A stretch of DNA of 64,000 bases from an uncultured Glaciecola sp. (lineage in GTDB: Bacteria > Pseudomonadota > Gammaproteobacteria > Enterobacterales > Alteromonadaceae): the NCBI GenBank assembly GCA_947496235.1, contig CANMCE010000008.1, positions 124,001 through 188,000 of the forward strand, given 5' to 3'. Made by a program: the position numbers and the translations under genes. The notes under the pieces are model-generated. The model ran no database searches. It worked only from the letters and a program-made list of their open reading frames with translations, and had not been told where the DNA came from. The first letter of the stretch is position 1. Each line of letters starts with the position of its first letter. Positions 1 to 64,000 of this stretch are shown here, piece after piece.

Positions 1-1311
1 TTTGGTGAGAAAGCATCTGATGTTAAAGATACGTCTTTACGTGTACCTAACAGTGTTTCTGGTACTGTAATCGACGTGCAGATCTTTACTCGTGACGGTG
101 TTGAAAAAGACCAGCGTGCACTAGAAATCGAAGACATGCAGTTACGTCAGGTTAAGAAAGACCTTGGCGATGAATTCGGTATTCTTGCTGATGGTATCTT
201 CGCTCGCGCAAGAGATTTGTTAATCAAGTCTGGTATTCCAGATACTAAATTATCTGAAACACCGCGTGAAAAATGGTTCGATATTGTGCTCAAAGATGAA
301 GATGCACAATCAGACTTAGATCAAGCTGCTGAACAATACAGCGAAATTAAGAACGATTTCGATAAGAAGTTTGAAATCAAGCGTCGCAAGATCACTCAAG
401 GTGATGACTTAGCGCCTGGCGTTCTTAAGATTGTAAAAGTATATCTAGCAGTTAAACGTAGTATTCAGCCTGGTGATAAAATGGCCGGTCGTCACGGTAA
501 CAAAGGTGTTATCTCGACAATTCAGCCAGTAGAAGATATGCCACATGATGCTGAAGGAACTCCGGTTGATATCGTACTCAACCCACTAGGTGTACCTTCT
601 CGTATGAACATTGGTCAGATTCTTGAAACTCACTTAGGTATGGCTGCTCACGGTCTAGGTGTAAAAATTGACCGCATGATTAAAGAAGCCCAAGAAGCAG
701 CTAAGGTACGTGATTTCTTAAAACAGGTTTATACCTTAGGTGAATCGCGTCAAGAAGTTGATTTAGACAGCTTCAGTGATGACGAAATCATGCGTTTGGC
801 AGACAACCTTCGTGGTGGTGTGCCAATTGCAACACCTGTATTTGACGGTGCGCGCGAGTCAGAAATCAAAGAGATGTTGAAACTTGCTGACATTCCAGAG
901 TCAGGACAAATTACCTTGTTTGACGGCCGAACTGGTCGTGCATTCGAGCGTCCTGTTACTGTAGGTTACATGTACATGTTGAAACTTAACCACTTGGTTG
1001 ATGACAAGATGCACGCTCGTTCAACAGGCTCTTACAGCCTTGTTACCCAACAACCACTGGGCGGTAAAGCACAGTTTGGTGGTCAGCGCTTCGGTGAGAT
1101 GGAAGTGTGGGCGCTTGAAGCTTACGGCGCAGCTTACACGCTTCAAGAAATGCTTACAGTTAAGTCTGACGATGTGAACGGCCGTACTAAGATGTATAAG
1201 AACATCGTTGACGGCGACCACAGAATGGAACCTGGCATGCCAGAATCCTTCAACGTATTGTTGAAAGAAATCCGTTCATTGGGTATCAACATCGAGCTTG
1301 AAGAAAACTAA
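1..1311 (+). CDS. rpoB: RNA polymerase beta subunit, 3' part
   Basis: The reading frame is open from base 1, so the gene begins before the window; 436 C-terminal residues are present, about a third of the usual ~1340. The first residues ([10 protein letters not shown]) match the E. coli beta subunit around residue 900. Family motifs that can be read include [12 protein letters not shown] (part of the active-centre and rifampicin-region fold), the [12 protein letters not shown] block and the C-terminal [24 protein letters not shown] stretch, which packs against beta'. It forms the catalytic core together with RpoC, encoded 74 bp downstream. The 5' end, promoter and upstream ribosomal genes lie outside the window. 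Confidence 0.98.
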
Positions 1312-1337
1312 GCAAGCGTTAGCGCTAAATTACAGGT

Positions 1338-1357
1338 TGGCCCGGCATTGGCCGGGT
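1338..1357 (+). other. GC-rich hairpin in the rpoB-rpoC spacer
   Basis: CCCGGC (1341-1346) pairs with GCCGGG (1351-1356) around a 4-nt loop. No T-tract follows, so it is not an intrinsic terminator. It could be an RNA-processing or stability element, but no function is shown by the sequence. Confidence 0.4.
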
Positions 1358-1385
1358 CGGATTAAAGACTCCGCTGGAGAGAAAT

Positions 1386-4300
1386 GTGAAAGACTTATTA
1401 AAGTTTATTAAACAGCAAAATAAGACCGAAGAATTCGATAATATTAAGATCGGTCTTTCATCACCGGATATGGTCCGTTCGTGGTCATACGGTGAGGTCA
1501 AAAAACCTGAAACCATCAACTACCGTACGTTCAAACCTGAGCGTGATGGTCTTTTCTGTGCTCGTATATTCGGCCCAGTAAAAGATTACGAGTGTTTATG
1601 TGGTAAATACAAACGCCTTAAGCACCGTGGTGTTATTTGTGAAAAATGTGGTGTAGAAGTAACCCTAACTAAAGTACGTCGTGAGCGTATGGGTCACATC
1701 GAATTAGCATCACCTGTTGCCCACATCTGGTTCCTAAAATCACTTCCGTCTCGCATCGGTTTGATGTTAGACATGACGTTACGTGACATTGAGCGCGTAT
1801 TGTACTTTGAAAGCTATGTTGTAACTGAACCTGGTATGACTGACCTTGTTCAAGGACAATTGCTTAACGAAGAAGAATATTTAGATTCGTTAGAAGAACA
1901 TGGCGATGATTTCGACGCGAAAATGGGTGCAGAAGCAGTATTTGAATTGCTAAAAGCCCTAGACGTTGATTCTGACGTAGCATCAATGCGTGAAGAGTTA
2001 CCCAGTGTAACTTCTGAAACTAAGCGTAAGAAAATCACTAAGCGTCTTAAGTTATTAGAATCATTCCAGCAATCAGGTAACAAGCCTGAGTGGATGATTT
2101 TAACTGTATTGCCAGTACTTCCACCTGAACTACGTCCATTAGTGCCGTTAGACGGTGGTCGTTTTGCGACTTCTGACTTGAACGATTTATATCGTCGTGT
2201 AATTAACCGTAACAACCGTTTGAAGCGTCTTCTAGACTTGGCTGCACCTGACATTATCGTACGTAACGAAAAGCGTATGCTTCAGGAAGCGGTTGATGCT
2301 CTATTAGATAACGGTCGTCGTGGTCGTGCTATTACTGGTTCAAACAAGCGTCCGCTTAAATCACTTGCCGATATGATCAAAGGTAAGCAAGGTCGTTTCC
2401 GTCAGAACCTTCTTGGTAAGCGTGTTGACTATTCAGGTCGTTCGGTAATTACCGTTGGTCCTACACTGAAACTGCATCAGTGTGGTCTACCTAAGAAAAT
2501 GGCTCTTGAGTTATTCAAGCCATTTATCTATGGCAAATTAGAAGGTCGTGGTCTAGCTACTACGATTAAAGCTGCGAAGAAGTTAGTTGAGCGCGAAGCA
2601 CCGGAAGTTTGGGACGTTTTAGATGACGTTATCCGTGAGCATCCGGTACTACTTAACCGTGCACCTACGCTTCACAGACTTGGTATCCAAGCATTTGAGC
2701 CTACCTTAATCGAAGGTAAAGCGATTCAGTTGCACCCACTAGTGTGTGCGGCTTATAACGCTGACTTCGACGGTGACCAAATGGCGGTTCACGTACCATT
2801 GACTATCGAAGCACAGCTTGAAGCTCGTGCATTGATGATGTCAACTAACAACATTTTATCACCAGCAAACGGTGAACCTATCATCGTACCTTCACAGGAC
2901 GTTGTACTAGGTCTTTATTACCTAACCCGTGATCGCATCAATGCCAAAGGTGAAGGCATGGTGTTCTCTTGCCCGAACGAAGCTGAAAAAGCTTACCGTA
3001 CGGATCAAGCAGAGTTACACGCACGCGTTAAAGTTCGTTTGACTACTTATGAAGTCAACGAAGACGGTGAAAAAATTGCTAACACTGGGATAGTTGAAAC
3101 TACTGTTGGTCGTGCCATTTTCTCATTGGTATTACCAAAAGGCTTGCCTTTCGAATTGATCAACCAAGCAATGGGTAAAAAGCAGATTTCAAGACTATTG
3201 AACGCTTGTTACCGTACTCTTGGTCTGAAAGATACAGTTATTGCAGCTGACCAAATCATGTATTCTGGTTTCCATTACGCAATGATTGCTGGTGCTTCTG
3301 TAGGGATTGACGACATGGTTATCCCAGAAGCTAAGAAAGAAATCATCGACCAAGCAGAAGCTGAAGTTGTTGAAATTCAGGAACAGTTCCAATCAGGTCT
3401 TGTAACTGCCGGTGAGCGTTACAACAAAGTTATCGATATCTGGTCAACAGCTAACGATAACGTAGCAAAAGCTATGATGGACAACTTGAAATCTGAAACT
3501 GTTATTAACCGTGACGGTGAAGAAGAAGAACAGCAAAGCTTTAACTCTGTTTACATGATGGCTGACTCTGGTGCTCGTGGTAGCCCGGCGCAGATTCGCC
3601 AGTTAGCAGGTATGCGTGGTCTAATGGCTAAGCCAGATGGCTCAATCATCGAAACCCCAATTACGGCTAACTTCCGTGAAGGTCTAAACGTACTTCAGTA
3701 CTTTATTTCTACTCACGGTGCTCGTAAAGGTCTAGCGGATACGGCGCTTAAAACAGCCAACTCAGGTTACTTAACTCGTCGTTTGGTTGACGTTGCACAA
3801 GACTTGGTAATCACCAATGTAGATTGTGGTACTTTCGAAGGTGTTGAAATGACACCATTAATCGAAGGTGGTGACGTTGTTGAACCATTACGCGAGCGTG
3901 TACTAGGTCGTACTGTTTGTGAAGACGTATTGAAACCTGGTACTGATGAAGTATTAGTTGAACGTAACGTGATCCTTGACGAAAAACTGGTTGATCTTCT
4001 AGAAGAAAACAGTGTCGATAAAGTAAAAGTACGTTCTGTAATCACTTGTGATAACGACTACGGCGTTTGTGCAAGCTGTTACGGTCGTGACCTAGCACGT
4101 GGTCACAGAGTCGGTATCGGTGAAGCTGTGGGTGTTATCGCTGCTCAGTCAATCGGTGAGCCTGGTACACAGTTAACCATGCGTACATTCCACATCGGTG
4201 GTGCGGCATCAAGAGCTTCAGCAGAAAACAGCGTACAGGTGAAAACCACTGGTACATTGAAACTGCACAACGAGAAGTTCGTTCGTAACACTGACGGAAA

Positions 4301-5594
4301 AGTGGTTATCGTTTCTCGTTCGACTGAAATCACTATTATCGATGACCAAGGTCGTGAGAAAGAAAGATATAAAGTACCTTACGGTGCAATCTTAACAGTA
4401 GATAATGGCGCTTCAGTTACTGCTGGTGAAGTAGTTGCTAACTGGGATCCGCACAGTCACCCAATCGTGACCGAGCGTCCATCTAAGATTACTTTCGCGG
4501 ATATCGACGATGGTAACACTGAAACACAAACAGACGAATTAACGGGTCTAACGCGTATCGTTGTTAAAGATTTATCTAAGGCTAACGTAAAAGAGCCTAA
4601 GTTAATTCTTGAAAGCGATAACGGCGCATTACAAGAAATTCGTTTACCAGCGTTTACCACTATCGAAGCTACAGATGGCATGATGGCTAACGAAGGTGAT
4701 GTATTAGCACGTATTCCTCAAGAGAGTTCGAAAACACGTGACATTACCGGTGGTCTTCCACGCGTTGCTGACTTGTTCGAAGCACGTAAGCCTAAAGAAC
4801 CCGCTATCTTGGCCGAAATTTCAGGTACCATTGGTTTCGGTAAAGAAACTAAAGGTAAGCGTCGTTTAACCATCACACCTAAAGATGAAAGCGCAGCACG
4901 TCATGTTAGCTTGAACTCTAACGGTGCGTACGAAGAGATGATTCCTAAGTGGCGTCAACTTAACGTGTTCGAAGGTGAAAGCGTTGAAAAAGGTGAAGTT
5001 ATCTCTGACGGTCCAGAGTCACCACATGACATCTTAAGACTTCGTGGCGTAAGTGCAGTATCTAACTACATTGTAAACGAAGTACAAGAAGTTTACCGTT
5101 TACAAGGTGTTAAGATTAACGATAAGCACATCGAAGTTGTCATTCGTCAGATGCTTCGTAAGTGTATCATCGTTAATCCAGGTGACAGCTTGTTCCTAGA
5201 AGGTGAACAAGTTGAAGTGTCTAACGTGAAAATCGCTAACCGCGAATTGGAAAAACAAGGCAAGATCGGCGCAACGTACGAAATTCAGTTGCTCGGTATT
5301 ACTAAAGCGTCTCTATCAACAGAGTCCTTTATTTCTGCTGCGTCATTCCAAGAAACAACACGTGTACTTACCGAAGCTGCAGTTCAAGGTAAAGAAGACG
5401 ACTTACGTGGACTCAAAGAAAACGTTATCGTTGGTCGCTTGATTCCGGCAGGTACTGGTTTTGCGTATCACCAGTCACGTGCTGAGCGTAAGCATGCTGC
5501 CTTGCAAGAAGAGCTTTCTGTTTCTGCTGAAGAAGCACAAGCACAACTTGCTGAAGCACTTAATGCTGAAAGCGAAAGCGGCGACGAAGAATAA
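1386..5594 (+). CDS. rpoC: RNA polymerase beta' subunit
   Basis: A 1402-residue protein, close to the 1407 of E. coli. It starts at GTG, as in enterobacteria, preceded by a GGAGAG ribosome binding site. Visible family features: the N-terminal zinc-binding cysteines ([20 protein letters not shown], residues ~70-90), the clamp helices, the absolutely conserved catalytic NADFDGDQM motif (about residue 460) that binds Mg2+, the bridge helix and trigger loop region ([13 protein letters not shown]), and the second zinc site ([19 protein letters not shown]). Together with RpoB it forms the transcription active site. It is transcribed with rpoB; a strong terminator follows. Confidence 0.99.
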
Positions 5595-5630
5595 GATTTT
5601 ACTTAGTACATAAGTTAATCAATTCAATGA

Positions 5631-5664
5631 AAGCCCATCAATGAAAATTGATGGGCTTTTTTAT
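5631..5664 (+). terminator. Rho-independent terminator after rpoC
   Basis: AAGCCCATCAAT (5631-5642) is a perfect complement of ATTGATGGGCTT (5647-5658), with a GAAA tetraloop, followed by a T-rich tract. It ends the rpoBC transcript and separates it from the str operon. Confidence 0.92.
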
Positions 5665-5719
5665 TTGTTAAAGCAATCACCTCTAATGTTACAGATCTTT
5701 GATTTATTGGGCTTGGGGC

Positions 5720-5748
5720 TTGACACTCGGTTTAATGATCTATAGTAT
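5720..5748 (+). promoter_or_regulatory. Probable sigma-70 promoter of the rpsL operon
   Basis: A perfect -35 TTGACA (5720-5725) is followed by TATAGT (5741-5746, 15-bp spacing) or TAGTAT (5743-5748, 17-bp spacing). It lies just after the rpoC terminator. The leader to rpsL would be about 200 nt; nothing else was recognised in this 360-bp gap. Confidence 0.6.
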
Positions 5749-5954
5749 CTCGCAACCCAATTTTAGGGATATCTGTCTAACGTTAGTGGTAAAGACGGGC
5801 TTATTGAAAGCAAAAAGGCTTCACCGTTAGCAACTTACAGAATTAATCATGAAGTTGTTTGAAATATACTTGGTTGTTTCAACAGCTTTTTTTACGCACC
5901 CGGGCATTCACAAGAATAGCATCGGGTTTTATAGTTTTAATCAGGAGCTAGTTA

Positions 5955-6329
5955 ATGGCAACAGTTAACCAGTTAGTGCGTAAGCCACGTAGAAAGCCGG
6001 TAGAGAAATCTAACGTTGCTGCCCTACAAGCTTGCCCACAACGTCGTGGTGTATGTACTCGTGTATATACAACAACGCCTAAGAAGCCGAACTCAGCACT
6101 TCGTAAAGTGTGTCGTGTTCGTCTAACTAATGGCTATGAAGTTTCTTCATACATCGGTGGTGAAGGCCACAACCTTCAAGAGCACAGTGTTGTGCTTATT
6201 CGTGGTGGTCGTGTTAAAGATCTACCTGGTGTTCGTTATCACACTGTTCGCGGTACATTGGACTGCGCAGGCGTAAACGATCGTAAACAAGCCCGTTCTA
6301 AGTACGGCGCGAAAAGGCCTAAGTCTTAA
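5955..6329 (+). CDS. rpsL: 30S ribosomal protein S12
   Basis: 124 residues, full length, with AGGAG 7 bp before the ATG. S12 sits at the decoding centre of the small subunit. The conserved loops [10 protein letters not shown] (with the lysine where streptomycin-resistance changes map) and [17 protein letters not shown] (with the aspartate that is methylthiolated in E. coli) are both wild type, so a streptomycin-sensitive S12 is expected. First gene of the str operon, followed by rpsG after 72 bp. Confidence 0.99.
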
Positions 6330-6401
6330 CGGTTCTCCGTTAGTAAGGCCAAACATTAATTTTTGAGTTTTGGGTTATCCCTGAATTCTACGGAGAATAC
6401 A

Positions 6402-6872
6402 ATGCCTAGAAGAAGAGTCGTAGGTCAACGAAAAATCCTACCAGATCCTAAGTTCGGATCAGAATTGCTTGCTAAATTTATGAACGTCGTAATGCTTGAC
6501 GGCAAAAAATCTGTCGCTGAGAAAATCGTTTACGGTGCCCTTGATATTGTTGCTGAAAAATCTGGCAAACCGCATGTAGACGTGTTTGAAGATGCGCTAG
6601 ACAACATCCGTCCTACAGTAGAGGTTAAATCTCGTCGTGTAGGTGGTTCTACTTACCAAGTACCAGTAGAAGTTCGTCCAGTTCGTCGTAATGCTCTTGG
6701 CATGCGTTGGCTAGTAGAAGCGGCACGTAAGCGTGGCGAGAAGTCTATGGCGCAACGTTTAGCAGCTGAAATGCTTGACGCGCAAGACAACAAAGGTAAT
6801 GCAGTTAAGAAGCGTGAAGACGTACACCGCATGGCTGAAGCAAACAAAGCGTTTGCTCACTATCGCTGGTAG
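6402..6872 (+). CDS. rpsG: 30S ribosomal protein S7
   Basis: 156 residues beginning [12 protein letters not shown]. The start at 6402 is chosen because CGGAGAA lies just upstream and because it gives the standard S7 N-terminus; the same frame stays open to 6363 but the extra 13 residues do not resemble S7. S7 binds the 3' major domain of 16S rRNA and nucleates head assembly; in E. coli it also represses translation of its own operon. The C-terminus ([14 protein letters not shown]) is complete. The gap to fusA carries a palindromic repeat (see 6883-7017). Confidence 0.99.
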
Positions 6873-6882
6873 TCTGAATTAG

Positions 6883-7017
6883 AAAAAGGGGTCAGAGAAA
6901 CAGGACGTCAGGTTAAAAATAATGGAGTCGGGGTTAATTATTACATTTGTAAAGTTAACTTCCGGCAAACATTAAATAATTAACCCCGACTCCATTATTA
7001 ATCTCTGTCCCCATTTT
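6883..7017 (+). repeat. Palindromic repeat element (REP/MITE-like) between rpsG and fusA
   Basis: A 25-bp perfect inverted repeat (6918-6942 against 6975-6999, containing GGAGTCGGGGTTAA and its complement) surrounds a 32-nt loop. An outer imperfect arm of 16 bp (6883-6898, with GGGGTCAGAGA, against 7002-7017) lies outside it, with an extra ~19 bases on the left side. GGGGTCAGA-type arms are common in repeats mobilised by REP-associated tyrosine transposases, but no transposase is in the window. The transcript would fold into a long hairpin inside the str operon mRNA. It occupies most of the 183-bp spacer. Confidence 0.75.
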
Positions 7018-7055
7018 CGACATCTATCTAAAGAAAAACAACAAAAGAGACATTG

Positions 7056-9158
7056 ATGCCACGTATAACGCCCATTCAATATTATCGTAACATCGGAATC
7101 GTTGCTCACGTAGACGCGGGCAAAACGACGACCACCGAACGTGTACTTTTCTACACGGGTATTTCACACAAAATTGGTGAAGTACATGATGGTGCTGCGA
7201 CTATGGATTGGATGGAACAAGAACAAGAGCGCGGAATTACAATTACTTCCGCAGCAACCACTTGTTTTTGGGCTGGCATGCAACAGCAATTTAACCAGCA
7301 TCGTATTAATATTATTGATACTCCTGGACACGTTGACTTTACTATCGAAGTTGAACGTTCGTTGCGTGTGTTAGACGGTGCAGTAGTGGTCTTTTGTGGT
7401 TCTTCTGGCGTTGAGCCGCAGTCTGAGACTGTTTGGCGACAAGCTGACAAATACCAAGTACCGCGTATCGTATTCGTGAATAAAATGGATCGCGCTGGTG
7501 CAGACTTTGATCGTGTAGTTGGTCAAATTCGCAAACGTCTAGGTGCTACTTGTGTGCCTATTCAAATGAACATTGGTACAGAAGAGAATTTCCAAGGTGT
7601 AATCGACCTAATTAAAATGAAGGCGATTAACTGGAATCAAGAAGATAAAGGTGTCACCTTCACCTACGAAGATATTCCTGCTGATTTGCTAGATAAAGCC
7701 GAAGAAATGCGCACCGAAATGGTTGAAGCCGCGGCTGAAGCAAACGAAGAGTTAATGGATAAATATCTTGGTGGAGATGATCTTACCGAAGAAGATATTA
7801 AGCAAGGTTTACGTCAACGTGTATTGAACAACGAAATCGTTGTTGCCTTGTGTGGTTCAGCGTTCAAAAACAAAGGCGTACAAGCGGTACTAGACGCTGT
7901 GGTTGAATATTTACCTTCACCAACGGAAGTTAAAGCAATCACTGGTGTGCTAGATGACGGCAAAGAGACCCTCGCAGAGCGTCATTCCGATGACGACGAG
8001 CCTTTCGCTGCGTTAGCATTTAAAATAGCTACAGACCCCTTTGTGGGCTCATTGACCTTCTTTAGATGCTACTCAGGTGTAATTAAAACCGGAGACGCGG
8101 TATACAACCCTGTTAAAGGTAAAAAAGAACGTATTGGTCGTATTGTGCAAATGCACGCTAATGACCGCGCAGAATTAAAAGAAGTTCGCGCTGGCGACAT
8201 CGCCGCCGCTATCGGGCTGAAAGATGTGACCACGGGTGACACCCTTTGTGACATCAATAATGTCATTACTCTTGAGCGCATGGATTTTCCAGATCCTGTT
8301 ATTTCAATTGCAGTGGAGCCAAAGTCGCTTGCTGATCAAGAAAAAATGGGTATCGCGCTGAGCAAACTAGCTGCAGAAGATCCGTCATTCAAAGTGCATA
8401 CAGATGAAGAGTCAGGCCAAACCATTATTTCAGGTATGGGTGAATTGCACTTAGATATCATCGTTGATCGTATGAAGCGTGAATTCAGCGTTGAGTGTAA
8501 TGTCGGTAAGCCACAAGTGTCTTATCGTGAAACTTTACGCAAAAAAGTTGAAGTCGAAGGTAAATTTGTGCGTCAATCGGGTGGTCGTGGACAGTTTGGT
8601 CATGTATGGTTACGCATCGAGCCGCAAGAAGAAGGCGCCGGTTACAGTTTTGTGAACGAAATTGTCGGTGGAGTAGTACCAAAAGAGTACATTCCAGCGG
8701 TAGATAAAGGCATTCAAGAACAGATGCAAAACGGTGTTCTTGCAGGTTATCCTGTGCTTGATGTTAAGGTCACTTTGTATGACGGTTCGTATCATGATGT
8801 TGACTCTAACGAAATGGCGTTTAAAATTGCGGGCTCAATGGGATTCAAAAAAGGTGCTGCCGAAGCAGATCCTGTTTTGTTAGAACCTGTAATGAAAGTT
8901 GAAGTAACAACTCCTGAAGATTGGATGGGTGACGTTGTAGGTGACCTTAACCGTCGTCGGGGGATGATAGAAGGAATGGATGAAGGTGTAGCGGGCATTA
9001 AGATAGTGCGTGCTAAAGTACCGCTTTCTGAAATGTTTGGTTATGCCACTGACTTGCGCTCTCAAACGCAGGGACGTGCGTCATATTCAATGGAATTCTT
9101 TAATTACGCTGAAACGCCAAATAATGTGGCGAAGGCGATTATTGAATCCCGAGTATAA
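7056..9158 (+). CDS. fusA: Translation elongation factor G
   Basis: 700 residues; GTPase that drives translocation. G1 [13 protein letters not shown] (residues ~17-29), switch motif [12 protein letters not shown]3 DTPGHVDF, G4 NKMD and G5 GSAF are all intact. Domain IV (GGRGQFGH) and the C-terminal [14 protein letters not shown] block are present. The ATG at 7056 gives the standard [14 protein letters not shown] start; an adjacent TTG at 7053 is less likely. Codon use is visibly less restricted than in tuf (AUA and CCC occur). It is separated from rpsG by a palindromic repeat that may reduce read-through into fusA. Confidence 0.98.
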
Positions 9159-9225
9159 TTTTTTATTTTTTTAGATTCGGTCCGGTCTATGTTGGAACGG
9201 GCGTTAAACTTAGGAAAAAAGAGCA

Positions 9226-10410
9226 ATGGCAAAAGAAAAGTTTGAACGTACGAAACCGCACGTAAACGTAGGTACAATCGGCCACGTTGACCACGGTAAA
9301 ACGACGTTAACAGCGGCAATCACTACTGTACTGGCAAAGACTTACGGTGGTAGTGCCCGCGCATTCGACCAAATCGATAACGCACCTGAAGAGCGTGAGC
9401 GTGGTATCACAATCGCAACTTCACACGTTGAATATGACACGCCTACACGTCACTACGCACACGTAGACTGTCCTGGACACGCTGACTATGTTAAAAACAT
9501 GATCACTGGTGCAGCACAGATGGACGGCGCAATCTTAGTAGTAGCAGCGACTGATGGCCCAATGCCACAGACGCGTGAGCACATCCTACTAGGTCGTCAG
9601 GTAGGTGTACCTTACATCATCGTATTCATGAACAAATGTGACATGGTTGATGATGAAGAACTACTAGAACTAGTAGAAATGGAAGTACGTGAATTACTTT
9701 CAGAATATGAATTCCCTGGCGATGACTTACCAGTAATCCAAGGTTCTGCACTTAAAGCCCTTGAAGGCGATGCAGAGTGGGAAAAGAAAATCGTAGAGCT
9801 AGGTGAAGCTTTAGATACTTATATCCCAGAGCCAGAGCGTGACATTGACAAGCCATTCATCTTGCCAATCGAAGACGTATTCTCAATCTCAGGTCGTGGT
9901 ACAGTTGTAACTGGCCGTGTTGAGCAAGGTATCGTTAAAGTAGGTGAAGAAGTAGAAATCGTTGGTATCAAAGCAACGACTAAGACGACTTGTACTGGTG
10001 TTGAAATGTTCCGTAAGTTGCTAGACGAAGGTCGTGCAGGTGAGAACGTTGGTGTACTACTACGTGGTACTAAGCGTGATGACGTAGAGCGTGGTCAAGT
10101 ATTGGCGAAGCCTGGTTCAATCAACCCACACACTAAGTTCGAAGCAGAAGTATACGTACTAAGCAAAGACGAAGGTGGCCGTCACACGCCATTCTTTAAA
10201 GGCTACCGTCCACAGTTCTACTTCCGTACAACTGACGTCACTGGTGCTGTAGAGTTACCAGAAGGCGTAGAAATGGTAATGCCTGGCGACAACTTGAAGT
10301 TTGTTGTTGAGCTAATTGCACCAATCGCGATGGACGAAGGTTTACGCTTCGCAATCCGTGAAGGTGGTCGTACAGTAGGTGCGGGTGTTGTAGCTAAAAT
10401 CTTAGCTTAA
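9226..10410 (+). CDS. tuf: Translation elongation factor Tu
   Basis: 394 residues, full length. The GTP-binding motifs [10 protein letters not shown] (P-loop), [17 protein letters not shown] and SAL are intact, followed by beta-barrel domains 2 and 3 ending VVAKILA. EF-Tu delivers aminoacyl-tRNA to the ribosome. Codon use is strongly biased, as expected for a very highly expressed gene. It lies 67 bp after fusA as last gene of the str operon and is followed by a strong terminator rather than by rpsJ and the S10 operon. Confidence 0.99.
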
Positions 10411-10434
10411 TATTCGAAACCACTAATCGATTCC

Positions 10435-10460
10435 AAAGGCCAGCTTATGCTGGCCTTTTT
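10435..10460 (+). terminator. Rho-independent terminator after tuf
   Basis: AAAGGCCAGC (10435-10444), loop TTAT, GCTGGCCTTT (10449-10458) and trailing T residues. It ends the str operon. Confidence 0.95.
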
Positions 10461-10792
10461 GTTATTCCAAACAATAAATTCCTACCTATTCCCACCATAA
10501 CAATTTTGTGTTTAATACCATTCAGGTATAAGCTTGCTATAGAGCCAAAACAAGCCAAGTTGACTCTACATAAAATCAGTAAAACGCTAGCGAAAACAGT
10601 AGGTAACAAAGAAATCCGTATTTAGCGAGAAAACCCTCTAAATACAGGCTCGCGAAATCCAGCCCTAATAAACCTAAACTAAAGTTGACCATTCGAAATT
10701 AAATGTTGTATAACAGTCATTTAGATTAAAAGGATATTGGCGATGAATCTACTGCACATTCGTACATATGCGAGATGCTCGCTAATAAGATT
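10461..10792. other. Gene-free spacer between tuf and the cassette array
   Basis: No convincing gene is seen. An 8-bp inverted repeat GTATTTAG/CTAAATAC lies near 10618-10645. A 29-codon frame from ATG 10743 with an AAGGA upstream runs across the array boundary and looks accidental. No integrase gene and no recognisable attI site are present, although this is where they would be expected. Confidence 0.5.
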
Positions 10793-11128
10793 TTCTGTGC
10801 CGCTGGCAAGAACACAAAAATTAACTAGTTAGATTGTGCGTCGGTGATCTGTTATTAAGTACAGTAGAAAAGTTTGAGCTTTTATGACACGCTTTTAGCG
10901 TCTGCGATGCTCGCGGAAAACGCAGTTTACCGGCGGACAACTCAGCCGCTAAAAGTGAGGCTTCAAACTCTTAGAAAGGCCAGCGGGGCATATGATTAAC
11001 ATGCAAAGATCGTCGATGCATAAGCTAAGCAAAGGATTAACAGTGTGAGCTCAGTCGTCATCTTCACAGAACAACCCGATTGCGACGGACACAATGCCTT
11101 ACAGGCATTCCGCCTCCCATCTTGACTG
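10793..11128 (+). mobile_element. Non-coding cassette, copy A
   Basis: First of three 336-bp copies of the same cassette. It begins TTCTGTGCCGCTGGC and ends at the G of its attC (R'' ACAGAAC 11066-11072). The base before the first TT is T rather than G, unlike copies B and C, so the left junction is degenerate or truncated. Internal hairpins can be drawn: AGTTTGAG...CGCTTTTAGCG against CGCTAAAAGTG...TTCAAACT, and GCGTCTGCG...ACGC. The + strand has no sizeable open frame. A 21-codon hydrophobic frame runs on the minus strand (10996-11061). Confidence 0.8.
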
Positions 11129-11134
11129 TTATGT
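11066..11134 (+). repeat. attC of non-coding cassette A (69 bp)
   Basis: R'' ACAGAAC (11066-11072) faces R' GTTATGT (11128-11134). Between them is a stem of GACGGACACAATGCC against GGCATTCCGCC with extrahelical bases and a TTACA loop. It is among the shortest sizes for attC. Confidence 0.75.
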
Positions 11135-11148
11135 GACTCAGGATATTC

Positions 11149-11556
11149 ATGGATAGAAACACTAAAAAAGCACTGAGATGGGATTCTGGTTACAGAACTA
11201 AACCAATCAAACCAGACAAAGCTTCCTTTTCAAGTGGCAAGTATTCTATGGCGTATGCGTGCCTCGACTGCAAAACCTCTTTTAAACGCAGCTTTCCTGG
11301 TGCGCCATGCGATTATCCATTGCACGGCCAGTGTGTTTCTTGTGGTGGTGTTACTTATAATTTAGGCCGGCATTTCAAAGCACCAAAAAAGTCGGATATT
11401 GCCCAATGGAAAAAGGTGGCATATCTCGTCCACCATGGTTTCTATTTTCAAAAAATCTGGCCTATCAAAAATAGCTATTTCAGCGTTTCTTACCCTTCAA
11501 CGTTGGCAGAAGCAAAAGTGTTTGTTAAAAAGTATAAAAAGCATGCTCTTATTTAG
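11149..11556 (+). CDS. Cassette 1: zinc-ribbon-like protein of unknown function
   Basis: 135 residues, ATG preceded by AGGA. Two CxxC pairs (CLDC near residue 43 and CVSC near residue 68) suggest a zinc ribbon. A basic patch follows (GRHFKAPKKSDIAQWKKV), then an aromatic segment (HHGFYFQKIWP). Proteins of this layout are common in environmental cassettes, but I know of no assigned role. The gene fills its cassette completely, starting 20 bp after the recombination point and ending 9 bp before the attC R'' box. It is probably expressed only from an upstream promoter, since none is visible in the cassette. Confidence 0.75.
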   Translation: MDRNTKKALRWDSGYRTKPIKPDKASFSSGKYSMAYACLDCKTSFKRSFPGAPCDYPLHGQCVSCGGVTYNLGRHFKAPKKSDIAQWKKVAYLVHHGFYFQKIWPIKNSYFSVSYPSTLAEAKVFVKKYKKHALI

Positions 11557-11565
11557 GGTAAAGTC

Positions 11566-11671
11566 ACATAACAAAAAAATTATGTCGCCCGCAGGCGGGC
11601 TGGGACACAAACACGCAGGCGGCTTCGCCATTATAGCTTGCCTGTTTGTGCCCCATATTTAGGTGTTCTGT
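11566..11671 (+). repeat. attC of cassette 1 (106 bp)
   Basis: R'' ACATAAC (11566-11572) complements the cassette's own first bases (TTATGT at 11129). R' is GTTCTGT (11665-11671), contributed by the following non-coding cassette. Long paired arms GGGACACAAACACGCAGGC against GCCTGTTTGTGCCCC. Confidence 0.85.
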
Positions 11672-12001
11672 GCCGCTGGCAAGAACACCAAATTTAATAA
11701 GGTAGATTGTGCATCGGCGATCTGTTATTAAGTACAGTAGAAAAGTTTGAGCTTTTATGACACGCTTTTAGCGTCTGCGATGCTCGCGGAAAACGTAGTT
11801 TGCCGGCGGACAACTCAGCCGCTAAAAGTGAGGCTTCAAACTCTTATACAGGCCAGCGGGGCATATGATTAACATGCAAAGATCGTCGATGCATAAGCTA
11901 AGCAAAGGATTAACAGCGTGAGCTCAGTCGTCATCTTCACAGAACAACCCGATCGGGACGGACACAATGCCTTACAGGCATTCCGCCGCCCATCTTAACT
12001 G
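11666..12001 (+). mobile_element. Non-coding cassette, copy B
   Basis: 336 bp, same length as copies A and C and about 97-98% identical to copy C by eye. It starts G^TTCTGT after the attC of cassette 1 and ends G^TTAGGT before cassette 2, so both ends are clean integron recombination points. Confidence 0.85.
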
Positions 12002-12007
12002 TTAGGT
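11939..12007 (+). repeat. attC of non-coding cassette B (69 bp)
   Basis: R'' ACAGAAC (11939-11945), L-box stem GGGACGGACACAATGCC against GGCATTCCGCCGCCC, loop TTACA, R' GTTAGGT (12001-12007). Confidence 0.8.
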
Positions 12008-12024
12008 GGCAAAAGGATCTTTTG

Positions 12025-12429
12025 ATGAGGTTTTTCATAAGCGGGGAAATTGATTGGACTGTTGATAAAGAGTTTCAAAGGGCATCATTGGCAGTTAGGA
12101 ATACACTAGAAGAATTCTTAAATCAGCGAGATTATGGAAGCGAGCTGAAAGAACTGAATATTTTCCCCATAATTGAAAATGCTCCACGAGAAATGATTGA
12201 GCAAGGTTGGCACAAAGAAAGGAAATTATTCAAACGTTCTTCTAAATCCTCAGACTTCCGCCTCAAAATAGATTATCACGCATTCCTGAATGGTTCTGAT
12301 AGTGATAGGGTAAATTTAATAGTGAAGAATATTTTAACTGCTGTTGAAATACTTGGTATCAGAGCAAAAAAGGATTTTGATCATGAAAGGCTTAAACAAG
12401 ACATCCTTAATTGTTTTGACAAAGTGTAA
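12025..12429 (+). CDS. Cassette 2: probable Imm44-type immunity protein
   Basis: 134 residues starting MRFFISGEIDW at ATG 12025 with AAGGA upstream (a TTG lies directly before it). The N-terminal FISGEID followed by RNTLEEFLN, YGSELKEL and FPIIE resembles the Imm44 family of immunity proteins from polymorphic toxin systems, recognised from memory of the family pattern and not from a search. No cognate toxin is encoded beside it; immunity genes without their toxin are frequent in cassette arrays and would protect against toxins delivered by neighbours. The family assignment is tentative. Confidence 0.55.
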   Translation: MRFFISGEIDWTVDKEFQRASLAVRNTLEEFLNQRDYGSELKELNIFPIIENAPREMIEQGWHKERKLFKRSSKSSDFRLKIDYHAFLNGSDSDRVNLIVKNILTAVEILGIRAKKDFDHERLKQDILNCFDKV

Positions 12430-12454
12430 GAACTTTAGGTTGTATAAGCATGTC

Positions 12455-12560
12455 ACCTAACAAAAAAATTATGTCGCCCGCAGGCGGGCTGGGACACAAA
12501 CACGCAGGCGGCTTCGCCATGATCGCCTGCCTGGTTGTGCCCCATATTTAGAAGTTCTGT
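12455..12560 (+). repeat. attC of cassette 2 (106 bp)
   Basis: R'' ACCTAAC (12455-12461) matches the cassette start TTAGGT (12002). The rest is nearly identical to the attC of cassette 1. R' GTTCTGT (12554-12560). Confidence 0.85.
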
Positions 12561-12890
12561 GCCGCTGGCTAGAACACCAAAGTTAATAAGGTAGATTGTG
12601 CATCGGCGATCTGTTATTAAGTACAGTAGAAAAGTTTGAGCTTTTATGACACGCTTTTAGCGTCTGCGATGCTCGCGGAAAACGCAGTTTACCGGCGGAC
12701 AACTCAGCCGCTAAAAGTGAGGCTTCAAACTCTTATACAGGCCAGCGGGGCATTTGATTAACATGCAAAGATCGTCGATGCATAAGCTAAGCAAAGGATT
12801 AACAGTGTGAGCTCAGTCGTCATCTTCACAGAACAACCCGATCGGGACGGACACAATGCCTTACAGGCATTCCGCCGCCCATCTTAACTG
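12555..12890 (+). mobile_element. Non-coding cassette, copy C
   Basis: Third 336-bp copy, with clean G^TTCTGT and G^TTATGT junctions. It lies between cassettes 2 and 3. Confidence 0.85.
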
Positions 12891-12896
12891 TTATGT
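12828..12896 (+). repeat. attC of non-coding cassette C (69 bp)
   Basis: R'' ACAGAAC (12828-12834), the same stem and TTACA loop as copy B, R' GTTATGT (12890-12896). Confidence 0.8.
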
Positions 12897-12911
12897 GCCC
12901 AAGGTAACCCG

Positions 12912-13229
12912 ATGCTCAGTGTAATGAATAACACTAAATGGGAAGAGTTGTGTTCAGAAATGTACGAACTTAAAGCATCTTCTCCACAGTGGCGGACTAA
13001 AGATCTGACTACTGGGTATTTATCTCCATGGGATGGTGATTGGTTTTATCATTTCAGAGAAGGTGGCTTTGATTCGATTGAATGGGTCGAATTAAAGATT
13101 GATAGCACCGCTCAATATGAAATCGTCTTAGGTATTTTAAAGCAAATTAATCTACCAGGCTCTAAAAGTGAGAGTGGGTTCAAAATATATGGTTACGTCC
13201 CAATGAGTCAGTACGTTGAATACATATAG
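12912..13229 (+). CDS. Cassette 3: DUF6678-like protein
   Basis: 105 residues. The motifs NNTKWEEL, SPQWRTKDL, SPWDGDWFYHFREGGF, SIEWVEL and YGYVPMSQYVEYI fit the DUF6678 family as I remember it; function unknown. AAGG lies 7 bp before ATG 12912, and a second in-frame ATG at 12924 would give the family-typical MNNTKW start. The acidic, Trp-rich composition resembles immunity-type small proteins, but that is inference. The gene ends three bases before its attC. Confidence 0.65.
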   Translation: MLSVMNNTKWEELCSEMYELKASSPQWRTKDLTTGYLSPWDGDWFYHFREGGFDSIEWVELKIDSTAQYEIVLGILKQINLPGSKSESGFKIYGYVPMSQYVEYI

Positions 13230-13232
13230 GTC

Positions 13233-13340
13233 ACATAACAACCCAATAAACGCACTCACTTCGTTCGCTGGGACGCATACTCGTGGGGCGGCTACGCAAT
13301 TATGCCCCACATGTATGCGACCGTTATTGGAAAGTTAGGG
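13233..13340 (+). repeat. attC of cassette 3 (108 bp)
   Basis: R'' ACATAAC (13233-13239) matches the cassette start TTATGT (12891). CCAATAA pairs with TTATTGG, and GGACGCATAC...GTGGGGC pairs with GCCCCAC...GTATGCGACC. R' GTTAGGG (13334-13340). Confidence 0.88.
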
Positions 13341-13347
13341 CTCAAAT

Positions 13348-13677
13348 ATGAATCGAGCATTTGGGAAAGTATTCAAAAACAAGAATGGCGTTGAGTACGG
13401 CGTAATCAGAAAAGCCAAGGGACCATTTCCTGAGGTTTTGTCGACTTCGGAGGTCCTAGCGGAAGACGGTTGTGGTAACTATTTTGTTCTACTAAATGAG
13501 GCTGTTTGCTTCTGGGATCACGAAACAGATGAGAACGAGGTTCTTTCTGAATCAGTAGATGATTTTGTTTCTAGGTGCTCGGCTCCAGAAGAAGTTGAAC
13601 TAGAGCCTGGTCAAGTAGAGTCGGCTTGGATAGATCCCGAGTTTGCGAAGCAATTCGGCATCAAGAGCAAGCCCTAA
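13348..13677 (+). CDS. Cassette 4: SMI1/KNR4 (SUKH)-like protein
   Basis: 109 residues, small and acidic. GNYFVLLNEAVCFWDHETDE followed by LSESVDDFVSRC fits the core of SMI1/KNR4 (SUKH) proteins, where a Tyr/Phe-rich strand is followed by WDHE and a helix. Many bacterial SUKH proteins are immunity proteins against nuclease toxins. No toxin is adjacent. The stop codon lies inside the R'' box of the attC, so the gene uses the whole cassette. The start ATG at 13348 has only a weak ribosome binding site. Confidence 0.55.
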   Translation: MNRAFGKVFKNKNGVEYGVIRKAKGPFPEVLSTSEVLAEDGCGNYFVLLNEAVCFWDHETDENEVLSESVDDFVSRCSAPEEVELEPGQVESAWIDPEFAKQFGIKSKP

Positions 13678-13741
13678 CAAGCGCATGTTTCGGACAAATT
13701 TCCGCTGCGCTACAATTTTGCCTGTGCTGCGAGCGTTAGGG
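13672..13741 (+). repeat. attC of cassette 4 (70 bp)
   Basis: R'' CCCTAAC (13672-13678) overlaps the stop codon of the preceding gene. R' GTTAGGG (13735-13741). Both cassettes 4 and 5 use the TTAGGG core. Confidence 0.85.
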
Positions 13742-13751
13742 TCACTTTTAG

Positions 13752-14062
<311 letters not shown>

Positions 14063-14073
<11 letters not shown>

Positions 14074-14323
14074 ATATGACTTTTCCAAATCAAAGTCTGC
14101 AAGCGAAATTCCTCACTTAGCTAAACTACAAAGTGAAGGCAAAAGTAGAATTACAATTATGCTCGATAATGACATTTTAGATTTTTATCGAGATAGAGCT
14201 AAATTTGAGGGAATTGGTTATCAAACCCTAATTAATGCAACTCTTAGAGAAGCTGTCCAAGCAAAGCCTCTGGACGAAGAAGCCTTACGGCGTATTTTGC
14301 GTGAAGAGTTGAAAACTTCGTAA
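14063..14323 (+). CDS. brnA: BrnA-type antitoxin
   Basis: 86 residues. The N-terminus (MKDEYDFSKSKSA) and the ribbon-helix-helix-like C-terminal half (RITIMLDNDILDFYRDRA, then GIGYQTLINATLREAV) match BrnA/DUF4415 antitoxins, which bind BrnT and repress the shared promoter. The start overlaps the end of brnT. The antitoxin is intact although the toxin frame is broken. Confidence 0.85.
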
Positions 14324-14334
14324 GTGAGAACAGA

Positions 14335-14436
14335 CCCTAACAAATTGCTAAAGCGAATTAATTTGAACTGTCACAATTTTATGCTTTCGCAACTATTGCG
14401 CCAACTCAAATTAATTCGCTTAGCAAGGCGTTAGCT
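14335..14436 (+). repeat. attC of cassette 5 (102 bp)
   Basis: R'' CCCTAAC (14335-14341) matches the cassette start TTAGGG. AAGCGAATTAATTTGA pairs with TCAAATTAATTCGCTT, a long regular stem. R' GTTAGCT (14430-14436). A textbook attC of the type found in Vibrio/Shewanella-like arrays. Confidence 0.93.
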
Positions 14437-14452
14437 TTCTAAGGAGTAGAAA

Positions 14453-14692
14453 TTGAGTCCAACAGTATTCAGGGAAGATGGCTATCGGTTCTTCTTTTTC
14501 TCACGAGAAGAGTCTCGTATGCATGTTCATGTTTTATCGGGTGACGGTGAAGCAAAATATTGGTTAGAGCCAGAAATAGCATTAGCGAAATCTTTCGGTT
14601 ATTCTAGTAAACAACTATCTCGAATCGAACAATTGGTCATGGGGCATCAAGATGAGCTCATCAGCGCTTGGCAACGACACTTTAAAGACTGA
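14453..14692 (+). CDS. Cassette 6: DUF4160 protein
   Basis: 79 residues; TTG start with an ideal AAGGAG 6 bp upstream. SPTVFREDGYRFFFFSREE, then HVHV and the WLEP block followed by SKQLSRIEQLVMGHQDELISAW, are typical of DUF4160. The family is usually found next to DUF2442, as here, and the pair is often listed as a putative toxin-antitoxin module; no activity is established. The downstream frame overlaps by 41 bp, so translation is probably coupled. Confidence 0.85.
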   Translation: MSPTVFREDGYRFFFFSREESRMHVHVLSGDGEAKYWLEPEIALAKSFGYSSKQLSRIEQLVMGHQDELISAWQRHFKD

Positions 14693-14942
14693 AGTTACTA
14701 ACGTATCACCGTTTGGCATATGGCTTCTCACCTCGTCGGACAAAGAGTATTTCTTGTCATTCGAAGACTATCCTTGGTTTAAATCTAAGCCAATTGAACA
14801 GATTTTTAATATTGAAGAGTTTGCGCCAGGTCATTTTCATTGGCCTGATTTGGATGTGGATCTAAGCGAACAGATACTTGATAACCCAGACAAGTATCCT
14901 TTAAAGGCGAAAGCTAACAATAGATTGAACAGAGATGCCTAG
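14652..14942 (+). CDS. DUF2442 protein
   Basis: 96 residues. VTNVSPFGIWLL...EYFLSFEDYPWFKS, then IFNIEEF...HFHWPDLDVDLS, is the DUF2442 signature. It overlaps the DUF4160 gene in another frame, the usual order for this pair. The last codons run through the R'' box of the attC, so the C-terminus is set by the cassette boundary. Function unknown. Confidence 0.82.
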   Translation: MSSSALGNDTLKTEVTNVSPFGIWLLTSSDKEYFLSFEDYPWFKSKPIEQIFNIEEFAPGHFHWPDLDVDLSEQILDNPDKYPLKAKANNRLNRDA

Positions 14943-15012
14943 TCAATGTCATGTCGCTTGCATTCGCAACCGTCATGCCATCAACTAGCCACTCGTTAAT
15001 CGAGCGTTATCT
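14912..15012 (+). repeat. attC of cassette 6 (101 bp)
   Basis: R'' AGCTAAC (14912-14918) matches the cassette start TTAGCT. R' GTTATCT (15006-15012). The end of the DUF2442 gene lies within it. Confidence 0.85.
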
Positions 15013-15027
15013 AACACGGAGAAGTTA

Positions 15028-15351
15028 TTGGTTGAACAGCAGGAAAGTAAGGTTGGTCAAACTAAGAATGTAGCTATTATCTACGGGATGATTTCTGTAG
15101 GTTTAATTACAGCAGTAGTAACTGGTCAAACTATTAATGGCCAACAGCTGTCTTCAACAAATGATATTTGGCTACCGGTTTTTCTACTTTTCACGTCAAT
15201 TGGCGTATACAGAAAAACCTGGTGGGGAAGTTGGTTTGGCTACCTGGTTTCTGTCCCCTTTTTTATTAATGTTCCAGTGGGGACTTTTTTAGGTGGCTAC
15301 ATGCTCTGGCATTTAACTAAATATCGGGATAGTTTCAAACATTGGATTTAG
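15028..15351 (+). CDS. Cassette 7: small inner-membrane protein
   Basis: 107 residues; TTG start with CGGAGAA just upstream. Three hydrophobic segments are seen: residues ~14-32, ~48-62 and ~70-90, the last including VPFFINVPVGTFLGGYMLWHL. Such proteins recur in cassette arrays; no function is assigned. A TAG stop falls just before the R'' box of the degenerate final attC. Confidence 0.7.
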   Translation: MVEQQESKVGQTKNVAIIYGMISVGLITAVVTGQTINGQQLSSTNDIWLPVFLLFTSIGVYRKTWWGSWFGYLVSVPFFINVPVGTFLGGYMLWHLTKYRDSFKHWI

Positions 15352-15352
15352 C

Positions 15353-15410
15353 AGCTAACAAATCAAACAATAGGGATAATATCAGCCCATGTCATGCCGA
15401 TTGCATATGC
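15353..15410 (+). repeat. Degenerate attC at the right end of the array
   Basis: AGCTAAC (15353-15359) is an R'' box, followed by CATGTCATGCCG and ATTGCATATGCAA, which resemble the middle of the attC of cassette 6. No R' box of the GTTRRRY type follows. The R'' does not complement the start of cassette 7 (TTATCT), so this end looks like a deletion junction. Confidence 0.6.
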
Positions 15411-15421
15411 AAAAGAGATTT

Positions 15422-15772
15422 ATGCTCAAATTCATAGTTTTTAGTTCTGTACTAGTGCTTTCTATTTTTTCTGTTCAGGCCAAAAGTGACTGTGATATCT
15501 CGGGCATTTGGAATCACTCAGCTAAACCCGCAAAACTATTAATCGACCTAAACAAATCTGAGGTCACTGTTTACTCTCATGATAATAATTCGAACGCAAT
15601 TGGATTAGTTGTTTTGAAAGCCTTAAAACCAACATCAAATTCTTCGTTATGGGAGGCAAAGATGTATAGTGCAGAAGAAGATTCGTTTGTTAATGTTCAG
15701 ATATCCTCAAAAGGTTGCAATAAATTAATTGTTATTTTTGACGGTGAAGAGGTTTTAGAGCTTATTAGGTAA
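15422..15772 (+). CDS. Secreted protein of unknown function
   Basis: 116 residues from ATG 15422 (the frame is open to 15389, but that part lies in attC-derived sequence). A signal peptide (MLKFIVFSSVLVLSIFSVQA) precedes the mature part CDISGIWNHSAKPAKLLIDL. Two cysteines remain in the mature protein and could form a disulfide. The start of the mature part (SGIWNH followed by strands) suggests a lipocalin-like small beta protein, but this is a guess. It may be a former cassette gene, since its upstream region overlaps the degenerate attC. Confidence 0.6.
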   Translation: MLKFIVFSSVLVLSIFSVQAKSDCDISGIWNHSAKPAKLLIDLNKSEVTVYSHDNNSNAIGLVVLKALKPTSNSSLWEAKMYSAEEDSFVNVQISSKGCNKLIVIFDGEEVLELIR

Positions 15773-15815
15773 ATTTAGCAGACGTCAAATCGCGTTTATA
15801 GTTACGGTCCTAAAA

Positions 15816-15850
15816 GCTTTGAAGGTTTTTCCATAGGAAAACTTTAAAGC
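15816..15850 (+). terminator. Imperfect hairpin, possible terminator
   Basis: GCTTTGAAGGTTTTTCC and GGAAAACTTTAAAGC pair with few mismatches. The T-rich run follows 10 bp later, so termination is possible but not certain. The rest of 15773-16046 shows nothing recognisable. Confidence 0.4.
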
Positions 15851-16046
15851 CTTAATGAATTTTTTCTAATTTACCATGACCAGTCATCGGAAAATTTAAG
15901 TCGGCGCTAAATCTTGAGGTGAAGTTGCGGTCAGAGTGTCAGAGTTTTTAGCAAGACATGGTTTATAGGCTCATTCGTCAACTTAATCCAAATTCAATTT
16001 TTTAGTTTGTCGTGCATTGGGAATTTTTTAAAAATAAGGAAATCAG

Positions 16047-16943
16047 GTGAAATTTAGCACGTTATTAATTGTTGTTTTTTGTGGTTTGTTGTTTTCTACC
16101 AGTGTTTATTCTACTGAAAAACAATGTGAACAAATAGAAGCCCCCATCGTTTTCGATCAATATGGCTTACCTACCTTAGAGCTGATAATTAATGGCGAGA
16201 GTAATTTTGCTTTAATTGATCTTGGATCTAGGGCTGGAATCCATTTACCTGTTTCCACTATAAGCAGTATCTCAAATGTAAAATATACGGGTGAAACTTC
16301 AAACACTACCAATATTTCTGGTGAAGTATTTACATCGAAAGAGTTTGTTGTACCAATGATGGCTATTGGCTGTATGAAATTTGAAAATATAATAGGGTAT
16401 GAGCTCAATCCTTGGGCAGCGTCTATTGGTGATAAACCCGAAGGTGAGGAAGAAAATTTACAACTAGTCATAGGTCAGGGATTTTTCGGAGATAAACAAA
16501 TTGTTATTGATTATCTAAATAAGAAGCTGACTGTTAGCAATAAAAACAGTGCACTTGAGTCTACAGATAACAGTAAATTTAAGCCTTATGAGCTTAGTGA
16601 TGAAGGCATTACTATCCAAATGAGCAGTTCGCTAGCTGATTATCAAATGGTGCTAGATACAGGAGCATCAAGCTCAATATTTTCACTTAATAAAGTAGAT
16701 AACAACGAGCCATTAACAGAATGCAATTACGATTTGGGACCAGATGTACAGTGCAAAATATTCACTTCTGAGGTAAATATCGCTGGCTTTAGTTTTGTTC
16801 CGAACCTTTTGCTTTATCCGATAGATCCAAGGTTTACAAAAGATGGTTTATTAGGAAGCGATTTTTTTAATAAGTTTACTGTGGCGTTAGATTTTTCTAA
16901 TAACAGAATTGCAATTAGCCCAAATGAATCGAGTAAATTGTAG
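16047..16943 (+). CDS. Secreted retropepsin-like aspartic protease
   Basis: 298 residues; GTG start with AAGGA upstream. A signal peptide (to about residue 22) is followed by two similar halves, as in pepsin-like duplications. The second half has a canonical active-site motif, MVLDTGASS (Asp204), and a later LLGSDFFNKF. The first half has FALIDLGSRAG (Asp58) with Leu in place of Thr/Ser. Asp-Thr/Ser-Gly is the catalytic triad of the family, so the first half may be impaired or the enzyme may act as a dimer of second halves. Predicted periplasmic; target unknown. Confidence 0.75.
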   Translation: MKFSTLLIVVFCGLLFSTSVYSTEKQCEQIEAPIVFDQYGLPTLELIINGESNFALIDLGSRAGIHLPVSTISSISNVKYTGETSNTTNISGEVFTSKEFVVPMMAIGCMKFENIIGYELNPWAASIGDKPEGEEENLQLVIGQGFFGDKQIVIDYLNKKLTVSNKNSALESTDNSKFKPYELSDEGITIQMSSSLADYQMVLDTGASSSIFSLNKVDNNEPLTECNYDLGPDVQCKIFTSEVNIAGFSFVPNLLLYPIDPRFTKDGLLGSDFFNKFTVALDFSNNRIAISPNESSKL

Positions 16944-17071
16944 ATTGGCTAATGCCGAGCATTTAAATTAGTCAATTTGACAGTTTAAAATTGGCATATT
17001 CAGCAAAACTCAATTCCAATTTGTCGTTTAGTTTAGAAGTCACCATATTGAACAAAAGGAGCATTAGTAGT

Positions 17072-17323
17072 ATGGACCTAGAAAAATGGGAACAAACGAG
17101 AGCAAAAGGCAAAACCCGTTTTGTAATAATGAAAGGTGTGATCGGTTGGGGTGTCACTACTGCTATTTTGTGGTCAATCATAATGGCATTTGTAGCGCCA
17201 ACAGATAATCTATGGTTACGGCCATTACTTGCGCTTGTTCTTTTCCCCTTAGGCGGCATAGCCTTTGGACATTTTGCTTGGCAATCAGCCGAGAAAAAAT
17301 ATGCAAAAAGTAAAGCAAAGTAA
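17072..17323 (+). CDS. Small inner-membrane protein
   Basis: 83 residues from ATG 17072, chosen because AAAGGAGC lies 9 bp upstream; the frame extends to TTG 16991 without a ribosome binding site. Two membrane segments (VIGWGVTTAILWSIIMAFVA and LLALVLFPLGGIAFGHFAW) sit between basic ends. Not recognised as a named family. Confidence 0.7.
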   Translation: MDLEKWEQTRAKGKTRFVIMKGVIGWGVTTAILWSIIMAFVAPTDNLWLRPLLALVLFPLGGIAFGHFAWQSAEKKYAKSKAK

Positions 17324-17384
17324 GCCTTGGTTAGTGAATATACTCTCCGTAAGTATAATTGAATAATTTTTAGGAAAAATTTTT

Positions 17385-17834
17385 TTGGATATTAAGCTTT
17401 TAGACGTTACCAAAGTAAATTGGCTCGATATGATTGAGCTCGAAATCACCAAGCAGCAGGAAAATTATGTGGCGCTTCCAGCAGAAGCAATCGCTGCTTC
17501 TAAATTCTATGACTACTACGTAAATCGTGGGATCTATTTAGGCGATAAACCCATAGGCTTTTTGCAGTATTACCCTAATTACCGTGACGAAAAACCCAAT
17601 GAAATTTTCATCGACCAACTTTTATTAGATGTTGAATATCAGGGCAAAGGATACGGGACCATAGCTACTGCTTTGGCAATCGAAGAAATAAAAGCATTAG
17701 AAGGCTTTAATGCCATTTCAATTTGCTATGTGGAAGGCCATGATATAATGAAAAAGTTTTTTGAACGTTTTGGTTTTAAGGTGGTTGATCAAGACGAGTT
17801 TGACGAAACCATAATGGAGTTACATTATGGGTAG
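17385..17834 (+). CDS. GNAT-family N-acetyltransferase
   Basis: 149 residues; TTG start, AGGA 9 bp upstream. The acetyl-CoA pyrophosphate-binding motif is LDVEYQGKGYGTIATAL (motif A, Q/RxxGxG/A), followed by FFERFGFKVV (motif B). The substrate cannot be read from the sequence. It lies 61 bp after the small membrane protein and 43 bp before a CPBP protease, without visible terminators, so the cluster may be co-transcribed. Confidence 0.85.
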   Translation: MDIKLLDVTKVNWLDMIELEITKQQENYVALPAEAIAASKFYDYYVNRGIYLGDKPIGFLQYYPNYRDEKPNEIFIDQLLLDVEYQGKGYGTIATALAIEEIKALEGFNAISICYVEGHDIMKKFFERFGFKVVDQDEFDETIMELHYG

Positions 17835-17877
17835 AGGGGATTGCTAATCCCTTATCGATATTTACAAGGACAGTATC

Positions 17878-18564
17878 ATGATAGGCCTAATTTTATTTGC
17901 CATATCTTGGATTCTACTTCGCTTACAAAAGCGGCCGATCTCAGAACTCGGATTTAATAAACCTGTTCAGAGATCTGTCGAATTTATAGGTGGCTTAATA
18001 ATAGCAGCCGTCTTTGCAAGCTTTCAGTTTGTTCTTATCGCCCATTTTTCAGATTTTAACTGGCAACTGAATCCTGAGTATTCATTATCCAATTTGATAC
18101 AAAGTTTGCGCTGGAATCTGAATTCAGTTTTATACGAAGAGCTGTTATTCCGTGGCTATCTGCTTTACAAAGCCATCGAATATTTAGGTGTTAGAAAAGC
18201 CTGTTTGTTGTCGGCGGTTGCCTTTGGGATATATCATTGGTTCTCCTACGGGATTTGGGGGGCTTTGGTGCCCATGGTGTATGTGTTTATTTTGACCGGG
18301 TCTTTCGGTTTGATGACCGCCTATGCATTTGCAAAGTCAAAATCGGTCATATTGCCAATTGCCCTTCATTTAGGCTGGAATTTGACTACAAATTTAATTT
18401 TTTCCAATGGTCCTATTGGCCAACAGCTTTTAGTTCCTAGCATTTCAGATCCTAAGGTTATGGAGAGTTCCGAACAAATAATAGCTAATATCATTATTCC
18501 ATTGAGTTTTGTGAGCTTGGTGCTTTGGATAGTCACTAAAAAAATAGCCAGATACCGGCATTAA
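17878..18564 (+). CDS. CPBP-family intramembrane metalloprotease
   Basis: 228 residues with about six membrane segments. The family signature is complete: EELLFRGYL (paired glutamates and Arg), then AFGIYHW and ALHLGWN with the metal-binding histidines. CPBP (type II CAAX protease-related) proteins cleave within or near the membrane; bacterial members act in bacteriocin self-immunity and peptide maturation, but no partner peptide is visible here. No clear ribosome binding site besides ACAAGGA 10 bp before the ATG. Confidence 0.85.
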   Translation: MIGLILFAISWILLRLQKRPISELGFNKPVQRSVEFIGGLIIAAVFASFQFVLIAHFSDFNWQLNPEYSLSNLIQSLRWNLNSVLYEELLFRGYLLYKAIEYLGVRKACLLSAVAFGIYHWFSYGIWGALVPMVYVFILTGSFGLMTAYAFAKSKSVILPIALHLGWNLTTNLIFSNGPIGQQLLVPSISDPKVMESSEQIIANIIIPLSFVSLVLWIVTKKIARYRH

Positions 18565-18598
18565 CCAGCCAAGTGACCTATTTTAAGGATGTAAAAAG

Positions 18599-18877
18599 AT
18601 GCCATATCGATTAAAGCATTATGCACAGCCAGTAAATGTGGATGCCAGAAGCCGAATAGATGTATTTTTATTAGAATTTTCAGTATGTTTGATTACAGGA
18701 GGCATGGCATATTGGGCTCGCGACGTAGAATTAAGGCTGTTTTTCGGTTGCTTAATTGTATCCCTAATATGTCTAGTGCTTACTTTGCACAATGTTTATG
18801 TGATAGGTAAAGCCCTACGAAACAAATATAAAGCAGATAAAGTAGCCGAACCATTGAACAACAAAACAAATAAATAA
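18599..18877 (+). CDS. Small membrane protein
   Basis: 92 residues; AAGGA before the ATG. Two membrane segments (about residues 28-42 and 47-68) and a basic, Lys/Asn-rich tail. The family is not recognised. It sits in the run of + strand genes between the CPBP protease and a second GNAT enzyme. Confidence 0.65.
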   Translation: MPYRLKHYAQPVNVDARSRIDVFLLEFSVCLITGGMAYWARDVELRLFFGCLIVSLICLVLTLHNVYVIGKALRNKYKADKVAEPLNNKTNK

Positions 18878-18887
18878 AAGAGTAATT

Positions 18888-19334
18888 ATGCAAGTATCAG
18901 CTGTTAATAAAGATGACTACCTAAGGTTGATTGATATATGGGAAGCGTCTGTGCGAGCAACCCATGACTTTCTACCCGAACAAAATATCAATGAACTAAA
19001 GCCATTAATTCTGGAACATTATTTTGATGCGGTAGAACTAAGATGCGTTAAAGATGATGATGAAATTATCGGATTTATCGGCGTTGCCGATACAAATATT
19101 GAAATGCTTTTTGTCAGCCCAAGTGCTTTTGGAACTGGCGTTGGAAAGCTTCTACTTCAAAATGCAGTAAAAGAGTTAAAGGCTTCAAAAGTCGATGTAA
19201 ATGAACAAAATCCGCAAGCCATAGGCTTTTATCAAAAAATGGGGTTTGAAAAAGTGGGGCGGTCGGCACTCGACGGACAAGGAAATCCATTTCCGTTGCT
19301 CCACATGGCGTTAGCTAGTATCGAATCAGTTTAA
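18888..19334 (+). CDS. GNAT acetyltransferase, YjaB-like
   Basis: 148 residues. IDIWEASVRATHDFLPE at the N-terminus, GTGVGKLLLQNAV (acetyl-CoA loop), and DVNEQNPQAIGFYQKMGFE with GRSALDGQGNPFPLLHM at the C-terminus match the E. coli YjaB type, an acetyltransferase without firmly known substrate. It is only 10 bp after the small membrane gene, so probably the same transcript. Confidence 0.88.
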   Translation: MQVSAVNKDDYLRLIDIWEASVRATHDFLPEQNINELKPLILEHYFDAVELRCVKDDDEIIGFIGVADTNIEMLFVSPSAFGTGVGKLLLQNAVKELKASKVDVNEQNPQAIGFYQKMGFEKVGRSALDGQGNPFPLLHMALASIESV

Positions 19335-19439
19335 TTTTAAACTTATGCGCTTTAAACAATAATGAAAACTTGGGTTTACAAAAATTGGCGCCATATACCA
19401 AATAAGTAAAGCGTTAGTTTAATAAAAAGGAAGCACAAA

Positions 19440-19802
19440 ATGATCAAATGGGAAGATCTCAAGTGGTATCAAAAAGCGGGTTTTATTTGTGTCATTTGTG
19501 TTGTAGCTTGGTTTGCACCTGAAATAACGTTATTACTGCAATTCGGTGGAATTGAAGTTGTGTTTGCCTTCGCCGTTATGTATTTCTCACCCATACTTGC
19601 GCAAGTAAAACAATTTCATCAAAAGCTAAAATCATCCATAGATTTAGCTATTGTAACTTTTCAAACTAGCGCATCCGCTCGCCCTAAAGTGTTTTGCTTA
19701 CAAGCCGGTTTTTGTTGCATGGCTTTTCTTCTTACCAGTTCAGTCACCTTTTCTGCTGTTTTCTTTATGCCTGGATTATTATTCAATGGCGTACTTATCT
19801 AA
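19440..19802 (+). CDS. Membrane protein of unknown function
   Basis: 120 residues from ATG 19440 with AAAGGAAG upstream. Begins IKWEDLKWYQKAGF, followed by hydrophobic stretches at about residues 14-34, 37-53 and 90-116. Unrecognised. The 105-bp gap upstream holds a CGCTTTA/TAAAGCG hairpin ending in GCGTTAG, faintly like an eroded attC. Confidence 0.6.
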   Translation: MIKWEDLKWYQKAGFICVICVVAWFAPEITLLLQFGGIEVVFAFAVMYFSPILAQVKQFHQKLKSSIDLAIVTFQTSASARPKVFCLQAGFCCMAFLLTSSVTFSAVFFMPGLLFNGVLI

Positions 19803-19908
19803 ATTAACCGGTCTTTATAAATAATTACCCTTATTTTGATTTTCTCAGTCACATACTCAGGATGGAACTCGTCTAAATAAGTGCATGTTAATACGGAGGA
19901 CAAAAATC

Positions 19909-20307
19909 ATGCTCTATGCTATTCGAAGTATCCTAATCAATCAGCCTTATACAAAAGTATTTGGCTATTTATCTAACCCATTTAATTTACCTAACTGGAC
20001 CAACGCTTTTAGTAAAGTCGAGGCTAAAACGGCGGTGTTAGCGACTGATCAAGGACAAGTTACAATTGGATTAAGAACCTTAGCCGAAAGTGATGTGGGT
20101 AATATTGATTGGGTTATGACTTTCCCCGATTCTAGTGTTGCTACTGCTTTTTCTCGTGTTATACCTTTATCCGAAGAGCGATCTCTTTATTGTTTCACCC
20201 TTACGCCGCCGCCAGCACCATTACAAGAGTTGGAGGGAATTTTGACTGAGCAAACAAGTATTCTTGAAAAAGAACTTGAAAATGTAAAAGCAATATTGGA
20301 GGCATAA
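19909..20307 (+). CDS. SRPBCC (START-like) protein
   Basis: 132 residues from ATG 19909, preceded by CGGAGGA; the frame is open to 19885 but without a site. The pattern INQPYTKVFGYLSNPFNLPNWT is the first strand and helices of the SRPBCC/Polyketide_cyc fold, a pocket that binds hydrophobic ligands. Its stop is 4 bp before a sigma-factor gene, so the two are probably one operon; a regulator or sensor role toward that sigma factor is inference from this pairing. Confidence 0.75.
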   Translation: MLYAIRSILINQPYTKVFGYLSNPFNLPNWTNAFSKVEAKTAVLATDQGQVTIGLRTLAESDVGNIDWVMTFPDSSVATAFSRVIPLSEERSLYCFTLTPPPAPLQELEGILTEQTSILEKELENVKAILEA

Positions 20308-20311
20308 TTAG

Positions 20312-21139
20312 ATGAAAAACAATAGCCCAGAGCATATAGAGGAATCAGTAGAGCAAGCATTGGAAGGCAACAGAGAATCTATGGAATCAGTGCTTCGGGC
20401 TATTCGTAAAGACATTTATTCGTTGTCAATTCGGTTCTTAATGTCACCAGCAGACGCGGAGGATGTCACACAAGAAATTTTACTAAAAATTATGCTGAGA
20501 TTGGCAAAGTTTGAAGGAAAAAGTAGTTTTAAAACATGGGTATATAGAGTTACCACAAACCATTTGTTAGATCATAAAAAAGCCAATAGCCAGCATCTAA
20601 TGTCACTAGATGATTTTTCTCTAGATTTGTCAATGGGATTAAATAATACGGTGGAATCTTCTTTATATGACGCTAGATTATTAGCCGAAGTAAGAGTTGG
20701 ATGTACCTTAGCCTTACTAAACTGTCTTACCCCGGACAAAAGGGTAGCTTATATTTTGGGCGATATTTTGGAGCTGGAGCACACTGAAGCTGCCTATATT
20801 CTTAATGAATCTTCCGCTGCCTACCGAAAAAGGCTTTCAAGAGCTCGAGAATTGGTCGTTAATTCGATGACTCAAAATTGTGGATTAATAAACAAGCAAG
20901 CTCTTTGTCGATGTCATAAGCGAGTAGAAACCGCAAAATCTTTAGGTCGAGTCTCTGAAAATAAACTCATTTTTATGACATCCTCTGGTGATGCCTCTCG
21001 TTTTCCCCATATTTTAGAGAAGATTCGTGCCCTTGAAGGTGCTCAAAGTACAGCTGCACTATTCCGTGCTCATAACGTTCAGGTTACACAAGATACATTT
21101 AATTTTTGGCTAAAGTCTGTTATATCTCAACATCATTAG
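20312..21139 (+). CDS. ECF-like sigma factor with Cys-rich C-terminal extension
   Basis: 275 residues, longer than a minimal ECF factor (~180). Region 2 is seen at about residues 33-90 (DAEDVTQEILLKIM, FKTWVYRVTTNHLLDHKK) and region 4 at about 135-185 (RVAYILGDILELEHTEAA followed by SAAYRKRLSRARELV). After region 4 comes CGLINKQALCRCHKRV, a Cys/His motif that could bind zinc, and then ~70 more residues. No anti-sigma gene is adjacent; the tail or the SRPBCC partner may control activity. GGAGG lies 10 bp before the ATG, within the end of the preceding gene. Confidence 0.85.
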   Translation: MKNNSPEHIEESVEQALEGNRESMESVLRAIRKDIYSLSIRFLMSPADAEDVTQEILLKIMLRLAKFEGKSSFKTWVYRVTTNHLLDHKKANSQHLMSLDDFSLDLSMGLNNTVESSLYDARLLAEVRVGCTLALLNCLTPDKRVAYILGDILELEHTEAAYILNESSAAYRKRLSRARELVVNSMTQNCGLINKQALCRCHKRVETAKSLGRVSENKLIFMTSSGDASRFPHILEKIRALEGAQSTAALFRAHNVQVTQDTFNFWLKSVISQHH

Positions 21140-21178
21140 ACTGGATATTGCACAGGCGATAGAAATTAAAGGAATTAA

Positions 21179-21673
21179 ATGCCGTTTACACCTTTCCACA
21201 TGGGACCTGGAATATTAATAAAAGCACTTTTGCAAGGTAGCTTTAGCTTGATGGTGTTTGGTTGGTCACAGATCGTAATGGATTTACAACCGCTGTGGGT
21301 ACTTATCACCGGCCAAGGTTACCTACATGGATTTTCTCATACCTTTGTTGGTAGTACTTTGTTAGCAATTTTTTCCGCTATAACAGGTAAGTATTTAAGT
21401 GAAATTGGATTAAGGTTAATCGGTATTTCAAAGCCGAATCAGCTAATAAAAATAACTTGGACAGTCGCTTTTTTAAGCGCTTTCATCGGTGGTTATAGTC
21501 ATGTTGTTCTCGATGCAATCATGCATTCAGATTTGCGGCCTTATTATCCCTTAAATCAGAACAATCAGTTACTTGAGATATTGTCAATTTCACAACTTCA
21601 CAAGCTTTGTCTATACACTGGTTTGTTCGGGGCTTTGCTGTTTTTTGTCATCCAGTGGAAATACAAAAAATAA
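21179..21673 (+). CDS. YdjM/DUF4184-like membrane protein (putative metal-dependent hydrolase)
   Basis: 164 residues. MPFTPFHMGPGILIKA at the start, GYLHGFSHTFVG and GGYSHVVLDAIMHSDLRP, with histidines and aspartates in membrane-near positions, fit the YdjM-like family often labelled membrane-bound metal-dependent hydrolase. Four hydrophobic segments. It follows the sigma gene by 39 bp and probably shares its transcript; its connection with the sigma factor is unknown. Confidence 0.75.
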   Translation: MPFTPFHMGPGILIKALLQGSFSLMVFGWSQIVMDLQPLWVLITGQGYLHGFSHTFVGSTLLAIFSAITGKYLSEIGLRLIGISKPNQLIKITWTVAFLSAFIGGYSHVVLDAIMHSDLRPYYPLNQNNQLLEILSISQLHKLCLYTGLFGALLFFVIQWKYKK

Positions 21674-21735
21674 GTTCACTGTTCCTTAAACTATGCGGCT
21701 AGCACTTTCCACTCAATAATAGGGTAGGCTTAAAA

Positions 21736-21767
21736 TCAGTGCAGAGTTTTAAAAAACTCTGCACTGA
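21736..21767 (-). terminator. Terminator hairpin between convergent genes
   Basis: A perfect 15-bp inverted repeat (TCAGTGCAGAGTTTT and its complement, 2-nt loop). A short T-run follows on the minus strand (TTTTA), so it mainly serves the minus-strand gene at 21778; the + strand stem is followed by A residues. Confidence 0.7.
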
Positions 21768-21777
21768 AAAAAATAGT

Positions 21778-22536
21778 TTAGTTTTTTCTTCTACCTATAT
21801 AGAAGATGCTAAACATCATTAACCCAAACAAGCCAGATAATGCTGGGGTATTCACGTTGTTAGACGTAGGAGGATTTGCTTGTGCAGTATAGTAATAAGT
21901 GACGCTGGCAATTGCAGACATAGAAGCTGAAAGACCAAAATAATCCACTACGCCATCATCATCTGTTTCTGCGACTCTATGATTGAAATTTCCTGTCACT
22001 GAGTAATTAGTAAAACCAGGTGTTGTAAACAAGGAAGCGTAAGATGCACTATTGTTTCCTAAAGCACTGTAATTTAATGAAATATCGTTACTAACATCAC
22101 ATTCTTGTGAATTCGCAAATACGGACCTTTCTAAACAAGAAGTGCGTCCGTTGTTAACGGGCGAAGATGAAAAGGAGATACCAGAACCGTTATTTACTGT
22201 AAAATCAAGACTTGCAATAAATTCTGCGTAGCCTGAAACGTTTCCGTCACTGGTATCTATAAAGCCTGCATAGTGATTGCCGGTAATTTGAATGTTTTGT
22301 AGTTGTATACGAACTGAATTTAGGGTCCCTAACGAAGTATCAAAGTTTGCTAAACTGAAGTTTCTAGTTACGATTTCTCTATTATCCCTTACCCCACTGT
22401 AGTCGATGGTACTTCTCATACCAGTACCTAAATTAACATCTGTAGAGTAAGTTATTAAAGCTGAGTTTGACGCTGTTGATATTGCAAGTAAGCCAAGGGC
22501 AAAAATTGTAGTTTTAATTTTACTGAAAATTGTCAT
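21778..22536 (-). CDS. Secreted protein with PEP-CTERM-like sorting tail
   Basis: 252 residues from MTIFSKIKTTIFALGLLA; an upstream in-frame ATG at 22548 adds four residues. Signal peptide to about residue 26, a Ser/Asn-rich beta domain without recognised family, and a C-terminal tripartite tail: short P-containing motif (NTPALS), membrane segment (GLFGLMMFSIFYI) and basic end (GRRKN). This is the layout of PEP-CTERM proteins processed by an exosortase, though the motif is TPA rather than PEP. The sorting machinery is not in the window. Convergent with the YdjM-like gene. Confidence 0.7.
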   Translation of the reverse strand: MTIFSKIKTTIFALGLLAISTASNSALITYSTDVNLGTGMRSTIDYSGVRDNREIVTRNFSLANFDTSLGTLNSVRIQLQNIQITGNHYAGFIDTSDGNVSGYAEFIASLDFTVNNGSGISFSSSPVNNGRTSCLERSVFANSQECDVSNDISLNYSALGNNSASYASLFTTPGFTNYSVTGNFNHRVAETDDDGVVDYFGLSASMSAIASVTYYYTAQANPPTSNNVNTPALSGLFGLMMFSIFYIGRRKN

Positions 22537-22814
22537 TTTATATTCCATTAATAGGGTGTAAACAAAACCCCTTCCTAATTTAATTTCTTAAACAAATTGG
22601 ATAGGCAACTTGCGCTAAGCAGGAATTATTCCGATTTTTATTTAATAACATTATCAATAAGTTACCAATAAAAATGAAAATTTTAATTTGAAAATGTAAA
22701 AAAATTAGACACTAACATTCAAAATTCTTTAATACAGGTTTCATATTTTAACTTCACAATGCCCCCGCTTTATTAGGTGATAACAGCTGAACTTTTTTTA
22801 CGTTAAATTTGACC

Positions 22815-22843
22815 TTGACCAAATAGTCCAGTATGAATATACA
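22815..22843 (+). promoter_or_regulatory. Candidate sigma-70 promoter upstream of the Oar-like receptor
   Basis: TTGACC (22815-22820), 17-bp spacer, TATACA (22838-22843). A second weaker candidate is TTGCTG (22959-22964) with TGTAAT (22983-22988) at 18 bp. Otherwise the AT-rich 571-bp divergent spacer 22537-23107 shows no gene. Confidence 0.4.
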
Positions 22844-23107
22844 AGTTCGATAAAAAATACGCTTAATTGGTTTACTTATTGAACAATAAAATTAGGTGAA
22901 AAGTAAAGAAAACGTAGTAACAATGTTACTTTAACGTTAATTTTTGCTTTTTACATTCTTGCTGACAAATAGGTCATAAAAGTGTAATAATTGGTTTGGT
23001 ACAATCACGGCGTTTTTACATGTACCTATTCGTTTTGAAACAGCAGAAGACTGTTAAAAAACGGTTAGTTAGACAGAAAAAGAATACCCATACTTAGGAA
23101 ACACATA

Positions 23108-26100
23108 ATGTTTAAGAAAAACAAACTCAATCGCATTGCGATTGCAGTTGCTATGACCGTTGGTCTATCAACAGCAGCTGTAGCGCAAACTACTACTTCT
23201 ACTATTAGAGGTAACGTTGCAAGCGAAGCTGGTACTACAGTCCCTAACGCGACAGTAACTATCACGCACGTTCCTTCTGGCACAGTGTCAACAGCCACTA
23301 CAAACGACAGCGGTGTATTTTCTGCACGTGGTTTACGTGTTGGTGGTCCATACACAGTTACTATTTCCGGTAGCGGCTTTGCTCCGATCAAAGTAGACAA
23401 TGTTTATTTATCACTTGACCAAACAATGTCTCTTCCTGTTACTGTTGAAATGAGAAGCACTACTGAAGTAATCACAGTAACTGGTTCTACAATTGCTGGC
23501 GGTGGGTTCTTAAATGAAGGGATAGGCACTAGTTTAGGCCTAGAAGCTATCGGTGAAGTTGCGTCTATCGACCGTGACATCACTGACGTTGCAGAATTAA
23601 GCCCGTTTGCTTCTGTTAACCCGCAAAGTGGCGGCGCTAAAGAATTAAGCATTGCTGGTGCTAACAACAGATTTAACTCATTGACTGTTGATGGTGTAGG
23701 CATGGGCGACCGTTTTGGTCTTAACGCAAACGGCTATCCAACTCAACGTTCTCCAATTTCTCTTGATGCTATTGAATCATTATCAATTCAGGTAGCACCT
23801 TTTGACGTTGAGTACAACGGATTTACTGGTGGTACAGTAAACGCAGTAACTAAATCAGGTACTAATGAATTCCACGGTTCACTATCTTATTACACTACTA
23901 GCGATTCTATGATCGGTGATAAGAGCAGAGACGAAGAATTCGACTTCATTTTTGAAGAAGATACTTTCGTTGCAACCCTTGGTGGTCCAATCATCAAAGA
24001 CAAATTATTCTTCTTCGTTGCATATGATAAGTATGAAGAAGTTGCGCCTTTACAAAATGGTCCAGTAGGGTCAGGTGCATTGAATATTGAACCTAACATC
24101 ACTATGGATGACGTTGCGGCTGTTGGTCAAATCGTTTCTGATGTTTGGGGCTTCGATATCGGTGATTTCACTAAAGGCGATGCTGAAGATGAAAAAATTC
24201 TTGCTAATATCGACTGGAACATCAATGACGATCACCGCGCTAAGTTTACTTACATCTTAACTGACGGTAATTCAATTGCTGAGCAAAACGGAAACAACTT
24301 CCTTCCATTTGGAAATGTACTAGGAGCTTCTTCGGCGTGGTATAACCGTTCTGAAAGAGTAGAAAGCTACATTGCGCACGTTTTCTCTGACTGGACTGCT
24401 AATTTCTCAACTCAATTTAAGATTGCTTCTACTGATCAAAAAACCGGTCAGAATTCAATCAACGGCGCTGAATTCCCTAACTTCGCAGTATTCCTTCGTG
24501 AAGTAGATGGTGAAGATAACTTCCTGTCAATTGGTCCAGACCGTTTCCGTCATGGTAACGAACTTGATCAAAAATTCATGCAGTATAAGTTCCTTGCTTC
24601 TTACACCATGGGCGACCATATTTTCAAAGCTGGTTATGAAAGAGAAGAAGTTGACGTAGATAACTTGTTCGCGCAGAACTCTGAAGGTTCATATTTGTTT
24701 GATAGCCTAGAAGACTTACGCAATGCTACAGCTTCTGGCTTGCTTTATAACAACGCTACAACAAACGACGAAAATGACCTTCGTGCAATTTGGGGTTACA
24801 CCTCTAACTCACTATATTTACAAGATTCTTGGGATGTTGATGGTTACCTAACAGTTGATGCTGGTATTCGTTACGACTGGTATGAGTCTGAAGGTTCTAT
24901 CCGTAGAAACCAAAACTTTGTTGACCGTTATGGCTACTCAAATACTACTGACATAGATGGCTTAGATGTAATTTTGCCAAGATTGTCATTTAAGTGGTTA
25001 GCTAGCGACACAGTGACTATTCGCGGTGGTGTTGGTCGATTCTCTGGCGGTTCTCCAGGCGTATGGATTTCAAACAGCTATTCTAATGACGGTGTAATTG
25101 CCGATGCGTCTAATTTAGACGGTCCTATTGCTGTTCCAACTACGCCAGATCCAGCTACAGGTCAGTACATTCCTCAGGAAGCATTGGATGCACTAGCAAA
25201 CGAAGCGCCAGACGGTGACGTGAACGCGCTTAGCCCAGACTTTGAAATTCCAACCACTTGGAAGTATAACTTAGGCCTAGCATACTATGCTGACGAATTG
25301 CCATTAATTGGCGAAGGCTGGACATTCTCTGTTGATTACTTATACAACAAACTTGAAAATGCTACTTACTGGTATGATCAACGTTGTGAAACTGCTCTTG
25401 CGTTTTCACCAGATGGTCGTGGTGTGTATGACTGTGGAAGCGACCTTGATGGCGACGGAAGTAGAGATCCTGAAGCCTTGGTAGTTGGTTCTGTAGACCT
25501 AGGCAGCAGCAACTTAGTAGCAGTATCGGCATCAAACGATTGGGATACTGATTATGGCTACTTTGACTTCTTCGTGAGCTATACGCACTCTGACGTTGAT
25601 GATATTGGTTACGGTACTTCATCTACTGCAACTTCAAACTACTCAGACTTCGCAGCATATGACCGTCAAAGACCAACTGAAGGTACTTCAAGCTTCCAAA
25701 CTGAGCATATGTTAAAAATGCGCTTCAATTGGAGCAAAGAGTTAATTGAAGGTTATGAAACTAAAGTTTCTATCTTTGCAACTCGTCGTACTGGTCAGCC
25801 TTACAGCTACACCTTTAACGAAAACAACAACTGTGTACTAGATATCGGTGGTGGACGTTGTGCTCGTGAAAGCCGTAACGATGATGCTGGTCACTTATTG
25901 TACGTACCAACAGGTATTGATGATCCATTATTCGCAGCGTCTTCATTTGACGGTGATTTAGCAGCACAGCAAGCATTCTTTGACTATATCAATAGTTCAG
26001 AACTTGCTAAATATGCTGGTGGCATCGCACCTCGTAATGGCGATAACTCTTCTTGGTCAACAATTGTTGATTTAAGAATTCAACAAGAGTTACCAGCATT

Positions 26101-26341
26101 TACTGACGATCATAAACTTACCTTGTTCTTCGATATCGAAAACTTAGGTAACTTGTTAAATGATGATTGGGGTCGTGTTGAGCGTACTCGTTACGAATAT
26201 GAGCGCGCTGTAGTAGCTGCTCAAATCGTAGACGGTCAATATGAGTACTTCGATTTAAGAAATCCAGATAGCATTTCTAACAATGAAATTCTCTCTCAAT
26301 CAGTATGGCAACTACAACTAGGTGTTAAATACCAGTTCTAA
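23108..26341 (+). CDS. TonB-dependent receptor, Oar-like, with N-terminal carboxypeptidase-regulatory-like domain
   Basis: 1077 residues. Signal peptide (ends TAAVAQ), a beta-sandwich domain (STIRGNVASEAGTTVPNATV..., residues ~30-120) of the carboxypeptidase regulatory/Cna-B type, a plug (VDGVGMGDRFGLNANGYPTQ, IESLSIQVAPFDVEYNGFTGG) and a large beta-barrel ending in KYQF. This is the Oar type of outer-membrane protein, implicated in adhesion and in peptide/protein uptake or secretion in myxobacteria and Alteromonadales. It has its own terminator, so it is probably not co-transcribed with the carbohydrate locus that follows. Confidence 0.9.
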   Translation: MFKKNKLNRIAIAVAMTVGLSTAAVAQTTTSTIRGNVASEAGTTVPNATVTITHVPSGTVSTATTNDSGVFSARGLRVGGPYTVTISGSGFAPIKVDNVYLSLDQTMSLPVTVEMRSTTEVITVTGSTIAGGGFLNEGIGTSLGLEAIGEVASIDRDITDVAELSPFASVNPQSGGAKELSIAGANNRFNSLTVDGVGMGDRFGLNANGYPTQRSPISLDAIESLSIQVAPFDVEYNGFTGGTVNAVTKSGTNEFHGSLSYYTTSDSMIGDKSRDEEFDFIFEEDTFVATLGGPIIKDKLFFFVAYDKYEEVAPLQNGPVGSGALNIEPNITMDDVAAVGQIVSDVWGFDIGDFTKGDAEDEKILANIDWNINDDHRAKFTYILTDGNSIAEQNGNNFLPFGNVLGASSAWYNRSERVESYIAHVFSDWTANFSTQFKIASTDQKTGQNSINGAEFPNFAVFLREVDGEDNFLSIGPDRFRHGNELDQKFMQYKFLASYTMGDHIFKAGYEREEVDVDNLFAQNSEGSYLFDSLEDLRNATASGLLYNNATTNDENDLRAIWGYTSNSLYLQDSWDVDGYLTVDAGIRYDWYESEGSIRRNQNFVDRYGYSNTTDIDGLDVILPRLSFKWLASDTVTIRGGVGRFSGGSPGVWISNSYSNDGVIADASNLDGPIAVPTTPDPATGQYIPQEALDALANEAPDGDVNALSPDFEIPTTWKYNLGLAYYADELPLIGEGWTFSVDYLYNKLENATYWYDQRCETALAFSPDGRGVYDCGSDLDGDGSRDPEALVVGSVDLGSSNLVAVSASNDWDTDYGYFDFFVSYTHSDVDDIGYGTSSTATSNYSDFAAYDRQRPTEGTSSFQTEHMLKMRFNWSKELIEGYETKVSIFATRRTGQPYSYTFNENNNCVLDIGGGRCARESRNDDAGHLLYVPTGIDDPLFAASSFDGDLAAQQAFFDYINSSELAKYAGGIAPRNGDNSSWSTIVDLRIQQELPAFTDDHKLTLFFDIENLGNLLNDDWGRVERTRYEYERAVVAAQIVDGQYEYFDLRNPDSISNNEILSQSVWQLQLGVKYQF

Positions 26342-26396
26342 TTTGTTAGAAAACTGATGATATTTAATATCAGAGGCTAATAGTTAGCTAATATTC

Positions 26397-26423
26397 AAAA
26401 CCCTCCTTATGGAGGGTTTTTTT
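26397..26423 (+). terminator. Rho-independent terminator after the Oar-like receptor
   Basis: AAAACCCTCC, loop TTAT, GGAGGGTTTTTTT. Confidence 0.95.
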
Positions 26424-26591
26424 ATATATAAAATATATTTTTCACTTGTAAATTCTTTGTTAAACATCTATTTTAAAAGCGCTTACTTTCATTAGAATTT
26501 TATTGAATTAGTGAGCAATAAACGCATGGGGTTTTTATTTGGGACCTCATTCCCTGTTAATTTGAGACGAATTCTTATAGCGAATCGATTG

Positions 26592-27401
26592 ATGACAGCT
26601 AATCAACCAAGTGAAAAATTGCAATCTGGACTCTATGAAAAGTCAGTTGTGACAGAAAAAAGTTACACTGCACCAGCCTTGGAAAAAGGATTGGACATCA
26701 TTGAACTGCTTGCAACGCTTAGCGAAGGTTTAAAGCTAAAAGAAATAGCTGCTCAGTTAAATAAGTCTGTGTCTGAGATTTTTAGAATGGTTTGTGTGCT
26801 AGAAAAACGACAGTACATACACCTTGATAGCGAAACAGAAAAATACCACATTTCAATTAAACTGTTTGAAGTGGCTTTTGGGCAATACCCAGTAAAAACC
26901 TTATCTGAAGTCGCTACTAAAGAGTTATCTTACTTAACCAAAGAGATAAAGCAGTCTGCTTATTTATCTGTGCTTAATAATGAAAGTACTATCGTTACTG
27001 CTTATCAAGAAAGCCCAACAGAAAACCATTTTAAAGTGGGGTTAGGAAGTTCTGCTCCTATTTTAGATAGTTGTGCTGGGCATGTTTTTGTTGCCTACAT
27101 GGACGATAGTGATTATGTCAAGATTCAACAGCAATTTGGCATAACATTCGAACCTACACGACTCGAAAATCTGAAGCGCGTTATCCTTAATCAAGGTTAT
27201 GAACGAATGCTGAGCAAAAAGATTCAAGGCATTGAAGAGATAGGCTTTCCAGTATTTGATCGAATGAATAGAATAGTTGCATGTTTGGTTGTGCCATTCT
27301 TACATTATCTAGACAATTCCAATGTGGTTGACATTAACACTGCTATTCAAGAAGCAGGGTTAAGCGCTCAAAGAATGACAATTGCATTATCGACTAGTTA
27401 A
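26592..27401 (+). CDS. IclR-family transcriptional regulator
   Basis: 269 residues from ATG 26592; the frame is open to GTG 26511 and the start is uncertain because no candidate has a good ribosome binding site. N-terminal winged helix-turn-helix (TAPALEKGLDIIELLA, LKLKEIAAQLNKSVSEIFRM, LEKRQYIHLDSETEKYHI) followed by the GAF-like effector domain with LGSSAPILDSCAGHVFVAY. IclR proteins bind small acids or sugars. Being directly upstream of the GH95 gene on the same strand, it likely controls the carbohydrate locus; a AAGCGCTT palindrome lies near 26478. Confidence 0.88.
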   Translation: MTANQPSEKLQSGLYEKSVVTEKSYTAPALEKGLDIIELLATLSEGLKLKEIAAQLNKSVSEIFRMVCVLEKRQYIHLDSETEKYHISIKLFEVAFGQYPVKTLSEVATKELSYLTKEIKQSAYLSVLNNESTIVTAYQESPTENHFKVGLGSSAPILDSCAGHVFVAYMDDSDYVKIQQQFGITFEPTRLENLKRVILNQGYERMLSKKIQGIEEIGFPVFDRMNRIVACLVVPFLHYLDNSNVVDINTAIQEAGLSAQRMTIALSTS

Positions 27402-27496
27402 TTACTAACTCCCTTCTTAAGTCCAAATCTATAAAACACTGCCAGTCTCAAAAGCCAAACCTCGACCAATTGGTTATATTAAATATAAAAAACAAT

Positions 27497-27525
27497 TTGA
27501 TATACAAAATAAATCCGTATAGTAT
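27497..27525 (+). promoter_or_regulatory. Candidate promoter of the carbohydrate operon
   Basis: TTGATA (27497-27502), 17-bp spacer, TAGTAT (27520-27525), 36 bp before the GH95 start. It lies in the gap after the IclR gene, the expected place for a regulated promoter. Confidence 0.5.
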
Positions 27526-27560
27526 TTACACATTCATTTTACAAATGGTTTACAAGTTGC

Positions 27561-29987
27561 GTGTCTGAAAACGAATACATTCATAGACAAATATGCATTT
27601 TTAAAGGGCTGCCCAAGTACTCAGCTCCTTTTTTGCTGTTTTTTTGTTGGAGTTTTTCGTCATTCGCAAATGCTTCGTCAACTCAAACAATATGGTTTGA
27701 CCAACCAGGTAGTGATTGGGAAAGTGAGACCTTACCCATAGGTAATGGCTATATGGGCGCCAGTATTTTAGGCGGGGTCGCTGAAGATAAAATAAATGTA
27801 GCTGAAAAATCACTATGGACAGGTGGTCCCAGAGGTAAAGAGGCTTTTACTCGCGGTTGGCCTGACAAGCCTGAACAATATCAAGCAAAAGTAAAGCAGA
27901 TGCAGGATTTACTGTTTCAACAAAAATCAGTAACTCCAGAAGTCATGGCTGACGCCCTAGGGCACGAAATGACAGGTTACGGTAGCTACCAAGCGTTTGC
28001 TGATATTGTACTAATGACTCCTCATCAGGAGATTAATGTAACCGATTACAGTCGCGTTTTAGATATGGATTCGGCCACTGTTACCGTCACCTATCAAAAC
28101 CAAGGTATTGAGTTTCAACGAGAATATTTTGTCAGTTATCCAGATAATGCCCTTGTTGTAAGAATATCTGCAGATAAAGCCAATCAGGTTAATGCAACCT
28201 TTAGTTTGCGACTTCCTGAGAACAGACAAAAAGACATTCGCTACCACGACAAAGGAATGTCTCTAACTGGTCACTTAGATGACAACCAATTGGCCTTTGC
28301 TGCCGAAGCCTATATTCAAACGGAAAATGGTATTAGTGAAGTTACTGACAAGGGTTTTGTTGTCAGCAATGCTGATGCAGTTACTCTTTATTTTGTTGCA
28401 GCAACCCAATATGAAAATGTTTTTCCGGACTATCTAGGGCAAGATCCAGTAGAAAAGGTAAAAGCTCGAATCGCTAACTTGCAACAAACGAGTTATGCAA
28501 AAGTCAAACAGACTCACCTAGAAGATTATCAAAAGCTGTTTAAACGCGTTGATTTAGATCTCGGTGGTGAAAGCGGTGATTTGCCAACGGACCAACAACT
28601 GGCTTTGTATAACCAAAATAAGTTACCAGCAGCACAAATGCGGGCGCTTGAAGAAGTTTTTTATCAATACGGTCGTTACTTGTTAATTGCATCCTCCCGT
28701 GCTGGAAGCTTACCTGCAAATTTGCAAGGTGTTTGGAATAATTATGAATACGCACCTTGGAGTGCGGACTACCATTTCAACATTAATCTGCAGATGAACT
28801 ATTGGCTGGCTGACATGACCAATCTGTCAGAAACCAATATGCCGTTGTTTGATTATATAGATGCCTTGATTCCTGCTGGAGAAATTGCAGCTAAGAAATT
28901 ACTTGGCGCAAATGGCTGGACCGCCTTTTTGAATTCAAATATTTGGGGCTTTAGTGGCACCATAGCCTGGCCCACAGCATTTTGGCAACCGGAAGCCGGT
29001 GCTTGGCTAGCACAGCATTATTACCAGCATTACCTGTTTACACTCGATAAAGAATTTTTGCAGCAAAGAGCTTGGCCAGTGTTAAAAGGTGCGAGTGAAT
29101 TTTGGTTGGATGTTTTAGTTACTGACCCAAATACAAACACCTTAGTCGTCTCACCTTCTTTTTCTCCTGAGCACGGAGATTTCACCATAGCAGCGGCTAT
29201 GTCCCAACAATTGGTGACTGAGCTACTCACGAGCACCTTACAGGTGGCTGAATTGTTAAATGAAAAACAATGGGTTGAGCGCATTCAAGCTGCATTACCA
29301 AAGTTGGAAACGGGTTTAAACATTGGAAGCTGGGGGCAATTACAAGAATGGCGAGAAGATGTTGATGATAAGTCATCAAGGCATCGTCATGTTTCACAGC
29401 TTTATGCTTTGCATCCTGGGAACCAAATATCACCAAGCAAAACACCTGCATTAGCAGAAGCGGCTAAAACCACCCTCAATGCTCGTGGTGATGGTGGAAC
29501 GGGCTGGAGCAAAGCGTGGAAAATTAATTTCTGGGCACGATTATTAGATGGCAATCGAGCGCACAAATTACTTAAAGAGCAATTTAGTCATAGCACCTTG
29601 AAAAATTTATGGGATAACCATCCACCGTTTCAAATAGACGGAAATTTTGGCGCTGTGTCAGGTATGACAGAAATGTTATTACAAAGTCACCAGGGAAGCC
29701 TTTCGCTTTTGCCTGCTTTGCCAGAGGCATGGGAGAAAGGTTCAGTAAATGGATTGCGAGCAAGAGGCAATTTTGATGTTTCTTTATCATGGAATGATCA
29801 TTCGCTAGTAGAAGCTAGCATTAAATCGGGTGTTGACAATGTTGTGTCGGTTTCAAACACGGCCTTTAACACACCTATTAAAGTGTTATCTAAAGGGAAA
29901 CCAGTACCCTTTAGTAAAATTGGCGAGTTTGAAATTCGCTTTAATTCAATGGCCGGGCAGGTGTATCAAATACTTGTTGGTCAATGA
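27561..29987 (+). CDS. Glycoside hydrolase family 95 (alpha-L-fucosidase/galactosidase)
   Basis: 808 residues, typical for GH95. N-terminal hydrophobic signal region (FLLFFCWSFSSFANAS) predicts export. The GH95 active site is visible: SADYHFNINLQMNYW with Asn407 and Asn409, SPSFSPEHGDF with Glu537 (acid), and QIDGNFGA with Asp693, at spacings close to those of the Bifidobacterium enzyme AfcA. GTG start at 27561; no ATG is available in frame before the signal region. GH95 removes terminal alpha-1,2-fucose (or L-galactose) from side chains such as those of xyloglucan. First gene of the locus after the IclR regulator. Confidence 0.9.
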   Translation: MSENEYIHRQICIFKGLPKYSAPFLLFFCWSFSSFANASSTQTIWFDQPGSDWESETLPIGNGYMGASILGGVAEDKINVAEKSLWTGGPRGKEAFTRGWPDKPEQYQAKVKQMQDLLFQQKSVTPEVMADALGHEMTGYGSYQAFADIVLMTPHQEINVTDYSRVLDMDSATVTVTYQNQGIEFQREYFVSYPDNALVVRISADKANQVNATFSLRLPENRQKDIRYHDKGMSLTGHLDDNQLAFAAEAYIQTENGISEVTDKGFVVSNADAVTLYFVAATQYENVFPDYLGQDPVEKVKARIANLQQTSYAKVKQTHLEDYQKLFKRVDLDLGGESGDLPTDQQLALYNQNKLPAAQMRALEEVFYQYGRYLLIASSRAGSLPANLQGVWNNYEYAPWSADYHFNINLQMNYWLADMTNLSETNMPLFDYIDALIPAGEIAAKKLLGANGWTAFLNSNIWGFSGTIAWPTAFWQPEAGAWLAQHYYQHYLFTLDKEFLQQRAWPVLKGASEFWLDVLVTDPNTNTLVVSPSFSPEHGDFTIAAAMSQQLVTELLTSTLQVAELLNEKQWVERIQAALPKLETGLNIGSWGQLQEWREDVDDKSSRHRHVSQLYALHPGNQISPSKTPALAEAAKTTLNARGDGGTGWSKAWKINFWARLLDGNRAHKLLKEQFSHSTLKNLWDNHPPFQIDGNFGAVSGMTEMLLQSHQGSLSLLPALPEAWEKGSVNGLRARGNFDVSLSWNDHSLVEASIKSGVDNVVSVSNTAFNTPIKVLSKGKPVPFSKIGEFEIRFNSMAGQVYQILVGQ

Positions 29988-30042
29988 GAGCATTCACAAT
30001 CTTGTGACATTCATTTTGCTATGAATGCCATATGTAAGTTAG

Positions 30043-33012
30043 ATGGAAAAGGTAAAACTAAATATGCAAAGCACACAACAACACAAAAATGGCGCACTAT
30101 TTAAGCGCACAAAAACATCTCTGAGCATTTTAGCTGCTTTGGGAATTATGCTACCAAATTTAGCCCTTGCTCAGGAGCAGGAAGCTGAACCGGAAAATAC
30201 TGAAGATACTGAAGTCATTGAAGTTAAGGGGCTACGCTCGAGTATTATCTCCGCACAGATGGTTAAAATGAACTCTAACAAGATCATGGACGGAATCAGT
30301 GCTGATGATATTGGTGCCTTACCTGACCGAAGTGTTACAGAGACGCTACAACGGGTTGCTGGTGTTGCCATCGACAGATATATGTCCCAAGGCGATCCAG
30401 AACATTTTTCTGTAGAAGGTAATGGTGTAATCGTTCGCGGTCTTACTCAAGTGCGAAGTGAGCTTAACGGTCGTAGTACATTCAGTGCCAATGGCGGTCG
30501 AACTTTAAGTTTCGGTGATGTTCCACCTGAACTTTTAGCCGCGGTAAATGTTTATAAAAGTCCGACTGCTGACCAAATCGAAGGTGGGTTAGCAGGTACT
30601 ATTGATTTAGAAACGCGTTTGCCATTCCACGCCAGTGAGCGTGAGTTTGCTTTCAATATTTCAGCAAACTACGGTGACAAAGTAAAAGATACAACGCCTG
30701 CGTATTCGTTCTTATATAGCGATACCTGGGATACTGATATCGGTAAAATTGGTTTCTTAGCAGATATTGCCTATTCAGAACTATCTACCCGCAATGATTC
30801 AATGTATGTTCGTCCGTTTTTTGCTAGAGACGACATTGCTGGGCAAGAAGGCAATACGGTTTATATTCCTCGTGGCGCTGACTGGCGTTCAATGAACTTT
30901 AACCGTGAGCGTACTGGGCAATATGCCGCAGTTCAATGGGAACCTGCAGAAAATCACGAATTGACACTTACTTATTTCAACAGCCGTTATGAAATGATGT
31001 GGGATGAAGATGCGATTTTCGTCAGTAATGACATCACTGCGTTACAAGCGACAGAAGATAGCACCTATGATGCCAATGGTGCCATGTTAACCGGTCGAGT
31101 TACCCAGGATTCTGGTATTGTGATGGGTTCTGATATTCGTGTTTCAAGAGAAGATTCTGAAACTAACGATATCGCCTTAGAATATGAATACACAGGTGAA
31201 GCTTTCAATTTCAGTATTCAAGCGCAACGAGTTAAAGCAACGACTGAAAAGCTGGATTCTACAGTAGCAGTTGCAGTGCGTGTTCCTTATATCGACATTG
31301 ACTTGTCTGGTTCATTACCTGCGATTACTTCTGACGCAGCTGTGCTAGGCGATGTTGATAGCTATCGTTGGGACTTCTTGATGGACAATCAAGTAGATAA
31401 CGAAGCTGAAATGACTTCTTTGCAAGTTGATTTTGATTACTTCCTAGATAATGACGTTTTCCACACTGTGCATTTCGGTGCACGATTCAGTGATTCTAAC
31501 TCTGATAACTTTGACAGTGGATACAACTGGGGTGCAATTGGTAACTGGTTGATTGATGCTGGTGCTGTGGTAAGCGGTGCAAACCCTTCTGCTTCAGACG
31601 TGAATATCAACGAGTTCAACGATTTCTTCTCTGGTGATGTACCTCGACCTGCGAATATCTACGCGCCTTTACGTTATTACGCAGAAGGCTTCCCAGAAAG
31701 TTATGACGAAGTTAAGAGCCGAATTGAATACGTTGATTGGGCTGAAGGTGCGGCATGGCAACCTCGTGATTTAACTGATGACCAATGGTACAACAATCAA
31801 GAAGAGAAAACCCAGTCTGCATACGTGATGTTTGACTACTCCTTCAATGATTTAAAATATCCGGTTAGCGGTAACGTAGGTGTACGTTATGTAAAAACTG
31901 AAAATACTGCGATTGGTTCAGTTATTTTCCCAGCGAACTTATTGTTTGGTGACGGTGGATTTTTCCCATTCGAAGCTGAACATAGCTACTCGAACGTGTT
32001 ACCAAGCATGAACATGAAAATCGAGTTAACGGATGATTTATTACTTCGTTTAGCAGCGGCTAAAGCTATGGCTCGTCCAGATTATAGTCGTTTACAATCT
32101 AGACTTGAGTTTAGTGCAGACATTAGAGAAGACCGTCGTGATGCCTTGTTAGATGACCAAGGAAATCCTTTACCAGGAGTTACAATTACTGCGGCTGACT
32201 TTAATCTAGGTGCAAGTGCGAATACTAACCCTTATCTAGACCCAATCGAATCTACACAGTTGGATTTATCTCTAGAATGGTACTACGCTCCAGGCAGCTC
32301 TGCTTACATTGCTTTGTTTAACAAAGACATCAAGGGCTATGAAGTGGAAGAGTTTGTAACTGAAACTTATGACGCCCCAGGACCTGACGGAACTCGTCCG
32401 CTGGACTTTAATTTCCAACGTCCAGTAAGTACTGGTGAAGCAGATATTCGCGGTTTTGAACTTAGTGTAAACCACTTCTTTACTGATTTGCCTGCGCCAT
32501 TCGATGGTTTTGGTATCCAAGCTAACTATACTTACATTGACAGTAAAACTGATGTTAAGCCTGAAGGTGACCCAGTAGATACTGATGGAAGTAGCTATGG
32601 TGTTCAACCGTACCGAGGTCTTTCGAAAAATGCCTATAACTTAGTTGGTATTTATCAGAAAAATGATTGGACTGTACGTCTAGCTTATAACTGGAGAAGT
32701 GAGTTCTTAACCTCTATCGGTGCTAATGGCTTTAACGGTACAACGCCAATTTCACCTGAAGGTTATGTTCGTCCAAGTGGCGTAGGTACTGATAATTTCT
32801 GGCGCTTACCTGTATTGAATGATGCAGCAGGTTATCTAGATGGTTCAGTGTCTTACCAAGTGAATGAAAACTTCACTGTCATTTTGGAAGCTAACAACCT
32901 AAGTAATACTATTACTAAGAACATAATGCGACAAAATGGTGCGGGCGATCATAATTCTGCCTATCACCAAAATGATACGCGATTTGCGTTATCGTTACGT
33001 GGCAAGTTCTAA
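30043..33012 (+). CDS. TonB-dependent receptor of the carbohydrate locus
   Basis: 989 residues. Signal peptide ending NLALAQ, then TonB-box-like IEVKGLRSSI, a plug with ADDIGALPDRSVTETLQRV, VIVRGLTQVRSELNG and VYKSPTADQIEGGLAGTID, and a barrel ending RGKF. The plug sequence is that of the large TonB-dependent receptor subfamily associated with carbohydrate loci in Xanthomonas, Caulobacter and Alteromonadales. An alternative start at ATG 30064 gives a tidier signal peptide. It lies 55 bp after GH95 and would import oligosaccharides released at the surface. Confidence 0.93.
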   Translation: MEKVKLNMQSTQQHKNGALFKRTKTSLSILAALGIMLPNLALAQEQEAEPENTEDTEVIEVKGLRSSIISAQMVKMNSNKIMDGISADDIGALPDRSVTETLQRVAGVAIDRYMSQGDPEHFSVEGNGVIVRGLTQVRSELNGRSTFSANGGRTLSFGDVPPELLAAVNVYKSPTADQIEGGLAGTIDLETRLPFHASEREFAFNISANYGDKVKDTTPAYSFLYSDTWDTDIGKIGFLADIAYSELSTRNDSMYVRPFFARDDIAGQEGNTVYIPRGADWRSMNFNRERTGQYAAVQWEPAENHELTLTYFNSRYEMMWDEDAIFVSNDITALQATEDSTYDANGAMLTGRVTQDSGIVMGSDIRVSREDSETNDIALEYEYTGEAFNFSIQAQRVKATTEKLDSTVAVAVRVPYIDIDLSGSLPAITSDAAVLGDVDSYRWDFLMDNQVDNEAEMTSLQVDFDYFLDNDVFHTVHFGARFSDSNSDNFDSGYNWGAIGNWLIDAGAVVSGANPSASDVNINEFNDFFSGDVPRPANIYAPLRYYAEGFPESYDEVKSRIEYVDWAEGAAWQPRDLTDDQWYNNQEEKTQSAYVMFDYSFNDLKYPVSGNVGVRYVKTENTAIGSVIFPANLLFGDGGFFPFEAEHSYSNVLPSMNMKIELTDDLLLRLAAAKAMARPDYSRLQSRLEFSADIREDRRDALLDDQGNPLPGVTITAADFNLGASANTNPYLDPIESTQLDLSLEWYYAPGSSAYIALFNKDIKGYEVEEFVTETYDAPGPDGTRPLDFNFQRPVSTGEADIRGFELSVNHFFTDLPAPFDGFGIQANYTYIDSKTDVKPEGDPVDTDGSSYGVQPYRGLSKNAYNLVGIYQKNDWTVRLAYNWRSEFLTSIGANGFNGTTPISPEGYVRPSGVGTDNFWRLPVLNDAAGYLDGSVSYQVNENFTVILEANNLSNTITKNIMRQNGAGDHNSAYHQNDTRFALSLRGKF

Positions 33013-33041
33013 GTCATAACAAGAGTAAATTGCTAGAAATT

Positions 33042-33072
33042 AAAGGCACCGTTAACTCGGTGCCTTTTGATT
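33042..33072 (+). terminator. Hairpin with T-tract between receptor and halogenase genes
   Basis: AAAGGCACCG (33042-33051), 6-nt loop, CGGTGCCTTT (33058-33067) and TTGATT. The T-run is short, so it may attenuate rather than end transcription into the halogenase genes. Confidence 0.8.
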
Positions 33073-33092
33073 GACAGCAAGATGGAGGTAGT

Positions 33093-34601
33093 TTGCAAGC
33101 GCAACCCATAAAAGAAATATTAGTAGTAGGCGGTGGAACTGCAGGTTGGATGACAGCCGCTGCATTAGCTAACCGACTTCCTAGTCATTTCTGTAAAGTG
33201 ACATTGGTCGAATCAGAGGCCATTGGTACTGTGGGTGTGGGCGAGTCAACGATTCCGCACATAAGGCAATTCAATGAAACCTTAGGCATTGATGAAGCCA
33301 CCTTTATGAAAGAGACCAGTGCCACTGTTAAATTGGGCATTAGGTTTGATAATTGGGGTAATATTAACCAGCAGTATTTTCATCCATTTGGAGAATACGG
33401 CGAAATAACTAAGGGAATAGACTTTCATCAATATTGGCTTAAAGAAAGGGCCGCTGGCAGTGATATGTCGATCAATGCATATTCAATTGCTGCGTCTTCA
33501 GGTTTAGCCAATAAGTTTCCCTTATCTACTCATCAAAAAACTACCAAATTTTCTGATTACAACTATTCCTATCATATTGATGCTGGCAAGTACGCTTTAT
33601 TTCTTAGAAAGTATGCTGAAAATAAAGGCGTAAAACGCGTTGAAGGCAAAGTAGTAAAAGTAGATAAGCATGAAAACGGATTTTTAAAATCAGTTACCTT
33701 AGAAGATGGCACCCATCTTCAGGCCGACTTTTTTGTAGATTGCAGTGGCTTTAGGGGCTTACTCATTGATCAACAAATGCAAAGTCAATTTATCCATTGG
33801 AATAAATGGTTGCTGACTAATAGCGCTGTGGCTGTACCCAGTGAACGAAATGATCAGTTAAATCCTTACACTATTGCATCGGCGCAATCGGCTGGTTGGC
33901 GTTGGCAGATCCCGCTGCAACATAGAATGGGTAACGGATACGCTTATAGCAATGCGCACATAGATGACCAAACCGCTATTGATACCTTAATGCAAGCATT
34001 ACCGGGCAAGGCCTTAGCGGAGCCGCGTATCATTCGATATCAGCCGGGAAGACGAGAGGCCAGTTGGGTCAAAAACTGTTTGGCGGTAGGCTTATCTTCT
34101 GGGTTTTTAGAGCCGCTAGAATCAACGAGTATCTATTTAATTCAATTGGGTATTACCAAATTTTTAGAATTGTTGCCGAGTAGAGATTGTCCTCAGGCAA
34201 ACATAAACGAATATAACAAACTAATTGCGCGTTCTTATGAAGTTATTCGCAATTTTATCATCTTACATTTTCATGTTACCCAGCGCGACGACACCGAGTT
34301 TTGGCGTTATTGCAGGCATATGGCAATTCCAGACGAATTGCAAAATCGACTCGAATTATTTGCTGAATCTGGTCGAATCGATATTTCACAGTTCGGCGTT
34401 TGGCCAGCCGTGTGCATTGGCCAAAATCTTATTCCTAAATATTATGATTCTCGCTTGGATACTTTTGGCGACGAATATATTCAGCAGTATTTACAACAAA
34501 CTCGGAAAAAAATATCCGAGGCTGTTGCTCAAATGCCAAGTGCAGACGAGTTTATTGCCTTTAAGTTGAGCCAAGCGAAATCGGGGGATATGTCATGTTA
34601 A
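33093..34601 (+). CDS. Tryptophan-halogenase-family flavoprotein
   Basis: 502 residues; TTG start with GGAGG just upstream. FAD-binding VVGGGTAGWMTAAAL at the N-terminus, VGVGESTIP, the lysine of the halogenase tunnel (ATVKLGIRF, Lys80, where PrnA and RebH have Lys79) and the WRWQIP version of the WxWxIP motif are all present, so halogenation or a related FADH2-dependent oxidation is chemically possible. Family members next to TonB-dependent receptors are widespread in carbohydrate-using Proteobacteria, where their role is unknown; a sugar- or receptor-linked function is inference. The stop overlaps the next gene. Confidence 0.88.
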   Translation: MQAQPIKEILVVGGGTAGWMTAAALANRLPSHFCKVTLVESEAIGTVGVGESTIPHIRQFNETLGIDEATFMKETSATVKLGIRFDNWGNINQQYFHPFGEYGEITKGIDFHQYWLKERAAGSDMSINAYSIAASSGLANKFPLSTHQKTTKFSDYNYSYHIDAGKYALFLRKYAENKGVKRVEGKVVKVDKHENGFLKSVTLEDGTHLQADFFVDCSGFRGLLIDQQMQSQFIHWNKWLLTNSAVAVPSERNDQLNPYTIASAQSAGWRWQIPLQHRMGNGYAYSNAHIDDQTAIDTLMQALPGKALAEPRIIRYQPGRREASWVKNCLAVGLSSGFLEPLESTSIYLIQLGITKFLELLPSRDCPQANINEYNKLIARSYEVIRNFIILHFHVTQRDDTEFWRYCRHMAIPDELQNRLELFAESGRIDISQFGVWPAVCIGQNLIPKYYDSRLDTFGDEYIQQYLQQTRKKISEAVAQMPSADEFIAFKLSQAKSGDMSC

Positions 34602-36046
34602 CCCATGCTCCGATCAAGCAGGTTGTTATACTTGGTGGTGGCGCTGTAGGCTGGTCTGCTGCTGTTGGATTAGCCAGAGGATTACAGGGGCAAGATTGCC
34701 AAATATCAGTCGTAGACTTGCCAATCCAAGAGCCTGAGCTGATCGCAGCTGGCCCGCAAATTTTTGACTACCATAAAATTTTAGGTATTCAAGAAAGGCA
34801 GTTATTACAGTCTGGCCATGCAAAATTATCTTTGGCACAAGCTTTTTCAGGTTTTAATAAATCCTCAGATTTGATTTTCAATAGCTTTGATACTTCTCGT
34901 CCTGAATTTTGTAGTATTGAATTTCACCATCTTATGAACTGGTTCAATCTTACTGATTTTGCCGACTATTCAATACCGTCCTGTGCCTGTAAACAGCAAA
35001 AATTAGCGCTGCCTAAAGTGGGTAACGACCCGGTTCAATCGAGTTTTACTTGTGGAATGCACTTAAACACCCAAGTGTACCGCAAATTTATGCAGGGTGC
35101 GGCAAACCAGTTAGGCGTTAAATCTTACTCATCATTAATTGACAATATCGAGCAAGCTGAAAATGGCTTTGTGACCAAAATTACCTTGCAAGATGGCACT
35201 AGCTTAGCGCCAGATTTGGTGATAGATAACAGTGGTTACAACTCGTTGGTAATGCGACGTACTTTCAATTTAAATTATCAAAGCCACCCGTTGAGCTCTA
35301 GTATCAATCGCCGAATTGAATGCTTAGCCTCAACCAATTCGCCAGCCTTGCCTTATAGCACTCATTCCGTATTGCCATGTGGATGGAAAGAAAGCATTCA
35401 AATGGCCAACATACATTCAACCAGTGTTAATTTTAATCAGAATCAGTTTAGTGATCAGCAGGTAATTGAAGCGATTGGCCTTAATTTTGATGTTGCAGAT
35501 AAACCGGTGGTATCAAATATTCACATTGGCCATTTGACACATTTTTTCTATCACAATTGTGTCGCTATTGGTGAAGCTGCTGGTTATGTTGCAAGCCCAT
35601 CCATGACTAATTTGGTGATGTCACAAAGAGCTATTACCAAATTATTAGACTTGTTTCCAAATAAAGCTTGTTTGGTAGCAAATACAAATGAATACAACAG
35701 GCGTGTTAAAGCAGACTACTCAGAAGCGTTCGACTATTTAGCCTTTCATTATCAATGGGCAAAGAAACAACATCCTAAACTTGAGTGTGTGCAAGAAATA
35801 CCTACGCCATCAGAAAAGCTACAACAACGCATTGGACTATTTGAGAGTACGGGGCGGGTAGCCTACGAATTAAACCCAATGATTACTCGGCAGTCTTGGT
35901 TGAATGTTTTACAAGCTTTCTGCGCTGAAAAATCTGGAATAGATCCCTTAGTAGGGGCCTTAGATAAAGAAAATGCCAAAGGATTTTTAAACAAATTAAA
36001 GCAAGCTGTGCAGCAGCACGTTCACAGCTTTAATGCTTATCGGTAA
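34595..36046 (+). CDS. Degenerate tryptophan-halogenase-like protein
   Basis: 483 residues, overlapping the previous gene by 7 bp. The FAD dinucleotide fold starts VVILGGGAVGWSAAVGLARG, and GHLTHFFYHNCVAIGEAAGYV with SPSMTNLVMSQRAITKLL keeps the family's C-terminal part. The GESTIP box is replaced by ELIAAGPQI and the WxWxIP motif by CGWKESIQMANIH, so it is unlikely to be a normal halogenase. The reading frame is intact, so it is a paralogue rather than a pseudogene and may form a complex with the upstream protein. Its 3' end is followed 64 bp later by the GH31 start. Confidence 0.8.
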   Translation: MLTHAPIKQVVILGGGAVGWSAAVGLARGLQGQDCQISVVDLPIQEPELIAAGPQIFDYHKILGIQERQLLQSGHAKLSLAQAFSGFNKSSDLIFNSFDTSRPEFCSIEFHHLMNWFNLTDFADYSIPSCACKQQKLALPKVGNDPVQSSFTCGMHLNTQVYRKFMQGAANQLGVKSYSSLIDNIEQAENGFVTKITLQDGTSLAPDLVIDNSGYNSLVMRRTFNLNYQSHPLSSSINRRIECLASTNSPALPYSTHSVLPCGWKESIQMANIHSTSVNFNQNQFSDQQVIEAIGLNFDVADKPVVSNIHIGHLTHFFYHNCVAIGEAAGYVASPSMTNLVMSQRAITKLLDLFPNKACLVANTNEYNRRVKADYSEAFDYLAFHYQWAKKQHPKLECVQEIPTPSEKLQQRIGLFESTGRVAYELNPMITRQSWLNVLQAFCAEKSGIDPLVGALDKENAKGFLNKLKQAVQQHVHSFNAYR

Positions 36047-36110
36047 TCAAGCATGCACAACACAAATTTTAATTTTAATGAGATACAAAATAGTTTTTAC
36101 GGAGATGTAT

Positions 36111-39035
36111 ATGAAATTTAACGCTAAATTGCTAAGTTCTGCCGCTGCGGCTGTAGCGCTAGCAATGGCTGTTCAAGGCTGCCAACCCAAAAGCGATGCA
36201 CCAAATTCAGGTGAACAGGCAACTAAAAATTATCAACAAACGGCTAACGGTGTAATCGTAACCCCTAGTGAAGGGCAAGCAAAAACCGTAAGAGTGCAAG
36301 TTTACGACAACAACATTTTCCGTGTAACAGCTTTACCTCATCAAAACTTAGAAAGTGTTGCAGACAGTATTCAAGTAGTGGCTAAGCCTTCTGGAACCTT
36401 TGAAGTAAGCGAACAAGGTTCAAGTATTAAAGTGGCTACCGAGGAAGGATATGCCTTAGTTAACCTTGCCAGCGGTGCAGTTACCGTGTTCGATGATCAA
36501 GGGAAAGAATTACTGTCCAGTGTCAACAGCGGTGAATTTGGGCCTGTAACCATGGACCCAATTACGCCTGACGAAGATAGCTATTCTATGCGTCAGCAGT
36601 GGAACAAAAATACTGATGAAGGATTTTTTGGTTTAGGTCAGCATCAAAACGGCCAAGTTAACTATGCTGGTGAAAATTTAGAAATGGCTACTCATAACCT
36701 CGAGATTACTATTCCTATGGTAGTGTCTACTCGTCACTACGGCGTGCTTTGGGACAATGCATCCATTACGCATTTTGGTGATCCTAGAGGCAATATGCCA
36801 ATGGATGAAAACCTATCTTTATTCGATGAGCAAGGAAATCCTGGAGGATTAACAGCCAAATATTATGATGGCGAAGAGCTTTTATTCACTCGCGTTGAAT
36901 CTGATCCTAATTATCAGTTTTTATCTCACAACAGTGTAAGAGAATTTCCTTTTCCTGAGGAGATTGGTGATGTTGCAAATCCGCAGGTTGAATGGACAGG
37001 TAGCATAATGTCAGACACTGGCGGTGAACATTTTTTCAAACTCTATTCTAGTAGCTATGCAACCGTAGAATTTGCAGGAGAAGAAGTGTTAAATCGCTGG
37101 AGAATGAATTGGAATCCTTGGTACCACGATTTTACCTATGAAATGAAAGCTGGCGAGAAAGTCCCAGTGAAATTTACATGGGATTCAAATGGCGGTTATT
37201 TCAGAATGAAGCACACGCCACCGCAAGCTCAAGAAGACCAGTATTCTTTATCATTTGCATCTGAAACCGGCAAAGCCATAGATTACTACGTGGTAGTGGG
37301 TGATGATTATGATGATGTTATCGCAGGTTATCGCGAGCTAACGGGTGACTCTGTGATGTTGCCTAAATGGGCGTACGGATTTTGGCAAAGCCGTGAGCGC
37401 TACACCAATCAAGATCAGTTAGTCGATGTCGTTAAAGAATACCGCAAGCGTGAAATCCCCTTAGATAACATAGTACTTGATTGGTCGTATTGGCCACAAG
37501 ACGCTTGGGGAAGCCATAAATTCGATAAAGAGCATTTCCCAGATCCTAAAAAAATGGTGGATGAAGTTCATGCGCTAAATGCCAATATTATGATTTCTGT
37601 TTGGCCTAAGTTTTACCCTACTACTGATAACTATAAAGAATTGGCAGCTAAGGGTTACATGCTAACCAAAAATGTTGACCAAGAAGGAAATCTAGACTGG
37701 ATTGGTCAAGGCTACAAAAATGGTTTCTACGACCCCTACCCAGAAGAATCTCAACAAATATTTTGGCGCCAATTACGCGACAACATCAATGTACACGGAT
37801 TCGATGCTTGGTGGTTAGATGCTTCAGAGCCGGACATTCATTCAAACTTGTCGTATCAAAAACGAAAAGAAGTCATGAGTCCATTATCTGTAGGTAACGG
37901 TGCTGAATATTTCAATTCTTATGCTGTGCCTAACGCCGAGGGTGTTTATAAAGGTGAGCGAGTAACAGACCCAGACAAACGCGCTTTTATTTTAACTCGT
38001 AGTGGTTTTGGTGGAATTCAAAGAGCCGGAACAGCCATATGGAGTGGTGATACAGTGCCGCGCTGGTCCAATTTACGCGAGCAAATTGCTGCTGGTTTAG
38101 GTGCTAGTTTGGCGGGTATGCCTAACTGGACGATGGACATAGGCGGATTCACACCAGAAGACAAATATCGCAACGTGGATGGAAAATTCGTAGGTCACTT
38201 CTCAGGTTTACGCGAAGAAGATATTCAACCTTGGCAAGAATTGAATGTACGCTGGTTCCAATTCGGCGCTTTCGTACCCTTGTTCCGCTCACATGGACAA
38301 AACCCTTATCGTGAGATTTTCAATATTGCGGATGAAGGTTCAGATATTTATAACTCAATGGTTTATTACACTAAATTGAGATACAGATTAATGCCATATA
38401 TCTATAGTGAAGCTGGCAAAATGTACCATCAAGATGGCACTTTAATGCGTGGTTTAGTAATGGATTTCCCAGAAGATAAAACCGCCATTAACTTAAATGA
38501 TCAGTATATGTTTGGTCCTGCATTGTTAGTGAATCCGGTTCATCAAGAAGGTGCCACTTGCCGGGAAGTTTATCTGCCTCAAGGAACGACCTGGTTTGAT
38601 TTTTACACTGGTAAGTCTTATCAAGGTGGTCAAACAATTGAAGCCAGTGCACCGCTAACTCGTATGCCGTTGTTTGTTAAAGCCGGTTCTATCATTCCCA
38701 CTGGACCAGCAATTCAAACGGTTTATGAAAAGCCTGATGCGCCAATTCTCCTAACAATTTATGCAGGAGAAGATGGTGAGTACGCACTTTATGAAGACGA
38801 TGGTAAATCATACGATTATGAAAAAGGTGAATTTAGCTTTGTGCAAATTAATTATGACGACAATGCTAAAACCGTCTCTTTCAGCCAACGTGAAGGCGGA
38901 TTCCCAGAACTTGTGACTGAACGTGTGTTTAACATTCGTTTGATTACTGGAGAACAAGCCGACGCCGCTAATTTTGATGTACAAACTGAAGCACAAGTGA
39001 CTTATACAGGTGAACCAGTTAGCGTTCAGCTTTAA
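36111..39035 (+). CDS. Glycoside hydrolase family 31 with inserted PA14 domain (probable alpha-xylosidase), lipoprotein
   Basis: 974 residues from ATG 36111, chosen because GGAG lies 6 bp upstream and a lipoprotein signal follows (AVQGC lipobox). GH31 catalytic motifs: WWLDASEPD with nucleophile Asp570 and WSGDTVPRW with acid/base Asp647. A PA14 domain (about residues 243-378, GGLTAKYYDG to YSLSFASE) is inserted between the N-terminal beta-sandwich and the barrel. This is the architecture of Cellvibrio Xyl31A, an alpha-xylosidase acting on xyloglucan oligosaccharides. Lipid-anchored, probably periplasmic or outer-membrane. Confidence 0.92.
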   Translation: MKFNAKLLSSAAAAVALAMAVQGCQPKSDAPNSGEQATKNYQQTANGVIVTPSEGQAKTVRVQVYDNNIFRVTALPHQNLESVADSIQVVAKPSGTFEVSEQGSSIKVATEEGYALVNLASGAVTVFDDQGKELLSSVNSGEFGPVTMDPITPDEDSYSMRQQWNKNTDEGFFGLGQHQNGQVNYAGENLEMATHNLEITIPMVVSTRHYGVLWDNASITHFGDPRGNMPMDENLSLFDEQGNPGGLTAKYYDGEELLFTRVESDPNYQFLSHNSVREFPFPEEIGDVANPQVEWTGSIMSDTGGEHFFKLYSSSYATVEFAGEEVLNRWRMNWNPWYHDFTYEMKAGEKVPVKFTWDSNGGYFRMKHTPPQAQEDQYSLSFASETGKAIDYYVVVGDDYDDVIAGYRELTGDSVMLPKWAYGFWQSRERYTNQDQLVDVVKEYRKREIPLDNIVLDWSYWPQDAWGSHKFDKEHFPDPKKMVDEVHALNANIMISVWPKFYPTTDNYKELAAKGYMLTKNVDQEGNLDWIGQGYKNGFYDPYPEESQQIFWRQLRDNINVHGFDAWWLDASEPDIHSNLSYQKRKEVMSPLSVGNGAEYFNSYAVPNAEGVYKGERVTDPDKRAFILTRSGFGGIQRAGTAIWSGDTVPRWSNLREQIAAGLGASLAGMPNWTMDIGGFTPEDKYRNVDGKFVGHFSGLREEDIQPWQELNVRWFQFGAFVPLFRSHGQNPYREIFNIADEGSDIYNSMVYYTKLRYRLMPYIYSEAGKMYHQDGTLMRGLVMDFPEDKTAINLNDQYMFGPALLVNPVHQEGATCREVYLPQGTTWFDFYTGKSYQGGQTIEASAPLTRMPLFVKAGSIIPTGPAIQTVYEKPDAPILLTIYAGEDGEYALYEDDGKSYDYEKGEFSFVQINYDDNAKTVSFSQREGGFPELVTERVFNIRLITGEQADAANFDVQTEAQVTYTGEPVSVQL

Positions 39036-39100
39036 GTGCTTAATTTACAGAAAAGTGTTGGCTTGCCAGCACTTTTCGTTGTGGATAGAAATTTTGAAAA

Positions 39101-42100
39101 ATGGGATTTAACACCACCATGGCAATGCAACATAAAACCTTTTTAGTGCGCGCGTGCGCGACGGCTTTGGCTACTTTATTAGTGGTAGGCTGTGCTTCAG
39201 AAAAAACATCTTCCACTGCACCTACAGTAGATGTGCAAGAAAAAGTAGAATGGCCTAATTTAACCAGTCCTATCGTCTACGCAGAAGAAGACAAAGCCTT
39301 TGTCGAAGACTTGTTAGGAAAAATGACGACAGAACAAAAAGTCGGACAGGTTCTACAGGCAGAAATACAGTCAATAACACCTGAACAAGCGCGTGAGTTT
39401 CATATAGGTTCAATATTAAATGGTGGTGGTTCTGTACCTAATAGAAATCCAGAAGCGACTGCCAAAGATTGGGCGGCATACGCGCAAACTTTCTACCAAG
39501 CGTCTGTGAATGCGGATGAAAAACATGCTGGAATTCCAATTATTTGGGGCACAGATGCTGTGCACGGACATGGTAACTTGGAAGGGGCGACAATTTTCCC
39601 ACACAACATTGGATTAGGTGCTGCCAATAATGCTGAATTGGTTGAGAAAATTGGCCAAGCCACAGCATTAGAAGTGCGCGCAAGTGGTATTGAATGGATC
39701 TTTGCACCAACAGTAGCAGTCGCTCGAAATGATCGCTGGGGGCGTACCTATGAATCTTATTCTGAAAACCCAGAACTCGTTGCCAAACTTGGTGCTGCCT
39801 TAGTTACAGGTATGCAAGGCGAAGTTGGTACCGATGAATTTCTTGGTGAAGATCGTGTGCTAGCAACGGTAAAACACTTTATTGGAGACGGCGGTACTTT
39901 TGGTGGTGATGACCAAGGCGACGTCAGATTAAATGAGTCTGAACTTATTCGTATTCATGCACCTGGCTATTTTTCAACCTTGGATGCAGGCGCCCTCTCC
40001 TTGATGGCCAGTTTTAACTCCATTAACGGCGAAAAGATGCATGGTAATCAGTATTTGCTAACCGATATTCTGCGCGAAAAACTCGACTTTAAAGGATTAG
40101 TGGTAGGGGATTGGAACGGTCATGGGCAAGTACCTAACTGTACCAACGATAGTTGCCCGCAGTCTTTCAATGCCGGTCTTGATCTCTTTATGGTAGTGAA
40201 TGATTGGGAAAGCATGTATCACAAAATGCTGGAGCAATTAGCTGCTGGCGAAATTACTATGGCACGTTTAGATGAGGCGGTGCGTAGAATTTTGTTGGTG
40301 AAAAAAGCATTAGGGCTATTTGACGGTAAAGGCCCTTTAGATCGTCAAGTGGGCGGAGATAATACCGTTATAGGTTCTGACCAGCATCGCGAAATTGCTC
40401 GCCAAGCTGTGCGCGAATCACTGGTTTTACTCAAAAACAACGATAGCCTGTTACCGATCAGCACCCAAAAACATGTACTAGTCACTGGTCCTGGCGCCAA
40501 TGATTTAGCCATGCAAGCTGGTGGTTGGACTGTCACTTGGCAGGGCACTGGTACTAAACCAGAGGATTATGCCGGTGCTACCAGTATTTTCGAAGGTTTC
40601 CAGCAAGCCTTCGAGGGAACCAGTGGTTCAGTAGAACTCAGCGCAGACGGAAGTTATCAGAATAAACCCGATGTTGCCGTTGTAGTCTTTGGGGAAACAC
40701 CCTATGCGGAAGGGCAAGGGGATTTAAACAGTTTAGAATTTGAACCTGACAACAAAAAATCCCTAGCGCTGCTGAAGCAACTCAAATCTCAAGGTATCAA
40801 GGTAGTATCTGTGTTTATTTCGGGTCGTCCCTTGTGGATAAATCCTGAAATAAACGCATCTGATGCCTTTGTGGCAGCTTGGCTACCAGGCAGTGAGGGG
40901 GCTGGCATCGCAGATGTGTTAGTGAGTGAAAATCCGCAATCCCCTGAATATGATTTTACCGGTAAACTTTCATTTTCATGGCCTAAAACTCCGCTTCAGG
41001 ATGAATTGAATGTAGGTGATGAAGACTATGATCCTCTATTTGCTTATGGTTACGGTTTAACTTATCAAGACAAACAAAATCTTGGCATCTTGGCTGAACA
41101 AGTGGAAGGTTTGGAAAGTGCATCAAATGGCGATATTGACCTTTATATGGGACGTCCGCTTCAACCTTGGCATGTATTTATCAGAAACGATAATTCTAAC
41201 CAAATTCTCAGTGGTGCCTTTGCGCAAATGACAGACGGTACTGCAACAGTAAGAACAGCAGATAAAGATGTGCAAGAAGATGCGCTAGAATTTACCTTTA
41301 AGGACGTATGGTCCTCAGGTATGTATATCGCCAGTGGTTCAATGGACTTAACTGATTACATGCAAGAAGGAACCCTTGAAGTTGACATTCGAGTAGATGC
41401 TATTCAAAACGGAACATTGTCTTTAAGCGTTAATTGTCAGCCTTATTGTCATCAGCATTACCCATTAAGAGATTGGGCGCTAGAACATGAAGGAAAAGGG
41501 TGGCAGCATTTGTCTATTCCGTTATCTTGCTTAGTGGAAGAGGGGACAGACATCGCCAATGTAACTCGTGGTTTGGATGTAAATACTGGTGGTGCTGGTA
41601 CAGTAGCAATTGCCAATGTACAAATTAAACGACAAGGTGAACCTAACATGTCTTGCGTTCCTAGAGATAGTTATGCCACTACACCGGGTGTTCTCAATGA
41701 ACATTGGGCAGTGAGTTGGTGGATGCCTAGGCACTTAGCAAAAGTAAAACAGGCCCAACAAGGTACAGCTGACTTAGTCATGATAGGGGATTCAATTACC
41801 AATGGCTGGGAAGATGTTGGTAAAGACGTTTGGCAAAAATACTTCGGCGATATTGACACACTTAATCTTGGATTTTCGGGTGATAGAACTGAAAACGTCA
41901 TCTGGCGATTGCAAAATGATGCTCTCAAAGGAGTATCTCCTGACTTAGCCGTAATAATGATAGGCACTAACAACACTGGTCATCGTTTAGACAGCCCAGA
42001 AGCTATTCGAAATGGGGTATCTGTGATTATTGATGAGTTACAAAAACAAACACCAGACACCAAAGTACTTCTATTGGCTATTTTTCCAAGAAGTGCGACA

Positions 42101-42325
42101 CCAGAAGATGAATTACGTCAAAACAACAGTAAGACAAACATACTGTTAGAGCAGTTAGCACAACAAAAAGGGGTTATGTTTGATAGTTTCAATCAAGCGT
42201 TTTTAACCGAAGATGGGACCTTGACGACGGAAATCATGCCGGATTTACTACATCCAAAACAAAAAGGATATGAAATCTGGGCGAAACAACTCAAACCCTA
42301 TGTGGATAAATATGTTGGTAAATAA
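39101..42325 (+). CDS. Fusion of GH3 beta-glucosidase (ExoP-like) and SGNH/GDSL esterase, lipoprotein
   Basis: 1074 residues. Lipobox LVVGC31. GH3 barrel (about 70-400) with AVHGHGN, KHFIGDGGT and nucleophile Asp337 (VVGDWNGH); GH3 second domain (about 430-650); a galactose-binding-like module as in Pseudoalteromonas ExoP (about 670-845). Then a complete SGNH hydrolase (about 860-1074): MIGDSITNGW with Ser898, LGFSGDRTENV, MIGTNNTG, and DLLHP with Asp1048/His1051. ExoP-type enzymes end at about 840 residues, so the esterase is an added domain. Start uncertain: ATG 39119 and 39125 are alternatives. Likely releases glucose from trimmed oligosaccharides and removes ester (perhaps acetyl) groups. 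Confidence 0.9.
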   Translation: MGFNTTMAMQHKTFLVRACATALATLLVVGCASEKTSSTAPTVDVQEKVEWPNLTSPIVYAEEDKAFVEDLLGKMTTEQKVGQVLQAEIQSITPEQAREFHIGSILNGGGSVPNRNPEATAKDWAAYAQTFYQASVNADEKHAGIPIIWGTDAVHGHGNLEGATIFPHNIGLGAANNAELVEKIGQATALEVRASGIEWIFAPTVAVARNDRWGRTYESYSENPELVAKLGAALVTGMQGEVGTDEFLGEDRVLATVKHFIGDGGTFGGDDQGDVRLNESELIRIHAPGYFSTLDAGALSLMASFNSINGEKMHGNQYLLTDILREKLDFKGLVVGDWNGHGQVPNCTNDSCPQSFNAGLDLFMVVNDWESMYHKMLEQLAAGEITMARLDEAVRRILLVKKALGLFDGKGPLDRQVGGDNTVIGSDQHREIARQAVRESLVLLKNNDSLLPISTQKHVLVTGPGANDLAMQAGGWTVTWQGTGTKPEDYAGATSIFEGFQQAFEGTSGSVELSADGSYQNKPDVAVVVFGETPYAEGQGDLNSLEFEPDNKKSLALLKQLKSQGIKVVSVFISGRPLWINPEINASDAFVAAWLPGSEGAGIADVLVSENPQSPEYDFTGKLSFSWPKTPLQDELNVGDEDYDPLFAYGYGLTYQDKQNLGILAEQVEGLESASNGDIDLYMGRPLQPWHVFIRNDNSNQILSGAFAQMTDGTATVRTADKDVQEDALEFTFKDVWSSGMYIASGSMDLTDYMQEGTLEVDIRVDAIQNGTLSLSVNCQPYCHQHYPLRDWALEHEGKGWQHLSIPLSCLVEEGTDIANVTRGLDVNTGGAGTVAIANVQIKRQGEPNMSCVPRDSYATTPGVLNEHWAVSWWMPRHLAKVKQAQQGTADLVMIGDSITNGWEDVGKDVWQKYFGDIDTLNLGFSGDRTENVIWRLQNDALKGVSPDLAVIMIGTNNTGHRLDSPEAIRNGVSVIIDELQKQTPDTKVLLLAIFPRSATPEDELRQNNSKTNILLEQLAQQKGVMFDSFNQAFLTEDGTLTTEIMPDLLHPKQKGYEIWAKQLKPYVDKYVGK

Positions 42326-42374
42326 TTACTAAGTAGATTTCTACACTTTACATAGTTTTAAAAAGGACACTAAG

Positions 42375-43598
42375 ATGAATATTAAGCAAGTCTTGATAGG
42401 GGCTAGCCTGTGCCTGTCAATCGTGATTTCAGGTTGTGGTGGCGGTGGTAGTTCCAGCTCTACCCCAAATCCACCACCACCTCCGCCGGCGCCACCAACA
42501 CAGCCACCGGTAGAGCCTGAATATGATATTCCACCGGATGCTACCAGCATGCGGGACCTGACTTCAGTAGAATTTGCCGCCTTACTTGGTGAAGGTATCA
42601 ACATTGGTAACTCACTTGAGGCTCTTGATGCTAATGGTGTCCCCAATGAAACTGCTTGGGGTAATCCACCGATTTATTTGGAACTCATACAAGCAATTAA
42701 ACAAGCGGGTTTTGATATCGTTAGATTACCAGTGGCATGGAGTAAATTTAGCGATCCTGACACATACGAAATTGATGATGCTTGGATTGCAAGGGTCAAA
42801 GAAGTGGTTGATATGATCCTCGATGAGGACATGTATGTCATGATTAACATGCATTGGGACGGTGGCTGGATGCAACCTACCTATGCACAGCAAGACGAGG
42901 TGAATGAGCGTATTACTGCTATGTGGCGCCAAATTGCCATAGAATTTCGTGATTATGACGACCACCTATTATTTGCCGGTACTAACGAAGTTATGGTGAC
43001 AGGTGATTATGGTACACCCACCGAAGAATACTACACTGTACAAAATAGCTTTAATCAGACTTTCGTGGACACAGTGAGACAGACCGGTGGACGTAACTAT
43101 TATCGTTTCTTAGTGGTACAAGGCTTCAATACCAATATAGACCATACGGTGAACTTCGCTGTAATACCTGAGGATCCCGAGCAACAAAGACTCATTATGG
43201 AAGTGCATTTTTATGATCCCTTCCAGTTTACCTTAGATGAATCCAACGACAATATTACCCAATGGGGAGCCAATGCAACGGATCCAGATAAAACTGCGGG
43301 CTGGGGCAATGAGGATTTCACTGATCAACAATTCGACAAAATGAAGACAAACTTCATCGATAACGGTGTCGGTGTGATTCTTGGAGAATATGGCGCCATT
43401 TTACGAACCAACGTGATAGAGCAGGCCAGTTATCGTGTAGATTGGAATGCACATATTGTAAATGCTGCGCTTGTACGAGGTATAGTGCCGATTTATTGGG
43501 ACAATGGCGCAACCGGCAATCATGGATTAGGTGTTTTTGATCGAGTGACAGGTAGTCAGGTTTATCCAGACGTTATTGATGTGATTAAACGTCAATAA
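42375..43598 (+). CDS. Glycoside hydrolase family 5 (subfamily 4-like) endo-glucanase, lipoprotein
   Basis: 407 residues. Lipoprotein signal (IVISGC) followed by a GGGGSSSS and poly-Pro linker, as in surface-anchored enzymes. The barrel has INIGNSLEA, FDIVRLPVAW, HWDGGW, the acid/base GTNEVM (Glu205), MEVHFYDPFQFT and the nucleophile ILGEYGA (Glu338). The INIGNSLEA, HWDGGW and GTNEV forms fit subfamily GH5_4, which contains many xyloglucan-specific endo-glucanases. It would cut the polymer at the cell surface before import through the TonB-dependent receptor. Last gene of the locus, with its own terminator. Confidence 0.88.
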   Translation: MNIKQVLIGASLCLSIVISGCGGGGSSSSTPNPPPPPPAPPTQPPVEPEYDIPPDATSMRDLTSVEFAALLGEGINIGNSLEALDANGVPNETAWGNPPIYLELIQAIKQAGFDIVRLPVAWSKFSDPDTYEIDDAWIARVKEVVDMILDEDMYVMINMHWDGGWMQPTYAQQDEVNERITAMWRQIAIEFRDYDDHLLFAGTNEVMVTGDYGTPTEEYYTVQNSFNQTFVDTVRQTGGRNYYRFLVVQGFNTNIDHTVNFAVIPEDPEQQRLIMEVHFYDPFQFTLDESNDNITQWGANATDPDKTAGWGNEDFTDQQFDKMKTNFIDNGVGVILGEYGAILRTNVIEQASYRVDWNAHIVNAALVRGIVPIYWDNGATGNHGLGVFDRVTGSQVYPDVIDVIKRQ

Positions 43599-43616
43599 CT
43601 AGAAATTGAAGTACAA

Positions 43617-43655
43617 AAGCCCGCAGATAAATAAATTATTGTGCGGGTTTTTTAT
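43617..43655 (+). terminator. Terminator after the GH5 gene
   Basis: AAGCCCGCA (43617-43625) pairs with TGCGGGTTT (43642-43650), followed by T residues. It reaches the stop codon of the convergent thioredoxin-like gene. Confidence 0.85.
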
Positions 43656-44437
43656 TCCCAACTGAAACTTGGGTAAGTAGGAAAAGTAATAGACTCCTCA
43701 GGGGCTGATTTTACTGAGTCAATCAGACCTACAATATCAGAGTCCAACTGAATCCGAAATTGCCTGACTTCGCGCCAAACGGCGTAAAATTCTTCGTGAT
43801 CTTGTTCAGGGTTTTCTTTATAGCTTTTCAATAACGGACTTAGCTTTTGGTAAGCCCTTTTAAGGCGTTTAGCTTGGATTTGTTCAAACGCTTTAATAGT
43901 ATTCATTTTTTTTTGTTGATTTGGATTAAGGGTTTCTGCGTCACTTTGAATCTTAAACTTGTCGGATAAGAAGTATTCTTCAAAAGCTGAATAGTCTTTC
44001 GAAGCTGCATTGGTCCAATCAACATGGTCTTGTCTATTTAACACTTTGTTGTTTACCGGGTCAAAAATAACCACAGTAGGTGTGCCGTAAAATCCGATTA
44101 AATTTAGCTCAGATAGTGCTTCAGAACGATTTTCTAAGTAACCAACATCGACAAACTGCACAGCAAATTTATCTTGTAATTGGGAATGAAAATCTGGAAT
44201 CGAAAAGGTTTCAGAAAGGGCTCTGCTGTCATGACACCATTGAGCGCCAAAGACAGCCAATACAAGTTTATTCTCGGTTTTACCCGTGGTTATTACTTGT
44301 TGTAGTTTCTCGACAGCATCGCTTGAGGGGGTATACTTGTAATCATCAAGCAATACAATGTTTTTATCATCGGCTGACAGGGCACTACTTAAAGTCGCTA
44401 TAATGAATAAGAGGATAAAACGTGACAATGATTTCAT
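43652..44437 (-). CDS. Thioredoxin-fold periplasmic protein with single active-site Cys
   Basis: 261 residues. Signal peptide (ends SALSADD). Thioredoxin-like half with LAVFGAQWCHDSRAL: WCHD has one cysteine where thioredoxins have WCxxC, and the cis-proline YGTPTVVIF is present. The C-terminal ~100 residues are helical and charged. Without the second Cys it cannot work as a classical disulfide exchanger, though mono-Cys or chaperone roles are possible. Convergent with the GH5 gene. Confidence 0.8.
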   Translation of the reverse strand: MKSLSRFILLFIIATLSSALSADDKNIVLLDDYKYTPSSDAVEKLQQVITTGKTENKLVLAVFGAQWCHDSRALSETFSIPDFHSQLQDKFAVQFVDVGYLENRSEALSELNLIGFYGTPTVVIFDPVNNKVLNRQDHVDWTNAASKDYSAFEEYFLSDKFKIQSDAETLNPNQQKKMNTIKAFEQIQAKRLKRAYQKLSPLLKSYKENPEQDHEEFYAVWREVRQFRIQLDSDIVGLIDSVKSAPEESITFPTYPSFSWE

Positions 44438-44673
44438 TCCATCGAAAAAGTGCCGTCAAATAGATACATGCCATTATCTAAGTAGTTGATACTAAAATGC
44501 AACTATAAAACACGAATATTTCAACAATTAGAGGCGATGGTATTAGATGAGCAATGCAAAACTAACATCATTGTTTGCGATAAATCCGAACATCACAAAG
44601 TCTTACAAATTGAAACAGACATGAAAATCAACTGTGATATATTTGCGTTATAGTAGAAAGAGGAGTGAACTCA

Positions 44674-44922
44674 GTGGAAGGTACAACCTTTGTTTTATTG
44701 TTGCTTTTTTGTTTCGTATTGCCCATTACCATGTATAGCATTTGGACAGGACACAAAAAAGAAATGTTGAAGTTAAAAGCAAAAAACGGTGGCGTTGAAG
44801 TGCAAGCAATGGAAGCTGAAATTGTCACAATTAAAAAGCGTTTAGCCGCGCTTGAAGCTATAGTGACAGATGAAAAATATCAATTGAATAAAGCGTTCGA
44901 TGATCTTAATAAAGATGATTAA
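44674..44922 (+). CDS. Small single-span membrane protein with coiled coil (PspB-like layout)
   Basis: 82 residues from GTG 44674 (AGGAG 8 bp upstream; an earlier GTG at 44665 overlaps the site). One N-terminal membrane segment (FVLLLLFCFVLPITMYSIW), then a charged coiled coil (MEAEIVTIKKRLAALEAIV) and DEKYQLNKAFDDL. PspB has the same layout, but no psp genes are near, so the name is not assigned. Confidence 0.7.
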   Translation: MEGTTFVLLLLFCFVLPITMYSIWTGHKKEMLKLKAKNGGVEVQAMEAEIVTIKKRLAALEAIVTDEKYQLNKAFDDLNKDD

Positions 44923-45005
44923 TCAGAGTAACTAAGACTATAAGTGACTTTTGTTTGTATTCATAACAAGCTAAACTAACGCCCATTGTGAAAAAGGAAG
45001 CTGCT

Positions 45006-45500
45006 ATGAAACTTGGAATCGTACTTTTAACTTGTTGTTTGTTATTTTCTTGTGCGAGCAACAATAATATCCCTAAGCCAACGACACTGGGTCAATTGGA
45101 TGGCGCAGAACTTAGACTTAAAGTCTTGGTTGAAGCGCCAGGCACTCTGTTTGCACGAGATTCTAAATTAGAAGTCACTTTTGATTCCGGCTCTGGCAAA
45201 ACAACGGAATCGTTCCCGATAAAATTACTGGGTGTTGAAAAAGTCGAAGAGGGAATAAGCTTATTTTCTTCTGATATCGATTATAACAGCCATTTAGTGG
45301 CAGTTGACGATGAGTCTATGGACGCGTTTCTAGCATTCTTAGAAAATAATGCAGATGCAGCCTTTACGGTAAGATTATCACCTGCGTTTACCAATTTGCC
45401 GAATCGAGCAAAAATGTATTATGCCACTTTTGTTCGCATGAATAGATTAGGCGAGTATGAGCCTCTTGTATCACACATGCAGATTGATGTACCCAAGTAG
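45006..45500 (+). CDS. Lipoprotein of unknown function
   Basis: 164 residues from ATG 45006, chosen because AAGGAAG is 5 bp upstream (a GTG at 44988 extends the frame). Lipobox LLFSCAS. The mature part is rich in beta-strand (ELRLKVLVEAPGTLF, DSKLEVTFDSGSG) and unrecognised. A perfect palindromic terminator lies 90 bp downstream. Confidence 0.75.
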   Translation: MKLGIVLLTCCLLFSCASNNNIPKPTTLGQLDGAELRLKVLVEAPGTLFARDSKLEVTFDSGSGKTTESFPIKLLGVEKVEEGISLFSSDIDYNSHLVAVDDESMDAFLAFLENNADAAFTVRLSPAFTNLPNRAKMYYATFVRMNRLGEYEPLVSHMQIDVPK

Positions 45501-45588
45501 GTGAACGGTATAAAAAATAATCACTACATCTCCTGCAATATACCTACTTTTGGTCCCAGATAAGGTATATTTCCACATTACTAAAAAT

Positions 45589-45619
45589 CGAAAAAACGCG
45601 TTCTAGAACGCGTTTTTCG
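45589..45619 (+). terminator. Palindromic terminator
   Basis: CGAAAAAACGCGTTCT and AGAACGCGTTTTTCG pair over 14-15 bp with almost no loop, with T-runs on both strands. Could act in either direction. Confidence 0.85.
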
Positions 45620-45724
45620 AATAATAAATATAAAACTTGAAAACTTTTTGAACCTTTCGCAAAATATTGTTGTCAATCTTTTGACTATCACTCGTTAAAA
45701 AAAGAATAAGCCATCAGGCAAGTA

Positions 45725-45928
45725 GTGGAGACTATCGTTTTGTTATTTTCTAAAGTCTTGTTTAGACTCACATTTTTTGCATTTGTTATTATATATGGTG
45801 CTGTATTAGCGGAGTTCATCAACCCCGCATATTATCAGGTGAATGTGAATATCGATTTAGAAGCTTTGGTGCTGACCGGCATTGTTGCGGCTTATTTGTA
45901 CTTTTTTCTTAGAAAACGCAAACACTAA
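45725..45928 (+). CDS. Small membrane protein
   Basis: 67 residues; GTG start with AGG 5 bp upstream. Two hydrophobic segments (about residues 4-30 and 45-60) and a basic end RKRKH. Its stop codon overlaps the stop of the convergent YciI-like gene. Not recognised. Confidence 0.5.
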   Translation: METIVLLFSKVLFRLTFFAFVIIYGAVLAEFINPAYYQVNVNIDLEALVLTGIVAAYLYFFLRKRKH

Positions 45929-46374
45929 TCCATGTTTTTTTCCGCTAGAGTTGCATGGTGATCATTCACTAGCATCAATGCTGCTGAACTATAAATCTTG
46001 TTTAATTCATAGGTAAATATGCCGGCTTTTACGGCGGGATCTGTATTCACCCATTGTTGTGCTTCTTCGATGCTGTCTGTGTTAAATATAAACAAGCCAC
46101 GTTTTGGGGCACTTTCAATAAATGGACCAGCCACTACTAATTTTTGTTGTTCCGCAAGAGCTTTCATATTGGAAAAGTGGCCAGCGAAGGCTTTTTTCTT
46201 TTCTTCTTCACTGATATCAGTATTGCCGCCAGTGAGTAAAACAACCAATACGTATTGTTTCATGCCATAAGCATCTGCTTGTAATTTTTCTGCGAGTTCT
46301 GAATCAAACTCAGATTCATGAGCGAAAGTAATAAAAGATAGTGAACATAACACAAACGCAAGTAAGTACTTCAT
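45925..46374 (-). CDS. Secreted YciI-like (YCII) domain protein
   Basis: 149 residues from ATG 46374 (GGGGAA upstream; the frame extends to 46392). A signal peptide (MKYLLAFVLCSLSFITFA) precedes a YCII-type domain: YVLVVLLTGGNTD, FAGHFSNMKALAEQQKLVVAGPF, RGLFIFNTDSIEEAQQWVNTDPAV. YCII domains are ferredoxin-like and usually cytoplasmic, so export is unusual but seen in marine Gammaproteobacteria. Activity unknown. Confidence 0.8.
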   Translation of the reverse strand: MKYLLAFVLCSLSFITFAHESEFDSELAEKLQADAYGMKQYVLVVLLTGGNTDISEEEKKKAFAGHFSNMKALAEQQKLVVAGPFIESAPKRGLFIFNTDSIEEAQQWVNTDPAVKAGIFTYELNKIYSSAALMLVNDHHATLAEKNMD

Positions 46375-46534
46375 ATCTATTCCCCAACACAATTAATGAA
46401 CAAAGATAAATACGCTCTAACTTACACCTAAAAATCACAAACAACAAACATAGAATTTTAATCTAAGTTGTATTTCCTTAGGTAATGAATGCTAGACTAT
46501 CAAAGTTCTATTTAACAGGAGTTATGCAGACCTC

Positions 46535-47590
46535 ATGGTCTTACTATTGGTTTATATTTTTATTGCGCTGGGATTCTCATTTCTTTGTTCCATTGCCGAA
46601 GCCGTTATTCTTAGTGTATCTCAAGCCTATATTTCTTTATTGCAGAAAGAAGGGAAACCCTCTGGTGATTTGCTCAATCAATTGACGTCTGACATAAACA
46701 AACCTCTGTCGGCTATTCTCACCTTAAATACTATCGCTCATACCATGGGCGCTGCAGGTGCAGGCGCACAAGCGGCCAAGGTGTTTGGTGATACCTATTT
46801 AGGAATTATTTCAGCTGTATTAACCTTTTTAATACTGGTGTTTTCAGAGATTATTCCAAAAACCCTTGGTGCTACATACTGGAAAGTACTGGCGCCTTTT
46901 ACTGCGTTCTTCCTCAAGTATTTGATTATTGTCTTATATCCCTTTGTCATAATGTCGCAAAAACTTACTAGCGGATTTACTGAAGAGAGTCCACTTAAAG
47001 GGTTAAGTCGAAATGAATTACTTGCGATGGCCGAGCTTTCTGAAAGCGAAGGTCAATTAGCGGCGCAGGAAGCCAACGTTCTGCAAAATTTATTGACTTT
47101 GCACGAACGAAAAATAAAAGATGCTATGACTCATAGGACGGTGGTGTTCTCAGTGCCAGAAGATATGACAGTTGGAGAGTTTGTGGAAAAATATTCTGAA
47201 AAACCTTTTTCACGCATTCCAATTTTCGAAAACAAAGAGTCTGAAAGCATAACCGGTTTTGTGATCAAGTCTGAACTTTTAATTGCAGCGGCTAAAGGCG
47301 ACTCCGATAAGTTAGTAAAAGACTACGCCAAGGAGATGGTAACCTTGCTAGCTGATATGCCTCTTGCGAGAACCTTTGATTACTTTTTAAATTCCAGAGT
47401 GCACATTTTATTAGTAGTTGATGAATATGGCGGCTTAGAAGGAATTATTACCTTAGAAGATCTGCTGGAATCACTATTAGGTGTTGAAATTGTAGATGAA
47501 GTGGACAAAACCGTCAGCATGCGACGTTTAGCCAAAGTTATGTGGAAGACTAGAGAAAGGCGATTATTCGATCCCGCACAAAAAGATTAA
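46535..47590 (+). CDS. CNNM-domain/CBS-pair membrane protein (CorC/hemolysin-like)
   Basis: 351 residues. The DUF21/CNNM transmembrane domain occupies ~1-150 (SIAEAVILSVSQAYI, ILTLNTIAHTMGAAGAGAQ, VFSEIIPKTLGA) and a CBS pair ~190-330 (AMTHRTVVFSVPEDMTV, HILLVVDEYGGLEGIITLEDLLE). Relatives transport Mg2+ or other divalent cations. The C-terminal CorC_HlyC domain is missing, which is normal for the shorter subgroup. AGGAG is 13 bp from the ATG; a nearer ATG (46524) is out of frame. Confidence 0.9.
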   Translation: MVLLLVYIFIALGFSFLCSIAEAVILSVSQAYISLLQKEGKPSGDLLNQLTSDINKPLSAILTLNTIAHTMGAAGAGAQAAKVFGDTYLGIISAVLTFLILVFSEIIPKTLGATYWKVLAPFTAFFLKYLIIVLYPFVIMSQKLTSGFTEESPLKGLSRNELLAMAELSESEGQLAAQEANVLQNLLTLHERKIKDAMTHRTVVFSVPEDMTVGEFVEKYSEKPFSRIPIFENKESESITGFVIKSELLIAAAKGDSDKLVKDYAKEMVTLLADMPLARTFDYFLNSRVHILLVVDEYGGLEGIITLEDLLESLLGVEIVDEVDKTVSMRRLAKVMWKTRERRLFDPAQKD

Positions 47591-47652
47591 ATCATAAAGG
47601 TTTAATCTTTTTACCGGTTCTTCAGGGCGTCACGCAAAAATGAACCGAAGAT

Positions 47653-47701
47653 CTAACTAAGAAGAATCGTCATCGTGGCGCAGGCCACGATCCCCTTGGA
47701 A
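47653..47701 (+). repeat. Left inverted repeat of the GIY-YIG unit
   Basis: Contains GAATCGTCATCGTGG, then CGCAGG and CCACGATCCCCTTGGAA. Internal palindrome ATCGTGG/CCACGAT. Confidence 0.9.
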
Positions 47702-47795
47702 TATAGTAAATCTAATTAAAACCAACACAAAGAACAGTCTAAATAAAATGAAAATTCGCTAAGCTTGCTTTATTTGATTACGAGGCATTCCAGTA

Positions 47796-48089
47796 GTGAA
47801 GCAACCCTCTGTTTACATTATTACCAATATGCACAATACAACGCTATACATCGGCGTAACGAGTAATCTAATTCAACGTATTCATCAACACAAAAACAAG
47901 CAAATAGATGGCTTTAGCAAAAAGTACAACTTGCAAAAGCTCGTGTACTTTGAACAGTTTGCGCTTATGGAAGACGCAATATTGAGAGAAAAGCGCTTAA
48001 AAAACTGGCATAGGGAATGGAAAAATAAACTGATCAATACAGAGAATCCGGATTGGGACGATTTGTATGAAACATTACTTATGAATTAG
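47796..48089 (+). CDS. GIY-YIG nuclease-domain protein
   Basis: 97 residues; GTG start with GAGG upstream. Single-domain GIY-YIG fold: SVYIITNMHNTTLYIGVTSNL (the GIY and YIG elements read VYI and YIG), the Arg of LIQRIHQHK, and Glu in LMEDAILREKRLKNW. All catalytic positions appear present. Such stand-alone proteins are annotated UPF0213/endonuclease-like. It is the only gene inside the inverted repeats, so it may process or spread them. Confidence 0.9.
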   Translation: MKQPSVYIITNMHNTTLYIGVTSNLIQRIHQHKNKQIDGFSKKYNLQKLVYFEQFALMEDAILREKRLKNWHREWKNKLINTENPDWDDLYETLLMN

Positions 48090-48103
48090 CAAACTGCAGT
48101 AAT

Positions 48104-48152
48104 TTCCAAGGGGGTCGTGGCCTGCGCCACGATGACGATTCTTCGTAGTTAA
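48104..48152 (-). repeat. Right inverted repeat of the GIY-YIG unit
   Basis: Inverse of 47653-47701 with three mismatches. The remaining gap 48153-48448 before nhaD is AT-rich and shows nothing recognisable. Confidence 0.9.
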
Positions 48153-48448
48153 TTTCATTTAGACTGCAAGTTGTCTTTTTCAGACGAATAGAATCAAATC
48201 GCTCAGCGGCAGCTTTGCAGAATTCCCACCTTAGAATGCCAAAAGCAGAAACAATTTATTAACACTGCATATTTAGTATGTTTAATATTAATACTGGTAA
48301 TAATTATTAATTAAAACAATGTGATACAACTTATATTTGGTTCTGAAGACAAGCTGGTTTTCAAAATAGACTAATGTCTTACTAGCCGTCAGTTTAGGGA
48401 CTGCCTATATTCATCGCGCGTATTACAAACGAGGTTTATATAATTGCG

Positions 48449-49858
48449 ATGAAGCTTGCATTGAATTTTTTTATCTTTTTGACCCTTATTCTCTTTTCTA
48501 TGAATGTTGTCGCCAGCGACCTTTCTCAGACCAATGATCTCACTGCTTCTGGTTTTGGTATTTTGGCACTTTGTTTGTTTGTAGTGGCTTATGTGTTTGT
48601 TATTCTTGAAGAAAAGCTGCATCTGCGCAAGTCAAAACCAGTATTGGCCGCAGCTGGCGCCATTTGGATAATTATAGCAATCGCTTATGTAGACGCTCCA
48701 AATAAGCACTTGGTGGAAGAAGCCATCCGCCATAACTTTTTAGAATACGCAGAGTTATTTTTCTTCTTGTTAGTAGCAATGACCTACATTAACGCTATGT
48801 TAGAACGTGGGGTATTTGATGCCTTGCGTAACTACTTAGTTAGCAAAGGATTGTCTTTCAAAGCTTTGTTTTGGCTAACCGGTATTCTCGCGTTTTTTAT
48901 CTCTCCAGTGGCAGATAACTTAACCACGGCATTAGTGATGTGTGCAGTAATTATGGCTGTAGGTAAAGCTCACCCGAGTTTTGTTGGCTTAGGTTGTATA
49001 AATATTGTGGTGGCAGCGAATGCTGGTGGTGCATTTAGTCCCTTTGGTGACATTACTACCCTAATGGTTTGGCAAAAAGGCATAGTGGAATTTACGGAAT
49101 TCTTCCGTTTGTTTATACCTTCTGTTGTAAATTTTTTAGTTCCAGCTTTTATCATGTCGTTCGCGGTACTCAAAGGAAAGCCGGAAATGGAAGCTTCGGT
49201 GGAATCCAATCGAATAAAGCCCGGCGGTATTCCGATTGTATTTATGTTTCTAGCGACCATTGTCACCGCCGTATCTTTTCATAGTTTTCTCCATCTACCT
49301 CCTGTGTATGGCATGATGTTTGGCTTCGCGTATTTAAAAATCTATTCTTATTTCTTAAAACTGCAATCGGAAAATTGGGAACAAGATCCTGACGGTTCTC
49401 CAGGAAGTACGCCGAGAGAGCAATACAGTAAATTTGATATTTTTAATAAAATTGCACAAGCTGAATGGGATACCTTATTCTTTTTCTACGGCGTAATCTT
49501 GGCTGTAGGTGGATTAGGATTTATGGGCTATTTAGCCTTAGCATCAAATGTTATGTATGTGGATCTTGGAATTTTACCCGCGAATATTTTGGTGGGCATT
49601 TTAAGTGCCATAGTGGACAACATTCCTGTGATGTTTGCGGTTTTAACCATGAACCCAGATATGGAATTGAATCAATGGTTGTTGGTTACCCTGACCGCGG
49701 GCGTGGGCGGAAGTCTACTGTCCATTGGTAGCGCTGCAGGCGTTGCACTTATGGGGCAAGCAAGAGGCTATTACACTTTCTTCGGGCATTTAAAATGGAC
49801 ACCTGTAATTGCCCTAGGTTATTTTGCCAGTATAGGAATTCACTTATTAATCAATTAA
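48449..49858 (+). CDS. nhaD: NhaD-type Na+/H+ antiporter
   Basis: 469 residues with about 12 membrane segments and a cleavable-looking N-terminus (SMNVVASD). Ion transporter superfamily signatures: FFISPVADNLTTALVM, ANAGGAFSPFGDITTLMVW and DNIPVMFAVL, with conserved Asp/Asn/Thr of NhaD; HLVEEAIRHNFLEYAELFFFLLVAM matches the family's helix. It exports Na+ (and Li+) in exchange for protons at the inner membrane, fitting a marine host. No Na+-responsive element is visible upstream. Confidence 0.93.
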   Translation: MKLALNFFIFLTLILFSMNVVASDLSQTNDLTASGFGILALCLFVVAYVFVILEEKLHLRKSKPVLAAAGAIWIIIAIAYVDAPNKHLVEEAIRHNFLEYAELFFFLLVAMTYINAMLERGVFDALRNYLVSKGLSFKALFWLTGILAFFISPVADNLTTALVMCAVIMAVGKAHPSFVGLGCINIVVAANAGGAFSPFGDITTLMVWQKGIVEFTEFFRLFIPSVVNFLVPAFIMSFAVLKGKPEMEASVESNRIKPGGIPIVFMFLATIVTAVSFHSFLHLPPVYGMMFGFAYLKIYSYFLKLQSENWEQDPDGSPGSTPREQYSKFDIFNKIAQAEWDTLFFFYGVILAVGGLGFMGYLALASNVMYVDLGILPANILVGILSAIVDNIPVMFAVLTMNPDMELNQWLLVTLTAGVGGSLLSIGSAAGVALMGQARGYYTFFGHLKWTPVIALGYFASIGIHLLIN

Positions 49859-49921
49859 ATGCATTAGAAGATTGAGATCTGATTATTTCTCGCTATAGTA
49901 GGTAGTATTACTCGTAAAAAT

Positions 49922-50440
49922 TTGCAGGAGCAAGCGATAGCTACTCGTCTTCCCCCGATCATTGATGTTGAGGCTTCAGGGTTTGGTATAAACAGCTTTC
50001 CAATTGAAATTGGTGTCGTATTAGAAAATGGCAGTCGATTTTGTCGGCTTATTCGGCCATTTAATGATTGGGTACATTGGGATGATGAGGCCCAGAAAAT
50101 TCACGGCATTTCTCAGTTAATGTTGGCTAAAAAGGGTGTGGACCCAGTCATTGTTTGTCATGAATTAAACCGTTTTGTCGGAAATCAAGTATTGTACTCT
50201 GACGCTTGGGTAGTGGATAACCCTTGGGTAAATACTTTGTTTTATCGCGCTGGTGTTCCCATGCAGTTTTCCATCAGCAGTTTGGAATTGATCCTCAAGG
50301 AACAACAACTTGGCACTTGGGACAGGGACAAAGCGTTTGTGCTACGCAGAAGTGGCCTAAAAAGGCACAGAGCTAGCACTGATGCATGTATTATCCAACT
50401 TACCTACGAGCGCAGCTTACAGCGCATGTTAAATACCTGA
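49922..50440 (+). CDS. DEDDh 3'-5' exonuclease-like protein
   Basis: 172 residues. Exonuclease motifs: Exo I IDVEASGFG (DxE), Exo II region SDAWVVDNPWV, and Exo III HRASTDAC (HxxxxD), so the four acidic metal ligands and the histidine are present. It resembles DnaQ-fold enzymes but is short, without extra domains. The start is unclear: the TTG at 49922 has no upstream ribosome binding site, while AGGAG at 49926-49930 sits 6 bp before an in-frame ATA codon (49937) that could be a rare start. Confidence 0.75.
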   Translation: MQEQAIATRLPPIIDVEASGFGINSFPIEIGVVLENGSRFCRLIRPFNDWVHWDDEAQKIHGISQLMLAKKGVDPVIVCHELNRFVGNQVLYSDAWVVDNPWVNTLFYRAGVPMQFSISSLELILKEQQLGTWDRDKAFVLRRSGLKRHRASTDACIIQLTYERSLQRMLNT

Positions 50441-50561
50441 AAGTTATAGGTAGCCTCAATAACATACTGTTATACTATCGATTCATCATGGCAGCTTTCA
50501 CTTGCATAGCAGCTTTTGGGCATTAGCAACTATCAAATCAATCAACATAAACAGGGTGTAA

Positions 50562-51491
50562 ATGAAAGCACTGGATATTAGAGCCTTAGAGAAAACTTAT
50601 AAAGGCGGTGTACAGGCGTTAAAAGGAATCGACCTGTCAGTAGAACAAGGAGATTTTTTCGCACTTCTCGGTCCCAATGGTGCTGGAAAGTCAACCACAA
50701 TAGGCATTATCTGCTCCTTAGTGAACAAATCTAAAGGTCAAATTGAAGTATTTGAGAATGACTTTGAGCAACAAGAAGTAGCAGCTAAAAAATGCATAGG
50801 TTTAGTTCCCCAAGAATTTAACTTTAATCAGTTTGAAACCTTATTGCAGATAGTAGTGAATCAAGCGGGCTATTATGGTGTTCCTCGAAATATTGCCAAA
50901 CAAAGAGCCGAGAAGTATTTAAAGCAGCTAGAACTTTGGGACAAGCGTAACGCTCGCGCTAGAGAATTATCTGGTGGTATGAAACGTCGACTGATGATTG
51001 CCCGCGCGCTTATGCATGAGCCTAAAATGCTGATTTTGGATGAGCCAACTGCCGGCGTAGATATTGAAGTAAGACGTTCAATGTGGTCGTTCTTGCGAGA
51101 AATAAATCAGCAAGGTATCACCATTATTTTGACCACACATTACTTAGAAGAAGCTGAAATGCTTTGTCGAAACATCGCCATCATCGATAAAGGTGTGATT
51201 GTTGAAAATACCAGTATGAAGGCCTTGTTATCAACGCTAAACATTGAAACCTTCGTATTTGATATCGAAGGCGACGCGACCAATATTAGTATTCCGGAAT
51301 TTGAAACTCGTGCTATTGATGAGCACACACTAGAAGTTGATGTGCCGAAAACCAGTGGTCTGAATCCGGTTTTCAATAACTTTTCAGAGCAGAATGTAAA
51401 AGTCATGAGTATGCGTAACAAAGCCAATCGATTAGAAGAATTATTTGTTCGCTTAGTTGAATCATCTAAAAAGCAGGAGGCAAGTGCGTGA
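50562..51491 (+). CDS. yadG: ABC transporter ATP-binding protein (YadG-like)
   Basis: 309 residues. Walker A GPNGAGKST, Q-loop PQEF, signature LSGGMKRRL, Walker B MLILDEPTAG, H-loop TTHYLEEAEML. ABC-2 exporter type; the closest match by eye is E. coli YadG, whose substrate is unknown. It overlaps the permease gene by 4 bp (GTGA), indicating coupled translation. Confidence 0.92.
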   Translation: MKALDIRALEKTYKGGVQALKGIDLSVEQGDFFALLGPNGAGKSTTIGIICSLVNKSKGQIEVFENDFEQQEVAAKKCIGLVPQEFNFNQFETLLQIVVNQAGYYGVPRNIAKQRAEKYLKQLELWDKRNARARELSGGMKRRLMIARALMHEPKMLILDEPTAGVDIEVRRSMWSFLREINQQGITIILTTHYLEEAEMLCRNIAIIDKGVIVENTSMKALLSTLNIETFVFDIEGDATNISIPEFETRAIDEHTLEVDVPKTSGLNPVFNNFSEQNVKVMSMRNKANRLEELFVRLVESSKKQEASA

Positions 51492-52258
51492 ATAGTTTGA
51501 ATTTTGTTGCATTACGCACTATCTGGATTAAAGAGTGTACAAGATTCTTACGGATCTGGGTGCAAACACTGGTTCCACCCGCAATTACTATGTCCTTGTA
51601 CTTTGTTATTTTCGGTAGCTTGATTGGCAGTCGAATTGGAGAAATGGGCGGCAAGTCTTATATGGAATTTATTGTTCCAGGTTTGATAATGATGTCGATT
51701 ATTACCAATTCCTATTCCAACGTATCGTCTTCATTTTTCAGCGCCAAATTTCAACGAAATATAGAAGAATTGATTGTTTCACCTGTGCCTACTTGGGTCA
51801 TTATTTTTGGCTTCGTTGGTGGCGGTGTGGCTAGGGCTTTGTTAATTGGCATTATAGTCACCACGGTTTCTATGTTCTTTGTAGATGTGGAATTTCATAA
51901 TGTATTGGTCATAGTGGTTACCTTGATTTTGACTTCCACCATGTTTGCGACTGCTGGGTTAATTAACGCTATTTATGCAAAAACCTTTGATGATATAAGT
52001 GTTATCCCCACGTTTGTGCTAACGCCTTTAACCTATCTTGGCGGTGTATTTTATTCCATTGATCTATTACCAAGCTTTTGGCAGACCATTAGCCAAGCGA
52101 ATCCTATTGTGTATATGGTAAATGGATTTAGATACGGCTTTTTGGGCGTGTCAGACGTGAACTATTTAGTTTCGATGGCGTTGTTGGTAATTTTTAATGT
52201 GGTGATGTTTGCATTAGCCTATCGTCTATTGAGCAAGGGTGTGGGTATACGTTCCTAA
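51488..52258 (+). CDS. yadH: ABC-2 transporter permease (YadH-like)
   Basis: 256 residues; GTG start overlapping the ATPase stop. Six membrane segments with the ABC-2 pattern: SLYFVIFGSLIGSRIG, YMEFIVPGLIMMSIITNSYSNV, PLTYLGGVFYSIDLLP, NPIVYMVNGFRYGFLG. Forms the exporter with the preceding ATPase. Confidence 0.92.
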   Translation: MNSLNFVALRTIWIKECTRFLRIWVQTLVPPAITMSLYFVIFGSLIGSRIGEMGGKSYMEFIVPGLIMMSIITNSYSNVSSSFFSAKFQRNIEELIVSPVPTWVIIFGFVGGGVARALLIGIIVTTVSMFFVDVEFHNVLVIVVTLILTSTMFATAGLINAIYAKTFDDISVIPTFVLTPLTYLGGVFYSIDLLPSFWQTISQANPIVYMVNGFRYGFLGVSDVNYLVSMALLVIFNVVMFALAYRLLSKGVGIRS

Positions 52259-52259
52259 T

Positions 52260-52940
52260 ATGCACAAAGTAAATCCAGTTACTAGCAATCAATCTTCAGT
52301 GCATGAGGATTTATCGTTTTATGTTGAACGTTACAAAACCGCCAATTTTAAACGTCCTTATGCACAGCATACGCTAGATGCATTTAAGCAAGTGGAAGAT
52401 TGGTTAAATAACTGGTCAGGTGATGTGATTCTCGATGCTTGTTGCGGCGTTGGAGAAAGCACCGCAAAGCTGGCGGAACTTTATCCAAATAGTCGGATTA
52501 TCGGAGTAGATAAGTCGGCCCACAGATTGTCTAAACATGATCATTATGCGGCAGAAACAGCAACAAACTATTTTGTTGTACAGGGGGATTTATTAGATTT
52601 TTGGCGGCTATTGTTAGAGGCGCAAAAATCTCATCCAGCGTGGAAAATAAGCCGACAATTTTTATTTTATCCAAATCCTTATCCAAAAAAATCTCAATTG
52701 AATAAGCGCTGGCATGCAGGCGTGATGTTGCCTTATATATTGCAGGTCTCGAAAAACATAGAAGTGCGGTCAAATTGGCGATTGTATTTAGAAGAGTTCA
52801 AAGCGGCATTGGCACTTTATGATATCTCGATGGAAATTCAAGAAGTCCAAGGGGAGCCAATAACGCCATTTGAGCGTAAATATTTACTGGATGGCCAAAG
52901 GTGCTGGCGAGCTTTTACGCTACTTGCTACCGAAAATTAA
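52260..52940 (+). CDS. TrmB-like SAM-dependent methyltransferase
   Basis: 226 residues from ATG 52260 (GTG 52239 inside yadH would add seven residues). SAM-binding VILDACCGVGESTAKLAE and VDKSAHRLSK, then FLFYPNPYPKKSQLNKRWH, which parallels the FPDPWPKKRHNKRR motif of tRNA (guanine-46-N7)-methyltransferase TrmB. The sequence is divergent from true TrmB, so it is probably a paralogue with an unknown substrate. It directly follows yadH with one base between, and its end overlaps the convergent EAL gene. Confidence 0.8.
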   Translation: MHKVNPVTSNQSSVHEDLSFYVERYKTANFKRPYAQHTLDAFKQVEDWLNNWSGDVILDACCGVGESTAKLAELYPNSRIIGVDKSAHRLSKHDHYAAETATNYFVVQGDLLDFWRLLLEAQKSHPAWKISRQFLFYPNPYPKKSQLNKRWHAGVMLPYILQVSKNIEVRSNWRLYLEEFKAALALYDISMEIQEVQGEPITPFERKYLLDGQRCWRAFTLLATEN

Positions 52941-53632
52941 CTTAATCTATTCGATACAGACAAGAAAAAACCTTGGCCATACTGAATCTGCAAATCTGCC
53001 ACAGCGTCTAGAATTTCTTGATCTTCAATATTTTCAGCAATTAAAAGTACATTGTAGGTTTCACAGTACTGCTGGATTTTTTCAATCGATATAAATTGCT
53101 GTTGTATAGCAGGCGTTTTCAGCAATTCACCTCGTAGTTTTATAGCATTGATACCAGACGCTATGATAGCCAAGAGTTCGTTGCTACATTCAAACACGTC
53201 ATCCACCGTCACAAAAAGTTGGGGCAGGCGACGAACCAATTGCCCTAAAACTTGTGGATTGTTTTTTACCGCTGAATAAGGGATTTCAATTCCGCATAGG
53301 CCTTTATCTACTTGGTTACAGATTTCAGTTACCGTTTCTAACACTAGATTATCATCCAAATCAGCGTCAAAAAGATTAATGTTCCAATGCATTTGTCTTG
53401 GACGACAGAATGCGTTAGAACGCTCTACCATCAAACGAGTTAAAGCGGCAGTAATTTGTTCTCTGGCGATACAGGTAATTTCACCAGTTGGCATCCATGC
53501 ATCATATTGAGTTAAAGCTCGAGGGAAACATTCATAGCGTAATACTGACCCTGTGGATAGGTTATAGATAGGTTGAAAATAAGGCACAATATTATCTATA
53601 TCGACTAATGGATGGTGAGAATGTGCTTGCAA
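52937..53632 (-). CDS. Degenerate EAL-domain protein
   Basis: 231 residues; TTG start without a clear ribosome binding site. The c-di-GMP phosphodiesterase fold is recognisable (VPYFQPIYNLSTGSVLRYE, NINLFDADLDD, IEIPYSAV, INAIKLRGELL, IAENIED, QYGQGFFLS). The EAL signature is replaced by ECF (RYECFPR) and the DDFGxG loop by DDVFEC, so catalysis is unlikely; a c-di-GMP- or protein-binding role is more plausible. Its 3' end overlaps the TrmB-like gene tail to tail. Confidence 0.8.
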   Translation of the reverse strand: MQAHSHHPLVDIDNIVPYFQPIYNLSTGSVLRYECFPRALTQYDAWMPTGEITCIAREQITAALTRLMVERSNAFCRPRQMHWNINLFDADLDDNLVLETVTEICNQVDKGLCGIEIPYSAVKNNPQVLGQLVRRLPQLFVTVDDVFECSNELLAIIASGINAIKLRGELLKTPAIQQQFISIEKIQQYCETYNVLLIAENIEDQEILDAVADLQIQYGQGFFLSVSNRLS

Positions 53633-53817
53633 TGTCTTATTCGCTTAAAAACTGAACTACTTATACTTCTTTATCAGTCAGATTCTTCCAGTCTTTAATA
53701 AATTGGTAAAAAAAGTGTCATAATTTGCGTTTTTTATAAACTCTTGGATGTAATGCGCTTGGTAATTTTTCAGAACTGCGTTAAAGTTCGGCTCTCGGGG
53801 CATCGGGAAAACCTATT

Positions 53818-55440
53818 TTGATAAAAGCAGAAGTTAGTTTAGAACATCTTTTCAAGGTATTTACTAAGCCTGAAAATGATGACTCTACACTCGCAAAAAT
53901 TGAACGGCAACTGTCAGATAATCTATCAGATTTTCTGTCTCAGCACGTGGTGACAAAAAAGACCTCGTTGGAAGAGATCGAAAAGGATTTTAATGATCCT
54001 AGAATTCCTCAGGAGCCCGAATTCGTATCCAGCCATGCTGAAGTATTATTAGATAAGCTCGTAGCCCACAGTGTAAATACTTATTCTCCGACCTTTATCG
54101 GGCATATGACATCTGCTCTACCTTACTTTCACTTACCATTATCTAAATTATTGGTAGGCCTAAATCAAAATTTGGTCAAAATTGAAACTTCTAAAGCCTT
54201 TACGCCTTTGGAAAGGCAAACGCTAGGCATGATTCATCACTTGATCTATGGAGAGAGTGATAAGTTTTATGAGAAATACTTACATAGTGCCAAACATTCT
54301 TTAGGCGCTTTTTGTTCGGGTGGCACCATAGCTAACATTACTGCACTTTGGGTCGCGAGGAATAAGATTCTTGGGCCTAAGGGAGTATTTAAAGGCGTAT
54401 CGCAACAAGGGCTGGTAAGCGCTTATCAACATTATGGTATCAAGAACTTGGGCGTGATGGCGTCAAAGCGAGGCCATTACTCGCTAGGAAAGGCAGTGGA
54501 CGTACTTGGCATAGGTCGCCAAAATATGCTCTCGGTAGATAGTCCAAGATACATGCTGGAGCCAGAAACTGCATTAAAAGTAGGTAATGCATTTCAAGCT
54601 GAAGGTAATAAGCTTTTAGCTATCGTTGGTATTGCCGGTACAACAGAAACCGGTCACGTTGATCCTTTAGATGAGCTAGCTGATGTTGCTAAAGAGCTAG
54701 GTTGTTGGTTCCATGTTGATGCAGCTTGGGGTGGCGCAACCCTATTTTCACAGAAAAACCGTGATAAATTATCAGGCATAGAAGAGGCAGATTCAGTTAC
54801 CATAGATGCGCATAAACAAATGTACGTTCCTATGGGGGCGGGCATGGCGATTTTTAAAAATCCACACGATAGCAACGCTGTAAGGCACCATGCACAATAC
54901 ATATTGCGAGAAGGTTCTAAAGATTTAGGCGCCACCACCCTTGAAGGCTCCAGAAATGGAATGGCGATGATGCTGTATTCATCGATCCATATTTTCGGAA
55001 AAGGGGGATATGAGCTACTCATTGATCGCTCTATCGACCTTGCATTGAAATTTTCACAAATGATTAAACAAAGAGAAAATTTTGAGTTAGTCACTGAACC
55101 TAAACTCTCTATACTTACTTACCGACTTATTCCTGATGCCTTGCAGAATTTGGGTGAATTTGAAAATGAAACTCAAAAACGCATTAACAAACAAATCGAC
55201 AGCCTGACCGTAGCTGTGCAAAAACAGCAAAGGGAAGCGGGTAAGTCATTTGTTTCGCGAACGCGCATCGAAGTAGAAAAATACCACGATCACTCAATCA
55301 CTGTTTTTCGTGTTGTATTAGCCAACCCATTGACTACCGAAGAAGACCTATCTGCAATTTTAGACGAACAATTAGCTATCGCTAAAAATCAACAAACTTG
55401 GCATAAACTCGCCCACTGGCCTAAGTCAAAAATCGCATAA
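53818..55440 (+). CDS. panP: PLP-dependent aspartate decarboxylase (PanP-type)
   Basis: 540 residues. Group II decarboxylase fold: TYSPTFIGHMTSALPYFHLP, CSGGTIANITALW (PLP phosphate binding), HVDAAWGG and the PLP lysine in TIDAHKQMY. The close similarity to Vibrio PanP suggests aspartate 1-decarboxylation to beta-alanine for pantothenate synthesis, replacing PanD. TTG start; the ribosome binding site is weak. Stands alone. Confidence 0.88.
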   Translation: MIKAEVSLEHLFKVFTKPENDDSTLAKIERQLSDNLSDFLSQHVVTKKTSLEEIEKDFNDPRIPQEPEFVSSHAEVLLDKLVAHSVNTYSPTFIGHMTSALPYFHLPLSKLLVGLNQNLVKIETSKAFTPLERQTLGMIHHLIYGESDKFYEKYLHSAKHSLGAFCSGGTIANITALWVARNKILGPKGVFKGVSQQGLVSAYQHYGIKNLGVMASKRGHYSLGKAVDVLGIGRQNMLSVDSPRYMLEPETALKVGNAFQAEGNKLLAIVGIAGTTETGHVDPLDELADVAKELGCWFHVDAAWGGATLFSQKNRDKLSGIEEADSVTIDAHKQMYVPMGAGMAIFKNPHDSNAVRHHAQYILREGSKDLGATTLEGSRNGMAMMLYSSIHIFGKGGYELLIDRSIDLALKFSQMIKQRENFELVTEPKLSILTYRLIPDALQNLGEFENETQKRINKQIDSLTVAVQKQQREAGKSFVSRTRIEVEKYHDHSITVFRVVLANPLTTEEDLSAILDEQLAIAKNQQTWHKLAHWPKSKIA

Positions 55441-55538
55441 ATTCAAGTTACACACATTTTCTGCAATAAAGTTGAATGGAATTTCAACCCAGTCCGGTCT
55501 TTTCACAAAACAATACAATTAGCTGAAAAGAGTGTTTT

Positions 55539-56255
55539 ATGGATAAACTGCTTATTGTTGAAGATGATCTCGACATTGCAAATCTAGTAAAGGTAAACCT
55601 TAACGAATTAGGCTTTGAACTAGACCACCGTGTAGATGGAATTAGCGGGCTAGATGCCGCTCTATCTCAGACATATTCATTAGTTATCCTTGATGTAATG
55701 CTTCCTAAAATGAACGGCTTGGATATTTGTCGCAAGATAAGGGATCAAAAGCCAGAACAAGCAATTTTAATGTTGACGGCAAAAAATTCGGAAACGGATA
55801 GGGTGCTTGGTTTAGAGTTAGGCGCTGACGACTATATGGCCAAACCATTCAGTGTAAGAGAGTTGCAAGCTAGGGTTAGAGCCCTACTAAGACGTGCTGA
55901 TTTGGTGCGTCAAAATCAACGAGTACTTGTTGATAATTCCAATAGTCTTATTTGTGGCGACTTGGTTGTAGACCGACGAACCCGAACCGTCGCTAAATCA
56001 GGAAAATGTATAGAGCTCACTGCAACAGAATTCGATCTCTTGTTTCATTTAATGCAACACCCAAATCAGGTGTTTAGTCGCAGTCAACTACTAGAATCCG
56101 TGTGGGGTTATCAGCATTGCGGGTATGAACACACGGTCAACTCTCACATCAACAGGCTAAGGTCTAAATTAGAAAAAGATGCGACAAATCCTGACTATGT
56201 ACAAACAGTTTGGGGCGTAGGCTACAAATTTAATCAGGCCTCTGTGGTGCATTAG
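55539..56255 (+). CDS. OmpR-family response regulator
   Basis: 238 residues. Receiver domain with acidic pair VEDD, phospho-acceptor in VILDVMLP, MLTAK and YMAKPF; winged helix with LTATEFDLLFHLM and SHINRLRSKLE. One base separates it from the histidine kinase gene, so the two form one unit. The signal is unknown. Confidence 0.93.
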   Translation: MDKLLIVEDDLDIANLVKVNLNELGFELDHRVDGISGLDAALSQTYSLVILDVMLPKMNGLDICRKIRDQKPEQAILMLTAKNSETDRVLGLELGADDYMAKPFSVRELQARVRALLRRADLVRQNQRVLVDNSNSLICGDLVVDRRTRTVAKSGKCIELTATEFDLLFHLMQHPNQVFSRSQLLESVWGYQHCGYEHTVNSHINRLRSKLEKDATNPDYVQTVWGVGYKFNQASVVH

Positions 56256-56256
56256 A

Positions 56257-57750
56257 ATGTGGTTTCCTAAGCTCTGCTTTTACCAAAGATTAGCAATTTC
56301 ATTAGTAGCGGGTTTTTTCACCATCATTGCCGTGCTTACTATTTATTCAACCTATTTGCAGCAAAGTATGCAGCATGAAGCTGAACAAAGATTGCACTTA
56401 GGTTTGGCTGAGCATTTAGTGTCAGATAACCCTATTTTGAAAGAAGGGGTGTATGATTACAAAGCGTTAAACAAATTGTTTCATACATTGATGTTGCTTG
56501 GGCCAAATTTTGAATTCTATTTCCTTGATCCTCAAGGAAACCTACTTACCTATTCAGCAAAAGCAAATGAGATTGTTCGCAAACAGGTGGATGTCACACC
56601 AATTAATGTAATGCTATCTGGTGGTAAAAGCTTCCCTAATTATGGTGATGATCCTAAAGACATAGATAAGCAAAAAATATTTTCAGTAGCCCCCGTTTAC
56701 AACGATGATAGTTTGCAAGGGTATTTGTACATTATCATTGGTGGGGCACAGTACGATTCGATTACCGATAGCATTAAATCCAGTAAGGGAGTTCAACAAT
56801 ACATTTTGATAGTCTTAGCGGGCTTAATATTCTTGATGTTTGTGTTATTGGTGCTGTTTAAATTTTTCACCGCTCCGTTGAAAAAACTGAGTGATGATAT
56901 GGACAGATTTCGCGGGGCTGGTTTTGATATAAAAAATGCGAAGATTACCTTATTACCTTGGCGCAACGACTCTCGCAATGAAGTTCAGCGTTTAGGTTAC
57001 TCATTTAATGAAATGTTGCGGCACATCGACAAACAATGGCAGCAAATTAAACTTAATGACTTACAACGACGAACGCTTCTCGCGGATTTGAGTCATGATT
57101 TACGCACCCCATTGGCCAATATGCAAGGTTATATGGAGACCTTGTGCATCAATGATAGTCAATTGACCAGTGAGCAGCGAGATGAGTTTTTTGGCATTTG
57201 TACGCGCAATTTGCATAATTTGAAGCGGCTAATCGATCAAATTTTTGAGTTAGCTTATCTTGAGGGAGGCCATGTAAATTTGAAAATGGAACCTTGCTTG
57301 TTAGCTGAGTTATTACATGACATTGCAGCTAAATTTAATTTACAAGCTAATGCCAAAGATATAGGGCTGACGGTAGATATTCAAACGCCTAATGCCTACG
57401 TTAAAGCAGATATAGAGAAGCTAGAACGAGTGCTAACAAACCTCATTGATAATGCTATTCGACACACACCTGCAGGAGGCTCAATTCAACTGCAAATTAA
57501 AGAAGCCAACGACAAACTTGTGGTCAGTGTGAGGGATTCTGGAATCGGTATTGCTGCGGAGGAATTAGAGCATATATTTGTTGCACGTTACCAAGCAACC
57601 AATAGTCAAAAAGGGACGAAAACCCATGTAGGATTGGGGTTAGCAATTAGTCAAAAACTCATTGCATTATTTGATTCTACGCTTGAAGTAACGTCCGAAA
57701 TAGGTAAAGGGACTAGCTTTAGCTTTACTCTTCAGCAAGCTAAAGCTTAG
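56257..57750 (+). CDS. Sensor histidine kinase
   Basis: 497 residues. Two membrane helices (about 11-31 and 180-203) flank a periplasmic sensor (~150 residues); then HAMP (~205-265), H-box LADLSHDLRTPLANMQGYME, N-box NLIDNAIRH, G1 DSGIG and G2 GLGLAISQKL. Partner of the response regulator just upstream. The sensor domain is not a named type by eye. Confidence 0.92.
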   Translation: MWFPKLCFYQRLAISLVAGFFTIIAVLTIYSTYLQQSMQHEAEQRLHLGLAEHLVSDNPILKEGVYDYKALNKLFHTLMLLGPNFEFYFLDPQGNLLTYSAKANEIVRKQVDVTPINVMLSGGKSFPNYGDDPKDIDKQKIFSVAPVYNDDSLQGYLYIIIGGAQYDSITDSIKSSKGVQQYILIVLAGLIFLMFVLLVLFKFFTAPLKKLSDDMDRFRGAGFDIKNAKITLLPWRNDSRNEVQRLGYSFNEMLRHIDKQWQQIKLNDLQRRTLLADLSHDLRTPLANMQGYMETLCINDSQLTSEQRDEFFGICTRNLHNLKRLIDQIFELAYLEGGHVNLKMEPCLLAELLHDIAAKFNLQANAKDIGLTVDIQTPNAYVKADIEKLERVLTNLIDNAIRHTPAGGSIQLQIKEANDKLVVSVRDSGIGIAAEELEHIFVARYQATNSQKGTKTHVGLGLAISQKLIALFDSTLEVTSEIGKGTSFSFTLQQAKA

Positions 57751-57755
57751 TACGC

Positions 57756-59168
57756 CTAATCATCGTCAAAATTTAATTCTTTAAGCTTTCGAGTTAACGT
57801 ATTTCGGCCCCAACCTAAACGTTTGGCTGCCTCTTGTTTATGTCCACGGGTATGTTTAAGTGCTCGACTTAACAAGATCTTTTCAAAATCATATTGAGCT
57901 GTGTCTAGAATATCGTTCTTACCCGCTAATAATTGTTTGTCAGCCCATTGAGAAAGTAAAATCGTCCAATCATCACTTTCTGCAGCCTGTTTTACCTGCA
58001 CGCCAGAAACGTTTAATTCTGGTGGTAGGTCATCGATTAAAATTTCTTGACCACTGGCCATCACAGTCAACCAGCGACAAGTGTTTTCTAGTTGCCTTAC
58101 ATTACCCGGCCAAGCGACTTCCATTAGCCTATCAGCTGCCGCCTTAGATAACTGTTTGCTTTCAACGCCTAATTCTTTAGAGGCCTTGTTTAAAAAATGT
58201 CGGGCCAATAATGGTATATCTTCTCTTCGTTCATGCAGACTAGGTAAGTGTATTTTTATTACGTTTAGTCTGTGGTACAAATCTTCTCTGAACTTGCCTT
58301 CTGCGACTCGCTGTTCCAAGTTCTGGTGAGTGGCAGCGATAATTCTTACATCTACTTTTACCGGTTGATGACCACCGACCCGATAGAATTGTCCATCGGC
58401 CAAAACCCGCAATAATCGTGTTTGTACGTCTATTGGCATATCACCTATTTCATCAAGGAATAAGGTACCGCCATCGGCTTGTTCAAAACGCCCTTGGCGG
58501 CTATTTTGTGCCCCAGTAAAGGCGCCTTTTTCATGCCCAAACAGCTCTGATTCAATTAATTCTGTCGGTATTGCCGCCATGTTTAACGGCACGAAGGTTT
58601 TATTTGCTCGCGGACTGTGTTTGTGCAGTGCTTGTGCAACTAATTCTTTACCTGTACCCGATTGGCCATTAATCAATACGCTAATAGAAGAGCGCGAAAG
58701 TCTTCCAACGGCCCTAAATACTTCCTGCATTGCCGGCGCTTCACCAATGATTTCTGTACTGTTTGTTAGGGTATCTTGTTGTTTTAACTGACTTGTTTCA
58801 CGGGCATGTTCAATGGCTCGTTTGGTGAGTGAAACAGCTTCATCAATATCAAAGGGTTTAGGTAAATATTCGTAAGCGCCACCTTTGTACGCTTTTACTG
58901 CGCTATCTAAATCAGAATGTGCTGTCATTATGATAATAGGGAGATCAGGAAAGTGTTGATGGATCTCGTCCAACAGCGTCATACCATCCATTTGCGGCAT
59001 TCTGACATCGGAAATGATGACTTGTGGAGCATTGCCACTGTGAATTTGAAGTAATAGATCTTCAGGGTTAGAAAAGCTTAAACACCCGATGTCGGCAGAT
59101 TTAAATGCCTTCTCTAATACCCATCTAATGGAGCTATCATCGTCCACTATCCATACTGGCTCATTCAT
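57756..59168 (-). CDS. glnG: Nitrogen regulator NtrC (sigma-54 activator)
   Basis: 470 residues. Receiver with WIVDDDSS, ISDVRMPQMDG (phospho-Asp), IMTAHSD and YLPKPF; AAA+ domain with Walker A GQSGTGKE, ESELFGHEKGAFTGA (sigma-54 contact), Walker B GGTLFLDEIGDMP; C-terminal Fis-type helix-turn-helix GHKQEAAKRLGWGRNTL. Activated by NtrB under nitrogen limitation; its target sites are visible upstream of glnA in this window. It overlaps ntrB by 8 bp. Confidence 0.97.
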   Translation of the reverse strand: MNEPVWIVDDDSSIRWVLEKAFKSADIGCLSFSNPEDLLLQIHSGNAPQVIISDVRMPQMDGMTLLDEIHQHFPDLPIIIMTAHSDLDSAVKAYKGGAYEYLPKPFDIDEAVSLTKRAIEHARETSQLKQQDTLTNSTEIIGEAPAMQEVFRAVGRLSRSSISVLINGQSGTGKELVAQALHKHSPRANKTFVPLNMAAIPTELIESELFGHEKGAFTGAQNSRQGRFEQADGGTLFLDEIGDMPIDVQTRLLRVLADGQFYRVGGHQPVKVDVRIIAATHQNLEQRVAEGKFREDLYHRLNVIKIHLPSLHERREDIPLLARHFLNKASKELGVESKQLSKAAADRLMEVAWPGNVRQLENTCRWLTVMASGQEILIDDLPPELNVSGVQVKQAAESDDWTILLSQWADKQLLAGKNDILDTAQYDFEKILLSRALKHTRGHKQEAAKRLGWGRNTLTRKLKELNFDDD

Positions 59169-60246
59169 CTGCTAAATCCTGTTTTATAATTGGTAAATAA
59201 AGCGTAAATTCGGTATATCCTGGAAAGCTATCAACATCTATTTTGCCAAAGTGATGATTTATTAGGGTTTGTGCAATCGATAACCCAAGTCCACTGCCAT
59301 TGGCTTTACTTGATACCATTGGATAAAAAAGTGTGTCTCGGACTTCTTTGGGAATTCCTGGACCATTGTCAACAATGCTCACCAGTGCTGAAAGGCTGTG
59401 GGGCTTTCCATTAATCACACAGCGGCGCTCTATTCTGGTGCGTAACCCTATGATGGGTCTTTCAATTTTTGCTTCACTCAGTGCTTGGCAAGCATTACGT
59501 ACGATGTTTAATATGGCTTGTTCAAGCATATCTGGATCGGCGTATACTTCTGGTATAGAGGGGTCATAGTCGCGCTCGATATCAATATCAATAGATTGAT
59601 CAGCGGTAATGACGCGTTTTACTTTTTCTATTACCTCATGCAGATTACACAGGCGTTTATGCGGCAGTGTATTTGGCCCTAACAAACGATCTACCAAAGC
59701 CCTGAGCCTGTCAGCTTGGTCCATAATCATTTGGGTAAATTCTAACTGATCTTCATTTGGCAGTTGTCGGCTTAGCAGCTGTGCTGCACCTCGAATGCCT
59801 CCGAGAGGGTTTTTAATTTCATGGGCTAAACCACGAATTAAATCTCTAGCAGCCATTTGTTGGGCATACTGTTGGGTTTCTTGACTTATTTTTCGTTGTT
59901 TATCCACGTGCATGATTTCAAACAGAATCATTTTTTCGCCGTCGATTAATGCCAAGTTAGCCTGCATATCTACCAGCAAGCATCTGCCATCTTTAAAACA
60001 GAGTTGTAATTCAGATTGAGAGAATTCTTCACCCGCTTCAAATACGTTTTCAAAACGGTCTTCGTCAAAACTATCAGGCGCAAAAAAGCTTAAGAAGGGC
60101 TTTTGGCAAATTTGCGATTTGCCAGTCTCAAAAATACTCAGCGCAGCGTCATTCACAAATACCACATGATATTCGCGGTTGACCATTACAAGTGCAGTTT
60201 TCATGCACTGTAACATGCTATCAATCTGGTTAAGCTCTAAAATCAA
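59161..60246 (-). CDS. glnL: Nitrogen regulation histidine kinase NtrB
   Basis: 361 residues from TTG 60246, chosen because GAGGA lies 7 bp upstream; the frame stays open to 60291 without a site. N-terminal PAS domain (~5-120), H-box LIRGLAHEIKNPLGGIRGAAQLL, N-box ILNIVRNACQAL, D-box DNGPGIP and G-box SGLGLSIAQ. In enteric bacteria PII controls its kinase/phosphatase balance. It lies between DUF4124 and ntrC genes, in an order typical for Alteromonadales. Confidence 0.95.
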   Translation of the reverse strand: MILELNQIDSMLQCMKTALVMVNREYHVVFVNDAALSIFETGKSQICQKPFLSFFAPDSFDEDRFENVFEAGEEFSQSELQLCFKDGRCLLVDMQANLALIDGEKMILFEIMHVDKQRKISQETQQYAQQMAARDLIRGLAHEIKNPLGGIRGAAQLLSRQLPNEDQLEFTQMIMDQADRLRALVDRLLGPNTLPHKRLCNLHEVIEKVKRVITADQSIDIDIERDYDPSIPEVYADPDMLEQAILNIVRNACQALSEAKIERPIIGLRTRIERRCVINGKPHSLSALVSIVDNGPGIPKEVRDTLFYPMVSSKANGSGLGLSIAQTLINHHFGKIDVDSFPGYTEFTLYLPIIKQDLADE

Positions 60247-60383
60247 TGTAAATCCTCGACTAAAGACTAAATATGCACAATATAAGTGCATTGCTTCATC
60301 TTAGTGAATGTACATAACCTTCACAAGGGATTAATTGAATAATGGAATCCCTGTATTCCCTTAGATATTAAGCTGTCCGCTAA

Positions 60384-60893
60384 TTAATTGCGCGGGATTA
60401 ATACTGAGGCTCTATGTAAAAATAATGTTCGTTGCTCGGACGATGCAATTATCTTGCCTGAGTTGTCAGTGAAATCCACTTTATATGAGTATTCTCCTCG
60501 GTCCATGTTTTCTAATTGAAAAACACCGCTTGGAGATTGGAAGGATTGGCCGTTTATAGTGAGGTTGTACATGCCTCCGATAGAAGGTTTTAGTTGAGCT
60601 TGAATGGAAAAATTGCCGGAATTATCACGCAATGTTGCTTCTTGTTTTGGAGACACGATGGTGAGGTTGAATTGTTTTTTCTTAACCGCTACATCTGGTT
60701 CGATTTTAGGTACCGGTGAAGAAGGTATTACAGTAGTGCTATCTCCTAGTATCACTTCAATTGCACCAGGGGAGGGCTTATCAGAAAAGGTAACAGTGCC
60801 ATCTGCATGAACAGTTTTATATACAATGGTTTGACCATTCACTATGAAAGGGCAAATGAAACAAAACAAACCGACTAAAAATAAAGACTTCAT
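60384..60893 (-). CDS. DUF4124-domain periplasmic protein
   Basis: 169 residues. Signal peptide, then the DUF4124 motif IVYKTVHADGTVTFSDKPSPGA, a linker and a C-terminal beta domain (NLTIVSPKQEATLRDNSGNF). Found between glnA and ntrB in many marine Gammaproteobacteria; function unknown. Confidence 0.88.
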   Translation of the reverse strand: MKSLFLVGLFCFICPFIVNGQTIVYKTVHADGTVTFSDKPSPGAIEVILGDSTTVIPSSPVPKIEPDVAVKKKQFNLTIVSPKQEATLRDNSGNFSIQAQLKPSIGGMYNLTINGQSFQSPSGVFQLENMDRGEYSYKVDFTDNSGKIIASSEQRTLFLHRASVLIPRN

Positions 60894-60936
60894 AACAGGT
60901 CCTTAAAAGCACTATTCTTCATATTCTATCATACGC

Positions 60937-60965
60937 AATAAAAAAGCCTGCATAAAGCAGGCTTT
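60937..60965 (-). terminator. Rho-independent terminator after glnA
   Basis: On the minus strand AAAGCCTGC, loop TTTAT, GCAGGCTTT, then a T-run (60937-60942 as A on the + strand). It separates glnA from DUF4124-ntrBC. Confidence 0.92.
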
Positions 60966-60993
60966 GGTATGGTTTAAGCGGTGTAGTTATGAT

Positions 60994-62403
60994 TTATACG
61001 CTGTAATACATGTCAAACTCTACTGGATGAGTTGTCATGTTCACTTTTTCTACTTCTTCAGCTTTAAGTGCGATGTATGCATCAATCATGTCGTCAGACA
61101 TTACACCACCAGCAGTTAAGAATTCACGGTCTTCATCTAGTGCAGCAAGGGCCATTTCTAGCGAGCTAGCAACTGTTGGAATAGAGGCAGCTTCTTCAGC
61201 AGGTAGATCATATAAATCTTTATCCATTGAATCGCCAGGGTGAATCTTGTTTTTGATTCCGTCGATACCAGCCATCAACATAGCAGTGAACGCTAAGTAT
61301 GGGTTAGCCGTTGGATCAGGGAAACGAACTTCGATACGACGTGCTTTATCGCTTGTTACATATGGAATACGGATAGATGCACTACGGTTACGAGCAGAGT
61401 AAGCTAACATAACTGGCGCTTCAAATCCTGGTACCAAACGCTTGTAAGAGTTAGTAGAAGCGTTAGCAAAAGCGTTGATAGCACGTGCGTGCTTGATGAT
61501 ACCGCCAATGTAATATAATGCTTCTTCAGAAAGACCTGCATATTTATCACCAGCAAAGATGTTTTTACCATCTTTAGAGATAGATTGGTGACAGTGCATA
61601 CCAGAACCGTTATCACCTACAAGTGGTTTAGGCATGAAAGTAGCGGTTTTTCCGTATGAATGGGCAACGTTATGAATAACGTACTTGTAGATTTGGATTT
61701 CGTCAGCTTTGCTTACTAATGTATTGAACTGACAAGCAATTTCGTTTTGACCAGCAGTTGCAACTTCGTGGTGGTGAGCTTCAACAACCAAGCCCATTTC
61801 TTCCATAACTAAACACATGGCAGCACGAATGTCGTGAGCCGAATCTACAGGAGGAACTGGGAAGTAACCGCCTTTCACACCTGGACGGTGACCCGTGTTG
61901 CCACCTTCGTAGTCTGCACCAGAGTTCCATTTAGCTTCTTCAGCATCAATAGAATAGAAAGAACCTGCCATATCAGTGTGGAACTTAACGTCTTCGAACA
62001 AGAAGAATTCTGGCTCTGGACCGAAGAAACAAGTGTCGCCGATACCAGTTGATTTAAGATACTCTTCAGCACGCTTAGCAACAGAACGTGGATCACGGTC
62101 ATAACCAAGCATTGTTGTTGGTTCAACGACGTCGCAACGAATATTAATTTGTGTTTCTTCAGCAAAAGGGTCTAAAACAGCAGAGCTTGCGTCTGGCATT
62201 AGAATCATGTCTGATTCGTTAATACCTTTCCAACCTGCAATTGAAGAACCATCGAACATTTTACCTTCTTCAAAAAACTCTTCATCGACAAGGCGAGCAG
62301 GAATTGAAACGTGTTGCTCTTTACCTTTAGTATCAGTGAAACGTAAATCTACAAACTTAGCTTCGCTTTCTGTTATAAGCGCTATAGCTGACTCAATTGA
62401 CAT
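60994..62403 (-). CDS. glnA: Glutamine synthetase type I
   Basis: 469 residues from ATG 62403 with GGAGG 5 bp upstream. The family signature [18 protein letters not shown], the catalytic [11 protein letters not shown], the ATP region [16 protein letters not shown] and the adenylylation Tyr in [10 protein letters not shown] are all present, so GlnE-controlled inhibition is expected. It makes glutamine from glutamate and ammonia. Controlled by the sigma-54 promoter and NtrC sites upstream. Confidence 0.98.
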
Positions 62404-62604
62404 ATTGTCCTCCACTTATTTAAGTCCGTTGTGTGAGTAGTAAAAGCTTGTTCAAGCAAATTCGCATAAACAAAATCAAAAAAATAATGGATCTTTTATA
62501 AAATCAGCAAGCGATTCTGACACTCGATGATAGTCATCAAGATTAAAACCTAATGCAGATGAATAAAAGAAAAATCTAGTTATTTATTCTTGAGGTTTCA
62601 TCAA

Positions 62605-62619
62605 GCGATAATCATGCCA
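62605..62619 (-). promoter_or_regulatory. Sigma-54 promoter of glnA (-24/-12)
   Basis: On the minus strand TGGCATGATTATCGC has GG and GC at the correct 10-bp spacing, with TGGCA as -24 and a weaker -12 (TCGC for TTGC). It lies ~200 bp before the glnA ATG. Confidence 0.65.
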
Positions 62620-62689
62620 TGAGATGTAAATATAAATTAGCAATAAAAACAGTGACATATAAACGATGCGAAATAATAATACTGAAAAT

Positions 62690-62706
62690 TGCACTGTTAT
62701 GATGCA
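62690..62706 (-). promoter_or_regulatory. NtrC binding site, proximal
   Basis: TGCACTGTTATGATGCA matches the palindromic NtrC consensus TGCAC(C/T)A-N3-TGGTGCA at all but two specified positions. Centred about 104 bp upstream of the predicted glnA start of transcription. Confidence 0.75.
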
Positions 62707-62722
62707 TTTATTTGTGAGGGTT

Positions 62723-62739
62723 TGCACTATATTGGTTTG
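62723..62739 (-). promoter_or_regulatory. NtrC binding site, distal
   Basis: TGCACTATATTGGTTTG matches the NtrC consensus except in the last three bases. It is 33 bp from the proximal site, three helical turns, like the paired enhancer sites at -108 and -140 of E. coli glnA. Confidence 0.75.
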
Positions 62740-62890
62740 AAGGTCATGTGCTAATACCCTCAAATTAAAATCCGTTAGTTACTATCTTGTGAATGACAAA
62801 GCCTTAGACTGTTAAATTAGTTAAAAAATCGACAATTCCAATAGCACAATGGCGAATAAATCTGTAGAATCCGCCGCCAGTTATTTGTTG

Positions 62891-62927
62891 CCCGCGAATC
62901 AACCGATTGGCGGGTTTATTTTTTTGA
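62891..62927 (+). terminator. Terminator-like hairpin in the typA leader
   Basis: CCCGC, then AATC, loop AACC, GATT and GCGGG form a nested stem followed by TTTATTTTTTT, only 8 bases before the typA start codon. It would stop transcription just upstream of the gene unless read through. An upstream CCGCCGCC (62870-62877) could pair with the GGCGGG strand and prevent the hairpin. Confidence 0.7.
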
Positions 62928-62935
62928 GAGAATGT

Positions 62936-64000
62936 ATGTCTGTTAGTATCGATAAAATTCGCAATATTGCCATTATTGCGCACGTTGACCACGGGAAAAC
63001 TACCTTGGTTGATAAACTCCTGCAACAATCAGGAACGTTAAAATCACGTGGTGAAAACCAAGAGCGTGTAATGGATTCTAACGATATCGAAAAAGAACGT
63101 GGAATTACTATCCTAGCCAAGAACACGGCGATTAATTACGGTGACTACCGAATTAACATCGTAGACACTCCTGGGCACGCCGACTTTGGTGGAGAAGTTG
63201 AACGTGTAATGTCAATGGCTGACTCAGTACTACTATTAGTAGATGCTCAAGAAGGTCCAATGCCACAAACACGTTTTGTAACCCAAAAAGCATTTGCTCA
63301 AGGTTTAAAACCTATCGTAGTTGTGAATAAAATTGATAAGCCAGGTGCTCGCCCTGATTGGGTAATCGACCAAGTGTTTGACTTGTTTGATAACTTGGGT
63401 GCTACCGACGACCAATTGGATTTTCAAATCGTTTATGCTTCTGCACTCAATGGTTGGGCTGCACATGAATCTGATGAAACTGGTACGGATATGACACCAT
63501 TGTTCGAAACTATCATCGAACAAGTAGCGGCACCGGACGCGGACGCTCAAGGCGCGTTCCAAATGCAAATTTCTCAACTTGATTACAACAGTTATGTTGG
63601 TGTTATCGGTGTTGGTCGAATTAAGCGTGGTTCAGTGAAAGTAAACCAGCAAGTGACTGTAGTTAATGCTGCTGGTGAAAAGCGAAACGGTAAAATTGGT
63701 AAGGTACTAGGTTATTTAGGTCTTGAAAGACATGATGTTGATCAAGCATCTGCAGGTGACATAGTCGCTATCACTGGATTGGGTGAACTGAAAATTTCTG
63801 ACACTGTTTGTGATCCAAACAAGGTTGAAGCTCTTCCTGCATTAACTGTTGATGAGCCAACAGTAACAATGACTTTCCAGGTAAACACTTCGCCGTTTTC
63901 TGGTAAAGAAGGTAAATTTGTTACATCAAGAAATATCCTAGAAAGACTACAAAATGAACTAGTGCATAACGTAGCATTGCGTGTTGAAGAACTAGACGAT
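62936..64000 (+). CDS. typA: Translational GTPase TypA/BipA, 5' part
   Basis: 355 residues from ATG 62936 (GAGAGA upstream), open to the window edge; full length is ~605. GTPase motifs [50 protein letters not shown] and SAL are intact, followed by domain II. TypA binds the ribosome and supports 50S assembly and growth in cold or stress. Divergent from glnA, as in many Gammaproteobacteria. The ATG at 62932 is out of frame. Confidence 0.97.

Follow-up and report, generated by a model that had tools for sequence, protein, structure and literature searches.

Integron cassettes that carry no gene, that act as promoters, or that are non-coding and repeated are already known. The paralogous non-coding cassettes of Vibrio (Boucher et al. 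2006, PMC1382264) are, like the unit described here, non-coding, repeated and conserved between species, and selfish, promoter or RNA roles were proposed for them; they are set apart from our unit by description, since no conserved fold, first-place preference or homologues outside vibrios are reported in the accessible part of that paper. Gene-less promoter cassettes (Blanco et al. 2024, PMC11014356; Tansirichaiya et al. 2019, PMC6557892) are also placed upstream of promoterless cassettes, and TMB4 of Treponema stood first in its array (PMC6557892). As far as the accessible parts of these sources go, such cassettes are defined by measured activity, whereas the unit here has a covarying fold and no convincing sigma-70 promoter. 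Small RNAs were not excluded for gene-less cassettes in the consulted part of Blanco et al. (PMC11014356), and the terms 'paralog', 'secondary structure' and 'srna' are absent from the main text of that paper.

An RNA cassette present in several species is exemplified by sRNA-Xcc1 of Xanthomonas (Chen et al. 2011, cited in PMC12444791 and PMC6557892), which, according to the available part of the source, is however trans-acting, lies beside symE and is oriented against Pc (PMC12444791), while our unit has no counterpart in Rfam. The 'empty' cassette of Xanthomonas (PMC12444791) is likewise gene-less and can recur within an array, and is set apart by description, with no fold or sequence given in the accessible portion of the paper. 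The ORF-less cassette of Shewanella inventionis, for which a non-coding RNA was suggested (PMC9229058), is a single case that we liken by its partial description, and a 2022 review, as far as available, ties a putative small RNA to duplicated integron cassettes in another genus. Among the literature matches listed, judged by title and start of abstract and with subscription papers mostly uncovered, no structured non-coding cassette family was described in the genera considered here.

Copies, boundaries and array in the window

The window, that is, the whole analysed stretch of 64,000 nucleotides from an uncultured Glaciecola, contains a cassette array situated after fusA-tuf and a terminator-like hairpin. 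Its relevant features are as follows.

10435..10458, plus strand: terminator-like hairpin after tuf, ahead of the array
10690..10792, plus strand: flank ahead of copy A, ending in GCTAATAAGATT; attI-like by eye
10793..11128, plus strand: non-coding cassette copy A, 336 bp, the first cassette of the array
11066..11134, plus strand: attC of copy A, next core included (that of B from 11939, that of C from 12828), 69 bp each
11149..11556, plus strand: coding cassette after A, 135 aa, no Pfam match
11666..12001, plus strand: non-coding cassette copy B, 336 bp
12025..12429, plus strand: coding cassette after B, Imm44 immunity-protein family
12555..12890, plus strand: non-coding cassette copy C, 336 bp
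12912..13229, plus strand: coding cassette after C, DUF6678

The preliminary description had pointed to three near-identical copies alternating with coding cassettes, and our analysis bears this out: the lengths are exact, A is 95% and C 98% identical to B (A and C agree at 321/336 positions), and the array runs in the order A, 135-aa ORF, B, Imm44, C, DUF6678, a sub-threshold SUKH gene, BrnT/BrnA and DUF4160/DUF2442. The BrnT/BrnA toxin-antitoxin cassette occupies window positions 13770-14323, with BrnT split over two frames, and BrnT therefore looks broken. A DNA search of the own genome found no further full-length copy besides these three. At C1:586681-586743 (L004) there is a lone piece of 63 bp, 89% identical to the unit's end (attC) and without its body.

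It had also been claimed that each copy has an attC and core of its own, distinct from those of the coding cassettes, and this holds. The site at the 3' end of each copy runs from ACAGAAC through the end of the next core, and ACAGAAC can pair with TTCTGT, the start of the same unit. In the two coding cassettes that separate the copies the attC is another one, 106 bp long, and by eye nearly alike in both. The base preceding copy A is T, where a G|TT junction would predict G. No integrase gene lies beside the window array: the genome's five integrase-model matches are all off contig C8, and the sole match above the cut-off is on contig C19. Upstream of the genome's intI on C19 (L016, positions 1-360) lies what we take to be the end of a group II intron maturase.

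The second tuf copy of the genome (contig C25; L097, L109) has a flank of ~380 bp homologous to the tuf flank of the window, and a different cassette-like sequence begins there at the point where copy A starts in the window; judging from this shared flank with cassette-like sequence after it, an array appears to start behind each of the two tuf copies. Adjacency to tuf as a general rule was rejected: among the inspected tuf flanks of the genus, several of which end at contig ends, arrays were found only in the own genome (at both tuf copies) and in G006.

The unit is non-coding, as had been proposed from the lack of an obvious gene. The longest frames in the window copies are of 41 aa, below the 70 aa taken as the limit for gene-less promoter cassettes. 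A protein gene was considered and rejected: in the 41-aa frame shared by the window copies and L084, copy B and L084 differ by 10 non-synonymous and one synonymous codon changes, distributed 4/5/4 by codon position (differences by phase over the unit are 17/20/24), and in 6/6 units tried from other lineages the homologous reading frame ends in a stop codon after 7-27 residues. Frames over 70 aa do occur within lineage 6, where L079 contains two ATG frames, 82 and 91 aa long, and an open 93-aa frame on the minus strand is common to L086 and L079. Among the copies examined, the unit was not confined to a longer protein-coding gene.

A family of cassettes

The unit, searched for in genomes as the preliminary description had advised, turned out to be an independent cassette family present in many arrays with different neighbours. 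We count 28 complete-looking copies: three in the window, 19 in the GTDB collection, one in G393, and those of L132, L133, L134, L139 and L148 (in L148 the model match begins at position 83, and the 5' part was read by eye). Left out of this count are the degraded units of L135, L136, L149 and L150, the partial match G402:C24 and minus-strand model matches to the same hairpins. The hosts belong to Glaciecola/Ningiella, Alteromonas, Rheinheimera and Arsukibacterium and, more distantly, to two further families of the order. In the GTDB collection a degenerate hairpin pattern matched 19 times, on 15 contigs, 13 of which are named Alteromonas, Rheinheimera, Arsukibacterium, Ningiella or Glaciecola, the other two being MAGs called only Gammaproteobacteria.

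By DNA search, matches were found in 4/13 genomes of the genus, the own one included, and with the Ningiella unit as query in 9/395 genomes of the family, some via short end pieces only. In searches with covariance models, which when spanning more than 40 genomes used stricter filters and so lost weak matches, model R1 matched 12/395 genomes of the family, and model R2 matched 7/394 genomes of the order, with families f6 and f15 represented, and in further searches 5/152 genomes of f6, 1/5 of f15 and 1/369 in a class sample, this last one being the own genome. An exact 25-base window pattern had no match in the genome contig collection.

Carriage by plasmids, phages or viruses was also considered and rejected, as searches with the window unit found nothing in plasmids or phages, and the window hairpin pattern was absent from viral contigs. 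The stretches bearing the units of L143, L080 and L073 gave no plasmid match, and from L144 the flank ahead of the unit alone matched, in seven plasmid records, one of which reaches ~11 bases into the unit.

Cassette boundaries were readable in 21/23 copies and gave an attC with a first arm that can pair with the core of the same unit; the two failures are the second copy of L077, with a deletion through the attC arm, and the first copy of L083, where the next core is GTTGGGC. The end of L085 as set is probably too early. The units lie between unrelated cassettes and in the same orientation.

In the degraded units of family f6 (L135, L136, L149, L150) the 3' half and attC are kept, while the 5' half is different and partly shared between them; this replaced half contains TTGACC and an ACAAA-type sequence and may be promoter-like. 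By eye, the genes after degraded units in L149 and L146 resemble those for an OLD-type ATPase and a defence-system nucleotidyltransferase, and the nucleotidyltransferase-like gene had no Pfam match.

A fold under selection

Nested hairpins had been taken as a sign of a structured element, and a covariation analysis had been advised. Our analysis agrees with that reading and delimits a folded element of ~185 nt, in which a closing helix, P1, encloses the bulged hairpin P2/P3, whose bulge is conserved and rich in T (U in RNA).

10800..10807, plus strand: helix P1 5' arm in copy A (B 11673-11680, C 12562-12569)
10872..10968, plus strand: main bulged hairpin P2/P3 in copy A (B 11745-11841, C 12634-12730)
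10979..10986, plus strand: helix P1 3' arm in copy A (B 11852-11859, C 12741-12748)

The hairpin pattern occurs three times in the window and in none of 100 dinucleotide shuffles. While body identity between seven representatives is 38-84%, the stretch from one P1 arm to the other measures 182-190 nt in all 17 sequences measured.

The 8-bp 5' arms of P1 in five lineages are CCGCTGGC, CCGCTGCC, ACACGGGC, GCACGAGC and CTCGCCGG, each complemented by a 3' arm of the same lineage that follows the hairpin at a distance of 7-11 nt. With the 3' arm chosen as the best complement within 30 positions, 39/40 pairs over the five lineage sequences are Watson-Crick, and among 120 assignments of arms the true one alone attains 39. 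L079, whose arm contains one T-G pair, stood outside this test. P1 was counted on hand-set arms because helix P2 is absent from models R1 and R2 and, in the MAFFT alignment from which R2 was built, P1 is out of place in two lineages. For the hairpin arms of eight types, the observed summed energy was equalled by one of 20000 random assignments and none was lower; the own partner is the best one for types g3, g4, g4b and g6, while for g1a, g1b and g2 the Alteromonas 3' arm is a better partner than their own, and for g5 the 3' arm of g6 is. Two Alteromonas types differ through a compensated change.

Alignment A3, comprising eight distinct rows from lineages 1-4, has 97.7% of paired cells against 85.1% in shuffled alignments, double changes in 15/32 pairs against 7.1, and a covariation of 0.377 against 0.130, none of 500 shuffles being as high in any of the three; further pair types number 19 against 15.2, a value that 12/500 shuffles reach. 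Slid controls stood at 0.03-0.11, a comparison that favours the structure because it was derived from the same A3 sequences. The compensatory changes preserve helices P1 and P2/P3, and the fold is under selection. In the distant L132, L133, L139 and L148, P1 is found at about the same place, which for this helix alone is within chance (41, 140, 125 and 128 of 500 shuffles, respectively, reach the observed value), and single-sequence folding gave L084 without the main hairpin and L073 without P1.

The whole window had no Rfam match at the gathering threshold. A known RNA family, sRNA-Xcc1 or another from Rfam, was rejected, as relaxed searches gave sub-gathering matches alone, for instance a miRNA model on a perfect hairpin of L011, below threshold.

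The strand on which the fold operates bears on its nature. Single-sequence energies of the seven representatives are below those of shuffles on both strands (z of -1.7 to -7.5 on the plus and -2.4 to -6.3 on the minus strand), the minus-strand scores being as strong as the plus ones and stronger in 4/7. Wobble pairs point in both directions: a G-T pair in P3 is kept across the lineages compared, but A-C cells at two positions argue for the opposite strand. A fold present on both strands would be compatible with a DNA hairpin as well, and one may suggest that the unit acts at the DNA level, as a selfish element folding as single-stranded DNA or cruciform in integrase recombination, unusually mobile and re-landing at attI; such frequent re-insertion could also be the source of its first place. 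The consensus fold, which pairs the cassette start first with its own attC arm and then with P1, the many copies, and the selfish role put forward for non-coding cassettes in the accessible part of Boucher et al. (2006, PMC1382264) agree with this suggestion. Free re-insertion at attI should, however, sometimes yield tandems of units, and none of 30 next cassettes (those after the 28 complete-looking and two degraded copies, with the first 40 bases compared) starts like the unit; moreover, as read from the sequence, GTT precedes AAC in the body, an order opposite to that of an attC. Altogether, we regard action at the DNA level as unlikely.

Place of the unit in arrays

The unit is the first cassette in 10/28 copies, i.e. 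in 10/14 arrays with a placeable start, a set biased toward copies near the start. At the first-place copies of L073 and L079 the attI side adjoins intI, and likewise at L139 (locus L145). For L077 and L086 the flank shows homology (42 bp at 93%, 178 bp at 85%) to the attI flanks found in L073 and L079, with no intI after the flank within the locus. The flanks of the window, L084, L132, L133 and L148 end in a TAATA motif, as does the one before L139, and no intI was found within the stretches inspected around these five. In all four records inspected out of the seven matching plasmid records, the flank of L133 appears as a ~40-bp site directly before G|TT with four different sequences after it; one of these plasmid sites (L151-L154) heads a dfrA1 cassette, and one is adjoined by an integrase-like remnant of ~50 aa (E 8e-9), no annotated integrase being seen in the plasmid stretches. 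The same site preceding four different sequences supports a reading of the TAATA-type flanks as attI-type sites, to which the window flank, resembling by eye those that precede first-place copies elsewhere, is likened by eye only.

Later positions are also taken: the unit is second in L075 and third in Alteromonas sp. LOR, and the distance from unit to intI is ~2.6 kb in R. tangshanensis and ~4.4 kb in Rheinheimera sp. D18. An ORF of at least 50 aa follows within 92 bp in 28/30 and within 42 bp in 24/30 cases, the exceptions being L072, with the ORF at 132 bp, and the second copy of L073, at a contig end. The order attI-unit-ORF-unit-ORF beside intI is also found in another genus (L145), and the proteins encoded behind the units (nine scanned) have no family in common.

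First place and spacing ahead of ORFs would be unexpected if the cassette served to produce a trans-acting small RNA, with copy number as dosage and array place incidental. The conserved structure with its conserved unpaired T-rich stretch, the repeated copies and the precedent of sRNA-Xcc1, as presented in the accessible parts of PMC6557892 and PMC12444791, speak for such an RNA, but neither a plus-strand terminator was found in the window units nor a match in Rfam, and we consider a small RNA acting in trans quite improbable.

Promoter scans

The preliminary description had envisaged a promoter inside the copies, and here the sequence gives no support. A consensus promoter scan of 10400-13000 yielded two sites where 5.0 were expected, and both fall within the Imm44 cassette. 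In a weighted sigma-70-like scan of 17 units with 60 shuffles each, the best plus-strand scores ranged from clearly below to ~0.5 sd above the shuffle mean. Copy B, L084, L085 and the Alteromonas units share one weak candidate, TTG... combined with TAAAAG or TAAAGT, located on the 3' arm of P3; in lineages 2, 5 and 6 it is missing from the top three. According to the available part of Blanco et al. (2024, PMC11014356), promoters of gene-less cassettes could not be predicted in silico, so our scan is weak evidence either way.

These results bear on the proposal that the unit is a promoter cassette in the sense of Blanco et al., merely supplying transcription for the next cassette, with the fold as a by-product. 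Most gene-less Vibrio cassettes tested had promoter activity, as stated in the consulted part of that work (PMC11014356), the window array lies behind a terminator-like hairpin and without an adjacent intI, and the recurrence of the weak candidate at P3 would fit as well. However, that candidate and all best scores are within the shuffle range, it is outside the top three in three lineages, and covariation is unexplained by a promoter alone; we hold this proposal to be very unlikely.

The unit as a putative movable leader

It would be logical to suggest that this repeated, non-coding cassette family, often first in its arrays and with a fold under selection, is a mobile cassette for a structured RNA, which most likely acts in cis as a leader of the cassette that follows, and we would give this reading a probability of about one half, judging from sequence comparison. 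It takes the fold to be that of an RNA, with plus as the working strand and the next cassette as the target in cis, and these points we infer. Transcripts entering at attI, or starting in the unit, would carry it as a 5' leader into the next cassette, whose ORF starts so near that little space is left for a separate promoter. The effect of the leader may consist in read-through of attC hairpins, in RNA stability, or in an internal promoter. Acting as a movable leader, as we propose, would account for the frequent first place at attI and for the repeats before coding cassettes. It is conceivable, if doubtful, that the unit more specifically represents a structured-RNA class that travels as a cassette and serves as a movable leader, for example one keeping polymerase or ribosomes going through attC hairpins.

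The role of non-coding cassettes has been open in print since at least 2006, as the accessible part of PMC1382264 indicates. The family described here combines a defined covarying fold, hosts that include named strains, a frequent first position at attI and natural interleaving with genes. As the fold gives specific pairs to break and restore, the selfish, promoter and RNA proposals become separable by ordinary assays. If the units form such an RNA class of movable leaders, arrays would consist of leader-plus-gene modules, rather than being ordered only by distance from one promoter.
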